A stretch of 64,000 bases of DNA from the NCBI GenBank assembly GCA_947500825.1, contig CANMTR010000003.1, forward strand, positions 1-64,000. The letters run 5' to 3'. This document shows, piece after piece, positions 1-64,000 of the stretch (position 1 is the stretch's first letter; every line of letters begins with the position of its first letter). Origin of the DNA: an uncultured Paracoccaceae bacterium (lineage in GTDB: Bacteria; Pseudomonadota; Alphaproteobacteria; Rhodobacterales; Rhodobacteraceae). The notes below the pieces were generated by a model. It saw only the letters and a program-made list of their open reading frames with translations. It was not told the origin of the DNA and did no database searches. The translations under genes were made by a program, and so were the position numbers.

Positions 1-43
1 TCAGCACCCGATGACGCGCCAAGATCGGCTTCGAAAAACCCTC

Positions 44-75
44 TTGCGCAAGGGGCGGTTATACATGTTGCGCAA
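44..75. repeat. Pair of TTGCGCAA palindromes
   Basis: The 8-base palindrome TTGCGCAA occurs at 44-51 and again at 68-75, both followed by purine-rich bases. The rest of 1-86 shows no gene. The pair could be an operator or chance; nothing downstream identifies a regulator because an IS remnant follows directly. Confidence 0.3.
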
Positions 76-86
76 AGGCCGAGGGG

Positions 87-969
87 AGGATTCCGTTCGT
101 AAATCCAGCGTGGTGGCTCGCCCTCATGAGCAGACCCCACCCGTCGAGCTACAAGACTAAGAACTGGCCGGCCTACAACGAAGCCCTCAAGCAGCGCGGC
201 TCTCTGACGATCTGGTTCGATCCGGAGATGGTGTGGGTGCCGCCGCCAACCGGCAAGCGAGGCCGGCAGCCTCAGTATAGCGATGCCGCGATCCAGACAT
301 GCCTGACCCTGAAGGTCTTGTTCGGGATGGCGCTCCGGCAGACCACGGGATTCGTGGAAAGCCTACTGCGTCTGGTTGGCCTGAATTGGTCCGTGCCGGA
401 CTTCAGCACCTTGAGCCGACGCCAAAAGGCCTTGGCGGTGAATATCCCCTACCGTGGCTCGAAGGGTTCCCTGCACCTTCTGATCGACAGCACCGGTATC
501 AAGGCAGAGGGCGAAGGCGAGTGGAACGCCCGCAAGCATGGCGGGGCCAAGCGGCGCGTCTGGCGCAAAGTCTACTTGGCTGTCGACGAGGCGACGCTCG
601 AGGTCCGAGCGGTCGAAATCACCGGCAGCGGGGTGGGCGACGCGCCGATGCGATCATCCCACCGCGCCGCAACGCCAAGCCCTGGAAAAAGGACAGCCCT
701 GGCGCAGGAGCGCGGACCGAAGCACTGCGGGCTATCGAGCGGCTCGGCCGCACGATCTGGCGACGCTGGAGCGGCTACCACCGGCGCAGTCGCGTCGAGA
801 CCAAAGTGAACTGCATGAAGCTCCTCGGTCAGAAACTCGCCGTCCGCGACTTCGATCGTCAGACCGCCGAACTCCAAGTCCGCATCGCCATCCTCAACCG
901 ATTCACGGCCCTCGGCATTCCCGTCACGCAGCCCGTCGGCTGAAATCAGGCGGGAAAAGGGGATCTCTG
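87..969 (+). mobile_element. IS5-family insertion sequence remnant
   Basis: The element is defined by a decayed DDE transposase reading frame (126-943) with imperfect terminal similarity. Bases around 89-109 and the reverse complement of about 940-967 share a GATTCC/GATCCC core and an ATCCAGC/TTTCAGC inner part. The ends were judged by eye and may be off by 10-20 bases, and no target-site duplication could be set. The right end lies inside a small minus-strand gene (946-1176) whose last codons are IS sequence, so the element inserted into, or deleted, its 3' end. An internal deletion in the transposase makes the copy non-autonomous. Confidence 0.7.
126..943 (+). pseudogene. Broken IS5-family transposase
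   Basis: The N-terminal part (from ATG 126) has the IS5-family helix-turn-helix region and the first catalytic aspartate in LLIDSTGIK. It reads to about 648, then the homology continues in another frame (AIIPPRRNAKPW to the end at 943), which carries the catalytic glutamate in RSRVETK. Compared with intact family members, roughly 40 residues are missing at the junction, including the segment ADGAYDT with the second catalytic aspartate. The break is therefore an out-of-frame deletion rather than a programmed frameshift. The protein cannot be active. Confidence 0.85.
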
Positions 970-1176
970 ACCTTCAGACGCTTCGTGTAACAGTGCCTCT
1001 AGGTGGTAGACCACAGCCCACACATCGGGGAAATGCTCTTCCGGTTCGACTACTGAGCGTCGGGCGATCTGGCGGGCTACCGTCCAGCTTCTGTCGCCGT
1101 GAAGAGCGATAAGGCGGTCTGCTTCTCTGCGCACCGCAGTGCGTCGTTCCCGGTAGTTCCATAGCAGTGCGATCAT
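946..1176 (-). pseudogene. Small hypothetical protein cut by the IS end
   Basis: A short minus-strand frame starting MIALLWNY resembles the small alphaproteobacterial proteins that carry an ADRLIALHGD-type segment followed by a tryptophan-containing helix; no function is known for them. An alternative upstream start (MRFSG) lies at 1191. The C-terminal residues (about the last 8-10) are encoded by the right end of the IS element and the stop codon lies at its edge, so the natural C-terminus has been lost. Whether the stump is expressed cannot be told. Confidence 0.5.
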
Positions 1177-1326
1177 GCCTGAGAACCTCATGCGCCTTCG
1201 AGAGCGATGAGGCATGAAGTCGACCGAAGTGGGGAAGACCTGCGACTAAGCTGCGGTGATTTAGGGTTGCACGACAGAAGGGTCGACCGCTGGCATGCGT
1301 AAGCCGAACGCTTTTAGGGGCTCAGT

Positions 1327-1344
1327 AGGGGCTGAATAGCCCCT
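1327..1344. terminator. Hairpin downstream of tRNA-Ser
   Basis: AGGGGCT (1327-1333) and AGCCCCT (1338-1344) form a perfect 7-bp stem with loop GAAT. It lies 33 bases past the 3' end of the tRNA-Ser gene on the minus strand and could end its transcript, although no T run follows. The rest of 1216-1376 contains no gene. Confidence 0.4.
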
Positions 1345-1376
1345 TAGCCCATAAGTCGTTGATATCATTGAGTTAG

Positions 1377-1466
1377 TGGCGGAGAGACAGGGATTCGAAC
1401 CCTGGGAGGGGTTGCCCCCTCAACGGTTTTCGAAACCGTCCCGTTCGACCACTCCGGCACCTCTCC
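1377..1466 (-). tRNA. tRNA-Ser (anticodon CGA)
   Basis: On the minus strand the 90-base gene begins GGAGAGGTG at 1466 and ends with an encoded CCA at 1377-1379. The acceptor stem GGAGAG pairs with CTCTCC, the anticodon stem-loop is ACGGT-TTCGAAA-ACCGT with anticodon CGA, a long variable arm (GAGGGGGCAACCCCTC) marks a class II serine tRNA, and the T arm holds GGTTCGAATCC. Its 3' end faces the IS-bearing accessory segment, the usual side for integration of genomic islands into tRNA genes. Confidence 0.97.
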
Positions 1467-1483
1467 GCGAAGGGTCTTGGGGG

Positions 1484-1512
1484 CGTCTATCCAGAAGGGC
1501 TGGTGGGTGCAA
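1484..1512 (-). promoter_or_regulatory. Putative tRNA-Ser promoter
   Basis: On the minus strand TTGCAC (1507-1512) is followed after 17 bases by TAGACG (1484-1489), placing the start about 12 bases before the tRNA. The -10 context GATAGACGC also occurs upstream of the tRNA-Leu gene at 23529-23537. Confidence 0.5.
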
Positions 1513-1602
1513 GAGTGGATTATGCGGATTTTGGGGGACTTGGCAGTATCGGGTCAGGGGGCTAGCGTAGGCTCTCTTCTTCACCTCGAGCGGAGATCGG
1601 CG

Positions 1603-2412
1603 ATGACGCGCGTGATTAACGCGGTGGCCTTCGCGGCGGTGGCTTGGCCGGCGATGGCGATGGCCGATGCCCCGGCGGACCTTGCCGAGGCGCTGCGTCT
1701 GCGCGATGTCGTGGAGGTCATGTCCCAGGAGGGAATTGCGCAGGGGCGCGCCCTCGACACCGACCTGCTGGGCGGGCAGGGCGGTCGCGGGTGGGAGCGC
1801 AGGGTCGCGCGGATCTACGATGCGCCGGACCTAGCCGACAGGGTGATCGCCGACTTCGCCTCCGAGATGGACCCGGCCGCGGCCGAGGAAGTGCTGAACT
1901 TCTTCGAGGGGGGCGCCGGGCGGGAAATCGTCGCGCTCGAGATCGAGGCGCGGCGGGCGATGCTCGACGCCGAGGGGGAGGAGGCGGCGCACCGGTTGGC
2001 GGCCGAGTTGCCGACGGCGCGCCGGGACCGGATCGCCACTTTCGTGGAGGAGTTGGACCTGCTGGAGCGCAACGTTGCCGGTGCGATGAATGCGAACCTC
2101 GCCTTCTACGCGGGCCTGGACCAAGGGGGCGCGTTCGGCGGCGAGATGAATGAGGCGGGGATCATCGACGAGGTCTGGGCCCAGGCGCCGGATCTCCGCC
2201 GGGAGACCAGCGACTGGCTGTCGGCGTATCTCGCCCTGGCCTACGCGCCGCTTTCCGACGCGGAATTCGATGCCTATCTGAACCTCAACCGGAGCGCGGC
2301 GGGACACGAGATGAACGCGGCCTTGTTCACGGTTTTCGATGCGATGTTCGAGGACGTGTCGCGCGAGATTGGCCGGGTTGCGGCAACGTTCATGGGCGGA
2401 AGCGAGCTCTGA
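1603..2412 (+). CDS. Secreted DUF2059-like protein
   Basis: This 269-residue protein starts with a signal peptide ending AMAMA-DAP (residues 1-22). The C-terminal half has the helical pattern of DUF2059 proteins, seen in segments such as LSDAEFDAYL followed by NRSAAGHEM, and an earlier EEVLNFFEGGAGREI segment looks like a second copy of the same motif. It is probably periplasmic; the family has no established function. ATG 1603 was chosen because it gives a proper signal peptide, while upstream in-frame starts run back to the tRNA promoter region. It stands alone before the rplU promoter. Confidence 0.7.
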   Translation: MTRVINAVAFAAVAWPAMAMADAPADLAEALRLRDVVEVMSQEGIAQGRALDTDLLGGQGGRGWERRVARIYDAPDLADRVIADFASEMDPAAAEEVLNFFEGGAGREIVALEIEARRAMLDAEGEEAAHRLAAELPTARRDRIATFVEELDLLERNVAGAMNANLAFYAGLDQGGAFGGEMNEAGIIDEVWAQAPDLRRETSDWLSAYLALAYAPLSDAEFDAYLNLNRSAAGHEMNAALFTVFDAMFEDVSREIGRVAATFMGGSEL

Positions 2413-2422
2413 CCCGGGCCCC

Positions 2423-2451
2423 TTGACAGGAACGGCGATTGTCGGGATACG
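2423..2451 (+). promoter_or_regulatory. Putative sigma-70 promoter of rplU-rpmA
   Basis: A perfect -35 element TTGACA (2423-2428) is followed after 17 bases by GATACG (2446-2451). Initiation near 2458 would give a leader of about 138 bases before rplU, long enough for a regulatory structure, though none was identified. Confidence 0.6.
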
Positions 2452-2595
2452 GACGCGGACCCGGGCGGAGCAATCCGCGCCGGGTGTCATTTTCGTAATC
2501 GACGTCCCTGGCGGGGCGCGCCGTCCGAGGCGGGGACATTCCCTGGAACGCCCGAGAAGGGGGCCGCAGGACGCGGGAAAAGAAGGAAGACCACG

Positions 2596-3312
2596 ATGTT
2601 TGCGGTCCTTAAGACCGGTGGCAAGCAGTATCGGGTGCAGCAAGGCGATGTCCTGCGCGTCGAGAAGATCGCTGCCGATGCCGGCGAGAAGATCCAGTTC
2701 AACGATGTCCTGATGGTCGGCTCCTCCATCGGCACGCCCCTCGTCGAGGATGCGGGCGTGCAGGCCGAGGTGATCGAGCAGATCAAGGGTGAGAAGGTCA
2801 TCCACTTCGTCAAGCGCCGCCGTAAGCACGGCTCGAAGCGCACGAAGGGCCACCGTCAGCAGCTTACCCTGCTGCGGATCACCGACATCCTGGAATCGGG
2901 GGCGGGCAAATCCGACGTGAAGGCGGCGATCGGCGCCGGGATTGCCGGCTGGACCGGCACAAAGACCGACAAGGGCGACTACGTCCAGAATCGCAGCGGC
3001 CAGGCCGAGATGAAGCGTCGCGTCGTCGAAGGTGATGCCGAGGAGAAGGCCGCGGCCAAGGCGGCGTCCGCCGAGGGCGGCGCCACATCGAAGCCCGGCA
3101 ACCTGCTGACCGAAGCACGCGGCGGCGAGGGCGACGACCTGACCAAGCTGACGGGCGTGGGCCCGGCGATGGAGAAGAAGCTGCACGAGGTCGGCGTCTT
3201 CCACTTCGACCAGATCACGGCTTGGGACGAGGCAGAGACCGCCTACATGGAAGATCAGATCGGGGCCCGCGGCAAGATCGCCGGTTGGGCCGCCGAGGCG
3301 AAAGACCTGTAA
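2596..3312 (+). CDS. rplU: 50S ribosomal protein L21 with long C-terminal extension
   Basis: Residues 1-103 are a normal L21, beginning [12 protein letters not shown] and including the basic stretch [16 protein letters not shown], which binds 23S rRNA in the large subunit. The protein is 238 residues, whereas L21 is usually about 100. Beyond it lies a charged, alanine-rich linker (about residues 104-175) and a terminal domain (about 176-238) with the helix-hairpin-helix pattern [12 protein letters not shown]. Such domains bind nucleic acid or protein, but its role on the ribosome is unknown. A ribosome-binding site AAGGAAG precedes the ATG. The gene is co-transcribed with rpmA 15 bases downstream. 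Confidence 0.96.
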
Positions 3313-3327
3313 GGGGAGACACGACAG

Positions 3328-3597
3328 ATGGCACACAAGAAAGCAGGCGGTTCCAGCCGCAACGGTCGCGACTCTGCGGGTCGTCGCCTCGGCGTCAAGA
3401 AATTCGGCGGCGAAGCGGTCATTCCCGGCAACATCATCATTCGTCAGCGCGGCACCAAGTGGTGGCCGGGAGATGGTGTCGGCTTGGGGCGCGACTTCAC
3501 GATCTTCGCCACCGAAGGTGGACACGTGACGTTCCGCAAGGGCCTCAAGGGCCGGACCTATGTGTCGGTGATGCCGAAGGCAGAAGCCGCAGAGTAA
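3328..3597 (+). CDS. rpmA: 50S ribosomal protein L27
   Basis: This 89-residue protein starts [16 protein letters not shown], the conserved N-terminal tail of L27 that reaches towards the peptidyl transferase centre. Length and sequence are typical. No extra cleavable N-terminal peptide of the Firmicutes type is present. It lies 15 bases after rplU and is followed by a strong intrinsic terminator, so rplU-rpmA form one transcript, as in most bacteria; obgE follows, also the usual order, but here after an inserted acetyltransferase gene. Confidence 0.98.
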
Positions 3598-3626
3598 GGC
3601 CTGCGTCGACAGGATGCCTTTTCAGG

Positions 3627-3654
3627 GGGGATCGGCGGTGGCCGGTCCCCTTTT
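3627..3654 (+). terminator. Intrinsic terminator after rpmA
   Basis: GGGGATCGGC (3627-3636) pairs with GCCGGTCCCC (3641-3650) over 10 bp with one T-G wobble and a GGTG loop, followed by TTTT. It ends the rplU-rpmA transcript. Confidence 0.85.
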
Positions 3655-3668
3655 CGTTCGAGGATAGC

Positions 3669-6357
<2,689 letters not shown>

Positions 6358-6368
6358 GGGAGACGAAG

Positions 6369-7631
6369 ATGGCCGAGATCGACATCGCTGAAACCATGGC
6401 CGCGATCGGTCGCCGCGCCCGGGCCGCGGCGACCGAGCTTGCCACGGCCGCCCCGGAGCAGAAGCGCGACGCACTGGAACACGCCGCCGACAGGCTGGAT
6501 GCGCGAGCGGCAGAGGTTGTCGCGGCCAATGGAAGGGACATGGAGACGGCCCGCGAGAAGGGGCTGACCCGCGCCATGCTCGACCGCCTGATGCTCGACG
6601 AGGATCGGGTCGCGGGCATCGCCGCCTCGCTGCGCGCGGTGGCCGCGCAGGACGATCCCGTGGGGCGGGTCATCAAGCGGTGGGAGCGTCCGTCGGGCCT
6701 GACCATCGAGCGGGTGAGCACGCCCATCGGCGTGATCGGCGTGATCTACGAATCGCGGCCCAACGTGACTGCGGATGCGGGCGCGCTGTGCCTGAAGTCG
6801 GGCAACGCGGTGATCCTGCGCGGCGGTTCGGAGAGCTTCCATTCCTCCGCCGCGATCCACGAATGCCTGGTGGAGGGGCTGGAGCAGGCGGGACTTCCTC
6901 GCGACGCGATCCAGCTCGTCCCCGTGCGCGATCGGGACGCCGTGAGTCGCATGCTGCAGATGACCGAGGATATCGATGTCATCGTGCCGCGCGGCGGCAA
7001 GGGCCTCGTCGGTCTGATCCAGCGCGAGGCGCGGGTGCCGGTCTTCGCCCACCTGGAGGGGATCGTTCATATCTACATTGATGCCTCCGCCGATCCGGAG
7101 ACGGCATTGAAGGTGGTTCTGAACGCCAAGACGCGACGGACGGGGATCTGCGGCGCGGCCGAGTGCCTGCTGATCCACGAGGACGCGGTGGACACCGTGG
7201 GGCAGGGCGTCATCCGGGCTCTCGTCGACGCGGGCGTGGAGGTGCGCGCGGGCAGCCGGCTGGCCGCCGTCGACGGCACCGTCGCCGCGTCGGAGGAGGA
7301 CTGGGGCCGGGAATACCTCGACAGCGTGATCGCGGCGAAGGCGGTTCCGGACCTCGACGCCGCCATCGCCCATATCCGCCGCTACGGGTCGAGCCATACC
7401 GAGTGCATCCTGACCGAGGACGAGGCGGCGGCCGAGCGGTTCCTCAACGAGGTCGACAGCGCCATCGTCATGGTCAACGCCTCGACCCAGTTCGCCGACG
7501 GGGGCGAGTTCGGCATGGGCGCCGAGATCGGCATCGCCACCGGCAGGCTTCACGCGCGCGGGCCCGTGGGCGCCGACCAGTTGACCTCGTTCAAGTACAA
7601 GGTGCGCGGGGCGGGCACGATACGGGAATGA
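6369..7631 (+). CDS. proA: Glutamate-5-semialdehyde dehydrogenase (gamma-glutamyl phosphate reductase)
   Basis: ProA reduces gamma-glutamyl phosphate with NADPH to glutamate semialdehyde, which cyclises towards proline. The 420-residue protein belongs to the aldehyde dehydrogenase superfamily. Visible marks are [11 protein letters not shown], the glycine-rich [10 protein letters not shown], and the catalytic cysteine in [12 protein letters not shown]. The ATG at 6369 follows GGGAGACGA. It is the last gene of the obgE-proB-proA run and converges with chpT 26 bases on, with no obvious terminator between them. Confidence 0.97.
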
Positions 7632-7657
7632 TCCCGCGGGCGGCGGGGCGACGACGA

Positions 7658-8257
7658 TCAGGCGGAAATCGTCAGCTTGTAGGCGTCCCGCTCCACCGCG
7701 ATCCGCCTGCCCATATCGTCCGCGGCCATCCGAGCGAGGGGGAAATGCACCTCGCCTGCCGAGGGCAGCGGGTTCCCGGCGTCGGCGAGATGGGCGATGA
7801 GGGCATCAGCGTCGCGCAGCCGCTCGGCGCGGATGGTCAGGACCGCCCGGTCGCCCCTCGTGTCGAGATCGACTTCACCCCCGTAGGGCGTCAGTGTCTC
7901 GGCGCACAGGAGAAGGAGCAGGCCGAGCTTCGCGGTCATGCGGTCGACGTCCCCGTCTGCGGTCCAGCGGATCGAGATCCGGCCCTGCCCGATGCCGGCG
8001 GCATGGGCGCGGGCCTCCTCGATGGCCACGCGCTGGCCTTTCGCGGCGGCACCGAAGGCGAGACGGAAGAGTTTGACCCGATCGGAGGCGGTCACGACGC
8101 TGTCGGAGACGAGGGCCATCTCCGGGCTGTCGCCCGTGCCCATCATCTGCAACAGTTCGAGACCGTTGCCGACGGCGCCGAGCGGGCTGATCAGGTCGTG
8201 GCAGATGCGCGACCCGACCAGCGCGACGAGATCCGCCTGCCGCCCGCCGCCGCTCAT
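7658..8257 (-). CDS. chpT: ChpT-type histidine phosphotransferase
   Basis: ChpT passes phosphate from the hybrid kinase CckA to CtrA and CpdR in the alphaproteobacterial cell-cycle and motility phosphorelay. The phosphoacceptor is His20 in RICHDLISPLGAVGNGL. The remainder (about 70-199) is a degenerate HATPase fold without ATP-binding motifs, as in Caulobacter ChpT. The 199-residue length fits the family. ATG 8257 was chosen because it puts the histidine helix at the N-terminus. The DUF3553 gene is divergent only 24 bases away. Confidence 0.85.
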   Translation of the reverse strand: MSGGGRQADLVALVGSRICHDLISPLGAVGNGLELLQMMGTGDSPEMALVSDSVVTASDRVKLFRLAFGAAAKGQRVAIEEARAHAAGIGQGRISIRWTADGDVDRMTAKLGLLLLLCAETLTPYGGEVDLDTRGDRAVLTIRAERLRDADALIAHLADAGNPLPSAGEVHFPLARMAADDMGRRIAVERDAYKLTISA

Positions 8258-8281
8258 CGACGCCCCCTGGAGGAGCCGCCA

Positions 8282-8458
8282 ATGTCGGAAATGAACGCTC
8301 TGCTCGAGCCGGGGATGATCGTGCGACACCCCGACCGGCCCGATTGGGGCGAGGGACAGGTGCAATCGAATATCGGTGGGGTCATTACCGTGATGTTCCG
8401 CGACGAGGGAAAGGTGGTGATCGACGGGCGCCGGGTGGAGCTGATCCTGCTGTACTGA
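8282..8458 (+). CDS. DUF3553 small protein
   Basis: A 58-residue protein, well preceded by GGAGGAG. It contains the compact beta-rich motif PGMIVRHPDRPDWGEGQVQS and a C-terminal VMF-x-GKxxID pattern, as in DUF3553. Similar modules occur at the C-terminus of some UvrD-type helicases, where they are thought to contact nucleic acid or RNA polymerase, but the free-standing version has no proven role. It is divergent from chpT with a 24-base gap, so the two promoters must overlap neighbouring coding sequence. Confidence 0.8.
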   Translation: MSEMNALLEPGMIVRHPDRPDWGEGQVQSNIGGVITVMFRDEGKVVIDGRRVELILLY

Positions 8459-8609
8459 TGGCGCGGGGCGCATCCTAGGAAAAGCATGGTTAAATTTGTG
8501 TCAATCCCGCCCCGGTCCGGCGGTCGGTTGCCTCCGGTGCGGACGCGGCCTAAGGATCGCGCGACTTCTTTCCCGCTTCGTCCCGCCCCGCCCCGTTCGT
8601 GATCCAAAG

Positions 8610-9374
8610 ATGGCCGAGCCAGATTACGCGCTGTCCCTTGCCCGAGACCCAGACGACGTGGCGGCCGCGCAGCGCCTGCGCTACGCCGTCTTCGTGGAGG
8701 AGCTGGGCGGCGATGGCGAGATGGTCGATCATGCCGCCCGGCGCGAGCGGGACGCCTTCGACGCGGTCTGCGACCACCTCATCCTGCGCGACCTGTCTCG
8801 CCCGGACGGGGACGAGGTGGTGGGCGTCTATCGTCTGCTGACGGAGGCGGGAGCGGCGCGAGCGGGGCGCTTCTATACCGAGGAGGAATACGATCTTCGC
8901 CCGCTGCGCCGGTCCGGCAAGAAGCTGCTGGAGCTGGGCCGGTCGTGCCTGCACCGCGATCACCGGGGCGGATCGGCCATGCACGAGATCTGGTCGGGGC
9001 TGGCCGCCTATATCGAGGCGCACGAGATCGGCCTGATGTTCGGGACCGCGTCGTTCCACGGCACCGATGCCGACGCGCTGGCAGAGCCGTTGTCGATCCT
9101 GCACCACCGGCACCTGGCGCCGGAGCCCCTCCGGGTGCGCGCCCGCCCGCCGGGCGCGGTCTCCATGGACCGTCTGCCCCACACCCGGATCGACCGCGGG
9201 CGGGCCATGCGCGCGGTGCCCGCGCTCATCAAGGCATATCTGCGGATCGGCGGTTGCGTGGGCGAGGGCGCCTGGATCGACCGGCGGTTCAACACCATCG
9301 ACGTATGCCTCCTGATCGACACCGCCGCGTTCCCCGCCCGGGCGCGCGCCATCTACGGGCGGGGGCGGGCATGA
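8610..9374 (+). CDS. olsB: Ornithine N-alpha-acyltransferase (lyso-ornithine lipid synthase)
   Basis: OlsB transfers a 3-hydroxyacyl group from acyl carrier protein to the alpha-amino group of ornithine, the first step of ornithine-lipid synthesis at the inner membrane. The 254 residues form an acyltransferase of the GNAT-like OlsB fold, with RLRYAVFVEELGG at the N-terminus, the ELGRSCLHRDHRGG segment and a C-terminal DRRFNTIDV. It overlaps olsA in an ATGA junction, and this pairing with OlsA is the best support for the call. Ornithine lipids often replace phospholipids under phosphate limitation, but no PHO box was seen upstream. Confidence 0.92.
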   Translation: MAEPDYALSLARDPDDVAAAQRLRYAVFVEELGGDGEMVDHAARRERDAFDAVCDHLILRDLSRPDGDEVVGVYRLLTEAGAARAGRFYTEEEYDLRPLRRSGKKLLELGRSCLHRDHRGGSAMHEIWSGLAAYIEAHEIGLMFGTASFHGTDADALAEPLSILHHRHLAPEPLRVRARPPGAVSMDRLPHTRIDRGRAMRAVPALIKAYLRIGGCVGEGAWIDRRFNTIDVCLLIDTAAFPARARAIYGRGRA

Positions 9375-10216
9375 CCACGTGGCGGGGCAAGGCACCCGAA
9401 GGGGCACCGCCGATCCCCCTGTCGGGGCGCCTCCGGGCGGTCCTGCGCGCGGGGCCGTTGGGAATCTGGGTGTTCGGCATGCTCACCTTGCACCTGCTCG
9501 TGCGCGCGGTGGAGCGGCCTCTCTGCGGGCTCGACCGCCCCGTCAGCCCCGCGATCACCGTCGCCGTTTGCCGGGGCGCGCTGGCGATCCTGGGCATCCG
9601 GCTTACCGTGCGGGGGCCGGTGATGCGCGGCCAAGGGGCGATGGTGGCCAACCACGGCTCGTGGCTCGACATCTTCGTGCTGAACGCGACCGGGCCGCTC
9701 TATTTCGTGTCCAAGTCCGAGGTGGCGAAATGGCCGGGGATCGGCCTGCTGGCACGGGCGACGGGGACCGTGTTCATCAACCGCGAGCGCCGCGAGGCGG
9801 GGACGCAGAGAACCCTCCTCGAGACGCGGCTCGCGGCCCGGCATCGTCTGCTCTTCTTTCCCGAGGGCACGTCCACCGACACGCGGCGGGTGCTGCCGTT
9901 CAAGACGACGCTCTTCGGCGCGTTCTTCGGCGGTGCGCTGGGGCCCGACATGGAGGTTCAGCCGGTCACCGTTCTCTACCGCCCCCCCGACGGGGCCCCC
10001 GCCGACTTCTTCGGCTGGTGGGGGGATATGGCGTTCGGCGCGGACCTTGCGAAGCATCTGGCGGCCCCGCGCGGCGGGTCGGTGGAGGTGGTGCGCCATG
10101 CCCCCCTGCGCGTGGCCGGGTTCGCCGATCGCAAGGCTCTTGCCCGGGCGGCGGAGGACGCCGTGCGCGGGGGCCTGGAGCAAGGACGCGCGGTCCCTGA
10201 GGTGGAGGCGGGATGA
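9371..10216 (+). CDS. olsA: Lyso-ornithine lipid O-acyltransferase
   Basis: OlsA acylates the hydroxyl of lyso-ornithine lipid and completes the membrane lipid. It belongs to the PlsC family: the catalytic HX4D motif is NHGSWLD (His95-Asp100), the glycerol-phosphate acyltransferase motif FFPEGTS follows about 60 residues later, and a membrane segment lies near residues 30-45. Its length of 281 residues is normal. It is coupled to olsB upstream and to a small membrane protein downstream by ATGA overlaps. A general acyl-glycerol-phosphate acyltransferase is possible from sequence alone; the operon favours OlsA. Confidence 0.9.
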   Translation: MTTWRGKAPEGAPPIPLSGRLRAVLRAGPLGIWVFGMLTLHLLVRAVERPLCGLDRPVSPAITVAVCRGALAILGIRLTVRGPVMRGQGAMVANHGSWLDIFVLNATGPLYFVSKSEVAKWPGIGLLARATGTVFINRERREAGTQRTLLETRLAARHRLLFFPEGTSTDTRRVLPFKTTLFGAFFGGALGPDMEVQPVTVLYRPPDGAPADFFGWWGDMAFGADLAKHLAAPRGGSVEVVRHAPLRVAGFADRKALARAAEDAVRGGLEQGRAVPEVEAG

Positions 10217-10683
10217 GCGGGCCGCTCGCGCGCCTGCCCGCCTCCGCCCCGCGCCGGGTGCTGGCCGGATTGATCCTGTCGGCGCTGGCCCTCCTCCTCC
10301 TTTGGATCGCCGTGGCGGTGCCGGCAGGCGCGGGTTGGCGTCTGGCGATGGGGGCGGCGGGCGGCTTGGTCGGAAGCGCCCTATGCGCCATGTGGTCGGG
10401 AACCCGGGGAGCGCTGGAGCTTCGCGAGGAGGGCCTCGTCTTGCCGAACGGCCGCCTCCTCGCGGCTATGGCGGAGATCCGGGGCGTGGATCGGGGGATG
10501 TTCGCCATGAAACCGTCGAACGGGTTCGTGCTGCGCCTCGCCTCCGCCCGACGACCCGCTTGGGTGCCGGGCCTCTACTGGCGGTTCGGTCGCCGGTTGG
10601 GCGTGGGCGGGATCACCGAGGCAGGGGCGTCGCGCGCCATGGCCGATATCCTGTCGATCCGGCTCGCCGGGCGCGACGCCTGA
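10213..10683 (+). CDS. Small two-span membrane protein, third gene of the ols operon
   Basis: I do not recognise a family. The 156 residues contain two adjacent membrane segments (about 17-38 and 43-62) followed by a soluble tail of about 90 residues with alternating hydrophobic strands (ALELREEGLVLPNGR, GFVLRLAS), rather like small PH-like domains attached to a hairpin anchor. The ATGA overlap with olsA means it is translated with the ornithine-lipid enzymes, so a role in envelope lipid handling is plausible but unproven. It ends 6 bases before the convergent fasciclin gene. Confidence 0.6.
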   Translation: MSGPLARLPASAPRRVLAGLILSALALLLLWIAVAVPAGAGWRLAMGAAGGLVGSALCAMWSGTRGALELREEGLVLPNGRLLAAMAEIRGVDRGMFAMKPSNGFVLRLASARRPAWVPGLYWRFGRRLGVGGITEAGASRAMADILSIRLAGRDA

Positions 10684-10689
10684 GACGCG

Positions 10690-11163
10690 TCACTCGGGGG
10701 GGACGATCACGGCATCTACGGCGTGCAGGATGCCGTTGCCCGCGACGATGCCGGGCGCGGCGACGGTGGCGTTGCCGAGGATCGTCGCCCCGTCTTCCAC
10801 CGACACCGGCAACGTCGCGCCGTTCACGGTGCCCAGCTCGGCCCCGTCCTCCAGCTCGTCTCCGGGGACCTCTTCCGGGACGACGTGGTAGCTGACGACC
10901 TCGGTCAGCTCGACGCGGTTCTCCTCGTTCATCAACTCCTCGAGCCGGCCGTCGGGCAGGGCGGCGAAGGCGGCATCGGTGGGGGCGAAGATGGTGAACG
11001 GCCCGTCGCTGTCGAGCGCGTCGGAGAGCCCCGCCGCCTCGGCCGCGGCCAGGAAGGTGCCGAAGCGGCCATCCTGTCGCGCGGCATCGAGAAGCGTGGG
11101 GCCGTCGGACTGGGCCGAGGCGGGCCCGGCGAGAGCAAGGGCGAGGGCGATGGTGCGGAGCAT
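10690..11163 (-). CDS. Secreted fasciclin-domain protein
   Basis: A signal peptide (residues 1-18, ending GPASA-QS) precedes a single FAS1 domain filling residues 19-157. The FAS1 H1 box is GPFTIFAPTDAAFAALP and the H2-like segment is ILHAVDAVIVP. FAS1 proteins mediate adhesion or protein-protein contact outside the membrane; the specific partner is unknown. The ATG at 11163 follows GGAGACCGG on the minus strand. The gene is monocistronic, convergent with the ols operon and divergent from a lipoprotein gene. Confidence 0.85.
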   Translation of the reverse strand: MLRTIALALALAGPASAQSDGPTLLDAARQDGRFGTFLAAAEAAGLSDALDSDGPFTIFAPTDAAFAALPDGRLEELMNEENRVELTEVVSYHVVPEEVPGDELEDGAELGTVNGATLPVSVEDGATILGNATVAAPGIVAGNGILHAVDAVIVPPE

Positions 11164-11307
11164 GTCCGGTCTCCTTTGATCCTGTCGTCGCCACAACGCA
11201 TCGAAGGGGGTATCGGGGTCCCTCGCAAGGAGCGGCGGGGGGCGTGCGGTTGCGTCGGGGCGGGCGAGCCCGCACCATGCGCCGACCCAGATATCGAAAG
11301 GACGATC

Positions 11308-11733
11308 ATGAGGTTTCCGACATATGCCCTTCTGGCTTGCGCGCTGATGGCGGGATGCGGCGGCGCCGGCGATCCGCTGGCCGTGGACGGCACCGGTGCC
11401 GCCCGTGCCGTCGAGACGCCGCCGGACCTGGAGGCGGTGGCCGAAGCGATGGACCAGCGCCGCGGGCAGAAACTGACCGACGACCTGACGATCCTGGGCG
11501 CCGAGGCGCGGGGCCGCCGGCTGGACATGCGCTTTCGCGACGACCGCGACGCGTCCGCGTTCGGCCCGGCGGCGCGCGAGATCTATGCCATGGAGACCGA
11601 CCGCGAGATCCGGACGCAGATGTGCGCCCAGCCGGCCCTGAGACGGTTCGTGGAGGAGTACGACGGCGTTTCGGCCCGGATCGTGAGCGCCGACGACGCT
11701 CCCCTCGCGGAGGTGCTGGTCGAGGCGTGCTGA
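11308..11733 (+). CDS. Small lipoprotein of unknown function
   Basis: The 141-residue product has a lipoprotein signal with lipobox LMAGC (Cys17). The mature part is acidic, with a helical segment (DLEAVAEAMDQRR) and two cysteines near the C-terminus (Cys in IRTQMCAQ and the terminal residue). I do not recognise a family. The ATG at 11308 is preceded by AAGGACGA. It is followed by dnaG 46 bases later, but dnaG has its own candidate promoter overlapping the gap. Confidence 0.7.
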   Translation: MRFPTYALLACALMAGCGGAGDPLAVDGTGAARAVETPPDLEAVAEAMDQRRGQKLTDDLTILGAEARGRRLDMRFRDDRDASAFGPAAREIYAMETDREIRTQMCAQPALRRFVEEYDGVSARIVSADDAPLAEVLVEAC

Positions 11734-11744
11734 CCGGGGGCGGC

Positions 11745-11772
11745 TGGACAGTGGCGACGGCGTCCCCATACT
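11745..11772 (+). promoter_or_regulatory. Candidate dnaG promoter (possibly leaderless)
   Basis: TGGACA (11745-11750) and CATACT (11767-11772) are separated by 16 bases. A start 7-8 bases after the -10 would fall on the dnaG ATG at 11780, and no good ribosome-binding site precedes that ATG, which fits a leaderless message. Confidence 0.4.
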
Positions 11773-11779
11773 AGGGCGC

Positions 11780-13720
11780 ATGAGTCTCCCGCCCGGTTTC
11801 CTCGACGAGCTGCGTTCCCGCGTCAGCCTGGCCCAGGTCGTGGGCCGGAAGGTAACGTGGGACCGGCGCAAGTCGCAGCAGGGGCGGGGCGACATGTGGG
11901 CCCCGTGCCCGTTCCACCAGGAGAAGACGGCGAGCTTCCACGTCGAGGACCGCAAGGGCTTCTACTATTGCTTCGGCTGCCAGGCGAAGGGCGATGCCAT
12001 CACCTTCGTGATGGAGAGCGAGAACGTCTCGTTCATGGAGGCGGTAAAGATCCTCGCGAGCGAGGCGGGGATGCAGTTGCCCGAGCGCGACCCCCACGCG
12101 CAGGAGAGGGCCGACCGCCGCTCCGAGTTGATCGCGGTGATGGAGGAGGCGGTGCGCTTCTTCCGCATGGGGCTGTCGGCGTCCGCCGGGCAGGGCGCGC
12201 GCGCCTACCTGGAGGGGCGGGGTCTCGGCCCGGAGGCGCAAGGCCGCTGGGAGCTGGGTTTCGCTCCCGATGAATGGCGCCGGCTGGGGCGGCACCTGCG
12301 GGACAAGGGGATATCGCCCGAATTGATCGCGGCGGCGGGCCTGGAGAAGACCAGCGCCAAGGGCGGCGAGCCTTACGACGTGTTCCGTAACCGGGTCATG
12401 TTCCCGATCCGGGACGGGCGCGGCCATGCGATCGCCTTCGGCGGGCGTGCGATGGACCCCGACGACGGGGCGAAATACCTCAACAGCCCCGAGACGGATC
12501 TCTTCGACAAGGGGCGCCAGCTTTACAACGTCAGGGCCGCGCGGGGAGCGGCGGGCCCGGATCGGCCGCTCTTGGTGGCGGAGGGCTACATGGACGTGAT
12601 CGCCCTGTCGGAGGCCGGGTTCGCCGCCACCGTCGCCCCCTTGGGAACGGCGATCACCGAGGACCAGTTGAAGCTGATGTGGCGCATCCACCCCGAGCCG
12701 GTCGTGGCGCTCGACGGCGACCGGGCCGGCCGGCGGGCAGCCATGCGGGTGATGGACCTGGCCTTTCCGGTCCTGGAGGCGGGACAGTCGCTGCGGTTCT
12801 GCCTGATGCCCGAGGGACAGGACCCCGACGACCTGTTGAAGGCCAAGGGGCCGGGCGAGATGGCGCGCCTGGTCGAGGAGGCGCGCCCCATGGTGGACCT
12901 TCTGTGGCAGCGCGAGACCGAAGGTAAGCAGCTCGACAGCCCCGAACGGCGTGCCGCGCTCGACAAGTCTCTGGACACCGCGGTGGAGGCGATCAAGGAT
13001 CCGGCGATCCGGCGCCACTACAGCGACGCGCTCAGGGAGCGTCGCTGGCAGCTCTTCAACCCGCGGCGGCCGTGGCGCAGTGGCGGAAAGGCGGCGAGGG
13101 CGCGGGCGCCCGCCGCGGCAAGCCAGAGCGCCCGCGTGTCGGACCTCGCGGCGGGCGGAGGCACGGACCAGTTGCGCGAGGCGGTGGTGCTGGCGCTCTT
13201 GATCCGCCATCCGCATCTGATCGAGGCGTTCGAGCCGGCGCTTGAGCGGATCGGCTTTTCCGACCCGGGCCATGCCCGGATGGCCGCGTGCCTGGCGACC
13301 TGCGGCGGGGACGATGCCGAACGGTGCCGCGAGGCGATCCGGGCAGCCGGCCTCGCCGGTCCCCTTGAAAAGCTGGAGGCCACGCGCCACCTCAACGTGG
13401 TCCCGGCGCTCCGCTCCGGTGAGGAAACGTCGGCGCGGCAATGCCTGGCCGAGGAAATCGCCACCTTGGTCGCCCGCAGCGGCGCCGCCCGCGAAATCGA
13501 GGAGGCGCTGCAGGACATAGACGGGATCGAGGACGAAGCCTTGACCTGGAGGCTGACACAAGCGGCGGATGCCCTGTCTCGGGCCGGCCGGGGGCTCTCC
13601 GAGGATCCCGTCGAGTATGAAACCGCCCCGAACGGCGTGCGATTGGATCGCCACGAGGTCGACGCGCTCGACCGGTTGCTGCATCAGATCGGACACGGAT
13701 CGCACGGCGATCGGAACTGA
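11780..13720 (+). CDS. dnaG: DNA primase
   Basis: DnaG lays RNA primers at the replication fork. The 646 residues begin with a CHC2 zinc-binding domain (CPFH near residue 40 and CFGC near 64), then the primase catalytic core with a TOPRIM domain carrying the acidic motifs VAEGYMDVIAL and ALDGDRAG, and a C-terminal helicase-binding region. Only a weak AGGG lies 3-6 bases before the ATG. It sits directly before rpoD, the conserved macromolecular-synthesis order (here without rpsU). Confidence 0.98.
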   Translation: MSLPPGFLDELRSRVSLAQVVGRKVTWDRRKSQQGRGDMWAPCPFHQEKTASFHVEDRKGFYYCFGCQAKGDAITFVMESENVSFMEAVKILASEAGMQLPERDPHAQERADRRSELIAVMEEAVRFFRMGLSASAGQGARAYLEGRGLGPEAQGRWELGFAPDEWRRLGRHLRDKGISPELIAAAGLEKTSAKGGEPYDVFRNRVMFPIRDGRGHAIAFGGRAMDPDDGAKYLNSPETDLFDKGRQLYNVRAARGAAGPDRPLLVAEGYMDVIALSEAGFAATVAPLGTAITEDQLKLMWRIHPEPVVALDGDRAGRRAAMRVMDLAFPVLEAGQSLRFCLMPEGQDPDDLLKAKGPGEMARLVEEARPMVDLLWQRETEGKQLDSPERRAALDKSLDTAVEAIKDPAIRRHYSDALRERRWQLFNPRRPWRSGGKAARARAPAAASQSARVSDLAAGGGTDQLREAVVLALLIRHPHLIEAFEPALERIGFSDPGHARMAACLATCGGDDAERCREAIRAAGLAGPLEKLEATRHLNVVPALRSGEETSARQCLAEEIATLVARSGAAREIEEALQDIDGIEDEALTWRLTQAADALSRAGRGLSEDPVEYETAPNGVRLDRHEVDALDRLLHQIGHGSHGDRN

Positions 13721-13759
13721 ACGCAACACCCTGTGTCCCCAGCGCAGGTTTTGATAAGA

Positions 13760-13806
13760 GAATCACTTTAAACGAATTGCCGAATCGCCGATTCGCACCA
13801 CGATTC
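13760..13806. promoter_or_regulatory. Cluster of four GANTC sites before rpoD
   Basis: GANTC, the CcrM DNA adenine methylation sequence of alphaproteobacteria, occurs at 13760-13764, 13782-13786, 13790-13794 and 13802-13806. Two of them form the perfect palindrome CGAATCG-C-CGATTCG (13781-13795), and CGATTCG repeats at 13801-13807. The cluster lies 43-89 bases upstream of the rpoD start codon, where promoter elements or a regulator site would be expected. Confidence 0.6.
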
Positions 13807-13848
13807 GCATGACCTCCGCTGCACGGAGCCCACGAAGGGGAGAGCCGC

Positions 13849-15846
13849 ATGGCCGCCAAGGACAGCACCGAAGAGCGTACCAAGGACGATCACGACGGCG
13901 AGCCGATGCTCGACATGAGCCAGGCCGCGGTGAAGAAGATGATCGCGGACGCCAAGGAACGCGGCTACATAACCTACGACCAGCTCAATTCCGTGCTGCC
14001 CCCGGAGCAGGTCAGCTCCGAGCAGATCGAGGATGTGATGTCGATGCTCTCGGAGATGGGCATCAACGTCATCGAGGAGGAAGAGGCGGCCGACGAGGAC
14101 GACAAGAAGTCCACCGAGGTCGCGACCCGGTCCGATGCGCGCGATGTCGCCGTATCCTCGTCCGAGAGCGAGAAACTCGACCGCACGGACGACCCGGTGC
14201 GGATGTACCTGCGCGAGATGGGGTCGGTCGAGTTGCTCTCCCGCGAGGGCGAGATCGCCATCGCCAAGCGCATCGAGGCGGGACGCAACACCATGATCGC
14301 GGGCCTGTGCGAGAGCCCGCTGACCTTTCAGGCGATCACGATCTGGCGCGACGAGCTCCTCAACGAGGAGATCCTGCTGCGCGACGTCATCGACCTGGAG
14401 ACGACCTTCGGCCGGTCCATGGGCGAGGAAGGCGAGGAACCCGTCGTCTCCGACTTGGGCTCGACCCCCCAGGCCGAGAAGCCGCCCGAGCCCAAGCCCG
14501 AGAAGGAAGGGCCCGAGCTCGACGCCGACGGCAACCCGATCGAGAAGGACGACGAGGACGAGGAGGAGCAGGCCAACATGAGCCTCGCCGCCATGGAGGC
14601 GGCCCTCAAGCCCCGCGTGCTCGAGATGCTCGACGCCATCGCCAGCGACTACACCGAGCTCAGCGAGATGCAGGACATGCGAATCTCGGCCACGCTGAAC
14701 GAGGACGGGTCGTTCACCCGCGAGGCCGAGGGCAAGTACCAGAAGCTGCGCGGCGAGATCGTGGTGCTGGTCAAGGAACTGCACCTCCACAACAACCGCA
14801 TCGAGGCGCTGATCGACCAGCTCTACGGGATCAACCGCAAAATCATGTCGATCGACAGCGCGATGGTGAAGCTGGCGGACCAGGCCCGTATCAACCGTCG
14901 CGAGTTCATCGACGAGTATCGCGGCTCCGAACTCGACCCGGGCTGGATGGACCGGGTGTCGGAGAAGTCCGGGCGCGGCTGGCAGGCACTGATGGATCGC
15001 TCGCGCCCGCGGATCGAGGAACTCCGCGGCGAGATGGCCCAGGTGGGCCAGTATGTGGGGGTCGATATCGGCGAGTTCCGCCGCATCGTCCAGCAAGTCC
15101 AGAAGGGCGAGAAGGAGGCCCGCGCCGCCAAGAAGGAGATGGTGGAGGCGAACCTGCGCCTCGTGATCTCCATCGCCAAGAAGTACACCAACCGCGGGCT
15201 GCAGTTCCTGGACCTGATCCAGGAAGGCAATATCGGCCTGATGAAGGCGGTGGACAAGTTCGAGTACCGCCGCGGCTACAAGTTCTCCACCTACGCCACG
15301 TGGTGGATCCGGCAGGCGATCACGCGCTCCATCGCCGACCAGGCACGCACGATCCGCATCCCCGTGCACATGATCGAGACGATCAACAAGCTCGTCCGCA
15401 CGGGCCGGCAGATGCTGCACGAGATCGGCCGCGAGCCCACGCCCGAAGAGATGGCCGACAAGCTGCAGATGCCGCTCGAGAAGGTCCGCAAGGTGATGAA
15501 GATCGCCAAGGAGCCGATCTCCCTCGAGACACCCATCGGCGACGAGGAGGACAGCCAGCTTGGCGACTTCATCGAGGACAAGAATGCCGTCCTGCCACTG
15601 GATTCAGCCATCCAGGAGAACCTGAAGGAGACGACCACCCGGGTTCTCGCCTCCCTTACGCCGCGCGAGGAGCGGGTGCTCCGGATGCGGTTCGGGATCG
15701 GGATGAACACCGACCACACGCTTGAAGAGGTGGGCCAGCAGTTCTCCGTCACCCGTGAGCGTATCCGGCAGATCGAGGCGAAGGCGCTGAGAAAGCTCAA
15801 GCACCCTTCCCGAAGCCGCAAGCTGCGCTCGTTCCTCGACCAGTAG
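13849..15846 (+). CDS. rpoD: RNA polymerase sigma factor RpoD (sigma-70)
   Basis: This is the primary sigma factor. The 665 residues include region 1.1 at the N-terminus, region 1.2 ([19 protein letters not shown] near residue 115), a long acidic non-conserved insert (about 190-245), regions 2.1-2.4 from about residue 437 ([30 protein letters not shown]), region 3 and region 4.2 with helix-turn-helix [23 protein letters not shown] precedes the ATG. It follows dnaG after a 128-base gap that contains a GANTC cluster. Confidence 0.98.
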
Positions 15847-15872
15847 GGCCGGAGGGCAGGCAGACGGAGGCG

Positions 15873-16286
15873 ATGGTCATGCTCACGGAGTTCGAGATCG
15901 AGAGCCGCGGTCCGGGCCTGATCGACATCACCGACCGGGTCGCCCGTTGGCTCCCGGATTCTGACGGGTGCGTCACGCTCTTCGTGCGTCACACCTCGTG
16001 TTCGCTCCTGATTCAGGAAAACGCCGACCCTGACGTGCGCCGGGATCTACAAGCGTGGGTCGAGCGTCTGGTGCCCCGGGCCGACGATCCGGACATGGCG
16101 TACCTGCGTCATCGGGCCGAGGGACCCGACGACATGCCAGCTCACATCAAGGCCGCGCATCTCCCCGTGAGCATGGCGATCCCGGTGGCGAAGGGGCGGA
16201 TGATGCTCGGCACGTGGCAGGGGATCTACCTTTGGGAGCACCGCGACCGGCCGCATTCGCGGCGGATCGCGGCGCATTTTGCCTGA
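15873..16286 (+). CDS. yjbQ: YjbQ/UPF0047 family protein
   Basis: A compact 137-residue protein with the family signature [16 protein letters not shown] and a second conserved segment with [16 protein letters not shown]. The family forms trimers with a buried histidine/metal site and has been credited with weak thiamine-phosphate synthase activity, but its real role is unsettled. Starts at 15873 (MVM) or 15879 are both possible. It follows rpoD after 26 bases in the same direction and converges with an SDR gene over a small hairpin. Confidence 0.9.
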
Positions 16287-16289
16287 GCG

Positions 16290-16303
16290 CGGTCCTCGGA
16301 CCG
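16290..16303. terminator. Hairpin between yjbQ and the SDR gene
   Basis: CGGTC (16290-16294) and GACCG (16299-16303) flank a CTCG loop, with outer GAG/CTC pairing possible. It lies in the 21-base convergent gap and may act in both directions, but no T run is present. Confidence 0.4.
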
Positions 16304-16307
16304 GGTC

Positions 16308-16979
16308 TCAGTTGTTCGGCATGAGGAATATCTCTCGGATCGTGGCGCGCGGATCGGCCTCGAGCGCGTGCATGACCGCGCCGGCCACGTCCTCCGCCTG
16401 GAGTTTGTCGGGCTTGCCCTCGTCGAAGAAGGGCGTATCGACCATGCCGGGCGCGACCACCGTGCAGCGCCCGCCCCATTCGCGCATTTCCTCGGCCATG
16501 TTGCCGGCGTAGCCATGGACGAACCACTTGGTCGCCGAATAGATCGAACCCTGGATATGCATCCGCCCGGCGGCGGAGCCTGTCAGGACGAGCGTGCCGC
16601 GGGTCTTCTTCAGTTCGGGGATGGCGGCACGGGCGGTCCAGAGCAGGCCCTTGACGTTCAGGTCGATCATGGCGGCGATGTCCTCGGCATCGCCCTCGAC
16701 CGTTCCGGCCGTGTCCATGCCGCGCCCCGCATTGGCGAAGGCCGCGTCGATCCCGCCGAAATGCGCTGCCGCTTGGGCGATGGCGCGCTCCTGATCTTCG
16801 AGCTGGGTCGCGTCGCCCGGCAGGGCGAGGGCGGCCGGGCCGATCTCGGCGGCGAGGTTCTCGAGCGAGTTCTTCGACCGGGCGAACAGCGCGACGTTCC
16901 AGCCCGCATCTGCGGCGGCCCGGGCGGTCGCGGCGCCGATGCCGGAACTGGCGCCGGTGACGAAGAGGGTTCTGGTCAT
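16308..16979 (-). CDS. Short-chain dehydrogenase/reductase
   Basis: A 223-residue classical SDR enzyme. It has the NAD(P)-binding TGASSGIG motif at residues 8-15, NAGRG (the NAG motif), the catalytic serine in LTGSAAG, and Tyr-x-x-x-Lys in YSATK. The substrate is unknown; the closest general type is the serine/3-hydroxy acid dehydrogenase (YdfG-like) group of NADP-dependent reductases. The ATG at 16979 follows GGAGACTCCGC on the minus strand, and nrdR is divergent after 146 bases. Confidence 0.87.
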
Positions 16980-17125
16980 GCGGAGTCTCCATGTGGGGGC
17001 GTGGCATAACGTGGTGCATGGCCGTCGGTTCACGCCCCGCATCTTGCGCCTTCACGTTTCGGACTATCCATCGCTGGGGGTCGCCGTTATGCTCCCGTCC
17101 GGCGGTCCCGAGGCCAGGAGGCACC

Positions 17126-17593
17126 ATGCGCTGTCCGTTCTGCGGCAATGTCGACACCCAGGTGAAGGATTCGCGCCCCGCGGAGGAGCACGTTTCGATC
17201 CGCAGGCGGCGCCTGTGCCCGGCCTGCGGGGGGCGTTTCACCACCTACGAGCGGGTGCAGTTGCGCGACCTCGTCGTGGTCAAGACGAACGGACGGCGCG
17301 AGGATTTCGATCGCGACAAGCTGGAACGCTCGGTCCGCATCGCGCTCCAGAAACGCCCCGTGGAGCCCGAACGCATGGACCAGATGATCTCGGGCATCGT
17401 GCGGCGGCTGGAGAGCATGGGCGACACGGACATCCCCTCGAAGGTGATCGGCGAGATCGTGATGGAGAGCCTCGCGCGGATCGACGCCGTGGCCTATGTC
17501 CGCTTCGCCAGCGTCTACAAGAATTTTCAGGCGGCGGACGACTTCGACCGTTTCGTCAGCGAGCTGAGGCCCCTGGCCAAGCCCGAGGGGTGA
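17126..17593 (+). CDS. nrdR: Transcriptional repressor NrdR
   Basis: NrdR represses ribonucleotide reductase genes in response to ATP/dATP. The 155 residues have an N-terminal zinc ribbon (Cys3, Cys6, Cys31, Cys34 in MRCPFC and LCPAC) and an ATP-cone domain from about residue 48 ([17 protein letters not shown]). GGAGG lies 8 bases before the ATG. It heads the riboflavin operon and overlaps ribD in a GTGA junction, a gene order common in alphaproteobacteria. Confidence 0.97.
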
Positions 17594-18693
17594 GCGACGC
17601 GGTCCATATGGAGCACGCCCTGGCGTTGGGGCGGCGGGGGCTGGGCCGGGTCTGGCCGAACCCGGCCGTGGGCTGCGTGATCGTCCGCGACGGCCGCGTC
17701 GTCGGGCGCGGCTGGACCGGGGTCGGCGGTCGCCCCCATGCGGAGGCCGTGGCGCTGGAGATGGCCGGGGAGGCGGCGCGGGGCGCGACCGCCTATGTCT
17801 CGCTCGAGCCGTGCGCGCATCACGGTCGCACGCCCCCCTGCGCCGAGGCACTCGTCGCGGCAGGTGTCGCGCGCGTCGTCTCGGCGATGGAGGACCCCGA
17901 CCCGCGCGTTGCCGGAGGCGGCCACGCGATCCTGCGCAGGGCGGGGATCGACGTGACGGTGGGGATCGGCGCGGCGGATGCGGAGAGGGACCAGGCGGGG
18001 TTCCTGGCGCGCATCCGGCAGGGGCGCCCGATGCTGACGCTGAAGCTCGCCACCTCCCTCGACGGGCGGATCGCCACGGCGAGCGGAGAGAGCCGCTGGA
18101 TCACCGGGCCCGAGGCGCGCCGCGCCGTCCACGCCATGCGGGCGCGCCACGACGCGGTGATGGTCGGCGGCGGCACGGCGCGTTCCGACGACCCGGAACT
18201 GACCGTGCGCGCGCTGGGGGACGTGGGCCAGAGGGGCCGGATCATTGCCGCCCGCAAGCTCGACCTGCCGGAGGGCGGCCGCCTCGCCGCCTCGGCGCGC
18301 CATGCGCCGCTCTGGCTCCTCCACGGGCCGGAGGCGGACCCGGACCGTGTCGCGGCGTGGGAGGGGCGGGGCGCGACCTGTCTCTCCGTTCCCGTCCGGT
18401 CGGGGCGGCTCGATCCGGGGGCGATGCTGGCGAAGCTGGCGGAACTGGAACTCACCCGCGTTTTCTGCGAGGGCGGGGGGGCGTTCGCGGCAGCCCTTTT
18501 GCAGGCGGGCCTGGTGGATCGGCTGGTGACCTTCTCCGCCGGGGTGGCGCTCGGCGCGGAAGGGTGGCCGGCCCTGGGGGCGATGGGTATCGACGCCCTG
18601 GCCGAGGCCCCGCGCTTTCGCCTGACGGACTGCCGGCGCCTGGGCCCGGACACGATGTGCCTGTGGGACCCGGTCCCGGCGTCCCCCTTGTGA
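17590..18693 (+). CDS. ribD: Bifunctional riboflavin deaminase/reductase RibD
   Basis: RibD deaminates and then reduces the pyrimidine intermediate of riboflavin synthesis. The N-terminal cytidine-deaminase-like domain has zinc ligands His50-Ala-Glu52 and Cys75/Cys84 ([12 protein letters not shown]). The C-terminal NADPH reductase domain runs from about 150 ([13 protein letters not shown]). Length is 367 residues from the GTG at 17590, which overlaps the nrdR stop (GTGA); an ATG at 17608 is the alternative start. ribE follows 48 bases later. Confidence 0.95.
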
Positions 18694-18741
18694 AGGGGCG
18701 GGCTTCGGTCCACATCGTCGGGGAATGAAGCGGAGGCGGCG

Positions 18742-19344
18742 ATGTTCACCGGATTGATCAGCGACGTGGGCGAAGTCCTGTCGGTCGAGCGGGACGGCGA
18801 TCTGCGCGCCCGGATCGGCTGCGGCTACGATCCGCACGGGATCGCGATCGGCGCGTCCATCGCCTGTGACGGCATCTGCCTGACGGTGGTGGAGACCGGC
18901 ACCGACCCGCGCCCGTGGTTCGACGTCGAGATCAGCGCCGAGACCGTCGCGCGGACCAGCGTCGGCGAAAGCGGCTGGCCGAAGGGGCGGCGCCTGAACC
19001 TCGAGCGCGCGCTTCGCGTGGGCGACGAGTTGGGTGGACATATCGTCTCGGGTCACGTGGACGGGCTGGGCCGGATCGTCGACACCCGCGACGAGGGCGG
19101 ATCGACCCGCTTCACCATCGAGGCGCCGCAGGAACTCGCGCGCTTCATCGCGCCCAAGGGGTCGGTGGCGCTCGACGGGACGTCCCTGACGGTGAACGAG
19201 GTCGAGGGGCGGCGCTTCGGCGTCAACCTCATTCCCCATTCCAAGGCCGCGACCACCTGGGGCGAGCGCCGCGCGGGCGACGCCGTCAACATCGAGGTCG
19301 ACACGATGGCCCGCTATGTCGCCCGCCTGCAAGAGGTCGGCTGA
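18742..19344 (+). CDS. ribE: Riboflavin synthase, alpha chain
   Basis: This enzyme dismutates two molecules of dimethyl-ribityllumazine to riboflavin. The 200 residues show the two repeated lumazine-binding beta-barrels: MFTGLISDVGEV at the start with CDGICLTV, and the second copy HIVSGHVDGLG with LDGTSLTVNEV. Sequence length is normal. ATG 18742 is preceded by GCGGAGGCGG. It lies third in the nrdR-rib-nusB operon. Confidence 0.96.
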   Translation: MFTGLISDVGEVLSVERDGDLRARIGCGYDPHGIAIGASIACDGICLTVVETGTDPRPWFDVEISAETVARTSVGESGWPKGRRLNLERALRVGDELGGHIVSGHVDGLGRIVDTRDEGGSTRFTIEAPQELARFIAPKGSVALDGTSLTVNEVEGRRFGVNLIPHSKAATTWGERRAGDAVNIEVDTMARYVARLQEVG

Positions 19345-19420
19345 ACGGGGGCCGCCGCCGGGCCTCTGGCCATTCCGATCCGCCGGGTCTATGCCGCCCT
19401 CCGGAGTGACGGGGAAGACG

Positions 19421-20526
<1,106 letters not shown>

Positions 20527-20527
<1 letters not shown>

Positions 20528-21033
20528 TGGCCGGGCAATCCCACTACGAACTGCCGATGCCGGAGTTCGACCGCCCCGTGAAGGTGCTGATCGTGGTCGC
20601 GCCCTTCTACCGCGAGATCGCCGACGACCTGATAGCCGGCGCGCGGGCGACGCTCGACGCGGCCGGCGTGGAGCACGAGACGGTGGAGGTTCCCGGCGCG
20701 CTGGAGATCCCCGCCGCGGTCGGCATCGCTGGCCGCACGGGCGACTTTCACGGCTTCGTGGCCCTGGGCTGTGTCATCCGGGGCGAGACGACCCATTACG
20801 AGACGGTGTGCAACGACAGCTCGCGCGGCCTGACCATGCTGGGCCTGTCGGGCATCTGCGTCGGCAACGGCATCCTGACGGTGGAGACCTACGAGCAGGC
20901 CGCCGTCCGCGCGGGCGAACAGGACAAGGGCGGCGGCGCGGCCGCCGCGGCGCTGCACCTCGTCGCCCTGTCGCGCCGCTGGACCGGCCAGTCGAAAGGC
21001 GTCGGCTTCAAGCCCGTGCGGGACGAGGCATGA
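20527..21033 (+). CDS. ribH: 6,7-dimethyl-8-ribityllumazine synthase
   Basis: RibH condenses the RibB product with the pyrimidine to give lumazine, the substrate of RibE. The 168 residues include VAPFYREIADDLI, the phosphate-binding VPGALEIPAAV, the conserved GCVIRGETTHYE, and GILTVETYEQA. The N-terminal tail is slightly long for the family. The start ATG overlaps the ribB stop (TGATG), and nusB begins in an ATGA overlap at its end. Confidence 0.97.
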
Positions 21034-21486
21034 GCGACGCGAAACGGATGCGTACCGCCGCGCGGCTCTACTCCGTGCAGGCCCTGTTCCAGATGGAGCA
21101 GCTCGACGTCTCCGCCGACCGGGTACGGGCCGAGTTCGAAGACCACCGCTTCGGCGCCGTCTACGAGGAAGGGCAGATGGAGGAGGGCGATATCGACCTC
21201 TTTCGCAAGATCCTCGACGATGCGGTGAACTGGCAGGCGAAGATCGACCAGATGGTGCACCGCGCCCTCGTCGCGCGCTGGCCGATCGACCGGATCGACC
21301 CGACCTTACGCGCCCTGTTCCGTGCCGCCGGCGCGGAGCTTCTGGAGGGAAAGGCGCCGCCAAAGGTCGTGATCGTCGAGTTCGTCGAGATCGCGCGCGC
21401 CTTCTTTCCCGAGGGCAAGGAGGCGAAGTTCGTCAATGCCATCCTCGACCACATGGCGCGCGAGGCGAAGCCCGGAGCCTTTGCCG

Positions 21487-21494
<8 letters not shown>
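21030..21494 (+). CDS. nusB: Transcription antitermination factor NusB
   Basis: NusB binds BoxA RNA with S10 to prevent early termination in rRNA operons. The 154-residue helical protein has the N-terminal ARLYSVQALFQMEQ and the C-terminal pattern PPKVVIVEFVEIARAFF...KFVNAILD. It is coupled to ribH by ATGA and is the last gene of the riboflavin operon, the usual place for nusB. It converges with hemB across a 6-base gap containing a stop-codon palindrome. Confidence 0.95.
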
Positions 21495-22583
<1,089 letters not shown>

Positions 22584-22602
22584 TCAGGGAGCGACGAAAG
22601 AA

Positions 22603-23127
22603 GTGGACTGGACGCGCACCGTCTTCGACGTGATCGACATGCGGTCGTTCTCGAACCTGTGGTACTGGATCGCCCTCGCCGTGGCGTGGTCCTTGGCCAG
22701 TCATTATGTCCTCGGCGTGCCCTTCGACATGATCGGCCGCGCGGCGCGGCAGGGCGGGCGGGCGCAGGCAGACCTGGAGGACCTGGTGCGGATCAGGAGC
22801 GGCCGTCTCCTCTCCCTCGTGGAGGTGCTCGGGGCGTGGCTCGTCGCGACTGTCGCGATGGTGCTGACGATCCTCTTCGTCCTCGGCGTCGCCTACGGCC
22901 TGGAATTCGCGCAGGCCGTGTTCCTGATCGCCTTTCCCATGACCTTCGCCAAGGCGTTGTCGGTGCGCTGCGCGAGACAGATCAGGGCGGAGGGCCTGCG
23001 CGGCGCGGCGTTGCGCCGCCGGGTGAGCCGCCACAGGTTCGTCGTGCAGGCGATCGGCATGGTGGCGATCTTCGTCACTGCCATGTGGGGGATGTACCGC
23101 AACATGGCGGTGGGGCCGCTCGGCTGA
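22603..23127 (+). CDS. Conserved membrane protein, unknown function
   Basis: A 174-residue protein starting with GTG (VDWTRTVFDVIDMRSFSNLWYW). Three or four membrane segments are visible: about 17-36, 68-92, 93-110 and 142-162. The N-terminal DMRSFSNLWYWIALA stretch is strongly conserved in my memory of Rhodobacteraceae proteins, but no function is established. An ATG at 22639 is an alternative start. It is divergent from hemB by 103 bases, and its last 53 bases overlap the convergent NUDIX gene. Confidence 0.7.
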   Translation: MDWTRTVFDVIDMRSFSNLWYWIALAVAWSLASHYVLGVPFDMIGRAARQGGRAQADLEDLVRIRSGRLLSLVEVLGAWLVATVAMVLTILFVLGVAYGLEFAQAVFLIAFPMTFAKALSVRCARQIRAEGLRGAALRRRVSRHRFVVQAIGMVAIFVTAMWGMYRNMAVGPLG

Positions 23128-23497
23128 GGCGGCCGAGGCGCAGCATCGTGTCCACGTCGCGGCTCGTCTCCAGCCGTCCGGCTAGAAGCGTTCGGAGGGA
23201 GATCCAGGCGACCTGGTCCACGTCGTCCGCGGCCCGGGGGTGGCCGCCGGCGAACCGGCACGCGACCATGGCGAGGCGGAACCGGCCCAGGTCGAGGACG
23301 GACAGGACTCGGATCGGGACGGCGACGACGCCCGTCTCCTCGTGCAGTTCCCGGGTCGCGGTGGAGGGGGCGCTCTCGCCCGGCTCGCGATGTCCGCCGG
23401 GATATCCCCAGAGTCCGGCATCGGGCGGGTTGCGCCGCCGGGCCAGGAGGACATGACCCCGATGGACAACGACGGCGGCCGCAGCCGCGACCGGCAC
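23075..23497 (-). CDS. NUDIX hydrolase
   Basis: The 140 residues contain a full NUDIX box, GGHREPGESAPSTATRELHEETG, here split as G-x5-E-x7-REL-x-EE-x-G at about residues 36-58, which binds metal and cleaves nucleoside diphosphate derivatives. The substrate is unknown; a housecleaning role is usual. The start was set at GTG 23497 because AAGGGGA lies 5 bases before it; longer frames run through the tRNA-Leu gene. The last 53 bases overlap the convergent membrane-protein gene, so the final residues of one or both may be non-essential. Confidence 0.8.
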   Translation of the reverse strand: MPVAAAAAVVVHRGHVLLARRRNPPDAGLWGYPGGHREPGESAPSTATRELHEETGVVAVPIRVLSVLDLGRFRLAMVACRFAGGHPRAADDVDQVAWISLRTLLAGRLETSRDVDTMLRLGRLSRAAPPPCCGTSPTWQ

Positions 23498-23528
23498 GAT
23501 TTCCCCTTTTCGTCCGGACACGATCCGC

Positions 23529-23537
23529 GATAGACGC
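23529..23537 (+). promoter_or_regulatory. Putative -10 region of tRNA-Leu
   Basis: GATAGACGC is identical to the -10 context of the tRNA-Ser gene and lies 15 bases before the tRNA. The matching -35 is weak (TTTTCG near 23507). Confidence 0.35.
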
Positions 23538-23551
23538 AGTCCTGTCCCTGG

Positions 23552-23635
23552 GCCCGTGTGGCGGAATGGTAGACGCAGCGGATTCAAAATCCGCAGCCGC
23601 AAGGCGTGCCGGTTCGAGTCCGGCCACGGGTACCA
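23552..23635 (+). tRNA. tRNA-Leu (anticodon CAA)
   Basis: The acceptor stem GCCCGTG pairs with CACGGGT (23625-23631), followed by discriminator A and encoded CCA (23633-23635). The anticodon stem-loop is GCGGA-TTCAAAA-TCCGC with anticodon CAA, and the variable arm (CAGCCGCAAGGCGTG region) is long, as in class II leucine tRNAs. The T arm is CCGGTTCGAGTCCGG. Length is 84 bases. Confidence 0.97.
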
Positions 23636-24119
23636 CGGACGTATTTTCTTCATATCGAACAGCCTTAGAGGGCGGATGTGTCCCGCGAAAGTCGGGCGTG
23701 GGGCGCCTGTTGCATTACAGGAATGTAATGCGCCTTGCGGATTCCATGGCCCTCGGCAGCGGTCGGCTCGCCCGGCCAAGGCAGTTCGAGAAAGCGGCTT
23801 CGTGCCGGGGTGCGAACTGCCGGTCACTCCCCGTGCGACCTATCAAGCCCTCATATCCTCCTGCACGTTTGCCCGCGGTGGCAGCCCCGCGCGTACCGGA
23901 ACGCCGGAAAGCGGTCCACGGCGTGGCACGGCCGCTGAAGTAGCGCCAGAGGCCCAACAGCAACACGCCGCCGGCAGAGAAGTGCGAAGCGCCGGGGGCC
24001 CCATGCGCCGCCCCGGTGCGTCTCGCCGGAGCCGTGACCGGGCCCAGCGGGTCATGCCACGGGGGCGGTGGAGTAGGGTGGCGGACAACCGAGCCGCCAA
24101 TCCGCGGGACGCCCGCGCA
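23636..24119. other. Gene-poor stretch after tRNA-Leu
   Basis: No credible gene is visible over these 484 bases. The open frames present lack family resemblance, start inside the tRNA or have poor starts. The stretch is less uniform in codon-position GC than its surroundings and may be a decayed insertion at the tRNA 3' end. One clear structure, a hairpin at 23712-23731, lies within it. A small RNA cannot be excluded. Confidence 0.5.
23712..23731. repeat. Perfect inverted repeat GCATTAC/GTAATGC
   Basis: GCATTAC (23712-23718) and GTAATGC (23725-23731) flank AGGAAT. The AT-rich arms stand out in this GC-rich DNA and look more like a dimeric regulator site than a terminator, although a hairpin is possible. 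Confidence 0.4.
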
Positions 24120-24147
24120 CGAAAAACCCGGCCGCGAGGGGCCGGGT
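24120..24147 (-). terminator. Intrinsic terminator of infC
   Basis: On the minus strand ACCCGGCC pairs perfectly with GGCCGGGT (8 bp, loop CCTCGC) and is followed by TTTTC. It begins 26 bases after the infC stop codon. Confidence 0.88.
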
Positions 24148-24173
24148 CGGATCGTGCCGCAAGGTCGGACGGT

Positions 24174-24716
24174 CTACCTGGAAGGCCCGATCATCATGAC
24201 CATCTGGCGGCCTTCCATCTTGGGGAAGTTCTCCACCTTGCCGAGATCGCTCGCGTCGTCCGCGACCCGCTCGAGAAGTTCCCGGCCGAGGTTCTGGTGC
24301 GCCATCTCGCGGCCACGGAAGCGCAGCGTGACCTTCACTTTGTCGCCCTTTTCGAGAAACTTGGTGACGTTGCGCATCTTGACGTCGTAGTCGTGCTGGT
24401 CGGTGTTCGGACGGAACTTGACCTCCTTGACCTCGATCGTCTTCTGCTTCTTGCGGGCCTCGGACTCGCGCTTCTGCTGCTCGTACTTGAACTTGCCGAA
24501 GTCCATAATCTTGCAGACCGGCGGATTGGCGTTCGGCGAGATCTCGACGAGGTCTAGCCCGGCCGCCTGGGCGAGCTCCATCCCGCGGTCGGGAGTGACG
24601 ACGCCGACATTCTCTCCCTCGGCACCGATCAGCCGGATTTCGGGTGCCCGGATGCGACCGTTGACCCGGGGGCCAGTGTCGCGCGTGGGCGGCGCATTGT
24701 GCGGTCTGCGAGCGAT
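24174..24716 (-). CDS. infC: Translation initiation factor IF-3
   Basis: IF-3 keeps ribosomal subunits apart and checks the start codon. The 180-residue reading begins at an ATC codon (24714-24716): the residues after it, [19 protein letters not shown], are the normal IF-3 N-terminus, and GGAAGGA lies upstream with good spacing. The first ATG in frame (24581) would remove 45 conserved residues. A rare non-AUG start is the known basis of IF-3 autoregulation. The C-terminal domain contains [14 protein letters not shown]. The gene ends in a strong terminator. Confidence 0.95.
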
Positions 24717-24881
24717 GGGTGTGGTCCTTCCATGGGGCAGTCGTATGAGGCGTGAAGATAGCCGCGACCGCCCCTCTCTTCAAGACGGAAGACGGCGGGA
24801 AACCGCCTGCCCGTTAATTGCGTCCGGAACCAAAGCGGGCATCCATGAGTCTTCGGGGCACAACCTTTAAGGAGGGTTTTC

Positions 24882-25037
24882 ATGACCACGCGACTGACTT
24901 CTATCCTCGCCATTCTTGCATCCGGCCTTTTCTTGGCCGCCTGCCAGGACGACAGCGGCAGCGAAAGCTCTGAAAGCGGCAGCTCGATGGAAGAGAGCAG
25001 CACCGAAAGCAGCGGCGGCTCGAGCGAGTCGCAGTGA
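24882..25037 (+). CDS. Tiny Ser/Glu-rich lipoprotein
   Basis: This 51-residue gene has AAGGAGGG 7 bases before its ATG. A lipoprotein signal ends in the lipobox FLAAC (Cys21). The 30-residue mature part is almost only Ser, Glu, Gly and Asp, which suggests an unfolded acidic surface tail. I know no family. The stop codon overlaps the GTG of the next lipoprotein gene in a GTGA junction, so the pair is probably one translation unit. Confidence 0.65.
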   Translation: MTTRLTSILAILASGLFLAACQDDSGSESSESGSSMEESSTESSGGSSESQ

Positions 25038-25567
25038 CTTGGGTAGCGGCCATACCGGGGATACGTCCCACGGCGATGGCCGCATTTCTGACAGTCGGCC
25101 TCATTCTGGCCGGCTGTCAGGAAGAGTCGGAAGGCCAAGCCGATACGGCAACGTCCTCCGACGAGACGACGAGCACCACGGCCGACGACAGCGGCTCGGC
25201 CGCGGAGAACACCGAAGCCACGACCTCGGATACGGGTGCGGCCTCGGAAGAAGCAACCGATGCGGCCGTCGAGGCCGCTCGATCCAACGATTCTCCAGCC
25301 GAATCCTCGGTCGATGCCGCGCGGGACGCGGCTGGCGAGGAAGGGGCGACCGGGGCCACGGCCGGTAGCGCCGACACCCTGGACGATCTCCTTACGCCCG
25401 AGGCTTGGGACAGCGCGCGTGTCGTCGCGGCTATTCGCGCGGCGGACCTTCCGCAAGACAGCAAGGATCGGCTGATCGAGCGGGTTCGGTCCTTGGATGA
25501 GGGAGAGGACCCGGCCCTCCGCGACCAGGTGATCGCGGAGGTGCGCGAGACCCTCGTCTCACGCTGA
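25034..25567 (+). CDS. Acidic low-complexity lipoprotein
   Basis: From GTG 25034 the product is 177 residues with lipobox ILAGC (Cys28); an ATG at 25076 would give a shorter but still valid signal. Residues about 30-115 are a low-complexity Ala/Thr/Ser/Glu/Asp linker, and the C-terminal 60 residues form a predicted helical domain (LTPEAWDSARVVAAIRAADL, SKDRLIERVRSL). The layout is membrane anchor, spacer, small domain. The family is unknown. It is coupled to the tiny lipoprotein upstream and converges with fpr. Confidence 0.65.
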   Translation: MTWVAAIPGIRPTAMAAFLTVGLILAGCQEESEGQADTATSSDETTSTTADDSGSAAENTEATTSDTGAASEEATDAAVEAARSNDSPAESSVDAARDAAGEEGATGATAGSADTLDDLLTPEAWDSARVVAAIRAADLPQDSKDRLIERVRSLDEGEDPALRDQVIAEVRETLVSR

Positions 25568-25579
25568 TCGCGGTCAGCC
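25560..25579. terminator. Convergent stop-codon palindrome lipoprotein/fpr
   Basis: GCTGA (25563-25567) and TCAGC (25574-25578) are the facing stop regions of the two genes. The 20-base string matches the nusB/hemB junction except for one base. Confidence 0.35.
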
Positions 25580-26392
25580 CACGAACGCCTTTTCCACCAC
25601 ATATTCGGCGGGGTCGCTGTTCGCGCCTTCGCGCAGGTCGAACCCTTCGAGGATCTCTTTCAGATCCGCGTTGAGGCCGATGGAGCCGCAGACCATGGCG
25701 CGATCCGTGTCAGGGCGCATCCCGTCCAGTCCCAGATCGTCGAACAGTTCTCCCGTGCGCAGAAGATCGGTGATCCGCCCCATGCGCGGGCCTTCTTCCT
25801 GCGTCGTGGTCGGGTAGTACACGAGCTTGTCGACGCCGCCCTCGGTCAATTCGCGCATCATCTCGTCCGACTTCACGTGCTCGACCAGTTGCCGGCCGTA
25901 TTCCAGTTCGGCTTTGGTTCGGCAGGTATGCGTCAGGATCACCTGTTCGTAATCCTCGTAGGTCTGCGGTTCGCGGATCAGGCTGGCGAAGGGCGCGATC
26001 CCGGTCCCGGTGGAGAAGAACCAGAGCCGCTTTCCGGGCAGGAGCGCGTCGTGGACCAGCGTTCCGACCGGCTTGGGCCGCATGATGAGCTGGTCCCCAG
26101 GCTGGACATGCTGGAGCCGCGACGTGAGGGGGCCGTCCTGCACCTTGATCGAATAGAACTCCAGCTCGTCGTCCCAGGACGGCGACGCGATCGAGTAGGC
26201 CCGGAGGAGCGGCTTTCCGTCGTCCTTCAGCAGCCCGATCATCACGAACTCGCCGGAGCGGAACCGCAGGCTCGCCGGGCGCGAGACCCGGAACGAGAAC
26301 AGGCGATCCGTCCAGTGGGTGACGGAGGTGACGGTCTGCGCGTCGGGAAGCGCCTTGGACTTGGCGGGGGTGGCGGTGGTCATGTCGTTCAT
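25574..26392 (-). CDS. fpr: Ferredoxin(flavodoxin)-NADP+ reductase
   Basis: FPR moves electrons between NADPH and ferredoxin or flavodoxin, here most likely to feed the sulfite reductase encoded upstream. The 272 residues have the FAD-binding RAYSIAS motif, the NADP-binding STGTGIAPFASLIR, and CGSIGLN; the C-terminus ends in EKAFVG, the bacterial subclass with a short C-terminal extension. ATG 26392 was chosen over 26383. It lies 64 bases after the DUF934 gene, as the last gene of the sulfate assimilation cluster. Confidence 0.94.
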   Translation of the reverse strand: MNDMTTATPAKSKALPDAQTVTSVTHWTDRLFSFRVSRPASLRFRSGEFVMIGLLKDDGKPLLRAYSIASPSWDDELEFYSIKVQDGPLTSRLQHVQPGDQLIMRPKPVGTLVHDALLPGKRLWFFSTGTGIAPFASLIREPQTYEDYEQVILTHTCRTKAELEYGRQLVEHVKSDEMMRELTEGGVDKLVYYPTTTQEEGPRMGRITDLLRTGELFDDLGLDGMRPDTDRAMVCGSIGLNADLKEILEGFDLREGANSDPAEYVVEKAFVG

Positions 26393-26456
26393 GTTCGCGT
26401 TGCCGGCGTCGGGCCGGCCCTCTCTAACGTGTCGATATGCGGGGCGAAAGGCGGCG

Positions 26457-26876
26457 CTAGCCGCGAAGGCGGGACTGGTAATCGCGCGCGGTCCAGTCGG
26501 CCCTGGCGCGCCATTGATCCTCCGGCTGTCGGCGGGCGAGGTCGTCGTCGATCTCCACCTCGTCGAAGCCGGCGCGGCGAGCCATGGCGTACTGGTCCGC
26601 GATGACGTGGCCGCGGGCGCGCAGGCGCCCGTCGTATCCCTGCCGGCGAAGCTGACGCGCGATGGTGAACCCACGCCCGTCGGAGAAGGACGGGAAGTCG
26701 ATGCGGATCATCGCGACGGACCCGACCCGGCCGTCGAGCTCGGTCGGGTCGGTGTCCGACGGCACGTCGAGCGCCAGGCCGCCGCCCGCCTCGTCGGAGG
26801 GGAAATCCTGCAGCGCGGTGTATCCCGCCTCCCAGTCGTCGGTGGCGAAGCCGGTATCTGTGACGATCACGCTCAT
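26457..26876 (-). CDS. DUF934 protein of the sulfite reductase operon
   Basis: A 139-residue protein with the DUF934 hallmark region DFPSFSDGRGFTIARQLR and the C-terminal FDEVEIDDD segment. The family is found next to sulfite reductase and cysH in proteobacteria, often labelled as an oxidoreductase accessory, but its biochemical job is unproven. It overlaps cysH by 4 bases (ATGA), so it is made together with the reductase. Confidence 0.9.
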   Translation of the reverse strand: MSVIVTDTGFATDDWEAGYTALQDFPSDEAGGGLALDVPSDTDPTELDGRVGSVAMIRIDFPSFSDGRGFTIARQLRRQGYDGRLRARGHVIADQYAMARRAGFDEVEIDDDLARRQPEDQWRARADWTARDYQSRLRG

Positions 26877-27628
26877 GCCGCGCTCTCCTTCAGGGGGCCA
26901 CGCACCATGCGGCCGTCGACGAAATGGATGCCGCATTCATCCTTGTCCTGACCGCGCCAGCGGCCGGCACGGGGGTCCTCTCCGGGCGCGACCCGCGACG
27001 TGCAGGGCTCGCAGCCGATGGACGGATAGCCGCGCGAGACCAGGGGGTGCCTGGGCAGGCGGTTGTTCACCATGTAGTCGCCCACGTCGTCGCGCTCCCA
27101 GTGGACCAGCGGGTTCACCTTGATACGGCCCGATCCCTCCTCCTCCTCGAAGAAGTCGAGATCGGTCCGCGCACCGCCCTGAAACCGCTTGCGCCCGGTG
27201 ATCCAGGCGTCGAAGCCGTCGAGCGCGCGCGCCAGCGGGACCGTCTTGCGAAAGTTGCAGCAAGCGTCCGGGTCGGTGCGGTGCAGCATCCCGTCCGGGT
27301 CGAGGCGCGCGGCGTCGTCTGGGTCCGGATGGATGACGCGCACATTCGTGAGCCCCAGCTTTTCTGCCACGTCCCGCTGGTAGTCCAGCGTTTCGCGAAA
27401 CAGCATCTCGGTATCCAGAAACAGGACCGGCGTGTCGGGGTTCACCTGCGCCACGAGGTGCAGCAGCGCCACGGATTCCGCGCCGAAGGACGACACCATC
27501 GCCGTCCGGCCCACGGCGGGGTCCTTGAGGGCATGGCGCAATACGTCGATGGCGGCGTGGTGGGCATAGCGGCGGTTCAGGTCCGCGACCCGATCCGCGA
27601 CCGGGGTGATGTCGGGATCATGCCGCAT
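26873..27628 (-). CDS. cysH: Assimilatory adenylyl-sulfate (APS) reductase
   Basis: CysH reduces activated sulfate to sulfite using thioredoxin. The 251 residues include the nucleotide-binding SSFGAES, the catalytic ECGIH cysteine (Cys232) near the C-terminus, and the two pairs Cys123-Cys124 and Cys206/Cys209 that bind a [4Fe-4S] cluster. The cluster cysteines mark the APS-using type rather than the PAPS-only enterobacterial type. The 5' end overlaps the reductase gene by 11 bases. Confidence 0.94.
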   Translation of the reverse strand: MRHDPDITPVADRVADLNRRYAHHAAIDVLRHALKDPAVGRTAMVSSFGAESVALLHLVAQVNPDTPVLFLDTEMLFRETLDYQRDVAEKLGLTNVRVIHPDPDDAARLDPDGMLHRTDPDACCNFRKTVPLARALDGFDAWITGRKRFQGGARTDLDFFEEEEGSGRIKVNPLVHWERDDVGDYMVNNRLPRHPLVSRGYPSIGCEPCTSRVAPGEDPRAGRWRGQDKDECGIHFVDGRMVRGPLKESAA

Positions 27629-29291
27629 GCGCCCGCTCCTTGTCCTTGCCGGGGTAGAGGGCGGCCTTGAACGGGTCCATCCCGACCCGCCGATAGGTCT
27701 GCAGGAAGGTCTCGTCCTCGGTCTCGCGGATCTTCACGTAGGTCTTCAGGATGCGCTCGATGGCGGGCACGATCTCGTCGTAGGCGAAGCCAGGTCCCGT
27801 GCGTGCCCCGATCGCCGCATCCTCCGAGCCATCGCCCCCGAGCGTGATCTGGTAGTTCTCCACGCCCGCCCGGTCGAGGCCGAGGATGCCGATATGCCCC
27901 ACGTGGTGATGTCCGCAGGCGTTGATGCAGCCCGAGATCTTGATCTTCAGCGGACCGATCTCGTGGGCCATCTTCAATTCCTCGAACCGCGTCGCGATCT
28001 CTTGCGCGACGGGGATCGAACGGGCCGTGGCCAGGGCGCAGTAATCCATGCCCGGGCAGGCGATGATGTCCGAGACCAGCCCGATATTGGCCGCCGCCAG
28101 CCCCGCCTCCTTCAGCGCCCGGTGGATCTCGGGCAGGTGGGCGCGGGGAATGTGCGGCAGGATCACGTTCTGCTCGTGGCTGATCCTGAGCTCGTCGTAG
28201 CCATAGGCCTCGGCCAGTGCCGCCAGGACCTCCATCTGCGCGCTGGTGGCGTCGCCCGGCGTCTCGCCGGGGGTCTTGAGCGATACCGACACGATGGCAT
28301 GGTCGTCGCGCACGTGGTCGGTCACGTTAGTGTCCACCCAGGCGCGGAACACCGGGTCGTCGCCGTAGGCGGCGTCGAACGTATCGAGCGGCCGGGCGTC
28401 GAACTCGGGCAGCGCGAACTGGGCGCGGATGCCCGCCAGAATCTGCTGGTCGACCCCGGTGAAGGCGGGGCGCAACTCGGCGAAGCGCTCCTCGACCAGG
28501 CGGCGGATCTCGTCGATGCCGGTCTCGTGGACGGTGATCTTGATCCGCGCCTTGAACTTGTTGTCGCGCCGGCCGAGCAGGTTGTAGACGCTGACGATCG
28601 CCTCGCAATAGGGCAGCAGGTCCGCCTCGGGGAGGAACTCGCGCACGACCTGCCCGATCATCGGCGTGCGACCAAGGCCACCGCCCGCCAGCACGCGAAA
28701 GCCGCGCTCGCCGCCCTGCTCGACGATCTGGAGGCCGATGTCGTGGGCGCGGATCACCGCGCGGTCATGGGCGGCCCCCGTCACCGCGATCTTGAACTTG
28801 CGCGGCAGGAACTGGAACTCCGCGTGGTCGGTCGACCATTGCCGCAGCAGTTCCGCATAGGGGCGCGGGTCGGCGATCTCGTCCTTCGCGGCACCGGCGA
28901 AATGGTCGGCGGTCACGTTTCGGATCGTGTTGCCGCTGGTCTGGATCGCGTGCATCTCTACATCCGCGAGCGCATCGAGGATGTCGGGGATGTCGCGCAG
29001 CTTGGGCCAGTTGAACTGGATGTTCTGCCGCGTGGTGAAGTGGCCGTAGCCCCTGTCCCATGTGTCGGCGATATGGGCCAACTGGCGCATCTGGCGCGCA
29101 CTGATCGTGCCATAGGGGATCGCCACGCGCAGCATGTAGGCATGAAGTTGCAGGTAGAGGCCGTTCATCAGCCTGAGCGGCTTGAACTCGTCCTCCGTCA
29201 GGCTGCCGTCGATCCGCCGCTCCACCTGGGCGCGGAACTGGGCGACCCGCTCGCGCACGAACGCCTCGTCGAAATCGTTGTAGGTATACAT
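27618..29291 (-). CDS. cysI: Sirohaem-dependent nitrite/sulfite reductase
   Basis: The 557-residue enzyme carries out the six-electron reduction of sulfite to sulfide in cysteine synthesis. The sirohaem-[4Fe-4S] ligands are present as C-x5-C (CPGMDYC) and C-x3-C (CINAC). The two ferredoxin-like repeats are seen, including GYGHFTTRQNIQFNW. It is the monomeric, ferredoxin-using type, which fits the fpr gene in the same operon. A nitrite substrate is possible by sequence, but cysG, cysH and DUF934 as neighbours favour sulfite. Confidence 0.93.
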   Translation of the reverse strand: MYTYNDFDEAFVRERVAQFRAQVERRIDGSLTEDEFKPLRLMNGLYLQLHAYMLRVAIPYGTISARQMRQLAHIADTWDRGYGHFTTRQNIQFNWPKLRDIPDILDALADVEMHAIQTSGNTIRNVTADHFAGAAKDEIADPRPYAELLRQWSTDHAEFQFLPRKFKIAVTGAAHDRAVIRAHDIGLQIVEQGGERGFRVLAGGGLGRTPMIGQVVREFLPEADLLPYCEAIVSVYNLLGRRDNKFKARIKITVHETGIDEIRRLVEERFAELRPAFTGVDQQILAGIRAQFALPEFDARPLDTFDAAYGDDPVFRAWVDTNVTDHVRDDHAIVSVSLKTPGETPGDATSAQMEVLAALAEAYGYDELRISHEQNVILPHIPRAHLPEIHRALKEAGLAAANIGLVSDIIACPGMDYCALATARSIPVAQEIATRFEELKMAHEIGPLKIKISGCINACGHHHVGHIGILGLDRAGVENYQITLGGDGSEDAAIGARTGPGFAYDEIVPAIERILKTYVKIRETEDETFLQTYRRVGMDPFKAALYPGKDKERAHAA

Positions 29292-29312
29292 CTTTTGTCT
29301 CCCGTCCGGCGC

Positions 29313-29612
29313 TCAGGCCGTCTCCTGCTTGCCGTGGGCGTAGTTCGAGGGCCCTCGCGTGCGGAACGCCTCGCGGAAGTGGGTCGGTTCCGGCCCGTCC
29401 GGGCCGGCTTTCGCATCGGCGAGGTACACGCCGACCACCACGTCCGGCTGGGACTGGCCGTGGATCAGGCGATCCTGCGCGACGGCCTCGTCCTCGATCA
29501 GCTCGGCCTCGGCCATGTCCGGCGACCAGCGGTCGTCCTCGGTCAGCCAGACCGCGTCGCCCTCCATCAGGCGGTTGGCGGTGACGACCTTCGGGGTGAA
29601 CTTCCGGGGCAT
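29313..29612 (-). CDS. DUF2849 protein
   Basis: A 99-residue protein beginning MPRKFTPKVVTANRLMEGDAVWL. The family is small, is found between cysG and the sulfite reductase gene in alphaproteobacteria, and has no known activity. The repeated VVWLTEDDRW-type hydrophobic/acidic pattern suggests a small beta domain. Its ATG shares a base with the cysG stop (TGATG), so it is translated with cysG; the reductase follows after 21 bases. Confidence 0.85.
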   Translation of the reverse strand: MPRKFTPKVVTANRLMEGDAVWLTEDDRWSPDMAEAELIEDEAVAQDRLIHGQSQPDVVVGVYLADAKAGPDGPEPTHFREAFRTRGPSNYAHGKQETA

Positions 29613-31003
29613 CAGAGCGCCTCCTGCAGGGGAATGGTCAGTTCGGCCGCACGCCGCGGCGCGAAACCGTAGAGGACGAGGGCGGGCCCGGTCAGCCCTG
29701 CCTCGCCCAAGGCGGGTTCCAGCCGGCCCAACGTGGTGGCGATGCGGCGCTCGTCCGAGCGCGACGCGTTCTCCACCACGCTGACGGGCGTCTCCGGGTC
29801 GGCACCGTGCATCAGGAGGCGCCCCTGGATGAAGCGCGCGGCCCGCTTGCCCATGTAGATCGCGGCGACCTCGCCGGGGCGGGCGAGCTGCGCCCAGTCG
29901 TGGTCGGCGAAGCCGCGCATGTCGTGCCCGGTCAGGAGCCGCACCGAGGCGTTGCGGCCGCGCCGCGTCAGGCTGCGCCCGATGGCGGCGACGGAAGCGG
30001 AGGCGGCGGTGATCCCGGGGACCACGGACCAATCGAGCCCGGCGGCCTCGATCGCCTCGACCTCCTCCTCCAGCCGCCCGAACACGGCCGGATCGCCGGA
30101 TTTCAGCCGGACCACCTGCGCCCCCGCGCGGACATGGGCGACGAGCAGGTCGTTGATCTCGCCCTGGTCGGTGTGCCGGCCGAACCCCTCCTTGCCCACG
30201 TCGAGCATCACCGCCTCGCGCCGGGCGAGCTCGAGGATCGCGGACGGGACGAGCCTGTCGTGGACGACCACGTCGGCCGCATCGAGCGCCTTGCGCGCCT
30301 TCATGGTCAGCAGGTCCGGGTCGCCCGGACCCGCCCCGACGAAGGCCACGTGGCCCGGCATGTCGGGCTGCGACAGGTGCTCTTCGAGGAGCCGGTCGAG
30401 CACCGGGCGAAGGGCCGCTTCGCCACCCTCGGCCATCGCCCGTGGCCCGGCGCGGTCGTAGTAGGCCAACCAGAAATCGCGGCGCGCCCGGCCGAAGGGC
30501 AGGCGCTCGGCCATGTGGCGAAATCCCTTGCCCACCCGCGCGAGCGTACCGAGCGTCGGCGAGAGCCGCTCCTCGAGGTCGCGCTTGATCCGGCGTGCAA
30601 GGACGGGGGCCGCCCCTTCGGTCCCGATGGCGATCGTGACGGGGTCCCGGTCGACGATCGCCGGGGTGATGAACTGGGATCCGGCAAGGTTGTCGACCAT
30701 GTTGACCAGCGCGCCGTCGGCCCGCGCCAGGCGGGCCACCCGCGCGTCCTCGGCATCGTCGTCGGTCGCGGCGTAGAACAGGGCGGCGCAGAGCGCGTCA
30801 CCGGGCTCGACAGTCCGCCGCACGAGGTGCAGACGGCCATGTGCGGCCCACGCCACGATCTCGGGGGCGGGGTCGGGGGCCAGAACGGTCAGCCGCGCCT
30901 GGGACTTCAGGAGCAGGCGCAACTTGGCCAGGGCGGCGTCGCCACCGCCCGCCAGCACGACCCGGCGTCCTGCGAGATCCATGAAGATCGGAAAGTGCTG
31001 CAT
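29612..31003 (-). CDS. cysG: Sirohaem synthase (precorrin-2 dehydrogenase/ferrochelatase and uroporphyrinogen methyltransferase)
   Basis: CysG makes the sirohaem needed by the reductase two genes on. Residues 1-200 hold the Rossmann-type dehydrogenase/chelatase (VVLAGGGDAALAK) and residues about 215-463 the SAM-dependent methyltransferase (VGAGPGDPDLLTMKA, SGDPAVFGR). Total length of 463 residues is normal for the fused enzyme. ATG 31003 is preceded by GGAGG on the minus strand. It is the first gene of the operon, divergent from the Lrp-type regulator. Confidence 0.95.
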   Translation of the reverse strand: MQHFPIFMDLAGRRVVLAGGGDAALAKLRLLLKSQARLTVLAPDPAPEIVAWAAHGRLHLVRRTVEPGDALCAALFYAATDDDAEDARVARLARADGALVNMVDNLAGSQFITPAIVDRDPVTIAIGTEGAAPVLARRIKRDLEERLSPTLGTLARVGKGFRHMAERLPFGRARRDFWLAYYDRAGPRAMAEGGEAALRPVLDRLLEEHLSQPDMPGHVAFVGAGPGDPDLLTMKARKALDAADVVVHDRLVPSAILELARREAVMLDVGKEGFGRHTDQGEINDLLVAHVRAGAQVVRLKSGDPAVFGRLEEEVEAIEAAGLDWSVVPGITAASASVAAIGRSLTRRGRNASVRLLTGHDMRGFADHDWAQLARPGEVAAIYMGKRAARFIQGRLLMHGADPETPVSVVENASRSDERRIATTLGRLEPALGEAGLTGPALVLYGFAPRRAAELTIPLQEAL

Positions 31004-31027
31004 CCGAGGCCTCCTTGCCTTGCGAAA

Positions 31028-31045
31028 GAAGATAGAACATTCTTC
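31028..31045. promoter_or_regulatory. Candidate operator in the cysG/Lrp divergent region
   Basis: Nested dyads GAAGA/TCTTC (31028-31032 and 31041-31045) and AGAA-CA-TTCT (31034-31043) lie 25 bases upstream of cysG in AT-rich sequence. The position suits control of the sulfate operon by the divergent Lrp-type protein; the assignment is inference. Confidence 0.4.
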
Positions 31046-31139
31046 CTTCCCGTTGCAGGGGAGCGGCGTATATAAGGAACGCGTGTCCCACAAGGCCCGT
31101 ACGAGGGGTCTGTCGTTCCCGAGAGACGAGAGGTTGCGA

Positions 31140-31601
31140 ATGCCCGTCCGCATCGACGATCTGGACCGGAAGATCCTCCGCGAATTGCAGCGCGACGCCG
31201 GACAGTCGCTAGACGAGATCGCGCGCGGCGTCGGTTCCTCCAAGACACCCGTCTGGAACCGGATCCGCAAGATGCGCGAGGCTGGCGTGGTGGGCGCGCA
31301 GACGGTCCTGCTCGACCCCGAGGCGCTGGGGTTCGATGCGTGCTTCTTCGTCCTGATCCGCACGGCCGAGCACGACGCCGAGTGGCAGCAGAGGTTCCTC
31401 GCTGCCCTGCGCGTCCGCCCCGAGGTGCAGGAGGCGCACCGGCTGGCGGGCGACATCGATTACATCCTGAAGGTCCGGGTGGAGAATGCGCGGGCCTACG
31501 ACACGTTCTACCAGGCCCTGATCGCCGAGGTGAAGATCCACAACGTCACCGCGCTCCTGTCCATGGAAGAGCTGAAATTCACGACCGCCTTGCCCGTCTG
31601 A
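31140..31601 (+). CDS. Lrp/AsnC-family regulator
   Basis: The 153-residue protein has an N-terminal winged helix-turn-helix (LDRKILRELQRDAGQSLDEIARGVG, SKTPVWNRIRKM) and a C-terminal RAM effector domain (AGDIDYILKVRV). Lrp proteins act as octamers that sense amino acids. It is divergent from cysG, so a role in control of the sulfate assimilation genes in response to a sulfur metabolite or amino acid is likely. ATG 31140 follows GAGAGG. Confidence 0.92.
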   Translation: MPVRIDDLDRKILRELQRDAGQSLDEIARGVGSSKTPVWNRIRKMREAGVVGAQTVLLDPEALGFDACFFVLIRTAEHDAEWQQRFLAALRVRPEVQEAHRLAGDIDYILKVRVENARAYDTFYQALIAEVKIHNVTALLSMEELKFTTALPV

Positions 31602-31619
31602 GAGCCTCGGCGGGCAAGG
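31588..31619 (+). terminator. Hairpin at the Lrp-gene stop
   Basis: CCTTGCCCG (31588-31596) pairs perfectly with CGGGCAAGG (31611-31619), with the Lrp stop codon in the loop. There is no T run. It separates the gene from convergent nagA. Confidence 0.5.
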
Positions 31620-31660
31620 GCCGGCGCCCGCGACGACGGACCCTGGCCGATATCACCACG

Positions 31661-32779
31661 CTACCCGGTCGGGCCGGTCGGATCGACGTCCGGCATTGGA
31701 ACCGGCCGCAGGTCGGGGCCGAGCGCGGTCATCCGATCCACCGCGAGGCCCGGGGCGATGCGGACGGGATCGAGGCCCATGGCGGCCCGGGGGATGTCGG
31801 TGGCCATCGCCACCGCACGCTCCATTGAAAGGCCGAGGTCCAGATGGGCGGCGCGAAGCGCCGTGGCCATGTCGAGATGCGCGCCGGCGAGGTTCCCCTC
31901 GTCGTTCACGAGCCGCCCGTCCTGCAACGCGATGGTCCGCCCGTAGAGGGTGAAGCGGGGCGGCCCGCCCACGGTGGCCATCGCGTCCGAGATGAGGAAG
32001 GTCCGGTCGGGCCGGGGCCTGGCGGCCAGCGCGATCGCCAGCATTTCGGGCGCGACGTGGTGCCCGTCCGCGATGATCCCGCAATAGGCATCGGAGAGGA
32101 TCGCGGCCCCGAGCAGGCCCGGCGCACGGGATCGCATCTGCTCCATGGCGTTGAACAGATGCGTCACGCAGGTGACGCCTGCGGCCATCGCGGCGCGAAA
32201 CCCTTCGGCGTCGGCCTCGCTGTGGCCGGCCGATATCACCGCCCCCGTCCGCGCGAGCCGCGCGAGGCGCGCCGGGTCGGCCCGTTCGGGGGCCAGTGTC
32301 ACCATGACCGGCCAGCCTGCCTCCCGCAGCCGTGCCACCCCGTCGACGACGCGGTCGTCGAGGGGGCGCACATGACGCGCGGCGTGGGTGCCGCGCCGTG
32401 CGGGCGCGATGGCGGGCCCTTCGAGGTGCAGGCCGAGCAGGCCCGGCGTTCCCCGGGCCGCGAGCATCGCGTCCACCGCGCGGTCCATCACCTCCGGCGC
32501 GTCGGTCACTAGCGTGGCCAGGATCTCGCCCGTGCCCAGGCTCCGATGGGCAGCCGCGATCCGGGCGAGGCCCTCGGGGGTGGGGTCGCCGTTGAGCATG
32601 GTGCCGCCGCCGCCGTTCACCTGCAGGTCGGTCGGCCCCGGGATCAGGAGATGGGGCGCGAGATCGGGGACCGCGCTCGCCGCCGGTCCGACCTCGGCGA
32701 CCCGCCCCCGGGACAGGCGAACGGCGCGCCCGGGGCGCAAGGCGCCCCCCTCCCACAGAAGGCCCGGCGCGATCAGCAT
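31661..32779 (-). CDS. nagA: N-acetylglucosamine-6-phosphate deacetylase
   Basis: NagA removes the acetyl group from GlcNAc-6-phosphate on the way to glycolysis or cell-wall recycling. The 372 residues form an amidohydrolase: the metal-site glutamate is in HLEGPAIAP, histidines in ISAGHSEAD and VTHLFNAM, and the catalytic aspartate in LISDAMA. The first strand motif PTDLQVNGGGG replaces the usual PGFID. It overlaps the ROK kinase by 7 bases and acts after it in the pathway. No glucosamine-6-phosphate deaminase lies nearby. Confidence 0.93.
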   Translation of the reverse strand: MLIAPGLLWEGGALRPGRAVRLSRGRVAEVGPAASAVPDLAPHLLIPGPTDLQVNGGGGTMLNGDPTPEGLARIAAAHRSLGTGEILATLVTDAPEVMDRAVDAMLAARGTPGLLGLHLEGPAIAPARRGTHAARHVRPLDDRVVDGVARLREAGWPVMVTLAPERADPARLARLARTGAVISAGHSEADAEGFRAAMAAGVTCVTHLFNAMEQMRSRAPGLLGAAILSDAYCGIIADGHHVAPEMLAIALAARPRPDRTFLISDAMATVGGPPRFTLYGRTIALQDGRLVNDEGNLAGAHLDMATALRAAHLDLGLSMERAVAMATDIPRAAMGLDPVRIAPGLAVDRMTALGPDLRPVPMPDVDPTGPTG

Positions 32780-33660
32780 GCCGCGTCCCGTGCCGCGAGC
32801 GCGGCGCCCCGCGCCCCGGATGTCGGGCCGAACCGCGCGAGGCGCAGCCCGGGCAGCGCGGCGGGGCCGAGGCGGCGACCCTCCAGCGCCGCGGCCAGCC
32901 GCTCGGCCACGCCGGGCAGGCCCGACAGGCCACCGCCCAGCACCACGAGCCCGGGATCGACCGCGAAGAGGGTGGCCATCAGCCCCTCGGCCAGGATGTC
33001 GGCCCAGGCGTCGAGGACCTCCGCGTTCGGCACTTCTGCACCCGTGACGTGGCGCGACAGCCACGGCAACGCCGCCCCCGAGACGTATCGCTCGAGGCAG
33101 GCGACCCGGCCGCAGGGGCATTCGCGCAGGGGCAGCCGATACCGCTCGGCCATCGCGGCTGACAGGGCGGCGTGGCCGATCTCCAGCCCGTAGCCCGCGT
33201 GCCGGGGCAGGGTGCGTCCGTCCACGGTGACGCCGCCCCCCAGGCCGGTGCCGACAACGAGCCCGAGGACCACGCGCGCCTCGGCGCCCGCACCGCCCCG
33301 GGCCTCGGACAGGGCGAAGGCCGCCCCGTCGTTCAGGACCGGGACGGGCCGGCCGGCCGATGCGGCGATCCCGGGGCCGAGCGGGGCGGCCCCGAAGGCG
33401 ACGTTGGCGGCGAATACGGCGCCCGTGCCGGTGTCGGGTATTCCCGGAACGGCCAGTCCGACGGGCACCGCCCTGCCGGCACGCCCGTCCAGCCAGGCGA
33501 TCCGGTCCAGGATCGCGCGGCGAAGTGCTGCAGGCGTGGACGGGGTCTCCGTGCGCTCTACGGCGATGGAGGCGGCCTCCGGCCCGGCGAAAAGGCGCGA
33601 CTCGATCTTCGTGCCGCCCACGTCGATGCCGCCGATGAGGTCGATCGCGTCCATGTCCAT
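32773..33660 (-). CDS. ROK-family sugar kinase, probably N-acetylglucosamine kinase
   Basis: The 295 residues have the ROK ATP motif GIDVGGTKIESRL, a sugar-binding GLEIGHAAL, and the zinc motif CPCGRVACLE, in which the third residue pair is slightly altered from CxCGxxGCxE. The product would phosphorylate GlcNAc at C6, giving the substrate of NagA encoded by the overlapping next gene; this context is the reason for the substrate call. ATG 33660 or 33654 are both possible starts. There is no DNA-binding domain, so it is not a ROK repressor. Confidence 0.82.
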   Translation of the reverse strand: MDMDAIDLIGGIDVGGTKIESRLFAGPEAASIAVERTETPSTPAALRRAILDRIAWLDGRAGRAVPVGLAVPGIPDTGTGAVFAANVAFGAAPLGPGIAASAGRPVPVLNDGAAFALSEARGGAGAEARVVLGLVVGTGLGGGVTVDGRTLPRHAGYGLEIGHAALSAAMAERYRLPLRECPCGRVACLERYVSGAALPWLSRHVTGAEVPNAEVLDAWADILAEGLMATLFAVDPGLVVLGGGLSGLPGVAERLAAALEGRRLGPAALPGLRLARFGPTSGARGAALAARDAAC

Positions 33661-33839
33661 CCCACGGTCCTGCTCGGGGCGTCCGATACGCCTCTCGGGC
33701 GGAGGACGAAAGCGTCCGCCTCGTCGCGACGGGGGCGAATCCTTCCCCCGCCGACCCCGCGACGCGGATCGCGGAGATGGATTTCCCACGCAGGTCGCGG
33801 CGGGCCCGTGCCCCACATCGCCGCCGATGGGCGGAAAAC

Positions 33840-34379
33840 CTAGCCCTCGCCGCCCGCGAGCTTGGAGCGGAGCGCGCTCAACGCGGCGCGGTCCTCGTCC
33901 GACACGGTCTCGATTGCCGGCCCGGCCTCGTGGACCGCGCCCGCCTCGGCCCCGGGCGCGCGTGGGAAGGCGGGCACGGCGAGGCTCAGGACCTCCGCCA
34001 TGACCGCATCCAGGTCGAGCACCGCCGGCAGCGGCTCTTCCTCCGTCTCCTGGGGCATTTCCTGTTCGACCGCCGGCGCTTCTTCGGTGTCGAGCGCGGC
34101 GAGGTAATGGCGCCGGACGGGCTCGTCGATGCGGGTGGTGACGGGCTCCAGCGTGATCCCGCAGGGTTGGACCACCGTCGCGCCGAGCATGGCGTCCAGC
34201 TCCCAGTCCCGGGCGCCCATGGGCCGCAACGCCCCGGCGAAGCGCAGCTTCTTGAGCGCGCTCACTCCCACTTCGGTGGCGAGGCCGACCCGGGCATCCG
34301 CGTCGGGAACGATCTCGAACTCCCTCACGGTCCGGTCCCGCGGGCCGGTGAGGCGAAAACGACTGGACGGGGGGGCCAT
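33840..34379 (-). CDS. DUF177 (YceD-type) protein
   Basis: The 179-residue protein resembles the DUF177/YceD family, which in most bacteria sits before rpmF and affects 23S rRNA accumulation. Conserved features include the AL-x-x-CGITLEPV segment where the usual motif is a cysteine followed by a variable basic-acid pattern, and an acidic insertion (QETEEEPLP). rpmF and plsX are not next to it here. bamE is divergent by 84 bases. The 179 bases after its stop, up to the kinase gene (33661-33839), show nothing recognisable. Confidence 0.75.
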   Translation of the reverse strand: MAPPSSRFRLTGPRDRTVREFEIVPDADARVGLATEVGVSALKKLRFAGALRPMGARDWELDAMLGATVVQPCGITLEPVTTRIDEPVRRHYLAALDTEEAPAVEQEMPQETEEEPLPAVLDLDAVMAEVLSLAVPAFPRAPGAEAGAVHEAGPAIETVSDEDRAALSALRSKLAGGEG

Positions 34380-34463
34380 GGCCTCTCCATTCTTGAAGGC
34401 GGAACGCGCTTTGATGTAGTCAGCCTAAGAGCAGCCACGGAACAAGACAACGGGACGGGTGGA

Positions 34464-34910
34464 ATGACCACAGGAACGCGGCTCTTGCCCGCCCTCGCGC
34501 TGATCGCGGCGACGGCGTGTTCGCCGGTCTACGAGAACCACGGCTATGCGCCACCCCCCGACGTGCTCGCGCAGGTCGAAGTGGGTCGCGACACCCGCGA
34601 CGACATCGTCCAGGATGTCGGACAGCCCACCGCCGAGGGCGTTCTGGGCGAAGATGCGTGGTATTACGTCCAGAGCCGGTTCCGCGAATACGGGTGGCGC
34701 GCCCCCGAGGAGATCGACCGTCAGGTCGTCGCGATATCGTTCGCGCCGTCGGGGACCGTGTCGAACGTCGAGCGCTTCGGTCTCGAGCAGGGCCGCGTCG
34801 TGCCGATCTCGCGCGAGGTGACGGAGACGACGGTCCAAGACACCGGCTTCCTGCGCCAGCTCTTCGGCAATATCGGCAACTTCAATCCCGCCGGCCTGCT
34901 CGACGAATAG
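34464..34910 (+). CDS. bamE: Outer membrane protein assembly factor BamE (SmpA/OmlA)
   Basis: BamE is a lipoprotein of the complex that inserts beta-barrels into the outer membrane. The 148 residues have a signal sequence with a variant lipobox ending Cys19, and the SmpA/OmlA pattern VEVGRDTRDDIVQDVGQP followed by AWYYVQSRF. The C-terminal 40 residues, ending in NPAGLLDE, are longer than in enterobacterial BamE. ATG 34464 follows GGGTGGA. It is divergent from the DUF177 gene, an arrangement I recall from other Rhodobacteraceae. Confidence 0.9.
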   Translation: MTTGTRLLPALALIAATACSPVYENHGYAPPPDVLAQVEVGRDTRDDIVQDVGQPTAEGVLGEDAWYYVQSRFREYGWRAPEEIDRQVVAISFAPSGTVSNVERFGLEQGRVVPISREVTETTVQDTGFLRQLFGNIGNFNPAGLLDE

Positions 34911-34925
34911 GACGTGTCCGTCGGC

Positions 34926-36359
34926 TCAGGCCGCGTGCTCCTCCAGCCACGCCGCGGCCGCCGACAGATCGGCGCGAAAGTCGCGCTCGGCGGCCGCGCG
35001 CGCGGCCTCGTTGGGCACCCGCAGCAGGTAGGAGGGGTGAAGCGTCAGCAGGACGGGCGTCCCGTCCCCGGTCTCCTCGAACGTCCCGCGCCGCTTCATG
35101 ATCCCCTGGCCGCGCCCGGTCAGGCTCGCCGCCGCCGTCGCCCCCATCGCCAGGATCAGGTCCGGGCGCACCAGCCGCCGCTCGGCGTCGAGCCACCAAC
35201 GGCAGGCCTGGACCTCGCCCGCGTCGGGCTTCTGGTGGATGCGGCGCTTGCCGCGGGGCACGAACTTGAAGTGCTTCACCGCGTTCGTCACGAAGGCGCG
35301 CGACCGGTCGAGTCCCGCCTCCTCGGCGAACCTGTCGAAGAGTTGCCCGGCCGGGCCGACGAAGGGCCGACCGGCCAGATCCTCCTGGTCGCCGGGTTGC
35401 TCTCCCACCACCATGAGGGGCGCGTCGCGGGGGCCTTCGCCCACCACCACCTGGGTCGCGTCGCGGTGCAGCGGGCAACGATCGCACCCTTCCGCCTCGC
35501 GGCGCAGGGCGTCCAGATCGTCGACGGGGGGCAGATCCTCGGTCATCCTGAGCCTTTCGCTGATTCGCGCAGCCCGTGCGGGCGCGAGGGTGGGGGCCGC
35601 GGCCTGCATGTCCCGGGCCCGGGCCTGGGCGCCGGCGATCAGTTCCGGGATCGCGGCGGCCTCGGGCAGGTTCTTCCAGTACTTCTTCGGCATCTCGGCC
35701 TGCATCGCCTTCACCTTGAGGCGCGCGGGGTTGAAGATGTTCCGGAAATACGTGGCCCAGAGCTCCTCGGTCGCATCCTCGGGCAGGGGCGGTCTCGATC
35801 CCCCGTCCGAGAAGGAGACGTCGCCGTCCGTGAAGGTGGCCGTCAGGTCGGGGGTCACGATCACCCAGTCCATGTCCCCGAAGCGGCGCATGAAGAACGG
35901 CGCGATCGGCTCCAGGATGTGGTGGTCCGGCTCGAACCAGGCGGCGAAGCGGCGCCGCGCGCCCGTGGCTTCAATCTCGCGGAACCTCAGGAACGCCGTC
36001 ATCTTGTGCCGGTCGCGGCGCACCGCCTTCTCCATCTCGCGCAGCCGCGCTAACCCCGGATCGCCCCGGTCCTGCATCAGGCCGGGCCGTCCCCGCAGAC
36101 GCCAAAGGAGCGCGTAGAGCCGGGCGAAGCGTTCGAGATCGGCGTGCCAGCATACCGTTTCCGACAGGGCGACGAAGCTGCGGGGCGCCCGCGCGGCCCC
36201 GGCCGCCGGACCCTCGGGCGGCCCGGCAAAGAGGTCGGGGGCCGCGTCGCCATACTGCCACACAACATCCTCGGGCGGCGTGCCCGCGCCCAGAAGGCCC
36301 CGCGCCGCGTCCCGCCACGCCGCCGCCGTTCCTTCCTTCGGAAGCGCCACGGTCCGCAT
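34926..36359 (-). CDS. DUF4130-UdgX fusion (uracil-DNA binding glycosylase-type protein)
   Basis: The 477 residues combine an N-terminal DUF4130 domain (about 1-245, with HKMTAFLRFRE and FEPDHHILEPIAPFF) and a C-terminal family 4-like uracil-DNA glycosylase (about 280-477). The latter has cluster cysteines starting CDRC, motif GEQPGDQEDLAGRPFVGPAG, HPSYLL, and the loop KRRIH (371-375). In UdgX of Mycobacterium the histidine of this loop bonds covalently to the sugar left after uracil removal, so the protein stays on the DNA. The start shares a base with the stop of the radical SAM gene (TGATG). Expression is probably SOS-controlled. Confidence 0.93.
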   Translation of the reverse strand: MRTVALPKEGTAAAWRDAARGLLGAGTPPEDVVWQYGDAAPDLFAGPPEGPAAGAARAPRSFVALSETVCWHADLERFARLYALLWRLRGRPGLMQDRGDPGLARLREMEKAVRRDRHKMTAFLRFREIEATGARRRFAAWFEPDHHILEPIAPFFMRRFGDMDWVIVTPDLTATFTDGDVSFSDGGSRPPLPEDATEELWATYFRNIFNPARLKVKAMQAEMPKKYWKNLPEAAAIPELIAGAQARARDMQAAAPTLAPARAARISERLRMTEDLPPVDDLDALRREAEGCDRCPLHRDATQVVVGEGPRDAPLMVVGEQPGDQEDLAGRPFVGPAGQLFDRFAEEAGLDRSRAFVTNAVKHFKFVPRGKRRIHQKPDAGEVQACRWWLDAERRLVRPDLILAMGATAAASLTGRGQGIMKRRGTFEETGDGTPVLLTLHPSYLLRVPNEAARAAAERDFRADLSAAAAWLEEHAA

Positions 36360-37594
36360 CAGAACAGCGACAACTGCTCGGGTGGCGGCGCGAACCGGGC
36401 CCGGAGATCGGCCGCGTCGGTCAGCGCGCCGGGCGACCAGCCCCCCAGCGTGACGAAGGCCCGCGCCTTCTTCATCGAGGCCCCCATCCGCGCCAGGTCC
36501 TCGTAGCGCAGGCTCCTGTGGCGCCGGGTCGTCAGGATCCGCCCCACCGTCTTGGTGCCGATCCCGGGCACCCGCAGGAGCATCTCGCGCGGGGCGCGGT
36601 TCACGTCGACGGGGAAGTGCTGGCGGTTGGCCAGCGCCCAGGCGAGCTTGGGATCGATCCCGAGATCGAGGTTGCCGTCCGGGGACGCGCCCGTGATTTC
36701 CGCTAGGTCGAAGCCGTAGAAGCGCAGCAGCCAGTCCGCCTGGTAGAGCCTGTGCTCGCGTTCGAGCGGCGGTCGGATCAGCGGCAGCTTCGCGGTGGCG
36801 TCGGGGATCGGCGAGAAGGCGGAGAAATAGACCCGCTTCAACCCGTAGGAGGAATAGAGCCGTGTGGACTGTCCCAGGATGGTCGCGTCGGTCGCGCCGT
36901 CCGCGCCGACGATCATCTGCGTCGATTGGCCCGCGGGGGCGAACCGCGCCGGGCGCCGCCCCGTGTGGCTGCGCTCCCCGGCGGCCTCTTTCCTCAGGCG
37001 CACGTCGGCCATGGCCTTGCGGATCGTGCGCGGGTCCTTCTCGGGCGCATAGGCGCGCACGCTCGCATCGGTGGGCAGCTCGACGTTGATCGACAGGCGG
37101 TCGGCGTGCAGGCCCGCCTGCTCGATCAGCCCCGGGTCGGCATCGGGAATGGTCTTGAGGTGGATGTAGCCGCGGAAGCGATGCTCCACCCGCAGCTTGC
37201 GCGCGATCTCGACCATCTCGCCCATGGTCTCGTCCGGCGAGCGCACGATCCCCGAGGACAGGAACAGCCCCTCGATGTAGTTGCGCCGGTAGAACTCCAG
37301 GGTCAGCGTCACGACCTCGTCGACGGTGAACCGCGCCCGCTTCACGTTGGAGCTGACCCGGTTCACGCAATAGGCGCAGTCGTAGATGCAGAAGTTCGTC
37401 AGCAGGATCTTCAGCAGGCTGATGCAGCGCCCGTCCGGGGCGTAGGCGTGGCAGATGCCCGACCCCTCCGTCGATCCCAGCCCGTCGCCCTTGCGCGACG
37501 ACCGCTTCGCCGTCCCCGACGAAGCGCAGGAGGCGTCGTACTTGGCGGCATCCGACAGGATCGCCAGCTTGTCCTGAAGGGTGGGGCGCGACAT
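36359..37594 (-). CDS. Putative DNA modification/repair radical SAM protein
   Basis: The 411-residue protein belongs to the rSAM_link_UDG type. The radical SAM cysteines are Cys69, Cys73 and Cys76 (CIYDCAYC), extra cysteines occur at 23, 48 and 57, and a helix-hairpin-helix near residues 325-355 (LLRVPGIGTKTVGRIL) suggests DNA binding. Its reaction is unknown. It is the first gene of a two-gene operon with the DUF4130-UdgX fusion, and a GTTC-N7-GTTC box lies immediately upstream of its start codon. The N-terminal MSRPTLQDKLAILSDAAKYDAS is characteristic of the family. Confidence 0.93.
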   Translation of the reverse strand: MSRPTLQDKLAILSDAAKYDASCASSGTAKRSSRKGDGLGSTEGSGICHAYAPDGRCISLLKILLTNFCIYDCAYCVNRVSSNVKRARFTVDEVVTLTLEFYRRNYIEGLFLSSGIVRSPDETMGEMVEIARKLRVEHRFRGYIHLKTIPDADPGLIEQAGLHADRLSINVELPTDASVRAYAPEKDPRTIRKAMADVRLRKEAAGERSHTGRRPARFAPAGQSTQMIVGADGATDATILGQSTRLYSSYGLKRVYFSAFSPIPDATAKLPLIRPPLEREHRLYQADWLLRFYGFDLAEITGASPDGNLDLGIDPKLAWALANRQHFPVDVNRAPREMLLRVPGIGTKTVGRILTTRRHRSLRYEDLARMGASMKKARAFVTLGGWSPGALTDAADLRARFAPPPEQLSLF

Positions 37595-37596
37595 GC

Positions 37597-37611
37597 GTTC
37601 ACCCTATGTTC
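37597..37611. promoter_or_regulatory. LexA-type SOS box GTTC-N7-GTTC
   Basis: GTTC at 37597-37600 and again at 37608-37611, separated by exactly 7 bases (ACCCTAT), match the LexA operator known from Rhodobacter and other alphaproteobacteria. It begins 2 bases upstream of the radical SAM start codon and 99 bases before the divergent RAM-domain gene. Confidence 0.75.
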
Positions 37612-37710
37612 ATATTCGCGCCAGGCCAAGGGGGTGCGACGACGGGGCAGGGCTGGCCAATATCCGCCCGGCCGGGTCACATGGGGGAGATCAAACAAGG
37701 AGAATCCCGC

Positions 37711-37950
37711 ATGACGACCTGCGTCTTCGTCCAGATCCGCTGCCGCCCGGGAACCACCTACGCGGTCGCCGAGCGGATCGTGCTGAAGGAGATCCATTCC
37801 GAACTCTACTCGACCTCGGGCGAGTTCGACCTCCTGCTCAAGCTCTACATCCCCGAGGGCGCGGACGTGGGCAAGTACATCAACGACAACCTCCTCGATG
37901 TGGAGGGGATCGAGCGCAGCCTCACCACGCTCACGTTCAGCGCGTTCTGA
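37711..37950 (+). CDS. Stand-alone Lrp/AsnC ligand-binding (RAM) domain protein
   Basis: The 79-residue product is a lone RAM domain: TTCVFVQIRCRPGTTY, a central TSGEFDLLLKLYIP, and a C-terminal GIERSLTTLTFSAF. There is no DNA-binding domain. Such free RAM proteins assemble into ring oligomers that bind amino acids, and may bind to full-length Lrp proteins; no function is proven. AAGGAG precedes ATG 37711. It is divergent from the radical SAM gene and shares its 116-base upstream region with the LexA-type box. Confidence 0.88.
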   Translation: MTTCVFVQIRCRPGTTYAVAERIVLKEIHSELYSTSGEFDLLLKLYIPEGADVGKYINDNLLDVEGIERSLTTLTFSAF

Positions 37951-37977
37951 ACCGCGGGCCGGCCTTCGCGCCGGGGC

Positions 37978-40584
37978 TCATGCCGCCCCGTCCTCCACCG
38001 GCGTCAGCGCGAGCGTCCGGCCGCCGAGGGCACGGAAGGCGCGCTGGCGGCAGGTCAGGACGATGATCTGCAGGTCGTCCGCCTGCCGGTGCAGCGCGTC
38101 GAACATGCGCTCGATGCGCTCGTCGTCGGTGAAGATCAGCGCATCGTCCAGGATCACGGGCGCATGGCGACCGGCCCTCGCCAGCATCCGCGCGAAGGCC
38201 AGCCGCACCAGAAGCGCGACCTGCTCGCCGGTGCCCCCCGACAGGATCTCGACGGGCTCCGGGGTGCCGTTCCGCACGAGCGCGGTGGGCAGGATCGTCT
38301 CCGCCTCCCAGGTCAGTTCGGCGTCGGGCCACAGGAGCGAAAGGAGCGGGCGCAGCTCCGCCGCTACGGGCTCGAAGTAGCGGTCCCGCGCCTCGCGCTT
38401 GGCGGCGTCGAGCGCCGCCTCCAGCCGTTGCAGGACCGCCACTTCGTGGGAGATCCGGGACAGGTCGGCCCGGGCGGCCTCCAGGTCCTGCTCCACCTCC
38501 GCCAGGCGATCCTCGACCCCGTCGCCCGTCCCGCGCGAGATCCGCTCGTCGAGCCGCGCGATCTCGGGCCGCAATCGCGCGATGGCCTCCCGGGCCTCGT
38601 GCTCGACGGATGTGGCCCGGGAGAGCGCGGCCTCGGCGGCCGCGAGGTCCGGCGCGGCGCGGGCCCGCTCGTCGAGCCGCGCGGCCGCCGAGTCGAGGGC
38701 CGCCGCCGCCTCCGTCGCCAGCCGCTCCAGCGTCTCCAGGTCGTGGCCGTCCCCCTGCGCCGCGGCCTCGGTGGCGCGCGCCCGCCGCTCCTCCGCCGCG
38801 CTCGCCTCCGCCTCCGCGCGGGCGGCCGCGATGCGGGCCTCGTCGTGGCGCCCTTGCGCCGTCGCATGGAGGCCGCGGGCGGCGACCCGCGCCTCCTCCG
38901 CCTCGGAAAGCGCGGCGGCGGCTGCCTCCGGGTCCGGGGCGTCGGCCGTCTCCTCCAGCACGGGGATCGCGGCAAGATCGGCGCGGAGCGGGTCGAGCCC
39001 GTCCGGCGCGAGGCTGCGGAAGACGGCCCGGGCCTCGCTCGCGCGTCGGATCGCATCGGCCCGCACCGCCCCGGCCTCCCGCGCCGCGGCCATGCCGTCG
39101 GCGCCGTGCTCGTCCAGCGCGGCGCCGAGCGCCCTCCCGGCGGCGGCGACGTCGGCGTCGTCCTGCGCGTCCCCCGAGGACGTGACCTCGACCGCGCCGA
39201 TCCCGTCGATATCCAGGCGCAGCCGGCGCGGGACGGGCACGATCTCGCCGTCCGAGAGCGCGCGCCCGTCGACCCGGAGCCCCGAACTCCGCCCTTCGGC
39301 GTAGTGCACGATCACTTGCGGCGCGGTCGCGTCGCGCGTCGCCTCGGCGGTCGCCAGCCGCGTGGCCAGGGCCTCCAGGTGCCGGAGCGCTGCATCGTCC
39401 GGCCCGGTCCCGGCCGCCGCACCCGCTTGCTCCATCTCGCGGCGCGCCGCCTCGGCCCCGGCGATCCGGCGCTCCAGCTCGGCGCGGCGGGCCGCCCCCT
39501 CCCGGGCGAGACGGTGGCGCTCCGCCGTCCGGCGCCTGGCCTCGGCGTCGCGCTCGGCGGCCTCGGCCGCCTCCAGGGTCGTGCGCGCCGTCTCGAGCGC
39601 CGTCGCGGCGGCATCGCGCTCTGCGGCCGCCGCGATGGCCTCGCGCCGGCTTTCGGCGGCCGCCCCGGTGGCCGCCTCGCGCTCGGCGACAAGGCCGCGG
39701 AGCGCGTCGCGCCGTTCCCCGGCACGCTCCGCGGCAAGCCGCGCCGCCTCGACCCGGCGCCGCTCCGCCGCCACCTCCTCGGCGTGCCGGCTGGCGGTCT
39801 CGTGGGCCTCCTGCGCCGCCTGCACCCGGGCCCGGCGCTCCTCGGCCGCCTCGGGGGCGTCCAGCTCCGCCAGGTCGCGGCGATGGCGGCGGCGCGCGTC
39901 CAGCGCCTCGCGCAGCTCGCGCGCCGTCTCCGACAGGCGGCCCCGGTCCGCCTCGAGCGCCTCCACCCGCACCTCCGCGGCCTTCCAGGGCCCGTTGGCC
40001 TTGGGGCGCCCCGTGGAGGTGGCAAAGGCCGCCAGCTCCGCGCGGCAGCGCGCGAGGGCCGCGTCCATCCGCCGCCCGCCGGTCATCGCCTCGACCTCGT
40101 GGCCCACGGAGGACATGAGGTCGCGCCGGGCCTCGAGCGCGGCACGGTCCTCCCTGGGGCCGGTGCCCTTCAGCCCGGTCATGCCCTGGCGCACCCACAG
40201 CAGGCTCGACGGGCCGTCGCCGCCCCCCAGCAGGCGCGCAACCTGCTCCTCCGCCGCGTCGGCCTGCGCGACGAGGCGGCCGTCGCGCTCGATCCACGCA
40301 TCCGGCTTCGAGAGCCATCGCTTCGTGATCTCGAAGCGGCCTTCCTCCGTCTCGACCTCGACGCGGATCTCGGGCGCCCCTCCCGAATGGGGCTGGAGCG
40401 CCTTGATGTCCCGGTCGCGGGACCCGTGAGCCTTGAAGAACAACGCCTGGATCGCGTCGAACAGGGTCGACTTGCCGATCTCGTTCGGCTCGCACAGGAC
40501 GTTCAGGCCGTCGCCGATACCCTCCACGCGGGTCGGCTGGGTGAACCTGCGCACGTTGGTCAGGGTGATCCCGCGGATCTTCAT
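37978..40584 (-). CDS. SMC/SbcC-like ATPase
   Basis: The 868-residue protein has a Walker A motif at the N-terminus (CEPNEIGKST, residues 31-40), more than 600 residues of charged coiled coil rich in Ala, Glu and Arg, and at the C-terminus the ABC signature LSGGTGEQVALL with Walker B VILDDALIF. This is the SbcC/Rad50/YhaN pattern: a head ATPase with a long arm, which opens DNA ends for a partner nuclease. No CxxC zinc hook is seen at the coil tip. The start overlaps the phosphoesterase gene by 4 bases, so the two form an SbcCD-like pair. Confidence 0.88.
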   Translation of the reverse strand: MKIRGITLTNVRRFTQPTRVEGIGDGLNVLCEPNEIGKSTLFDAIQALFFKAHGSRDRDIKALQPHSGGAPEIRVEVETEEGRFEITKRWLSKPDAWIERDGRLVAQADAAEEQVARLLGGGDGPSSLLWVRQGMTGLKGTGPREDRAALEARRDLMSSVGHEVEAMTGGRRMDAALARCRAELAAFATSTGRPKANGPWKAAEVRVEALEADRGRLSETARELREALDARRRHRRDLAELDAPEAAEERRARVQAAQEAHETASRHAEEVAAERRRVEAARLAAERAGERRDALRGLVAEREAATGAAAESRREAIAAAAERDAAATALETARTTLEAAEAAERDAEARRRTAERHRLAREGAARRAELERRIAGAEAARREMEQAGAAAGTGPDDAALRHLEALATRLATAEATRDATAPQVIVHYAEGRSSGLRVDGRALSDGEIVPVPRRLRLDIDGIGAVEVTSSGDAQDDADVAAAGRALGAALDEHGADGMAAAREAGAVRADAIRRASEARAVFRSLAPDGLDPLRADLAAIPVLEETADAPDPEAAAAALSEAEEARVAARGLHATAQGRHDEARIAAARAEAEASAAEERRARATEAAAQGDGHDLETLERLATEAAAALDSAAARLDERARAAPDLAAAEAALSRATSVEHEAREAIARLRPEIARLDERISRGTGDGVEDRLAEVEQDLEAARADLSRISHEVAVLQRLEAALDAAKREARDRYFEPVAAELRPLLSLLWPDAELTWEAETILPTALVRNGTPEPVEILSGGTGEQVALLVRLAFARMLARAGRHAPVILDDALIFTDDERIERMFDALHRQADDLQIIVLTCRQRAFRALGGRTLALTPVEDGAA

Positions 40585-41711
40585 TCCGCCGCCTCCCGCG
40601 CATAGCCATAGAGCCGGGCGAGGGCGTCGCCCGCGACATCGCGCTCCGCCGCCCCGAGGTCCGGGTTCTCCGCCTCAGTCAGAAGCGCCTCCGCGGCCAG
40701 TCGCACGGCCCCGCCGCGGTCGATCTCGTCGAGATCGGCCTTCTCGTAGTGGGTGCCCAGCCCGTGGGCATGAAGCTCGAAATGCGCGAAGTCCGGGCCG
40801 ACGCGCTCGGCGGCCCGGGCCAGGTCGGCCTGTTCGGGCAAGCCCGCCCAGCCGACCGCGCCGACCCTGATCAGGGTGTCACGCCGTCCCGTCCCGGGGA
40901 GCAGCGCCCCGAGGGCCGCGGCCGCGTCCTGCCGCGGCGACAGGGCCAGCTCGTCCGACCGCCACAGGAAGGTGCCCGTCTCAACCTCCTCGACCCGCGG
41001 CTCGGCCCCCGATCCGGGCACCGTCACGGCCAGGCAGACGCCCCGGCGCCCGTGCTTGAAGCGATCCTGCTCCGGCGTGCCGGAATAATGGACACGCGGG
41101 CTCACCGCCATCCGCCCGTGCCAGTCACCCAGGGCGAGGTAGTCGAGCCGCGCCGTGCGGTCCCTGTCGGGCGGAATGCTCTCCCCCGTCTCGTCGAAAT
41201 CGGTGATGCCGCCATGGGCGAGGCCGATCCGCAGGTTTCCCTCGCGGCTCTCCATCTCCGGCAGCGCCGCGCTGGGATCGCGGCCCGCCGAACGCCATTC
41301 GACCGGGCACGGAAGGAGCGTCGCCCCCGCCTCGAGCGCGACCGGCGCCTGGGTCGTCAGCGCGCGGACATTCGCCGGCCCGGCGATCACCGCGTCCCAC
41401 AGGGGCTCCGCCTCGCGCAGGTTGTCGTGGTTCCCCGGCAGGAGCCACCAGGTCACGTCCGCCTCGTCACCCATCGCCGCCAGGGCCTGTTGCAGGACGC
41501 TGCGGGAGGGGGTGGCGGTGTCGAACGTGTCGCCCGCCAGCAGGACATGGCGCGCCCCGTGGGCGCGGGCGGCGGCGGCGATGCGGCCGATGGCCCCATG
41601 GCGCGCCTCCATCAGCCGGCCGCGGATGTTGCCGTCCGCGGGCTGGGGGATGGAGCCGAAATGCCGCCCCAGATGCAGGTCCGAGGCATGGATGAAACGG
41701 AGCTCTGTCAT
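40581..41711 (-). CDS. SbcD/Mre11-like metallophosphoesterase
   Basis: The 376 residues show the calcineurin-like phosphoesterase motifs: HASDLHLGRH (Asp11, His13), LAGDTFDT, LLPGNHDN, and the GDWHGR/GLAHGG histidine loops. The family cuts DNA ends and hairpins together with an ATPase partner. That partner is the overlapping gene downstream. Both differ in length and sequence from canonical SbcD/SbcC, being nearer to the YhaO/YhaN subgroup. ATG 41711 is preceded by GGAGG on the minus strand. Confidence 0.88.
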   Translation of the reverse strand: MTELRFIHASDLHLGRHFGSIPQPADGNIRGRLMEARHGAIGRIAAAARAHGARHVLLAGDTFDTATPSRSVLQQALAAMGDEADVTWWLLPGNHDNLREAEPLWDAVIAGPANVRALTTQAPVALEAGATLLPCPVEWRSAGRDPSAALPEMESREGNLRIGLAHGGITDFDETGESIPPDRDRTARLDYLALGDWHGRMAVSPRVHYSGTPEQDRFKHGRRGVCLAVTVPGSGAEPRVEEVETGTFLWRSDELALSPRQDAAAALGALLPGTGRRDTLIRVGAVGWAGLPEQADLARAAERVGPDFAHFELHAHGLGTHYEKADLDEIDRGGAVRLAAEALLTEAENPDLGAAERDVAGDALARLYGYAREAAE

Positions 41712-41955
41712 GACGGCCTCCCCGTGCGGCGGTCTGATCCCGGTGCGCGATGCGCGCCAGGTGGTCCCGCCCGCGGGGGGACCCTAACCACGCCCGGCCG
41801 GGAGGGGAACCGGCCCATGCCCCGGGGGGCGAGGCGATGGGAATTTGGGCATGTGCCCGCCCGTCGACGAGCGGTCCCGCCGACGCGGCGGCGGTCGGGG
41901 TGGCGGCACGGGGACAAATCCTGTTAACTCCGCCCGAACGGGACGAGATATCCGA

Positions 41956-43038
41956 ATGCTTAAAGAAGACAATCGCCGAGCGCGCCGGGTGGCGCTCCGA
42001 TCCTACGGCCTCTCCGGGGACGCCGATCTCGCGTCCCTGGGCGAGATCGTCGACCTCGCGGTGTCGATCTGCGACATGCCCATGGGCCACGTGTCCCTGC
42101 TCGGCGACCAGCAGCAATGGTTCGTCGTCCGCAGCGGCCCCGGCCGGGACGAGATGCCGCTGGAGGAGACGATCTGCTCCCACGTCCTGGTGTCCCACGG
42201 CTCGAACGGCGTCGTCGTGGTGGAGGACACCCTGCGCGATCCGCGCACGTCGGACCTGTCCATCTGCGGCGGCGAGGACCCGGTGCGCTTCTACGCCGCC
42301 GCTCCGTTGCTGACGCCCGAGGGGCGGGTGATCGGCGCCCTCAGCGTGCTCGACACCCGGCCCCGGCGCCTGCCGGACGGCCAGGCCAAGCTGCTGTCGG
42401 TCCTGTCGCACCAGGTGATGGCGCAGCTCGACCTGCGCCGGCTCCTGCGGCGGGCCGACGTGATGCGCCGCGAGGTGGACCACCGGGTGAAGAACTCGCT
42501 CCAGTCGATCTCGTCGCTCACGCGGCTCCAGTCGCGGCGGGTGTCGTCCGACGAGGCGCGCGAGGCGCTCGAGGTGGTCAGCCGCCGGATCGACACGATC
42601 GCGGCGCTCAACTCCGAGCTCTACCGCTCCGACAACGACAGCAAGCTCGGCCTGCGCGCCTTCCTCGACTCGGTGGTGCAGCTCATCCGCGCCTCGGCCC
42701 CCGACAACGTCACGATCTCGCTGGGCATGGACGACGTGAACATCGCCGCGGGCCATGCCGGATCGCTGGCGATCATCGTCAACGAGTTCACCACCAACAG
42801 CTTCAAGCACGCCTTTCCCGACGGGCGCCCCGGCCGGATCGACCTGCACGGCGGCCAGGACCAGCCCGGCCAGTTCCGCCTGACCTGCCGCGACGACGGG
42901 GTGGGGGTCGGCCCCTCCGCCGCGGCCAACGGGCTGGGCATGTCGATCATCGACAGCGCGGTGGAGAGCCTGGGCGGCGAGAAGGTCGTCCATGAGACCG
43001 ACGAGGGATTCGCCATGGACGTGGTGTTCGGCATCTGA
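41956..43038 (+). CDS. GAF-domain sensor histidine kinase (HisKA_2 type)
   Basis: Residues about 20-160 form a GAF sensory domain. The phosphoacceptor is His176 in [14 protein letters not shown], the HisKA_2 pattern common in alphaproteobacteria and linked to the general stress response. The HATPase domain follows, with the N box [12 protein letters not shown] and the G box DDGVGVG. No membrane segment is present, so it is cytosolic. The 360-residue reading begins at ATG 41956; longer frames begin in a poorly conserved basic stretch. No response regulator gene is next to it. Confidence 0.88.
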
Positions 43039-43099
43039 CCCGCGTTCCGTGGACAAGCGCCTCGTCACTGCCTATGTCCCCGACCAAGGAGGATTGCCC

Positions 43100-44053
43100 A
43101 TGCCGCGCGATCTGAAGATCCCCGCCGAGCGCCACCCCGAGAAGGCGCACCGCCCCGAGACGGCCCGCACGAAGAAGCCGGACTGGATCCGGGTGAAGGC
43201 CCCCTCGGGCGAGGGCTACAGGGCGACGCGCGAGATCATGCGCGAGCACAACCTGACCACCGTGTGCGAGGAGGCGGGCTGTCCCAACGTGGGCGAGTGC
43301 TGGTCCCAGGGCCACGCCACCATGATGATCATGGGCGAGATCTGCACCCGCGGCTGCACCTTCTGCAACGTGGCCACGGGGCGTCCCGACGCTCTCGACG
43401 TGTTCGAGCCGGGCCGCGTCGCCGACGCCGTCAAGAAGCTGGGCCTCAACCACGTGGTGATCACCTCCGTCGACCGCGACGACGTGGACGACGGCGGCGC
43501 CGAGCACATCGCCCAGACCATCCGCGCCACCCGCCGGCAGGCCCCCGGCACCACGATCGAGGTGCTCACCCCGGATTTCCTGCGCTGCGGGCCCGAGGCG
43601 TTGGAGACGGTGATCGAGGCGCGCCCGGACGTCTTCAACCACAACCTCGAGACGGTGCCGGGCCTCTACCCCGAGGTGCGCCCGGGCGCGCGCTACTTCC
43701 ATTCCCTGCGGCTCCTCCAGCGGGTGAAGGAGCTCGACCCGACGCTCTTCACCAAGTCCGGCATCATGGTGGGCCTGGGCGAGCGACGCCAGGAGGTGCA
43801 CCAGGTGATGGACGACATGCGCGCCGCCGACGTGGACTTCATCACCGTGGGCCAGTACCTGCAGCCCACCTCGCGTCACCACGCCGTGGACCGCTACATC
43901 ACCCCCGACGAGTTCGCCGCCTACGAGCGCGCCGCCTGGGGCAAGGGCTTCCTGATGGTATCGGCCACGCCGCTCACCCGGTCGAGCTACCACGCCGGTG
44001 ACGATTTCGCCCGTCTCAGGGCCGCGCGCGAATCCAAGCACGGCGCCGCCTGA
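43100..44053 (+). CDS. lipA: Lipoyl synthase
   Basis: LipA inserts two sulfur atoms into protein-bound octanoyl groups to make lipoate. The 317 residues carry the auxiliary [4Fe-4S] cysteines Cys56, Cys61 and Cys67 ([12 protein letters not shown]) and the radical SAM cysteines Cys82, Cys86 and Cys89 (CTRGCTFC). The C-terminal RSSYHAG holds the serine ligand region. AAGGAGG lies before ATG 43100. It is followed by a HAD-type gene in the same direction. Confidence 0.97.
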
Positions 44054-44076
44054 GACCCGCCATGGGAGGATCCCCG

Positions 44077-44724
44077 ATGACCGCCCCCAAAGCCGTCGCT
44101 TTCGACGTGATCGAGACCCTGTTCCCGCTCGATCCCCTGCGGTCGCGTCTTGCGGGCGTGGGCTTGACGGAAAACGACCTGGAGCCGTTCTTCGCCTCCC
44201 TCCTGCGCGATGCCTTCGCGCTCGACACGGTGGGGATCTACAAGCCGTTCAAGGAGGTGGCCTCGGCCACCCTTGGCCAGATGGGCGTGGCGGAGGCGGA
44301 CCGCGACGCCGTGTTCGAGGGCTTCGCCGAGCTCACCGCCCACGACGATGTGCGCCCCGGCTTCGAACTCCTGCGCAGCCGTGGCGTGCCGGTCTTCTGT
44401 CTCACGAACGGCGATCCGGACGTGACCGAGATGCTTCTCGACCGCAACGGCCTGTCGGATCTCGTGGTGCGGACCATCTCCATCGACGAGATCGGCGTCT
44501 GGAAGCCGCGCGAGCGGGTCTACACCTACACGGCGAAGGCCGCGGGCGTGGGCCCCGAACAGATGGCGCTGATCGCGTGCCACGCCTGGGACTGTCAGGG
44601 CGCGCTCGCCGCCGGGCTCCAGGCGGGGTACGTGGATCGGGGCAAGCCCTATTCCTCCGCCATGCAGAAGCCGACCGCCTCGGCCGGGACCTTGCCGGAC
44701 GTGATCGAGGCGCTTCTGGGCTAG
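44077..44724 (+). CDS. HAD-family hydrolase (haloacid dehalogenase type II-like)
   Basis: The 215 residues show the HAD motifs: nucleophile Asp10 in [11 protein letters not shown], threonine/asparagine in CLTNGDPD, a lysine in VWKPRERVY, and the acidic HAWDCQGA near the C-terminus. The layout is near L-2-haloacid dehalogenases, but the substrate may be any small phosphate ester or halo acid. ATG 44077 is favoured by GGAGGA upstream; ATG 44062 is possible. Its TAG stop overlaps the convergent hisE stop through a shared CTAG. Confidence 0.85.
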
Positions 44725-45035
44725 CGCCGGGCCTTCTCCGACAGGCCCGATTCCCCCTCGCGCCGCGCCAGTTCCGCCACGATCTCCGACAGGGACACGT
44801 CGCGCGCGGCGCACATGACCAGCAGGTGATAGATCACGTCGGCGGCCTCGGCCGTCAGCCGGTCCCGGTCGCCACGGACCGCCTCGATCACCGCCTCGAC
44901 GGCCTCCTCGCCAAATTTCTCGGCGCATTTCTCCGGCCCCTTGGACAGGAGCGTCGCCGTCCAGCTCGACCCGGGCTCGGCGCCGCGGCGCGCCTCGATC
45001 GTCCGGGCGAGGCGGAGAAGGGCGTCGTCGCTCAT
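44721..45035 (-). CDS. hisE: Phosphoribosyl-ATP pyrophosphatase
   Basis: HisE removes pyrophosphate from phosphoribosyl-ATP, the second step of histidine synthesis. The 104-residue MazG-like helical protein has the conserved [13 protein letters not shown] and [12 protein letters not shown] segments. It overlaps hisF by 4 bases (ATGA) and is the last gene of a hisF-hisE unit. The stop codon sits in a CTAG shared with the HAD gene. Confidence 0.95.
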
Positions 45036-45793
45036 GCGAGCCTCACGGGGATGCCGGCGGCGGCCATGTGGGCCTTGGCCTCCGCCACGGTATGGTCGCC
45101 GAAATGGAAGATCGACGCGGCCAGGACGGCCGAGGCCCCGCCCTCCGTCACGCCCTCGACCAGGTGGTCGAGCGTGCCCACCCCGCCCGAGGCGATCACC
45201 GGCACCGGCACCGCGTCCGAGATCGCCCGCGTGAGCGGCAGGTTGAAGCCCGAGCGCGTCCCGTCCCGGTCCATCGAGGTCAGCAGGATCTCTCCCGCGC
45301 CCTTTTCCACCACCGTCCGGGCGAAGGCCACGGCGTCGATGCCCGTCGCCTTGCGGCCCCCATGGGTGAAGATCTCCCATCGCCCCGGGGCGACCGTCTT
45401 GGCGTCGATGGCCACGACGATGCACTGCGCGCCGAAGCGGTCGGCGGCGCGGGCGACCACGTCGGGGTCGGCGACGGCCGCCGAGTTGAAGCTGACCTTG
45501 TCCGCCCCCGCCAGCAGCAGGTTGCGCACGTCTTCGGCGCTGCGCACGCCGCCGCCCACGGTCAGGGGCATGAAGCAGTGTTCCGCCGTCCGGCGGGCGA
45601 GGTCGAACATCGTGCCGCGGTTCTCGTGCGTGGCATGGATGTCGAGGAAGCACAGCTCGTCGGCGCCGGCCACGTCGTAGGCCCGCGCCGCCTCCACCGG
45701 GTCGCCCGCGTCGCGCAGGTCGACGAAGTTGACGCCCTTGACCACGCGGCCGTCGGCGACGTCGAGGCAGGGGATGATGCGTGTCTTCAGCAT
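45032..45793 (-). CDS. hisF: Imidazole glycerol phosphate synthase, cyclase subunit
   Basis: HisF works with the HisH glutaminase to form imidazole glycerol phosphate and AICAR. The 253-residue (beta/alpha)8 barrel carries the catalytic aspartate in [15 protein letters not shown] and the second in [10 protein letters not shown], with phosphate loops LTVGGGV and IASGGVG. HisH is not within the window next to it. The ATG 45793 is divergent from the DUF302 gene after 87 bases. Confidence 0.97.
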
Positions 45794-45880
45794 GGGCGGG
45801 GTCGTAGCGCGCACCGCGCCGGGGCGAAAGGGGAACCCGCCCATGCCGGCGCGACTTCGTTGGAAAACGGAGGAGCTCCC

Positions 45881-46318
45881 ATGAAGACGCTGACGATCGC
45901 CGCCCTGGCCCTCGCCGCCACGCCCGCCCTCGCCGATTTCGATCGGAGGGAGGCGGAAGGCACCGTGGAGGAGGCGTTCTCCCGTCTCGAGAACGCCGTG
46001 GAGGGCGCGGGCGCCACGATCTTCGCCACCGTCGACCACGGCCAGGGCGCGGCTGACACGGACATGGATCTCGGCCCCTCGAAGCTCCTGATCTTCGGCA
46101 ACCCGCAGCTCGGCACGCCCGTGATGCAGCAGGACCGGATGGCCGGCCTCGTCCTGCCGCTCAAGATGCTCGTCTATGCCGACGGCGAACAGACCTACGT
46201 CGCCTACCGCGAGGTGGACGACCTCTTCGACGACCTCGACGTGGACGACGACCTGGAGGTCCTGGAGCAGATGGAAGGCGCGCTGGAGAACTTCGCCCAG
46301 GCCGCCGCCGGCAGCTAG
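45881..46318 (+). CDS. Secreted DUF302 protein
   Basis: A signal peptide (1-19, ending PALA-DF) precedes a DUF302 domain in this 145-residue protein. Typical segments are [24 protein letters not shown] and [20 protein letters not shown]302 proteins are found in periplasm or attached to other domains; their function is uncertain. GGAGGAG precedes the ATG. The gene is inserted between hisF and hisA, and its TAG stop overlaps the hisA stop via CTAG. Confidence 0.9.
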
Positions 46319-47034
46319 GCGCCGAGCGCCTCCAGCGCCGCGCGCAGGTCGAGCGCCCCGTCGTAGAGGGCCCGGCCCGAGATGGCCCCGGCGATGACAC
46401 CGGTGTCCCTCAGCGCCAGCAGGTCGCCCAGGGACGACACGCCGCCGGACGCGATGACGGGGACCGACACGGCACGGGCCAGCGCCTCGGTCGCGCCGAT
46501 GTTGGGCCCGCCCATCGCGCCGTCGCGGTCGATATCTGTATAGATGATGGCGGCCACGCCCGCGTCCTCGAACTCGGCGGCGAGGTCGGTCACGTCGCGA
46601 TCCGTCTCCTCGGCCCAGCCGCGGGTCGCGACCTTGCCGGCCCGGGCGTCGAGGCCCACGGCGATGCGGCCAGGGAATGCCCGCGCCGCCGTCCGCACCA
46701 GCTCAGGGTCCTCCACCGCGACGGTGCCCAGGATCACGCGCGACAGGCCCTTCTCGATCCAGGTCTCGATGGTGGCCATGTCGCGGATGCCGCCCCCGAG
46801 CTGCGCGGGGACGGTGACGCGCGACAGGATCGCCTCCACCGCCGCCGCGTTGACGGGCCGGCCGGCGAAGGCGCCGTTCAGGTCCACCAGGTGCAGCCAC
46901 TCGCAGCCCGCCTCCTCGAAGCTGGCCGCCTGCGCGGCGGGGTCGTCGCCGAAGACGGTCGCACGGGCCATGTCGCCTTTCAGCAGGCGCACGCAGTTCC
47001 CGTCCTTCAGGTCGATCGCCGGATAGAGGATCAT
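46315..47034 (-). CDS. hisA: Phosphoribosylformimino-5-aminoimidazole carboxamide ribotide isomerase
   Basis: HisA opens the ribose ring of ProFAR in the fourth step of histidine synthesis. The 239-residue barrel has the catalytic aspartates in [15 protein letters not shown] and [13 protein letters not shown], and phosphate-binding GGGIRD and IASGGVSS. Here it is separated from hisF-hisE by the oppositely directed DUF302 gene, so two transcripts are needed. The upstream region contains a G-rich array. Confidence 0.97.
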
Positions 47035-47102
47035 CGCCGCTCCCTCGCTGTGCTGGCGTGCCGTCTGTGACACCCCGTCCCGCGCTTGCCAAGCCTCGCG
47101 CC

Positions 47103-47133
47103 GGGGTCGGGGCGGGGCGGGGCGGGGCGGGGG
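47103..47133 (+). repeat. GGGGC repeat array, strong G-quadruplex candidate
   Basis: Six tracts of at least four G (47103-47106, 47109-47112, 47114-47117, 47119-47122, 47124-47127, 47129-47133) are separated by one or two bases. It lies in the 159-base divergent region of hisA and the hydrolase gene, where folding could affect either promoter. The short unit also makes it prone to length change. Confidence 0.7.
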
Positions 47134-47193
47134 CGAGGGAACGGCGCACGGGCTGTGGTGTTGGCCCTGCGACGCGAAAGAAGGAGGAGCGAC

Positions 47194-48000
47194 ATGCCCA
47201 TCGTGCAGACCACCGACAAGACGGAACTCTACGTCAAGGACTGGGGCGAGGGGCGTCCCGTGGTATTGATCCACGGCTGGCCGCTCAACTCCGACAGCTG
47301 GGAGCACCAGGCGCTCGCCTTGACCGAGGCGGGCTTTCGCGTCGTCGCCTACGACCGCCGCGGCTTCGGCCGGTCCGGCCAGCCGTTCAAGGGCTACGAC
47401 TACGACACGATGGCCGACGACCTGAACAGCGTCATCTCCGCGCTCGACCTGCGCGACGCCACGATCTGCGGCTTCTCCATGGGCGGCGGCGAGGTCGCCC
47501 GCTTCATCTCGCGCCACGGCACGGCGAAACTGCGCCAGGCGGCGCTGATCTCGTCCATTGCCCCGTTCATGAAGCGGACGGGCGACAACAAGGAAGGCGT
47601 GGACGAGAGCGTCTTCGAGCAGATGAAGGACGGCGTTCGCAAGGATCGCGCCGGCTTCATGAGGGACTTCTTTCCCGGCTTCTACGGCAACGACGTGAGC
47701 CAGGGCACGCTGGACTGGACGTGGAACATGGCGATGATGGCCTCGCCCAAGGCCACGCTCGACTGCATCGACGCGTTCGGCCACACCGACCTGCGGCCCG
47801 ACATGGAGAAGTTCGACATTCCCACGCTGGTCGTCCACGGCACCGGCGACGACGTGGTCCCCATCGACACCTCGGGCCGCGCCGCGGCGAAGGCGATTAA
47901 GAACGCCACCCTGAAGGAGTACGAGGGCGCCCCCCACGGCCTGACGGCGACCCACGCCGAGCAGCTCAACCGCGACCTCGTGGACTTCCTCAAGGGCTGA
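47194..48000 (+). CDS. Alpha/beta hydrolase of the non-haem chloroperoxidase type
   Basis: The 268 residues match the cofactor-free haloperoxidase/esterase group: oxyanion region [12 protein letters not shown], nucleophile elbow GFSMGGGE (Ser95), aspartate in [10 protein letters not shown], and histidine in YEGAPHGLT. These enzymes act as esterases and can make peracids. The natural substrate is unknown. AAGGAGGAG precedes ATG 47194. A GC-only hairpin follows the stop. Confidence 0.9.
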
Positions 48001-48006
48001 CGGCCA

Positions 48007-48025
48007 GGGGCGGCCCGGCCGCCCC
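48007..48025 (+). terminator. GC-rich hairpin after the hydrolase
   Basis: GGGGCGGC (48007-48014) and GCCGCCCC (48018-48025) form a perfect 8-bp stem with loop CCG just past the stop codon. No T run follows, so termination is uncertain. Confidence 0.4.
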
Positions 48026-48144
48026 CGCCGCGATGCCTCAGAGCCCCTTGCAGTTGGCGTAGAACGTCACCGTCGCGGGCCAGCCCCGCCGCGACGCCTC
48101 AGAGCCCCTTGCAGTTGGCGTAGAACGTCACCGTCGCGGGCCAG
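48023..48144. repeat. 61-bp tandem duplication over the GDPD gene 3' end
   Basis: Copy A (48023-48083) and copy B (48084-48144) are adjacent and differ at one position (T at 48034, C at 48095). Copy B contains the last 15 codons and stop of the minus-strand GDPD gene; copy A repeats them downstream of the stop. The near identity means a recent event. Confidence 0.95.
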
Positions 48145-49322
48145 TCGGAGAAGATCCCGGCCACGCCCACGTCCTGGGCGAGCGCATCCACGACGTTGAG
48201 GTAGTCCTCGTCGCCGTCGATCAGGTCGGACACCGACTGGTAGTACCAGCCGCCACCATCGGCGAGCGGGCCGGACCGTTCCAGCGACCACGCGATCATC
48301 TCCAGGCCCGCGGCCTCGGCCTCGCGCGCGAGCGCCGACGGAGCCATCTCGCCGTCCTCGACGGTCAGCAGCATCCAGATCGGAGGGGCGATGTAGTTGA
48401 CCCCCATCTCCTTCAGCTCGGCCATGGTCTGCGGCCAGGTCTCCGGGTCGTTCGGATCGTAGCCCTCGACCGTCGCGTCCTCGTCCATGAGGTAGACCGC
48501 CTGCGCCCCGAACTCGGGCGCGTTCTCGATCCAGTAGAGCACGTCCTCCAGCTGGAAGCTCTGCGGCCAGACGCGTGAGGGGTCGATCCCGGCCTCGACG
48601 TAGTCGTCGATCAGGGCCTGGGCGTAATCCTCCTGGCTCATGCCGTCGAAGGGCATCTCCACCACCGGGGCCTTCAGCTCGGGCGTGAAGTCGACGCCGA
48701 GCGCGTCGAACAGCTCGATCGACTCCGCGTGCGTCAGCAGCTGTGCGCCGTCGGAATAGAGCACCGTGCGCCAGGGTTCGACGCCGCCCTGGAACTCCTC
48801 CGCCGTTGTCGCCGCGGCGTCGAAGCTGTCCATCTTCGGCGACAGGGTGCGGAACTCCTCGAGCGTGATGTCCGAGGCGCGGCATTCCGCGCTGGCCTCC
48901 GTGTCCCCCTCGGCCGCGGTGAACGGGGCGGTGCACTCTTGGGCGAGGTCGGTGGTCAGGATGTTCGTGGTCGTGTGCAGGTCGTCCTGCGCGTGGCGGC
49001 AGACGAGCTCCTTGTCCTCGGTGAAGGTCACGTCGCATTCGAGAATGCCCGCGCCCATGCGCGCGGCGGCCCGGTTCGACTCCGCCGTGTGCTCGGGGAA
49101 CATCAGCGGCGCGCCCCGATGCCCGATGGAGAACGCGGTGGGGCTGCCTGTCTGGCCGAGGCAGGCGCTCAGCTCGTCCTTCAGCGCGCCCTCGTCGAGC
49201 TTGTTCACCAGGTAGGCGGGTCGGGGGCCGTACTCGACCCCGCCGCCCGCCTCCTGCGCGGGTGCGAGCCCGGGAAGGGCGGCGAGGATCGCGGCGGAAA
49301 GGACGGGGCGTCTGGCGGGCAT
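48099..49322 (-). CDS. Periplasmic glycerophosphodiester phosphodiesterase
   Basis: GDPD enzymes hydrolyse deacylated phospholipids to glycerol 3-phosphate and an alcohol. A signal peptide (1-22, ending LAPAQ) is followed by the catalytic [18 protein letters not shown] region (with the paired histidines), the metal-binding [10 protein letters not shown], and a lysine in TPELKAP. At 407 residues it is close to GlpQ in size. ATG 49322 has AAGGAG upstream. A PHO-box-like array lies 62 bases before the start, and the 3' end has been tandemly duplicated. Confidence 0.92.
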
Positions 49323-49383
49323 GGGGGTCTCCTTCGCGGGGGTGTCGACACGGCCCGTCATGGAACGGTCCGGTCTCGGCCCC

Positions 49384-49412
49384 GTGACGGTCGGGTCACG
49401 GCCATGTGACAG
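49384..49412 (-). promoter_or_regulatory. Candidate PHO box upstream of the GDPD gene
   Basis: On the minus strand CTGTCAC (49406-49412), CCGTGAC (49395-49401) and CCGTCAC (49384-49390) follow each other with 4-base gaps, i.e. every 11 bases, the geometry of PhoB binding sites. Phosphate-starvation control fits a phospholipid-scavenging enzyme. The same bases also form a dyad (49382-49388 with 49395-49401). Confidence 0.55.
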
Positions 49413-49508
49413 TCAAGACCCCCCGCAGGTGTCGCGGACATGCGAAGGGCGGCCCCGGTCCGCCCCGAGCCGCCCCGTCGATCCGCCCGCGCCCTTCGGC
49501 GGCACGTC

Positions 49509-49868
49509 TCACATGAAGCCAAGCTCCAGCCGCGCCTCGTCGGTCATCATGTCCATGCCCCAGGGCGGGTCCCAGGTGATCTGCACGTCGACCTGTTTCA
49601 CGCCCGCGAGCGGCTCGATCGCCTCGGCGACCCAGCCCGGCATCTCGCCCGCCACGGGGCAGCCCGGCGCGGTCAGGGTCATGGTCACGTCGACCTCGTT
49701 CTCGTCCGTGATCTCGATCGTGTAGACGAGGCCCAGATCATAGATGTTGACCGGGATCTCCGGGTCGTAGACCGAGCGGCACGCCTCCACGATCTGCTCG
49801 TGCAGCGGGTGATCCGTGGTCGACGGCTTGATCAGCGGCGCGCCCTCGAGCTGGTCTGTCTGGGACAT
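49509..49868 (-). CDS. MIP18/DUF59 iron-sulfur assembly protein (SufT-like)
   Basis: The 119 residues form a DUF59 domain: YDPEIPVNIYDLGLVY near residues 32-47, a conserved cysteine in LTAPGCPVAGEMP, and the C-terminal WDPPWGMDMM. The family helps mature Fe-S proteins; in many bacteria it is the last gene of the suf operon (SufT). No suf genes are near here, so it stands as a separate unit. AAGGAA lies before ATG 49868. An MscS gene is upstream in the same direction. Confidence 0.9.
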   Translation of the reverse strand: MSQTDQLEGAPLIKPSTTDHPLHEQIVEACRSVYDPEIPVNIYDLGLVYTIEITDENEVDVTMTLTAPGCPVAGEMPGWVAEAIEPLAGVKQVDVQITWDPPWGMDMMTDEARLELGFM

Positions 49869-49930
49869 GACGGTTCCTTCAGAATGGCCGGTAAAAGACA
49901 TAAGGATGCGCGGCGCCAGCGTCCAGTGGC

Positions 49931-51619
49931 TCAAGCGCCCCCGTCGGCGGGGATGCGCGGCAGGACGACGCGGCCCGAGGCGGCCTCCTCCTCCTGGGCG
50001 GCGCGCTGTATCCGCCGCTGCATCCGGCGTTCCGTGGTCCAGGTCTCCACCGCCTTCTCGACGCGGAACTGGAACCGGACGTCGACGCCCAGGGGGCCTT
50101 GCGCCATCACCCACATGGTGGCGCTGCCCTTGTCGGGGATCAGCGGCTCCTCCCGCACGAGGTCGTGGAACCGCAGCTCCATCGTGTCGAGGTCCGCCGT
50201 CTGGGCGAAGGTCATGGGGACGTGGCAGGTCATGCCCGCATCCTCCATGGACCAGTTCTCGAACTTGTCCTGCACGAAGGTGCTCACGGGAACGACGAGG
50301 CGGTTGTCCTTCATCGTCTTGAGCTGGATGTAGGTGAAGTGGATGCGCTCGACGGTCATGAACTTGCCCTCGAACACCACCTGGTCCCCGATCCGCGCGG
50401 AGCGGTTCATGGAGATCTGGAGCGAGGCGAGGATGTTGCCCAGGACGTGGCGGGCGGCGAAGCCCAGCACCAGCGTCAACGCCCCCGCCGAGGCCAGCAG
50501 CGAGAACCCCAGCGAGCGGTAGAGGTTGGCCGAGGACAGCACGATCCCCACGCCCGCGATCACCCCCACCACGATCACCGCGCGCCGCGCCGCCGTCATC
50601 AGGGTCGCCTGGGTGCGGACGCGCGAATTGGCCGGGTCGGCGAGACGACCCGAATCCAGCGTGACCATCCGGTTCAGCGCGGTGTCGAGCGCCGACATCC
50701 CGAACATCATCACCGCGACGACGTATCCCACCAGGATCGCGGGCGTCAGGACCGACGCGACCGCCCCCGACAGCGCGAAGACCTTGAGCGTCAGGAACAG
50801 GATCATCGTGGTCGAGGCGACGAGGATCAACGGCCAGCGCAGGGCCGTCAGGGCGGCCGTGGTCCAGTACCGCGTGGCCCGGCCGCACAGCCAGTGGAAC
50901 AGCCGCCAGGTCAGCCAGCCCGTCGCCCAGGCCAGGGCCAGGATCGTGGGGATCCCGATCGCCGTCCACAGGCTGAAGCCCAGCGCGCCCGGCTCCTTGA
51001 CCCAGCCGGGCAGGGCGCGTTCCAGGGCCGTGGGGCCGTAGCGGTCGTAGAGCGGTTCGATCTGCTCGACCGTGCGCGCGGAGAACACCCAGGCCGGCGG
51101 CCCGCCCTCGGGGCGGATGCGGTTGAGCCGGATCGCCGCCTCGCGCGCGCCCTCGTCCAGCACGCCGATCAGGATCGAGCGGCGCGGCTCTCCCGCCATC
51201 GCCGCCGAGGAGCTCTGCCGCGCGTCGAGGGCGTCGGGACGCTCCATCAGCGCACGCCAGCTTATCACCGCGCGGCGGCGCAGCACCGCGGCGAGCTGGG
51301 CTGCGAGCTCCGGCCCCCGCTGCGCCTGTTGGTCGGGGGCGAACGCGTTGAGGTCGAGCACATGCGCCGCCGCGCCGAGGTCGCCGCGGTCGATGGCATC
51401 GAGGAAGCTCTCGACCGCGCCCTGGGGCGTATCGAGATCGACCCAGTCCGGCGTCTGGCCGAGGCCCGGGTTCAGCTCCGCCACGGGAAAGTAGGTGCCC
51501 GGCGGCCCCTCGTTCCCGTCCTGGGCGAGGGCGGGGGCGAGCGCCCACAGGCAGGCGAGACATGCCAGCGCCGCCCGCAGGGCCGCCCTGGCCGAGGTGC
51601 TGCCCTTTCGCCGGCCCAT
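49931..51619 (-). CDS. MscS-family mechanosensitive channel with periplasmic domain
   Basis: The 562 residues start with a signal peptide (about 1-32, ending ALAQ), then a soluble periplasmic region to about 215, then four or five membrane segments (about 215-400). The MscS pore and beta domain follow, with VLGFAARHVLGNILASLQI and NRSARIGDQVVFEG. The C-terminal tail has charged helices. Such channels release solutes at hypo-osmotic shock. It lies between a RimK-type gene and the DUF59 gene, all on the minus strand, with gaps of 13 and 62 bases. Confidence 0.9.
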   Translation of the reverse strand: MGRRKGSTSARAALRAALACLACLWALAPALAQDGNEGPPGTYFPVAELNPGLGQTPDWVDLDTPQGAVESFLDAIDRGDLGAAAHVLDLNAFAPDQQAQRGPELAAQLAAVLRRRAVISWRALMERPDALDARQSSSAAMAGEPRRSILIGVLDEGAREAAIRLNRIRPEGGPPAWVFSARTVEQIEPLYDRYGPTALERALPGWVKEPGALGFSLWTAIGIPTILALAWATGWLTWRLFHWLCGRATRYWTTAALTALRWPLILVASTTMILFLTLKVFALSGAVASVLTPAILVGYVVAVMMFGMSALDTALNRMVTLDSGRLADPANSRVRTQATLMTAARRAVIVVGVIAGVGIVLSSANLYRSLGFSLLASAGALTLVLGFAARHVLGNILASLQISMNRSARIGDQVVFEGKFMTVERIHFTYIQLKTMKDNRLVVPVSTFVQDKFENWSMEDAGMTCHVPMTFAQTADLDTMELRFHDLVREEPLIPDKGSATMWVMAQGPLGVDVRFQFRVEKAVETWTTERRMQRRIQRAAQEEEAASGRVVLPRIPADGGA

Positions 51620-51632
51620 CGCGTGCCCCTCC

Positions 51633-53036
51633 CTAGTCGGCCTTGCCGCGCAGGCGGCGGGTCTTGCGCGCGGGCGCGGGGCGCACGCGCTTCTCGATCA
51701 TGTCGTAGAGCGCGGCGCACAGGTTCTTGCCGCTGGCGGTTTCCGCGCCCTCGAGACCCGGGGAGGAGTTGACCTCCAGCACCTTGGGCCCGTCGGCGGA
51801 GCGTAGCAGGTCCACCCCCGCCAGTCCCAGGCCGAAGGCGCGCGCGGCGCGGATCGCCGTCTCGCGCTCGGCCTTGGTGATCTTCACCGGCGCGGCGCTG
51901 CCGCCCATGTGCAGGTTGGAGCGGAACTCCCCCGGCGCGGCGGTGCGCTTGATCGCGGCCTCCACCCGGCCGCCCATGACGATGCAGCGGATGTCCTCGC
52001 CGTTGGCCTCCTTGACGAACTGCTGCACCAGGAAGTTGGCCTTGAGCCCGCGAAAGGCGTCGATCACGCTCTCGGCGGCCTTCTTCGTCTCCGCCAGGAC
52101 CACGCCCTTGCCTTGCGTCGATTCCAGCAGCTTCACGATCAGGGGCGTGGAGCCGACGAGGCCGATGAGGTTCGTGGTGTCCTTGGGCGACGAGGCGAAG
52201 GCCGTGACCGGCATCCCGATCTTCTGCCGCGCCAGGATCTGGTGGGCATGGAGCTTGTCGCGGCTCGCCGTGATCCCGGACGAGCCGTTCAGCGCCCAGG
52301 TCCCGATGGTCTCGAACTGGCGCACGATGGCGGTGCCGTAGGGGGTGATCGAGGCGCCCACGCGCGGGATCACCGCGTCGTAGCGCGCGAGTCGCTTGCC
52401 GTCGTAGTGGATGTCGGGCGCCAGCGGGTTGAGCGTCATGTAGCAGCGCAGGGTGTCGATCACCTCCACCGCGTGGCCGCGCGCCTCGCCCTCCTCCACC
52501 AGCCGGCGGGTCGAGTAGCTCTTGGCCTCGCGGCTCAGGACGGCGACGCGCAGGGCCCGGTCGGGCGCCACCTCGCGCACACGCGTGGTGGTATAGACCT
52601 CGTAGCCGATCTGCGGCTGGCAGAAGCTGTCCTGGGCCGCGACGACGGCATCCTCGGGGATGCCCTGCCGCCCCACCAGCATCCGGTACTGCATCGACCC
52701 GCGATCGGTCAGCGTCACCTCGGCGGGCCAGATCCGGTCGCCCATCTTCAGCCGCGTCTCGATCACGTAGCGCAGCTCCGCCTCGCCGTTGGACGACATC
52801 ACCTCGCGCCGGTCGAGCACCGGCGCCGAGCAGGCGATGGCCAGGTCGGGGCGGTTCGGCACCGGGTACATGAGAAAGCGCACCTTGGGCTGCGCGGCGG
52901 GGCCGAACGGCTCGATCTCGAAGGCGTGGAGCGCGGACGTCTTCGCGCCCGTGTCGATCTTCGCCTTGAGCGCGGGCAGCCCGAGGTCGGGCAGGGCGAC
53001 CCACTCCTCCCACCCGAGGCGCAGGGGATCGGTCAT
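51633..53036 (-). CDS. rimK: RimB-RimK fusion: retropepsin-like domain plus ATP-grasp ligase
   Basis: Residues about 1-150 are a retropepsin-like (RimB/ATP-dependent zinc protease) domain, with the aspartic-protease motif [13 protein letters not shown] (Asp28-Thr-Gly). Residues about 165-455 are RimK, an ATP-grasp ligase that adds glutamates to the C-terminus of ribosomal protein S6 or to other acceptors; [25 protein letters not shown], and [12 protein letters not shown] are seen. In Pseudomonas these are separate proteins working together. The target here is unproven. The MscS gene lies 13 bases downstream. Confidence 0.9.
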
Positions 53037-53179
53037 GGCAGGCTCCTTTCGGCGACGGCGCTCCTGTGCCACGGACCGGCGGCGAAGGCAAAGGTCCACC
53101 GTCGGCACGTGGCGTCCGGTCCGCCGCCGCGCCGACCATGGCGCTTGCCACCCGCGCGGCGTTGGGCCAGACGGCGGGG

Positions 53180-54307
53180 ATGACGCGCTTCTCCTTCGAC
53201 CTCTCCGCCACCGACGGTGCCGCGCGCGCCGGCACGATCTCCACCCCCCGGGGCGAGATCCGCACGCCCGCCTTCATGCCGGTGGGCACCGCCGCTACGG
53301 TCAAGGCCATGCGGCCCGAGAGCGTGCGCGAGACCGGTGCCGACATCGTGCTGGGCAACACCTATCACCTGATGCTGCGCCCCGGCGCCGAGCGGATCGC
53401 CCGGCTGGGGGGGCTCCACCGCTTCATGAACTGGGACCGGCCGATCCTGACCGATTCGGGCGGCTTCCAGGTGATGAGCCTCGCGGAGCTGCGCAAGCTC
53501 ACCGAGGAGGGCGTGACCTTCCGCAGCCACGTGGACGGCTCGCGCCACCACCTGACGCCGGAACGCTCGATGGAGATCCAGCGCCTGCTGGGCTCCGACA
53601 TCGTCATGGCCTTCGACGAATGCCCCGCCCTTCCCGCGGACGAGGCGCGGGTGGCCGAGAGCATGCGCCTGTCCATGCGCTGGGCCGAGCGGTCCCGCGA
53701 GGCCTTCGGCGACCGCCCCGGCCACGCGCTCTTCGGCATCCAGCAGGGCGGCGTCACGCCCCATCTGCGCGCCGAGAGCGCCGAGGCACTGACCCGGATC
53801 GGCTTCGACGGCTACGCGGTGGGCGGCCTCGCCGTGGGCGAGGGGCAGGAGGCGATGTTCGGCGTCCTCGACTACGCCTGCGACATGCTGCCCGCCGACC
53901 GGCCGCGCTACCTGATGGGGGTGGGCAAGCCCGCCGACATCGTGGGCGCCGTGAAGCGCGGCATCGACATGATGGACTGCGTCCTGCCCTCGCGCTCGGG
54001 GCGCACCGGGCAGGCCTGGACCCGGCGCGGCCAGGTCAACCTCAAGAACGCGCGCCACGCCGACGATCCCCGCCCGCTGGACGAGGACTGCGGCTGCCCC
54101 GCCTGCCGCTCCTATTCGCGCGCCTATCTCCACCACGTCTACCGCGCGGGCGAGATGATCTCGGGCATGCTGCTCACCTGGCACAACCTGCACTACTTCC
54201 AGGACCTCATGGCCGGAATGCGCGCCGCCATCGCGGAGGGGCGTTTCGCCGCGTGGGAGGCGGCCTTCGACGCCGGGCGCGCGCAGGGCGACATCCCACC
54301 CGCCTGA
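53180..54307 (+). CDS. tgt: tRNA-guanine transglycosylase
   Basis: Tgt exchanges guanine 34 for preQ1 in tRNAs for Asp, Asn, His and Tyr. The 375 residues carry the catalytic aspartate in [12 protein letters not shown], the second aspartate in [20 protein letters not shown], and the zinc ligands CGCPAC with a later histidine (LLTWHNLHY). ATG 53180 gives the normal N-terminus (MTRFSFDL); an upstream ATG at 53138 adds 14 unconserved residues. It is divergent from rimK. Confidence 0.96.
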
Positions 54308-54312
54308 GGCGC

Positions 54313-54338
54313 TTGCCCGCCGCCGCGCGGGCGGGCAA
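54313..54338 (+). terminator. Hairpin after tgt
   Basis: TTGCCCGCC (54313-54321) and GGCGGGCAA (54330-54338) pair perfectly over 9 bp. The T run is absent. It separates tgt from the lon promoter region. Confidence 0.5.
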
Positions 54339-54365
54339 CGTGGTCGCAGCACCCCGGGGGGCGTG

Positions 54366-54396
54366 GTTGAAGCGGCCCGTGCGGCCCACCACATGG
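54366..54396 (+). promoter_or_regulatory. Possible heat-shock promoter of lon
   Basis: GTTGAAG (54366-54372) resembles the -35 of sigma-32 promoters, and a CCACCACAT stretch near 54387-54395 could be its -10. lon is a classical heat-shock gene; the match is partial. Confidence 0.3.
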
Positions 54397-54470
54397 GCCA
54401 GTGACACCGGAGGGCCGACAGCGTTGCCGCGAGGCGGGACCGACGCGCCCTTGCCAACAAGGATAATGAG

Positions 54471-56876
54471 ATGACCGAGCATACCCATCCCGTCCTGCCG
54501 CTGCGCGACATCGTCGTCTTCCCGCACATGATCGTGCCCCTCTTCGTGGGCCGCGAGAAGTCCGTCCGCGCATTGGAAGAGGTGATGGCCGACGACAGGC
54601 AGATCCTGCTCGCGGCCCAGATCGACCCCGGCGTGGACGATCCCGACGCCGACGGCATCTACCGCATGGGCGTGCTGGCCAATGTCCTTCAGCTGCTCAA
54701 GCTGCCCGACGGCACCGTGAAGGTCCTCGTCGAGGGCAAGACGCGCGTGCGCATCACCGATTTCGTCGAGAACGAGCGCTTCTTCGAGGCCAGGGCCGAC
54801 GATCTCTCCGAGACCATGGGCGACGAGGAGACCGTCACCGCCCTCCTGCGCTCGGTGGGCGAGGAGTTCGAGCGCTACGCCAAGGTTAAGAAGAACATCC
54901 CCGAGGAGGCGCTCGCCGCCGTGGGCGAGACCCAGGATCCCGCCAAGCTCGCCGACCTCGTCGCCGGCCACCTGGGCGTGGAGGTCCAGCAGAAGCAGGA
55001 GCTTCTGGAGACGCTCGAGATCGCCGCGAGGCTGGAGCGTGTCTATGGCCTGATGCAGGGGGAGGTGTCCGTCCTTCAGGTCGAGAAGAAGATCAAGACC
55101 CGCGTGAAGTCCCAGATGGAGCGGACCCAGCGCGAGTACTACCTCAACGAGCAGATGAAGGCGATCCAGAAGGAACTGGGCGACGGCGAGGACGGCGAAG
55201 GCGAGATCGCCGAGCTGGAAAAGCGCATCTCCGAGACGAAGCTCTCCGACGAGGCCCGCGAGAAGGCCGAGGCGGAGATGAAGAAGCTCAAGAACATGTC
55301 GCCGATGTCCGCCGAGGCGACGGTCGTGCGCAACTACCTCGACTGGATGCTGTCGATCCCGTGGGGCACCAAGTCCCGCGTCAAGAAGGACCTGGGCCGC
55401 GCCCAGAAGGTCCTCGACGACGACCATTACAGCCTCGACAAGGTGAAGGAGCGGATCGTCGAGTATCTCGCCGTCCAGCAGCGCTCCAAGAAGCTGAAGG
55501 GGCCGATCATGTGCCTCGTCGGCCCGCCGGGCGTGGGCAAGACCTCACTCGGCCAGTCGGTCGCCAAGGCCACGGGGCGCGAGTTCATCCGCATCTCGCT
55601 GGGCGGCGTGCGCGACGAGTCCGAGATCCGCGGCCACCGCCGGACCTATATCGGCTCGATGCCCGGCAAGATCATCCAGGCGCTCCGCAAAGCCAAGACG
55701 ACGAACCCGCTCGTCCTGCTCGACGAGATCGACAAGATGGGACAGGACTTCCGCGGCGATCCGGCCTCGGCCATGCTCGAGGTGCTCGACCCCGAGCAGA
55801 ACGCCAAGTTCTCGGATCACTACCTCGAGGTCGAGTACGACCTGTCGAACGTGATGTTCCTGACCACGGCGAACTCCTACAACATGCCCGGCCCGCTCCT
55901 GGACCGGATGGAGATCATTCCGCTGGCGGGCTACACCGAGGACGAGAAGGCCGAGATCGCCAAGCGCCACCTGATCGGCAAGCAGATCAAGAACCACGGC
56001 CTGAAGAAGGGCGAGTTCGAGCTGACCGACGAGGCGCTGACGCAGGTGATCCGCACATATACCCGCGAGGCGGGCGTGCGGAACCTGGAGCGGGAGCTGG
56101 CCAAGCTGGCGCGCAAGGCGACGACCCAGATCGTCAAGAAGGAGGCCGACAAGGTCACGATCACGCCCGACAATCTCTCCGACTACCTGGGCGTGCCCAA
56201 GCACCGCTACGGGCTGGCCGAGGAGGAGGACCAGATCGGCGCGGTGACGGGTCTTGCCTACACCTCCGTGGGCGGCGAGCTGCTCCACATCGAGGCGCTG
56301 CGCCTGCCGGGCAAGGGCGGGATGAAGACCACCGGCACCCTTGGCGACGTGATGAAGGAGTCCATCGACGCGGCGTCGAGCTTCGTGCGCTCGATCAGCC
56401 CGCGCATCGGGGTGAAGCCGCCCAAGTTCGACACGCTCGACATCCACGTCCACGTCCCCGAGGGCGCGACGCCCAAGGACGGCCCCTCGGCGGGTCTGGC
56501 GATGGTCACCTCCATCGTGTCGGTGCTGACGCAGATCCCCGTGCGCAAGGACATCGCCATGACCGGCGAGGTCACGCTGCGCGGCACGGCCCTTCCCATC
56601 GGCGGGCTGAAGGAGAAGCTGCTCGCGGCCCTGCGCGGCGGCATCAAGACGGTGCTGATCCCGCAGGAGAACGAGAAGGATCTGGCCGAGATCCCCGACA
56701 ACGTGAAGGAGGGGCTGACCATCATCCCCGTCCGCCACGTGGACGAGGTCCTGCGCCACGCGCTGGTGCGCCAGCCACAGGCCGTGGAATGGGACGAGGC
56801 CGCGCAGGAGGCCGCCGACGCCGACCGCGCGGCCCGCGCCGCGGCGGCCGAGACGGCGGCCCAGCTTCCGCACTGA
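54471..56876 (+). CDS. lon: ATP-dependent protease Lon
   Basis: Lon degrades damaged and regulatory proteins (in alphaproteobacteria also the CcrM methylase). The 801 residues have an N-terminal substrate domain (1-300, with coiled coil), an AAA+ module with Walker [10 protein letters not shown], and a protease domain with the Ser-Lys dyad Ser673 (KDGPSAG) and Lys716 (GGLKEK). The C-terminal 20 residues are Ala/Asp-rich. It is followed by a strong GC hairpin. Confidence 0.98.
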
Positions 56877-56897
56877 GCCCGGCTCGACCGCGGCATC

Positions 56898-56925
56898 GGC
56901 CCGTCGCGCCTCCGCGCGGCGGGCC
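56898..56925 (+). terminator. Hairpin after lon
   Basis: GGCCCGTCGCGC (56898-56909) pairs with GCGCGGCGGGCC (56914-56925) over 12 bp with one T-G wobble and a CTCC loop. The following TGCTCCTGCC is only weakly T-rich. Confidence 0.6.
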
Positions 56926-56986
56926 TGCTCCTGCCAACGGACGGGTTCCGCGCTAGGTGGCGGAGCATCCCCGGACCGGAGTCTCC

Positions 56987-57379
56987 ATGTTTCCCCTCTA
57001 CCTGATCACCGCCGTCGTCTTCCTGGCCCTCGATGCCGTGGTCCTGAAGTTCGTCATGCAGCCCGTCTTCGCCCGCAACCTGGGCGACACGATGCGCGAC
57101 TCGCCCATGGTCCTGCCGGCGGCGGGGTTCTACCTCGCCTACGTGGCGGGTCTCGTCTGGCTGGTCTCGGGGCCCGCGCTCCTGGCCGGCGATCCGCTGG
57201 AGGCGGCCCTCAAGGGCGTGGTGGTCGGCGCGATGGCCTACGGCACCTACGAGTTCACCTCTATGTCGGTGATGCGCGACTGGTCCTGGACCATGGTCGC
57301 GCTCGATACGACTTGGGGCGCGATCCTCACGGGGTTCAGCGCCTGGGTCGGCGTGGCGGTGATGCTGCGCCTGGCATGA
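56987..57379 (+). CDS. DUF2177 membrane protein
   Basis: A 130-residue protein with four membrane segments (about 1-20, 45-65, 72-90, 105-128). It has the DUF2177 pattern: [14 protein letters not shown] near the start, a central [14 protein letters not shown], and a final [14 protein letters not shown]. The function is unknown. ATG 56987 follows CCGGAG. It shares a bidirectional terminator with the convergent cold-shock gene. Confidence 0.9.
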
Positions 57380-57387
57380 GGGCAGGG

Positions 57388-57411
57388 AAGGCCCGCGCGG
57401 ACGCGGGCCTT
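57388..57411. terminator. Bidirectional intrinsic terminator DUF2177/csp
   Basis: AAGGCCCGCG (57388-57397) and CGCGGGCCTT (57402-57411) form a perfect 10-bp stem with loop CGGA (TCCG, a UNCG loop, on the other strand). The T run is short on both sides, but the A/T ends and position between convergent genes fit a shared terminator. Confidence 0.75.
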
Positions 57412-57422
57412 GATAGGTGGGC

Positions 57423-57629
57423 TCAGAGAGGCTGGAGCTCTCCGGCCGATTCACGTCCATCACGCCCGGAGATCAGCTCGTAGCCGATCTTCTGATTGTC
57501 GGCGAGGCCGGTGAGGCCGGCGCGCTCGACGGCCGAGATGTGGACGAAGACGTCGTTGCCGCCCGAGTCGGGTGCGATGAATCCGTAGCCTTTGGTGGTG
57601 TTGAACCATTTCACGGTGCCGGTGGGCAT
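57423..57629 (-). CDS. Cold-shock protein
   Basis: The 68-residue CSD protein has RNP1 KGYGFIAP and RNP2 VFVHISAV, plus TGTVKWFN at the start. It binds single-stranded RNA or DNA and melts mRNA structure. ATG 57629 follows GGAG. The 172-base divergent region before arsC leaves room for the long leader usual in csp genes; no structure was assigned. Confidence 0.96.
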
Positions 57630-57801
57630 ACCTGATCTCCGATAGTCGTCGTCATGCCGCGCGTGCGGCTTAGTGCAGCCAGGGTCCTTCGGGTCGGTTC
57701 GCGCGTCAGGAACGGTCGCCGTCGAAAGAATGACCCTGAAATCCTGCGGCCAAGGCCGATCACAAATCAAGTATCGTCTTAACGAATTGAAGGACGGGCG
57801 A

Positions 57802-58128
57802 ATGACCCTCTACGGACTGACCACCTGCGATACCTGCCGCAAGGCGCTCTCCGCGCTGGAGAAAGCGGGCCACGAAGTCGCCTTGCAGGACGTGCGCCGC
57901 GACGGATTGACGGAGGCGCAGGTGGCCCGCTTCCACGCCGAACTCGGCGAAAACCTGCTCAACCGCCGCTCCACCACCTGGCGCGGCCTCTCCGAGGAGG
58001 AGCGGTCGGGCGACCCGGTGGCGCTGATCCTGGGCGCCCCGACCCTCATGAAGCGCCCGGTGATCGAGGACGGCGACCGGCTCCACCTGGGCTGGACGGC
58101 CGAGGTGCGCGAGGCCCTCGGGGCCTAG
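57802..58128 (+). CDS. ArsC/Spx-family thioredoxin-fold protein
   Basis: The 108 residues match the ArsC-like family: redox CDTC (Cys9, Cys12) in [12 protein letters not shown], and the basic residues of [12 protein letters not shown] and TLMKRPVIE. True arsenate reductases have only the first cysteine of this pair; the CxxC and short length are nearer to YffB/Spx-like proteins, whose substrates are not clear. The TAG stop overlaps the convergent thrS stop in CTAG. Confidence 0.88.
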
Positions 58129-60071
58129 CGCAGGTCGGGCGGCGTGGCCTCGGCGGCCAGTTCGGCTACCGCCTCGTCGAGAGTCAGGGTACGCTGCCCC
58201 TTCTCGCCCAGCCGGCGAACGGCGACCGTGCCCTCCTCGACTTCCCGCGCGCCCAGGGCAAGGATCGCGGGCACCTTGCCCAGCGAATGCTCCCGCACCT
58301 TGTAGTTGATCTTCTCGTTGCGGGTATCGGCCTCCACGCGCAGGCCCGCCTTGGCGAGCCTCGCCACCACCTCCCGCGCGTAGTCGTCGGCCTCCGAGAC
58401 GATCGTGGCGACCACCGCCTGCCGGGGGGCAAGCCAGAAGGGCAGGCGGCCCGACGAATCCTCGATCAGGATGCCGATGAACCGCTCGAAGCTGCCCAGG
58501 ATCGCGCGGTGGAGCATGACGGGCCGGTGCTTGGCGCCGTCCTGCCCGATATAGGTCGCGTCGAGCCGCTCGGGCAGGTTGAAGTCCACCTGGTGGGTGC
58601 CGCATTGCCAGTCCCGCCCGATCGCGTCGGTCAGGACGAACTCCAGCTTCGGGCCGTAGAACGCGCCTTCGCCCGGGTTGTATTCGAAGTCGAACCCGGC
58701 CGCCTCGGTGGCGTTGCGCAGGGCCGCCTCGGCCCGGTCCCAGCTCTCGTCCGAACCCACCCGGGTCTCGGGCCGGTCGGCGAACTTCACCCGGAAATTG
58801 GGGAATCCGAGGTCGCGGTAGACGGCCGAGAGCATGTCGATGAAGCCCTTGGTCTCCGCCTCGATCTGGGCCTCCTCGCAGAAGATGTGCGCGTCGTCCT
58901 GGGTGAAGCCGCGCACGCGCATGATCCCGTGCAGCGCGCCCGAGGGCTCGTAGCGGTTGCACGAGCCGAACTCCGCCATCCTGAGCGGCAGGTCGCGGTA
59001 GGACTTGAGCCCCTGGTTGTAGACCTGCACGTGGCAGGGGCAGTTCATGGGCTTCAGGGCGTTCACCGCCTTCTCGCGCGCGTGCTCCTCGTCCACCTCG
59101 ACGATGAACATGTTCTCCTGGTACTTGTCCCAGTGGCCCGAGGCCTCCCACAGCTTGCGGTCCACCACCTGGGGCGTGTTCACCTCCACGTAGCCATGGG
59201 CGCGCTGGCGGCGGCGCATGTAATCCTGGAGCGCCACGTAGATGTTCCAGCCGTTGGGATGCCAGAACACCTGTCCCGGCGCCTCCTCCTGCATGTGGAA
59301 CAGGTCCATCTCGCGGCCCAGGCGCCGGTGGTCGCGCTTCGCGGCCTCTTCTAGCATGGTCAGGTGGGCGTCGAGCGCCTTCTTGGTGCGGAACGCCACG
59401 CCATAGATCCGCTGCAGCATCGGCCGGGTGGAATCGCCCCGCCAGTAGGCCCCGGCGACGGACATCAGCTTGAACGCGTCGCCCGGCACCTGGCCGGTAT
59501 GCTGCAGGTGCGGGCCGCGGCACAGGTCCTGCCAGTCGCCGTGCCAGTACATCCTGAGGGGCTCGTCGCCGGGGATCGCCTCGATCAGCTCGACCTTGTA
59601 GGGCTCGCCCCGCTCCTCGTAATGGGCGACGGCGCGGGGCCGGTCCCAGACCTCGGTGGTTACCGGGTCGCGGGCCGCGATGATCTCCTTCATCACCGCC
59701 TCGATCCGGCCCAGGTCCTCTGGCGTGAAGGGCTCCGCGCGGTCGAAATCGTAGTACCAGCCGGTCGCGATCACCGGCCCGATGGTGACCTTCACCTCGG
59801 GCCAGATCCGCTGCACCGCGCGGGCCATGATATGCGCCAGATCGTGGCGGACCAGCTCCAGGGCGGGCGCCTCGTCGTCCATGGTGTTGATGGCGATGAC
59901 CGCGTCGTGCTCGATGGGCCATTGCAGGTCCCAGTGGCGACCGTCCACCATGGCCGAGATCGCCTTCTTCGACAGCGACTTGGAGATCGACGCGGCCACC
60001 TCGGCGGGCGTCGTTCCGGCCGCGAAATCGCGCGCGTTGCCATCGGGGAATGTCAGGGAAATCTGGGCCAT
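58125..60071 (-). CDS. thrS: Threonyl-tRNA synthetase
   Basis: ThrS charges tRNA-Thr. The 648 residues consist of a TGS domain (1-63), an editing domain with [11 protein letters not shown], the class II catalytic core (motif 2 around [18 protein letters not shown], zinc cysteine in [10 protein letters not shown], histidine ligands in [10 protein letters not shown] and motif 3), and the anticodon-binding domain from about 535. ATG 60071 is preceded by GAGGAGAGG. The gene ends in a CTAG shared with the ArsC-like gene. Confidence 0.98.
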
Positions 60072-60221
60072 CGGCCTCTCCTCGTCGGTTCGGCGCCCAC
60101 GGAACGCCCGGTTGCAAGTATGTCGCGCCGCTCTTGGCGCGGGGCAGCAGCCCTGTCAACCGGGCGTTCCCCCGCGCGCGCCGTCTTGACGATGCCGGGC
60201 GGGCGTCCGAGTCTCGCGCCC

Positions 60222-60959
60222 ATGACCACGTTCCTCGACACGGCCCAGGGCCGCCGCATCGCCTGCAACCGCACCGAGGGGGAGGGGCCGTGCGTCGTCT
60301 TCCTCGGCGGCTTCAAGTCCGACATGGAGGGGACGAAGGCCGTCCACCTCGACGCCTGGGCCAGGGCGCGGGGCCGCGCCTTCCTGCGGTTCGACTATTC
60401 CGGCCACGGGCAAAGCTCGGGCCGCTTCGAGGAGGGCGCGATCGGCGACTGGGCCGAGGATGCCGTGGCCGCGATCGAGGCGCTGACAGACGGCCCCGTG
60501 GTCCTCGTGGGCTCGTCCATGGGCGGCTGGATCTCGCTCCTTGTGGCGGAGCGGCTCGGCCGCGTCGCGGGCTTCGTGGGCATCGCCGCCGCGCCCGACT
60601 TCACCGAGGACAGCATGTGGGCGGGGTTCGACGCCGGGCAGCGCGCCGCCCTCTCCCGCGAGGGCCGCGTGACCCTGCCCAGCGAGTACGGCGACCCGTA
60701 TGTCATCACCCGCCGCCTGATCGAGGACGGGCGCGAGAACCTGGTGCTGCGCCGCCCGGCGCCGCGCATGGGCCCCGTCCGGCTCCTGCAGGGCACCGAC
60801 GACGCGGACGTGACCCGCGACACCGCCCTGCGCCTGCTCGACCACCTCGGGGGCGACGTGCGCCTCACCCTCGTAAAAGGCGCCGATCACCGCTTCTCCA
60901 CCCCCGATTGCCTGGCCCTGATCGAGACGGCGATCGACGAGGTCGCTCAGCCCGCCTGA
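60222..60959 (+). CDS. Alpha/beta hydrolase (ABHD10-like)
   Basis: The 245 residues form a small esterase/thioesterase. The conserved FLGGFKSDMEGTKA resembles the ABHD10-like group, the nucleophile is Ser99 in LVGSSMGGW, and the acid and histidine are in LQGTDDADV and KGADHRFS. The mitochondrial relative removes acyl groups from proteins; the bacterial substrate is unknown. It is divergent from thrS by 150 bases, and its 3' end overlaps the convergent epimerase gene by 13 bases. Confidence 0.85.
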   Translation: MTTFLDTAQGRRIACNRTEGEGPCVVFLGGFKSDMEGTKAVHLDAWARARGRAFLRFDYSGHGQSSGRFEEGAIGDWAEDAVAAIEALTDGPVVLVGSSMGGWISLLVAERLGRVAGFVGIAAAPDFTEDSMWAGFDAGQRAALSREGRVTLPSEYGDPYVITRRLIEDGRENLVLRRPAPRMGPVRLLQGTDDADVTRDTALRLLDHLGGDVRLTLVKGADHRFSTPDCLALIETAIDEVAQPA

Positions 60960-61966
60960 CCGCTCCGCGACAGGCGGTATTCGCTCACCATCCGCCAGGT
61001 GTCGCCGGGCCGCAGGACGATGTCGGGCCAGCCGGGCCGCCCCGGGGCGTCCGGCCACATCTGCGGCTCCACCGCCAGCGCGGCGCCGTGGGGATAGGGA
61101 TGGCCGTGGAGCGTGGGCTCCGATTCGATGGCCACGGGGCGCATGTCGAACACCTGCAGCCCCGGCGCGGTGGTCGCGATCTCCAGCGCGACACCCGTCT
61201 CGCGGCTCGACAGGCGCAGGGCGGGCGTCAGCTCCCGCGGGCCCGCGGACAGGCAGAAATTGTGGTCGATGGGCGGCAGCGCGTCCGGGTCGAGCCGCCG
61301 GGCCTCGCGAAAGTCGAACGCGGTGCCCGCCACCGGCGCCACCTCGCCCGTGGGGATCGTCTCGCCGTCCACCGGCAGGTAGCTTTCCGCCCCGATCCAC
61401 AGGTCCTGTCCCGCCCAGGTCCGGGGGTCGTGCATCGTCCAGTAGGGGTGGTGGGCGAGGTTCACGGGGCTCGCCCGGTCCGTGGTCGCACTCAGCTCCA
61501 GCCTGAGGGTGGTGCCTTCGAGGCTCCAGCGCGCGCGGATGTGGCGGTTGCCGGGAAAGCCCCCCTCGCCGTGGGCGAGGTCCAGCGCGAAGGTCACCGC
61601 GTCCGGCGCGACCTCGGCGATCTGCCACACCTTCAGGTGCAGCCCCGCCGATTCGCCGTGCAGGCAGTGACCGTTCGTCCCGGCCTCGACCTCGTGGGCC
61701 TCGCCGTCGATCTCGAACCGTGCGCCCGAGATGCGGTTGGCCACCGGGCCGATGATCCCCCCGAACGTGGAGAGAAGGGCGTCGTAGCTCGCAGGCGCCT
61801 CGGCCCCGAGGACCAGGCTCGGCGCATGGCCGGCGAGCCGCAGGTCGTGGAGCCGTGCGCCGTGGTCCCAGAGCACCGCCCGCAGGCCGTCGCTCTCGAG
61901 CGTCACGGCGCGGACCTCCCGCCCGTCCGGCAGATGTCCGGCGGAGGCGGGGCGGGTCACCGGCAT
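60947..61966 (-). CDS. Aldose 1-epimerase (mutarotase)
   Basis: This 339-residue beta-sandwich protein interconverts alpha and beta sugars. The catalytic histidine is probably in NLAHHPYW and the glutamate is near the C-terminus (AVEPQMWPDAPG); GGIIGPVANRI and GTNGHCLHGE are family marks. ATG 61966 leaves a 19-base gap to the lactonase gene. It is last in an operon for sugar-acid catabolism, so its substrate is probably the aldose, such as galactose or a relative. Confidence 0.87.
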   Translation of the reverse strand: MPVTRPASAGHLPDGREVRAVTLESDGLRAVLWDHGARLHDLRLAGHAPSLVLGAEAPASYDALLSTFGGIIGPVANRISGARFEIDGEAHEVEAGTNGHCLHGESAGLHLKVWQIAEVAPDAVTFALDLAHGEGGFPGNRHIRARWSLEGTTLRLELSATTDRASPVNLAHHPYWTMHDPRTWAGQDLWIGAESYLPVDGETIPTGEVAPVAGTAFDFREARRLDPDALPPIDHNFCLSAGPRELTPALRLSSRETGVALEIATTAPGLQVFDMRPVAIESEPTLHGHPYPHGAALAVEPQMWPDAPGRPGWPDIVLRPGDTWRMVSEYRLSRSGQAG

Positions 61967-61985
61967 CTGCACTGCCCTTGCCCGC

Positions 61986-62846
61986 TCATGGCACGACGCG
62001 ATGTTCGGCCTGTCCGCGCCCCGCATCCTCGATGGCGAAGGTCAGGCCGTGGGCCGGATTGCGCGTCAGTTCCTCCTCCGACAGGCCCACGGCGGCGGTG
62101 GTGCAGAACAGCGTCGTCAGGTCCGGGCCGCCGAAGACCGGGCAGGTGGCCTGGGTGGCCGGAAGCGAGACCTCCCGCTGCCATCCGCCCTCCGCGTCGT
62201 AGACGGCAACCCGGCTCGATCCCCAATGCGAGACCCATAGCTGTCCCTCCATGTCGCAGACGGCCCCGTCGGGCCTGTGCCCCTCCGCCGTCTCGTCGAC
62301 GAAGGGTTCGGGCTCGCCCCGCGGCCAGCCGTCCGCGTCCAGCTCCCAGCGCATGATGACCTGCGTCGGCGTGTCCGTGAAGAAGGCGAAGCGCCGGTCG
62401 GGGGTGAAGCATATGGCGTTCGGGATCGACAGGCCGCCGCGCAGGCGGGTCAGTTCGCCGTTGTGGAAGCGATAGATCGCGCCCGCGCCCCGCTCCTTGT
62501 CGATCCCCATCGTCCCGATCCAGAACCCGCCCCAGGGGTCGGCGCGCCCGTCGTTGGAGCGGGTGGTGGGGTCGTCGGCCTCCAGCGCGCACAGGCTTTC
62601 AGTCGCGCCGGTGTCGAGCGACAGGATCGTCAGGTCGGTCTCAGTCGCGACGATCACGTGCTCGCGGTCGACCCATCCCATGCACGAGACGAACCGGTCG
62701 AAGCTCCAGTCGCGCAAGGCACCGTCCTCGCGCGACAGGATGCGCCGCGAGAGGATGTCGCACCACAGGAAGGACTGGCGCTCGGGGTGCCACAGGGGGC
62801 CCTCTCCGAGCAGGCAGCGGCCGGTGTCGTGCACGGTGACCTTCAT
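61986..62846 (-). CDS. SMP-30/gluconolactonase-family lactonase
   Basis: The 286-residue six-bladed beta-propeller hydrolyses sugar lactones to the acid. Metal-binding marks are GEGPLWHPE (Glu), [18 protein letters not shown] (Asn-Asp), and [10 protein letters not shown]. It overlaps the aldolase gene by 4 bases. In this operon the lactone is most likely galactono-lactone or a close aldonolactone; the dehydrogenase making it is not in the window. Confidence 0.92.
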
Positions 62847-63445
62847 GACCGAGCCGCGTCCCAGGCCTCGACCATCGACGCTGCGCGCGCGCCCACGTCG
62901 CCCGCTTCGTCGCCGGGGCGATAGAGGCCGGTGCCGATCCCGAAACCGGCCGCGCCGGCGGCGAGCCAGTCGCGGAAATCTCCCGGCCCGACGCCGCCCA
63001 CCATGTAGACCCTGGTCTCCACCGGCAGGACCGCGCGCAGGGCCTTCAGGCCGTCGATCCCCATCTGGAACGCGGGAAAGACCTTCAACGCCGTGGCCCC
63101 GGCCCTCAACGCGGAGAAGCACTCCGAGGGCGTCAGGACCCCGGGATAGCTGTCGAGCCCGGCGGCGCGGGTGGCGGCGATCACCTCCGGGTCGCAATTC
63201 GGCGAGACGACCATTCGCCCTCCCGCATCGCGGACCCGGGCCACGTCCTCCGTCGACAGGACGGTTCCGGCACCGATCTGCGCGTGGGCCCCGTGGGCCT
63301 TCGCCATCGCCTCGATGGACGCGAACGGGGAGGGGGAGTTGAGCGGCACCTCCAACCGCGTGATGCCCGCCGCGATCAGCGCCTCCGCGACGGGGGCGGC
63401 CTCGATCGGCTCGATGCCGCGCAGGATCGCGATGATCTCTCTCAT
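62843..63445 (-). CDS. dgoA: 2-dehydro-3-deoxy-6-phosphogalactonate aldolase
   Basis: The KDPG/KDPGal-type aldolase splits its substrate into pyruvate and glyceraldehyde 3-phosphate. The 200 residues contain the catalytic glutamate in [11 protein letters not shown], the Schiff-base lysine in [10 protein letters not shown], and GAGTVLS. The N-terminal IAILRGIEP and the kinase next to it point to KDPGal rather than KDPG. It overlaps the kinase and lactonase genes by 4 bases each (ATGA). Confidence 0.92.
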
Positions 63446-64000
63446 GACGCCTCCTTGAGAATCTTTCGGGCGGCCCCGAGCCCGGCCAGGGTGCAGGCAT
63501 CGGCGCGCGTCACCATCGGCGCCGCGCCCTGGGCGCGCAGGGCCGCGGCATAGCGCGCGGCGAGCCCGCGCTCGCCGACCACCGCCACCGGCATGCCCAG
63601 CCAGTAGGGCCGCGCATGGGCCAGTTCCGCCCCGATCAGAAGGCCCGAGGCCCGCGCGCCGGAGCCCGCGGCCGTGCCCTCCAGCAGGTGCCGGGCGCGC
63701 AGGGCGAACAATCTCTGGGCCAGCGCCTCGGGCCGGCTCATCCCGTCCGACACCGCCTCGGCGAAGGCCGCCTCGTCGTCCGCGTCGTCGAGCGTGTGGG
63801 ACAGGACCGTGTGGTCGCGAAGCGCCCCGAACAGCTCGCCCGTCATCGCGGTCTGGAACGATACGACCTCCCCGGCCGAAATCTGGGCCCATTTCGTATG
63901 GGTTCCCGGCAGGCAGATCGTCCCGTCGAAGCCTGGATTGAGGCCGAGGAACCCCGCGATCTGGGTTTCTTCGCCGCGCATCACGTCCGCCGCCGGCCGG
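63442..64000 (-). CDS. dgoK: 2-dehydro-3-deoxygalactonokinase (partial)
   Basis: DgoK phosphorylates KDGal to KDPGal for the aldolase encoded next. The reading continues past the window edge: the codons up to 64000 read [15 protein letters not shown], the internal family motif, so the true start and the N-terminal ATP-binding part are outside. About 185 C-terminal residues are seen, including LPGTHTKW and MTGELFGAL. ATGs inside the visible part are not the start. Confidence 0.92.

Follow-up and report, generated by a model that had tools for sequence, protein, structure and literature searches.

A two-gene operon within a 64,000-nucleotide stretch of DNA from an uncultured Paracoccaceae bacterium (hereafter called the window) encodes a radical SAM protein and a protein that fuses DUF4130 to a UdgX-type glycosylase domain. 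This arrangement raises the question of which of these parts form the working core of the system, and what that core might do to DNA. The features of the operon, in window coordinates, are as follows.

37597..37611, minus strand: LexA (SOS) box GAACATAGGGTGAAC, of the form GAAC-N7-GAAC, ending right before the radical SAM ATG
36359..37594, minus strand: radical SAM protein TIGR03916 (rSAM_link_UDG), 411 amino acids, from NCBIfam and Pfam profiles and AF2 barrel matches
37424..37528, minus strand: stretch N-terminal to the radical SAM motif with invariant Cys23, Cys48 and Cys57, from the alignment (43/43)
37367..37390, minus strand: radical SAM [4Fe-4S] motif CIYDCAYC, residues 69-76, from sequence and alignment
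36521..36604, minus strand: helix-hairpin-helix (HhH), about residues 331-358, from weak RuvA HhH matches and blocks of pLDDT 92-96
36362..36376, minus strand: C-terminal QLSLF, residues 407-411, putative beta sliding clamp-binding motif in a low-confidence tail, from the tail comparison and a consensus given in PMC11139829
36357..36361, minus strand: TGATG, the radical SAM stop overlapping the fusion-gene start
34926..36359, minus strand: DUF4130-UdgX fusion protein, 477 amino acids, from the open reading frame and profile matches
35655..36359, minus strand: DUF4130/TIGR03915 domain, residues 1-235, from NCBIfam, Pfam and an AF2 model
34974..35534, minus strand: UdgX domain, about residues 276-462, from NCBIfam, Pfam and PDB relatives
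35235..35252, minus strand: R-loop GKRRIH with His375, from alignment to UdgX structures and relatives

The first protein matches TIGR03916 at 570 bits (E 3.3e-171; curated cut-off 343.5 bits) and Pfam Radical_SAM at 34.8 bits, and the cysteines of its CxxxCxxC motif are invariant among 43 aligned sequences. Its AF2 model (pLDDT 70; each protein was modelled singly) matches radical SAM barrels among the 50 listed of 1386 fold matches, and a PDB sequence search relates the C-terminal HhH weakly to that of RuvA (best E 0.012). Beyond the motif cysteines, Cys23, Cys48 and Cys57 are likewise invariant in all 43 sequences, which suggests a possible auxiliary Fe-S site. Such a cluster is without structural support because the model is poor at residues 16-85. 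The literature searched yielded no assigned reaction for either the TIGR03916 or the DUF4130 protein.

The fusion protein exceeds the curated cut-offs of TIGR03915 and DUF4130 (200 and 136 bits versus 112.25 and 27 bits) over residues 9-234, and TIGR03914 matches residues 236-467 far over its own cut-off. Among solved proteins, the UDG part is closest to UdgX structures (E 7e-50 or weaker), which align through GEQPG and KRRIH and place their loop His opposite His375. The signature comprising motif A, R-loop and motif B, as defined in passages of PMC10359453, is complete (GEQPG, R-loop His and HPS), and among 102 aligned UDG sequences the loop His is present in 101 and GEQPG in 97. The AF2 model of DUF4130 is good (pLDDT 84.8), and its fold has no PDB match at E 0.001 (best E 0.046); repeated matches to DHH phosphoesterases were too weak (E 0.05 and weaker), and this candidate was set aside. 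Thus, the sequence-only reading was correct in describing a radical SAM protein with CIYDCAYC and a C-terminal HhH, coupled by TGATG to a DUF4130-UdgX fusion with KRRIH and His375. Stop/start overlaps are also common in relatives (55/80 and 19/30 loci). Six of the genes that neighbour the operon in the window do not form a larger conserved cluster with it, being kept in at most one of 80 loci (best 80 of 590), a relative that is 91% identical (L121).

To establish which parts belong together, matches over curated cut-offs were counted in a phylum sample (n=200) and a class sample (n=385); sub-cut-off matches, which occur in 6/37, 123/152 and 16/41 genomes, were left out. DUF4130 accompanies the radical SAM protein in 31/31 radical SAM genomes of the phylum sample (Fisher 1e-35) and in 24/25 of the class sample (Fisher 7e-36), making the two nearly inseparable, and the prediction that they are kept as neighbours across related genomes is borne out. 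In a 39% identical Gemmatirosa relative (L203), a search of 9 kb found no DUF4130, and the tail motif is absent. The Caulobacter crescentus control genome has matches to all three families. UdgX behaves differently. It is missing beside the pair in 14/45 pair-bearing genomes and in 9/79 readable named loci, counts of the latter kind not being independent because these loci, the best 80 of 590 relatives, are all from Alphaproteobacteria and 70-91% identical. The Pusillibacter, Acinetobacter, Bacteroides, Parabacteroides, Spirosoma and Lachnospira records that were opened carry the pair with no UdgX beside it. Conversely, UdgX occurs without a radical SAM gene in 15/34 class and 6/29 phylum UdgX genomes, and stand-alone UdgX retains the loop His in all 19 loci checked. 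Even so, UdgX and the radical SAM gene are significantly associated across genomes (Fisher 3e-18 and 4e-18).

When the UDG label is mapped onto a tree of radical SAM sequences, 8 changes (at least 7) are required, with two loci whose ends were not seen (L046 and L190) scored as UDG-bearing, L202 and L203 excluded, and long branches that include L032, L201, L206, L211 and L213. Phyla outside Pseudomonadota are represented by plasmid-collection records. Alignments A1 and A2 hold 71 and 67 of the 80 named loci after exclusion of redundant and partial rows, plus the window; the 30-, 43- and 119-sequence sets include the window's own genome as L039. These patterns suggest that the radical SAM protein and DUF4130 form the working core and that UdgX is an add-on.

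The distribution of LexA boxes divides the parts along the same line. A single GAAC-N7-GAAC box in the window carries little weight because two are seen versus 1.3 expected in its 64 kb. However, the genome as a whole holds 91 such boxes versus 31 of the reversed pattern, and a box stands ahead of the radical SAM gene in 77/80 named loci (best 80 of 590), compared with 1/80 for the reversed pattern and 0/79 for far control regions. Within the phylum sample, the box is likewise found at 22/22 loci from the class, compared with 1/30 for the reversed pattern and 0/30 for far control regions. Outside the class, CTGT-N8-ACAG boxes precede 6/8 loci, with none in upstream or gene-body controls, and a Firmicute-type box is found in 1/3 Bacillota loci; six loci (L032, L047, L201, L202, L203 and L212) have no box of the types searched. 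SOS boxes precede the pair across several groups of bacteria, and the description of this operon as SOS-linked stands.

A LexA box accompanies the radical SAM gene even where UdgX is absent, whereas 18/19 stand-alone UdgX loci have none, the lone exception being a deletion scar. The SOS box thus goes with the radical SAM gene and not with UdgX. From the window's own genome, nine of the 91 boxes, chosen by eye for AT-rich spacers, were opened: three precede genes for DnaE2, UmuD and an ImuB-like protein, and the remainder show no SOS gene among the frames scanned (L219 not included). The predicted LexA box suggests that the operon is induced by DNA damage.

A candidate site of action is provided by the C-terminus of the radical SAM protein. 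Beta-clamp ligands follow the consensus QL(S/D)LF or a six-residue form, according to text in PMC11139829, and the QLSLF tail matches this consensus, is conserved and lies in a low-confidence (flexible) region of the model. A strict motif ends 88/119 tails (shuffled mean 0.16), and a five- or six-residue form is found in 116/119 (shuffled mean 2.05), 28/119 having looser forms only. No form of the motif is present in three tails (L047, L050 and L203), and two loci with the same tail (L202 and L206) are both in the comparison. Gln407 is found in 41/43 aligned sequences, while conservation stays below 90% at every one of positions 381-406. Three tails end in QMALW, and Trp at the corresponding place weakened binding in one motif described in PMC11139829. 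The radical SAM protein may dock on the beta sliding clamp via QLSLF. A clamp motif occurs in 4/70 fusion-protein sequences and was not used as evidence.

Some genomes also place the operon beside genes for SOS mutagenesis. dnaE2 lies within 2.5 kb in 6/25 radical SAM genomes that have DnaE2, all from two families (f6 and f8), with three downstream on the same strand and three divergent. Four of these genomes were opened: three have imuB nearby, and G035 has an imuA-imuB-dnaE2 set that faces the operon across one LexA box. Among the 80 named loci (best 80 of 590), imuB is found within 4 kb in one and dnaE2 in none. Co-occurrence of DnaE2 with the radical SAM protein is significant in the phylum sample (p 4e-9) but not inside the class (22/23 vs 21/28, p 0.06), and therefore only adjacency is used as evidence here. 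The clamp motif and the dnaE2 linkage point to a concrete site of action, the stalled fork.

A phage origin and a role in defence were also considered for the operon. The radical SAM query matches 10 phage-collection records: two are 240-kb 'Acinetobacter phage MD-2021a' contigs, one of which was opened and carries the chromosome genes glyS, glyQ and aroE, and eight are unannotated faecal 'Bacteriophage sp.' records. The fusion-protein query matches 47 phage records, none covering 80% of the query, and in the 25 shown of these 47 only the UDG part matches. A phage origin is not supported. One relative (L205) is a viral contig. A PADLOC search for anti-phage defence systems returned 0 families.

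Our preferred reading, to which we give an even chance, is that an SOS-induced, clamp-docked radical SAM-DUF4130 pair processes fork-blocking DNA lesions, with UdgX as an optional part. SOS induction would lead to synthesis of the pair, QLSLF would dock the radical SAM protein on the sliding clamp, and its HhH would grip the DNA. The 5'-deoxyadenosyl radical, perhaps assisted by an auxiliary cluster on Cys23, Cys48 and Cys57, would then act on a base lesion that blocks the fork, reversing or modifying it, and DUF4130, as the obligatory partner, would recognise the lesion or catalyse a second step. The pair would act at the same stalled forks as SOS translesion polymerases, and the UdgX domain, an attachment found in this survey mainly among members from Alphaproteobacteria, would capture uracil or abasic sites in the same DNA. 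We propose more tentatively that the tethered pair undoes the lesion non-mutagenically beside mutagenic DnaE2, in some bacteria apparently from one operon, and that UdgX was repeatedly gained or lost as a uracil-capturing module.

The sequence-only reading instead had UdgX covalently trap uracil or abasic sites, with the radical SAM protein and DUF4130 repairing the lesion or freeing UdgX. The physical fusion and shared operon, the retention of the loop His and GEQPG and the significant genomic association all suit this reading, and linkage of these families to UdgX is indeed on record in NCBIfam names and in passages of PMC3765255 and PMC8565304. We nevertheless consider it improbable that the pair exists for this purpose, because nearly a third of pair-bearing genomes have no adjacent UdgX, UdgX with its His intact is common alone, the UDG label changes repeatedly on the radical SAM tree and the SOS box tracks the radical SAM gene. 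Where the fusion exists, the pair may have a secondary role in adduct handling.

A stronger competitor, though still unlikely, is that the pair is an accessory of SOS mutagenesis, in which the radical SAM protein, bound to the clamp, would alter a template base (e.g. thymine) or the polymerase complex so that bypass can proceed, without restoring the original base. Adjacency to dnaE2 and imuB and the conserved tail motif fit this as well, and a legend in PMC3765255 presents DUF4130 as a predicted mutagenesis-related enzyme and mentions modification of thymines. However, 6/31 pair-bearing genomes of the phylum sample have no DnaE2, and a glycosylase-type fusion suits repair at least equally. 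It is also improbable that the protein is an enzyme of the SplB type (related to spore photoproduct lyase) that reverses dimers and has helper domains: the profile library searched includes an SPL model, and no SPL family appears among NCBIfam or Pfam matches at E 1e-3, nor does an SPL chain among matches of the PDB sequence searches or the 50 listed of 1386 fold matches. Such an enzyme would accord with a radical SAM gene behind an SOS box, and PMC3765255 mentions SplB-like radical SAM photolyases adjoining DUF4130. If the preferred reading of a clamp-docked, lesion-processing pair is correct, the operon encodes a damage-induced radical enzyme at work on the sliding clamp.

Spore photoproduct lyase is a radical SAM enzyme acting on DNA. 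Unlike SplB, the present protein carries an HhH and a clamp-motif tail, with no SPL family match or listed fold match. Mycobacterium smegmatis UdgX (6AJO, 6AIL, 8IIE) shares motif A GEQPG, R-loop KRRIH and the position of the His nucleophile, but here the domain is fused behind DUF4130 and lies with a radical SAM gene behind an SOS box. The ImuA-ImuB-DnaE2 SOS mutasome resembles the operon in its LexA boxes and is adjacent to it in two families, and Pol IV and Pol V have a clamp motif of this kind (text in PMC11139829); unlike the mutasome, the pair has predicted radical chemistry in place of a polymerase domain.

NCBIfam and published work already cover the families, their linkage and their control by SOS. 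Passages of PMC8565304 describe a COG1573-COG4277 SOS operon in Bacteroidetes, and further in Verrucomicrobia and Alphaproteobacteria, with predicted LexA control, and read it as UDG-based excision repair. Its two genes and predicted control resemble those described here, and it may well be the same system. In three annotated Bacteroidota records that were opened, the second gene encodes a TIGR03915 protein of about 255 amino acids, a length that leaves no room for an additional UDG domain; the fused family may be what the published UDG reading was based on. The TIGR03916, TIGR03915 and TIGR03914 models (rSAM_link_UDG, SAM_7_link_chp and UDG_fam_dom) all match here far above curated cut-offs. 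Their names link the radical SAM protein to UDG, whereas the near-obligatory partner is DUF4130 and UdgX is optional, and separating this core pair from UdgX corrects the UDG-centred reading.

The operon consists of two genes behind a LexA box, and the two-gene description given by the sequence-only reading was borne out by the stop/start overlap and by the family matches of both proteins:

34926-36359, DUF4130-UdgX fusion gene, 477 aa
36359-37594, minus strand, radical SAM gene (TIGR03916), 411 aa
37597-37611, alphaproteobacterial LexA box, GAACATAGGGTGAAC, whose end lies directly 5′ of the radical SAM ATG

The sequence TGATG is the overlap of the radical SAM stop with the fusion-gene start. 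Profile matches place TIGR03915/DUF4130 at residues 9-234 of the fusion protein and TIGR03914 (‘UdgX family uracil-DNA binding protein’) at residues 236-467. His375, which had been picked out as the loop histidine, indeed lies opposite the loop histidine of solved UdgX chains in an alignment that takes in both motif A (GEQPG) and the loop (GKRRIH), and excerpts of PMC10359453 identify this histidine as the cross-linking residue of UdgX. The genomic linkage of the three families, also part of that reading, is already named in NCBIfam, link included. The operon in the window is an ordinary alphaproteobacterial representative of a known family. Upstream of it lie a divergent gene for a small 78-aa Lrp/AsnC ligand-binding domain protein (37711-37950, plus strand) and, together at 37978-41711 (minus strand), an 868-aa frame with weak SMC/Rad50-type ATPase matches and an overlapping SbcD-like phosphoesterase; the latter two were not found adjoining the operon in the best 80 of 590 relatives.

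The core of this system is the radical SAM-DUF4130 pair, not UdgX. Among 200 Pseudomonadota genomes (the phylum sample), the radical SAM protein scores over its curated cut-off in 31, and DUF4130 is present in 31/31 of these; the one extra DUF4130 match, in G071, is fragmentary and contains a stop. Among 385 Alphaproteobacteria genomes (the class sample), 25 carry the radical SAM protein, 25 carry DUF4130 and 24 carry both, the exceptions being fragments: a partial radical SAM gene in a draft genome (G237), and DUF4130 accompanied by just a C-terminal piece of the radical SAM gene (G367). Because the samples have 10 radical SAM genomes in common, they represent 46 distinct ones, 45 with DUF4130. 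UdgX is not over cut-off in 8 of the 31 phylum-sample genomes and not beside the pair in 7 of the 24 pair-bearing class genomes, two of which have it on another contig. With both samples joined, the pair lacks an adjoining UdgX in 14/45 genomes, a count separate from G194, where the contig stops ahead of the UDG part. Of the genomes with UdgX, 6/29 in the phylum sample and 15/34 in the class sample have no radical SAM protein. Fisher values of 1e-35 (phylum) and 7e-36 (class) for the pair, against 3e-18 and 4e-18 for radical SAM and UdgX, indicate that UdgX is associated with the radical SAM protein yet separable from it.

Conservation of the genes as neighbours, on which the earlier proposal leaned, divides into two parts among the best 80 of 590 relatives, all Alphaproteobacteria (the named loci): DUF4130 adjoins the radical SAM gene in 80/80, and the UDG domain is missing in 9 of the 79 with a readable end (L190 is cut off). 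Nine UDG-less proteins (L034, L036, L136-L138, L140, L148, L155 and L174) stop in what appears to be the linker found before UDG in the fused form. A quick tree built from 117 radical SAM proteins, for which the tool gave a long-branch warning, requires 8 changes of the UDG label, at least 7 of them forced by well-supported branches, versus 21.3 in shuffles. The pair is also annotated without a UDG on plasmid records of Pusillibacter, Bacteroides, Parabacteroides, Spirosoma and Lachnospira and on an Acinetobacter contig filed as phage. Counting against obligatory pairing, searches found no DUF4130 neighbour for a putative family member on a Gemmatirosa kalamazoonensis plasmid (L203, radical SAM part 39% identical).

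Several of these records merit separate description. The 240-kb contig deposited as Acinetobacter phage MD-2021a (source of L206) carries glyS, glyQ and aroE besides the pair and looks like a bacterial chromosome. In G155 (L040/L243), the UDG match spans profile positions 99-231 alone in a frame different from that of DUF4130, and the fusion looks frame-shifted or split. Of the 158 records in the plasmid collection that have the radical SAM gene, 58 are from Phaeobacter, and one Phaeobacter record examined has genes for an ATP-dependent DNA ligase and a ligase-associated exonuclease ~4-5 kb off.

SOS control goes with the pair. Approximately 1.3 LexA boxes are expected by chance in the window alone, and the pattern occurs 91 times in the window's genome versus 31 for the reversed pattern. 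Behind nine further boxes of this genome, picked by eye, three lead to DnaE2, UmuD and an ImuB-like gene, respectively, and no SOS gene was found in the other frames scanned. Comparison with relatives upheld the proposed SOS link, as shown by an exact GAAC/GTTC-N7 box no more than 150 nt from the start of the radical SAM gene in 77/80 named loci (best 80 of 590) and in 22/30 phylum-sample loci, one being the window's own genome. The reversed pattern gave 1/80 and 1/30, and control windows further upstream gave 0/79 and 0/30. The named misses (L166, L191, L193) show by eye a box with one altered base, and the 8 phylum-sample misses coincide with the 8 loci that are not from Alphaproteobacteria. 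Six of these 8 carry a CTGT-N8-ACAG box (that of L050 found in a wider look), five of them without UDG. Firmicute-type boxes occur in 1/3 Bacillota loci, and L032, L047, L201, L202, L203 and L212 have no box of any type searched, the scan covering loci from groups other than Bacteroidota.

For stand-alone UdgX, no box lies within 350 nt in 18/19 loci. In the exception, L072 (G071), UdgX is directly preceded by a box and the tail end of DUF4130; this looks like a deletion scar, with the radical SAM gene and the rest of DUF4130 lost and UdgX now sitting behind the old box. L068 and L070, of the same genus, keep the DUF4130 end and have no box. UdgX thus outlives loss of the pair. The loop histidine is kept in 19/19 stand-alone loci, among which 13 of the 15 class genomes that have UdgX but no radical SAM protein are represented. 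Across 102 aligned UDG sequences it is present in 101 and GEQPG in 97; the one sequence lacking the histidine, L091, has no such loop and scores below the UDG cut-off, and the loop of L089 is altered.

The last five residues of the radical SAM protein are QLSLF. For binding to the beta clamp, parts of PMC11139829 give the consensus QL(S/D)LF, describe variants of five and six residues, and place some of these motifs in C-terminal tails. Within the last nine residues, Q[LM][SDTNA]L[FL] occurs in 88 of 119 radical SAM proteins, mostly alphaproteobacterial (shuffled mean 0.16), a looser five-residue form in 108/119 (shuffled mean 1.1), and a five- or six-residue form in 116/119 (shuffled mean 2.05 for 117 proteins); L047, L050 and L203 matched no form. 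The QLSLF tail recurs in Spirosoma, Pusillibacter and Lachnospira; the tails of Bacteroides, Parabacteroides and Acinetobacter carry six-residue forms. Three tails (L056, L059, L060) read QMALW, and according to PMC11139829 a last-place Trp weakened one clamp motif. Gln407 is kept in 41/43 aligned sequences, residues 381-406 are all below 90%, and the tail has low confidence in the structure model; conservation at Gln407 with low model confidence is what a linear motif should show. In one stand-alone UdgX frame (L235), the sole such case among the 19, the UDG domain is preceded by QLSLGF, a clamp-binding motif of the six-residue type.

An alignment of 43 sequences has six invariant cysteines, three in the radical SAM motif (69, 73, 76) and, besides these, Cys23, Cys48 and Cys57. 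Additional cysteines close to this motif are reminiscent of radical SAM enzymes that bind auxiliary clusters; an auxiliary cluster on Cys23/48/57 is a lead only, because the model is poor in that region. Fold matches of the modelled barrel are spread over the radical SAM enzymes (AprD4, MiaB, HydE, BioB), and spore photoproduct lyase is not among the 50 of 1386 matches listed. DUF4130 yields a confident model with no fold match and no convincing PDB sequence relative (best E 0.63); its invariant residues across 43 sequences are Pro144, Arg159 and Ile167 only.

DnaE2 co-occurs strongly with the radical SAM protein in the phylum sample (25/31 with versus 41/169 without) and weakly inside the class (22/23 versus 21/28, p 0.06). 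In 6 of the 25 phylum-sample genomes with both, all from two families only, dnaE2 and the radical SAM gene are no more than 2.5 kb apart (G035, G111, G159, G087, G131, G155); four neighbourhoods were examined (G035, G087, G131, G155). In G035, imuA (35.5 bits, below the family cut-off), imuB and dnaE2 run opposite to the operon with a single LexA box between, and G111 and G159 have the same dnaE2 spacing. In G087, G131 and G155, dnaE2 comes after the UdgX part and shares its strand. The first two of these have imuB, or a C-terminal portion of it, 1-3 kb upstream of the operon, and a search of the 10.5 kb examined for G155 gave no imuB. Within 4 kb in the named loci (best 80 of 590), imuB occurs in one and dnaE2 in none. 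G155 also has a PA0069-family radical SAM gene (L243:979-2124, minus strand, 448 bits) divergent from the TIGR03916 operon, with the only LexA box of the locus, at 2098, near both starts.

The pairing of radical SAM protein and DUF4130 under an SOS box is well supported, and docking on the clamp, predicted from the tail, is probable. SOS would induce the pair, which would dock on the clamp and process a DNA lesion, with UdgX as a candidate plug-in; direct lesion processing by the pair at stalled forks is plausible. What the comparison contributes is a distinction between core and add-on, a clamp motif and a link to dnaE2, and these make the function testable.

Literature searches found no paper treating UdgX together with radical SAM, and none joining ‘clamp-binding motif’ with ‘radical SAM’. 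A gene bearing the family's annotation is upregulated in desiccated Acinetobacter, according to portions of PMC13130816, and the annotation phrases also appear in passages of PMC10776899 and PMC9611098. Among known systems, extracts of PMC8565304 mention earlier reports of an SOS-regulated UDG-based system in Verrucomicrobia and Alphaproteobacteria, and describe a COG1573-COG4277 two-gene operon in Bacteroidetes with predicted LexA-type regulation.
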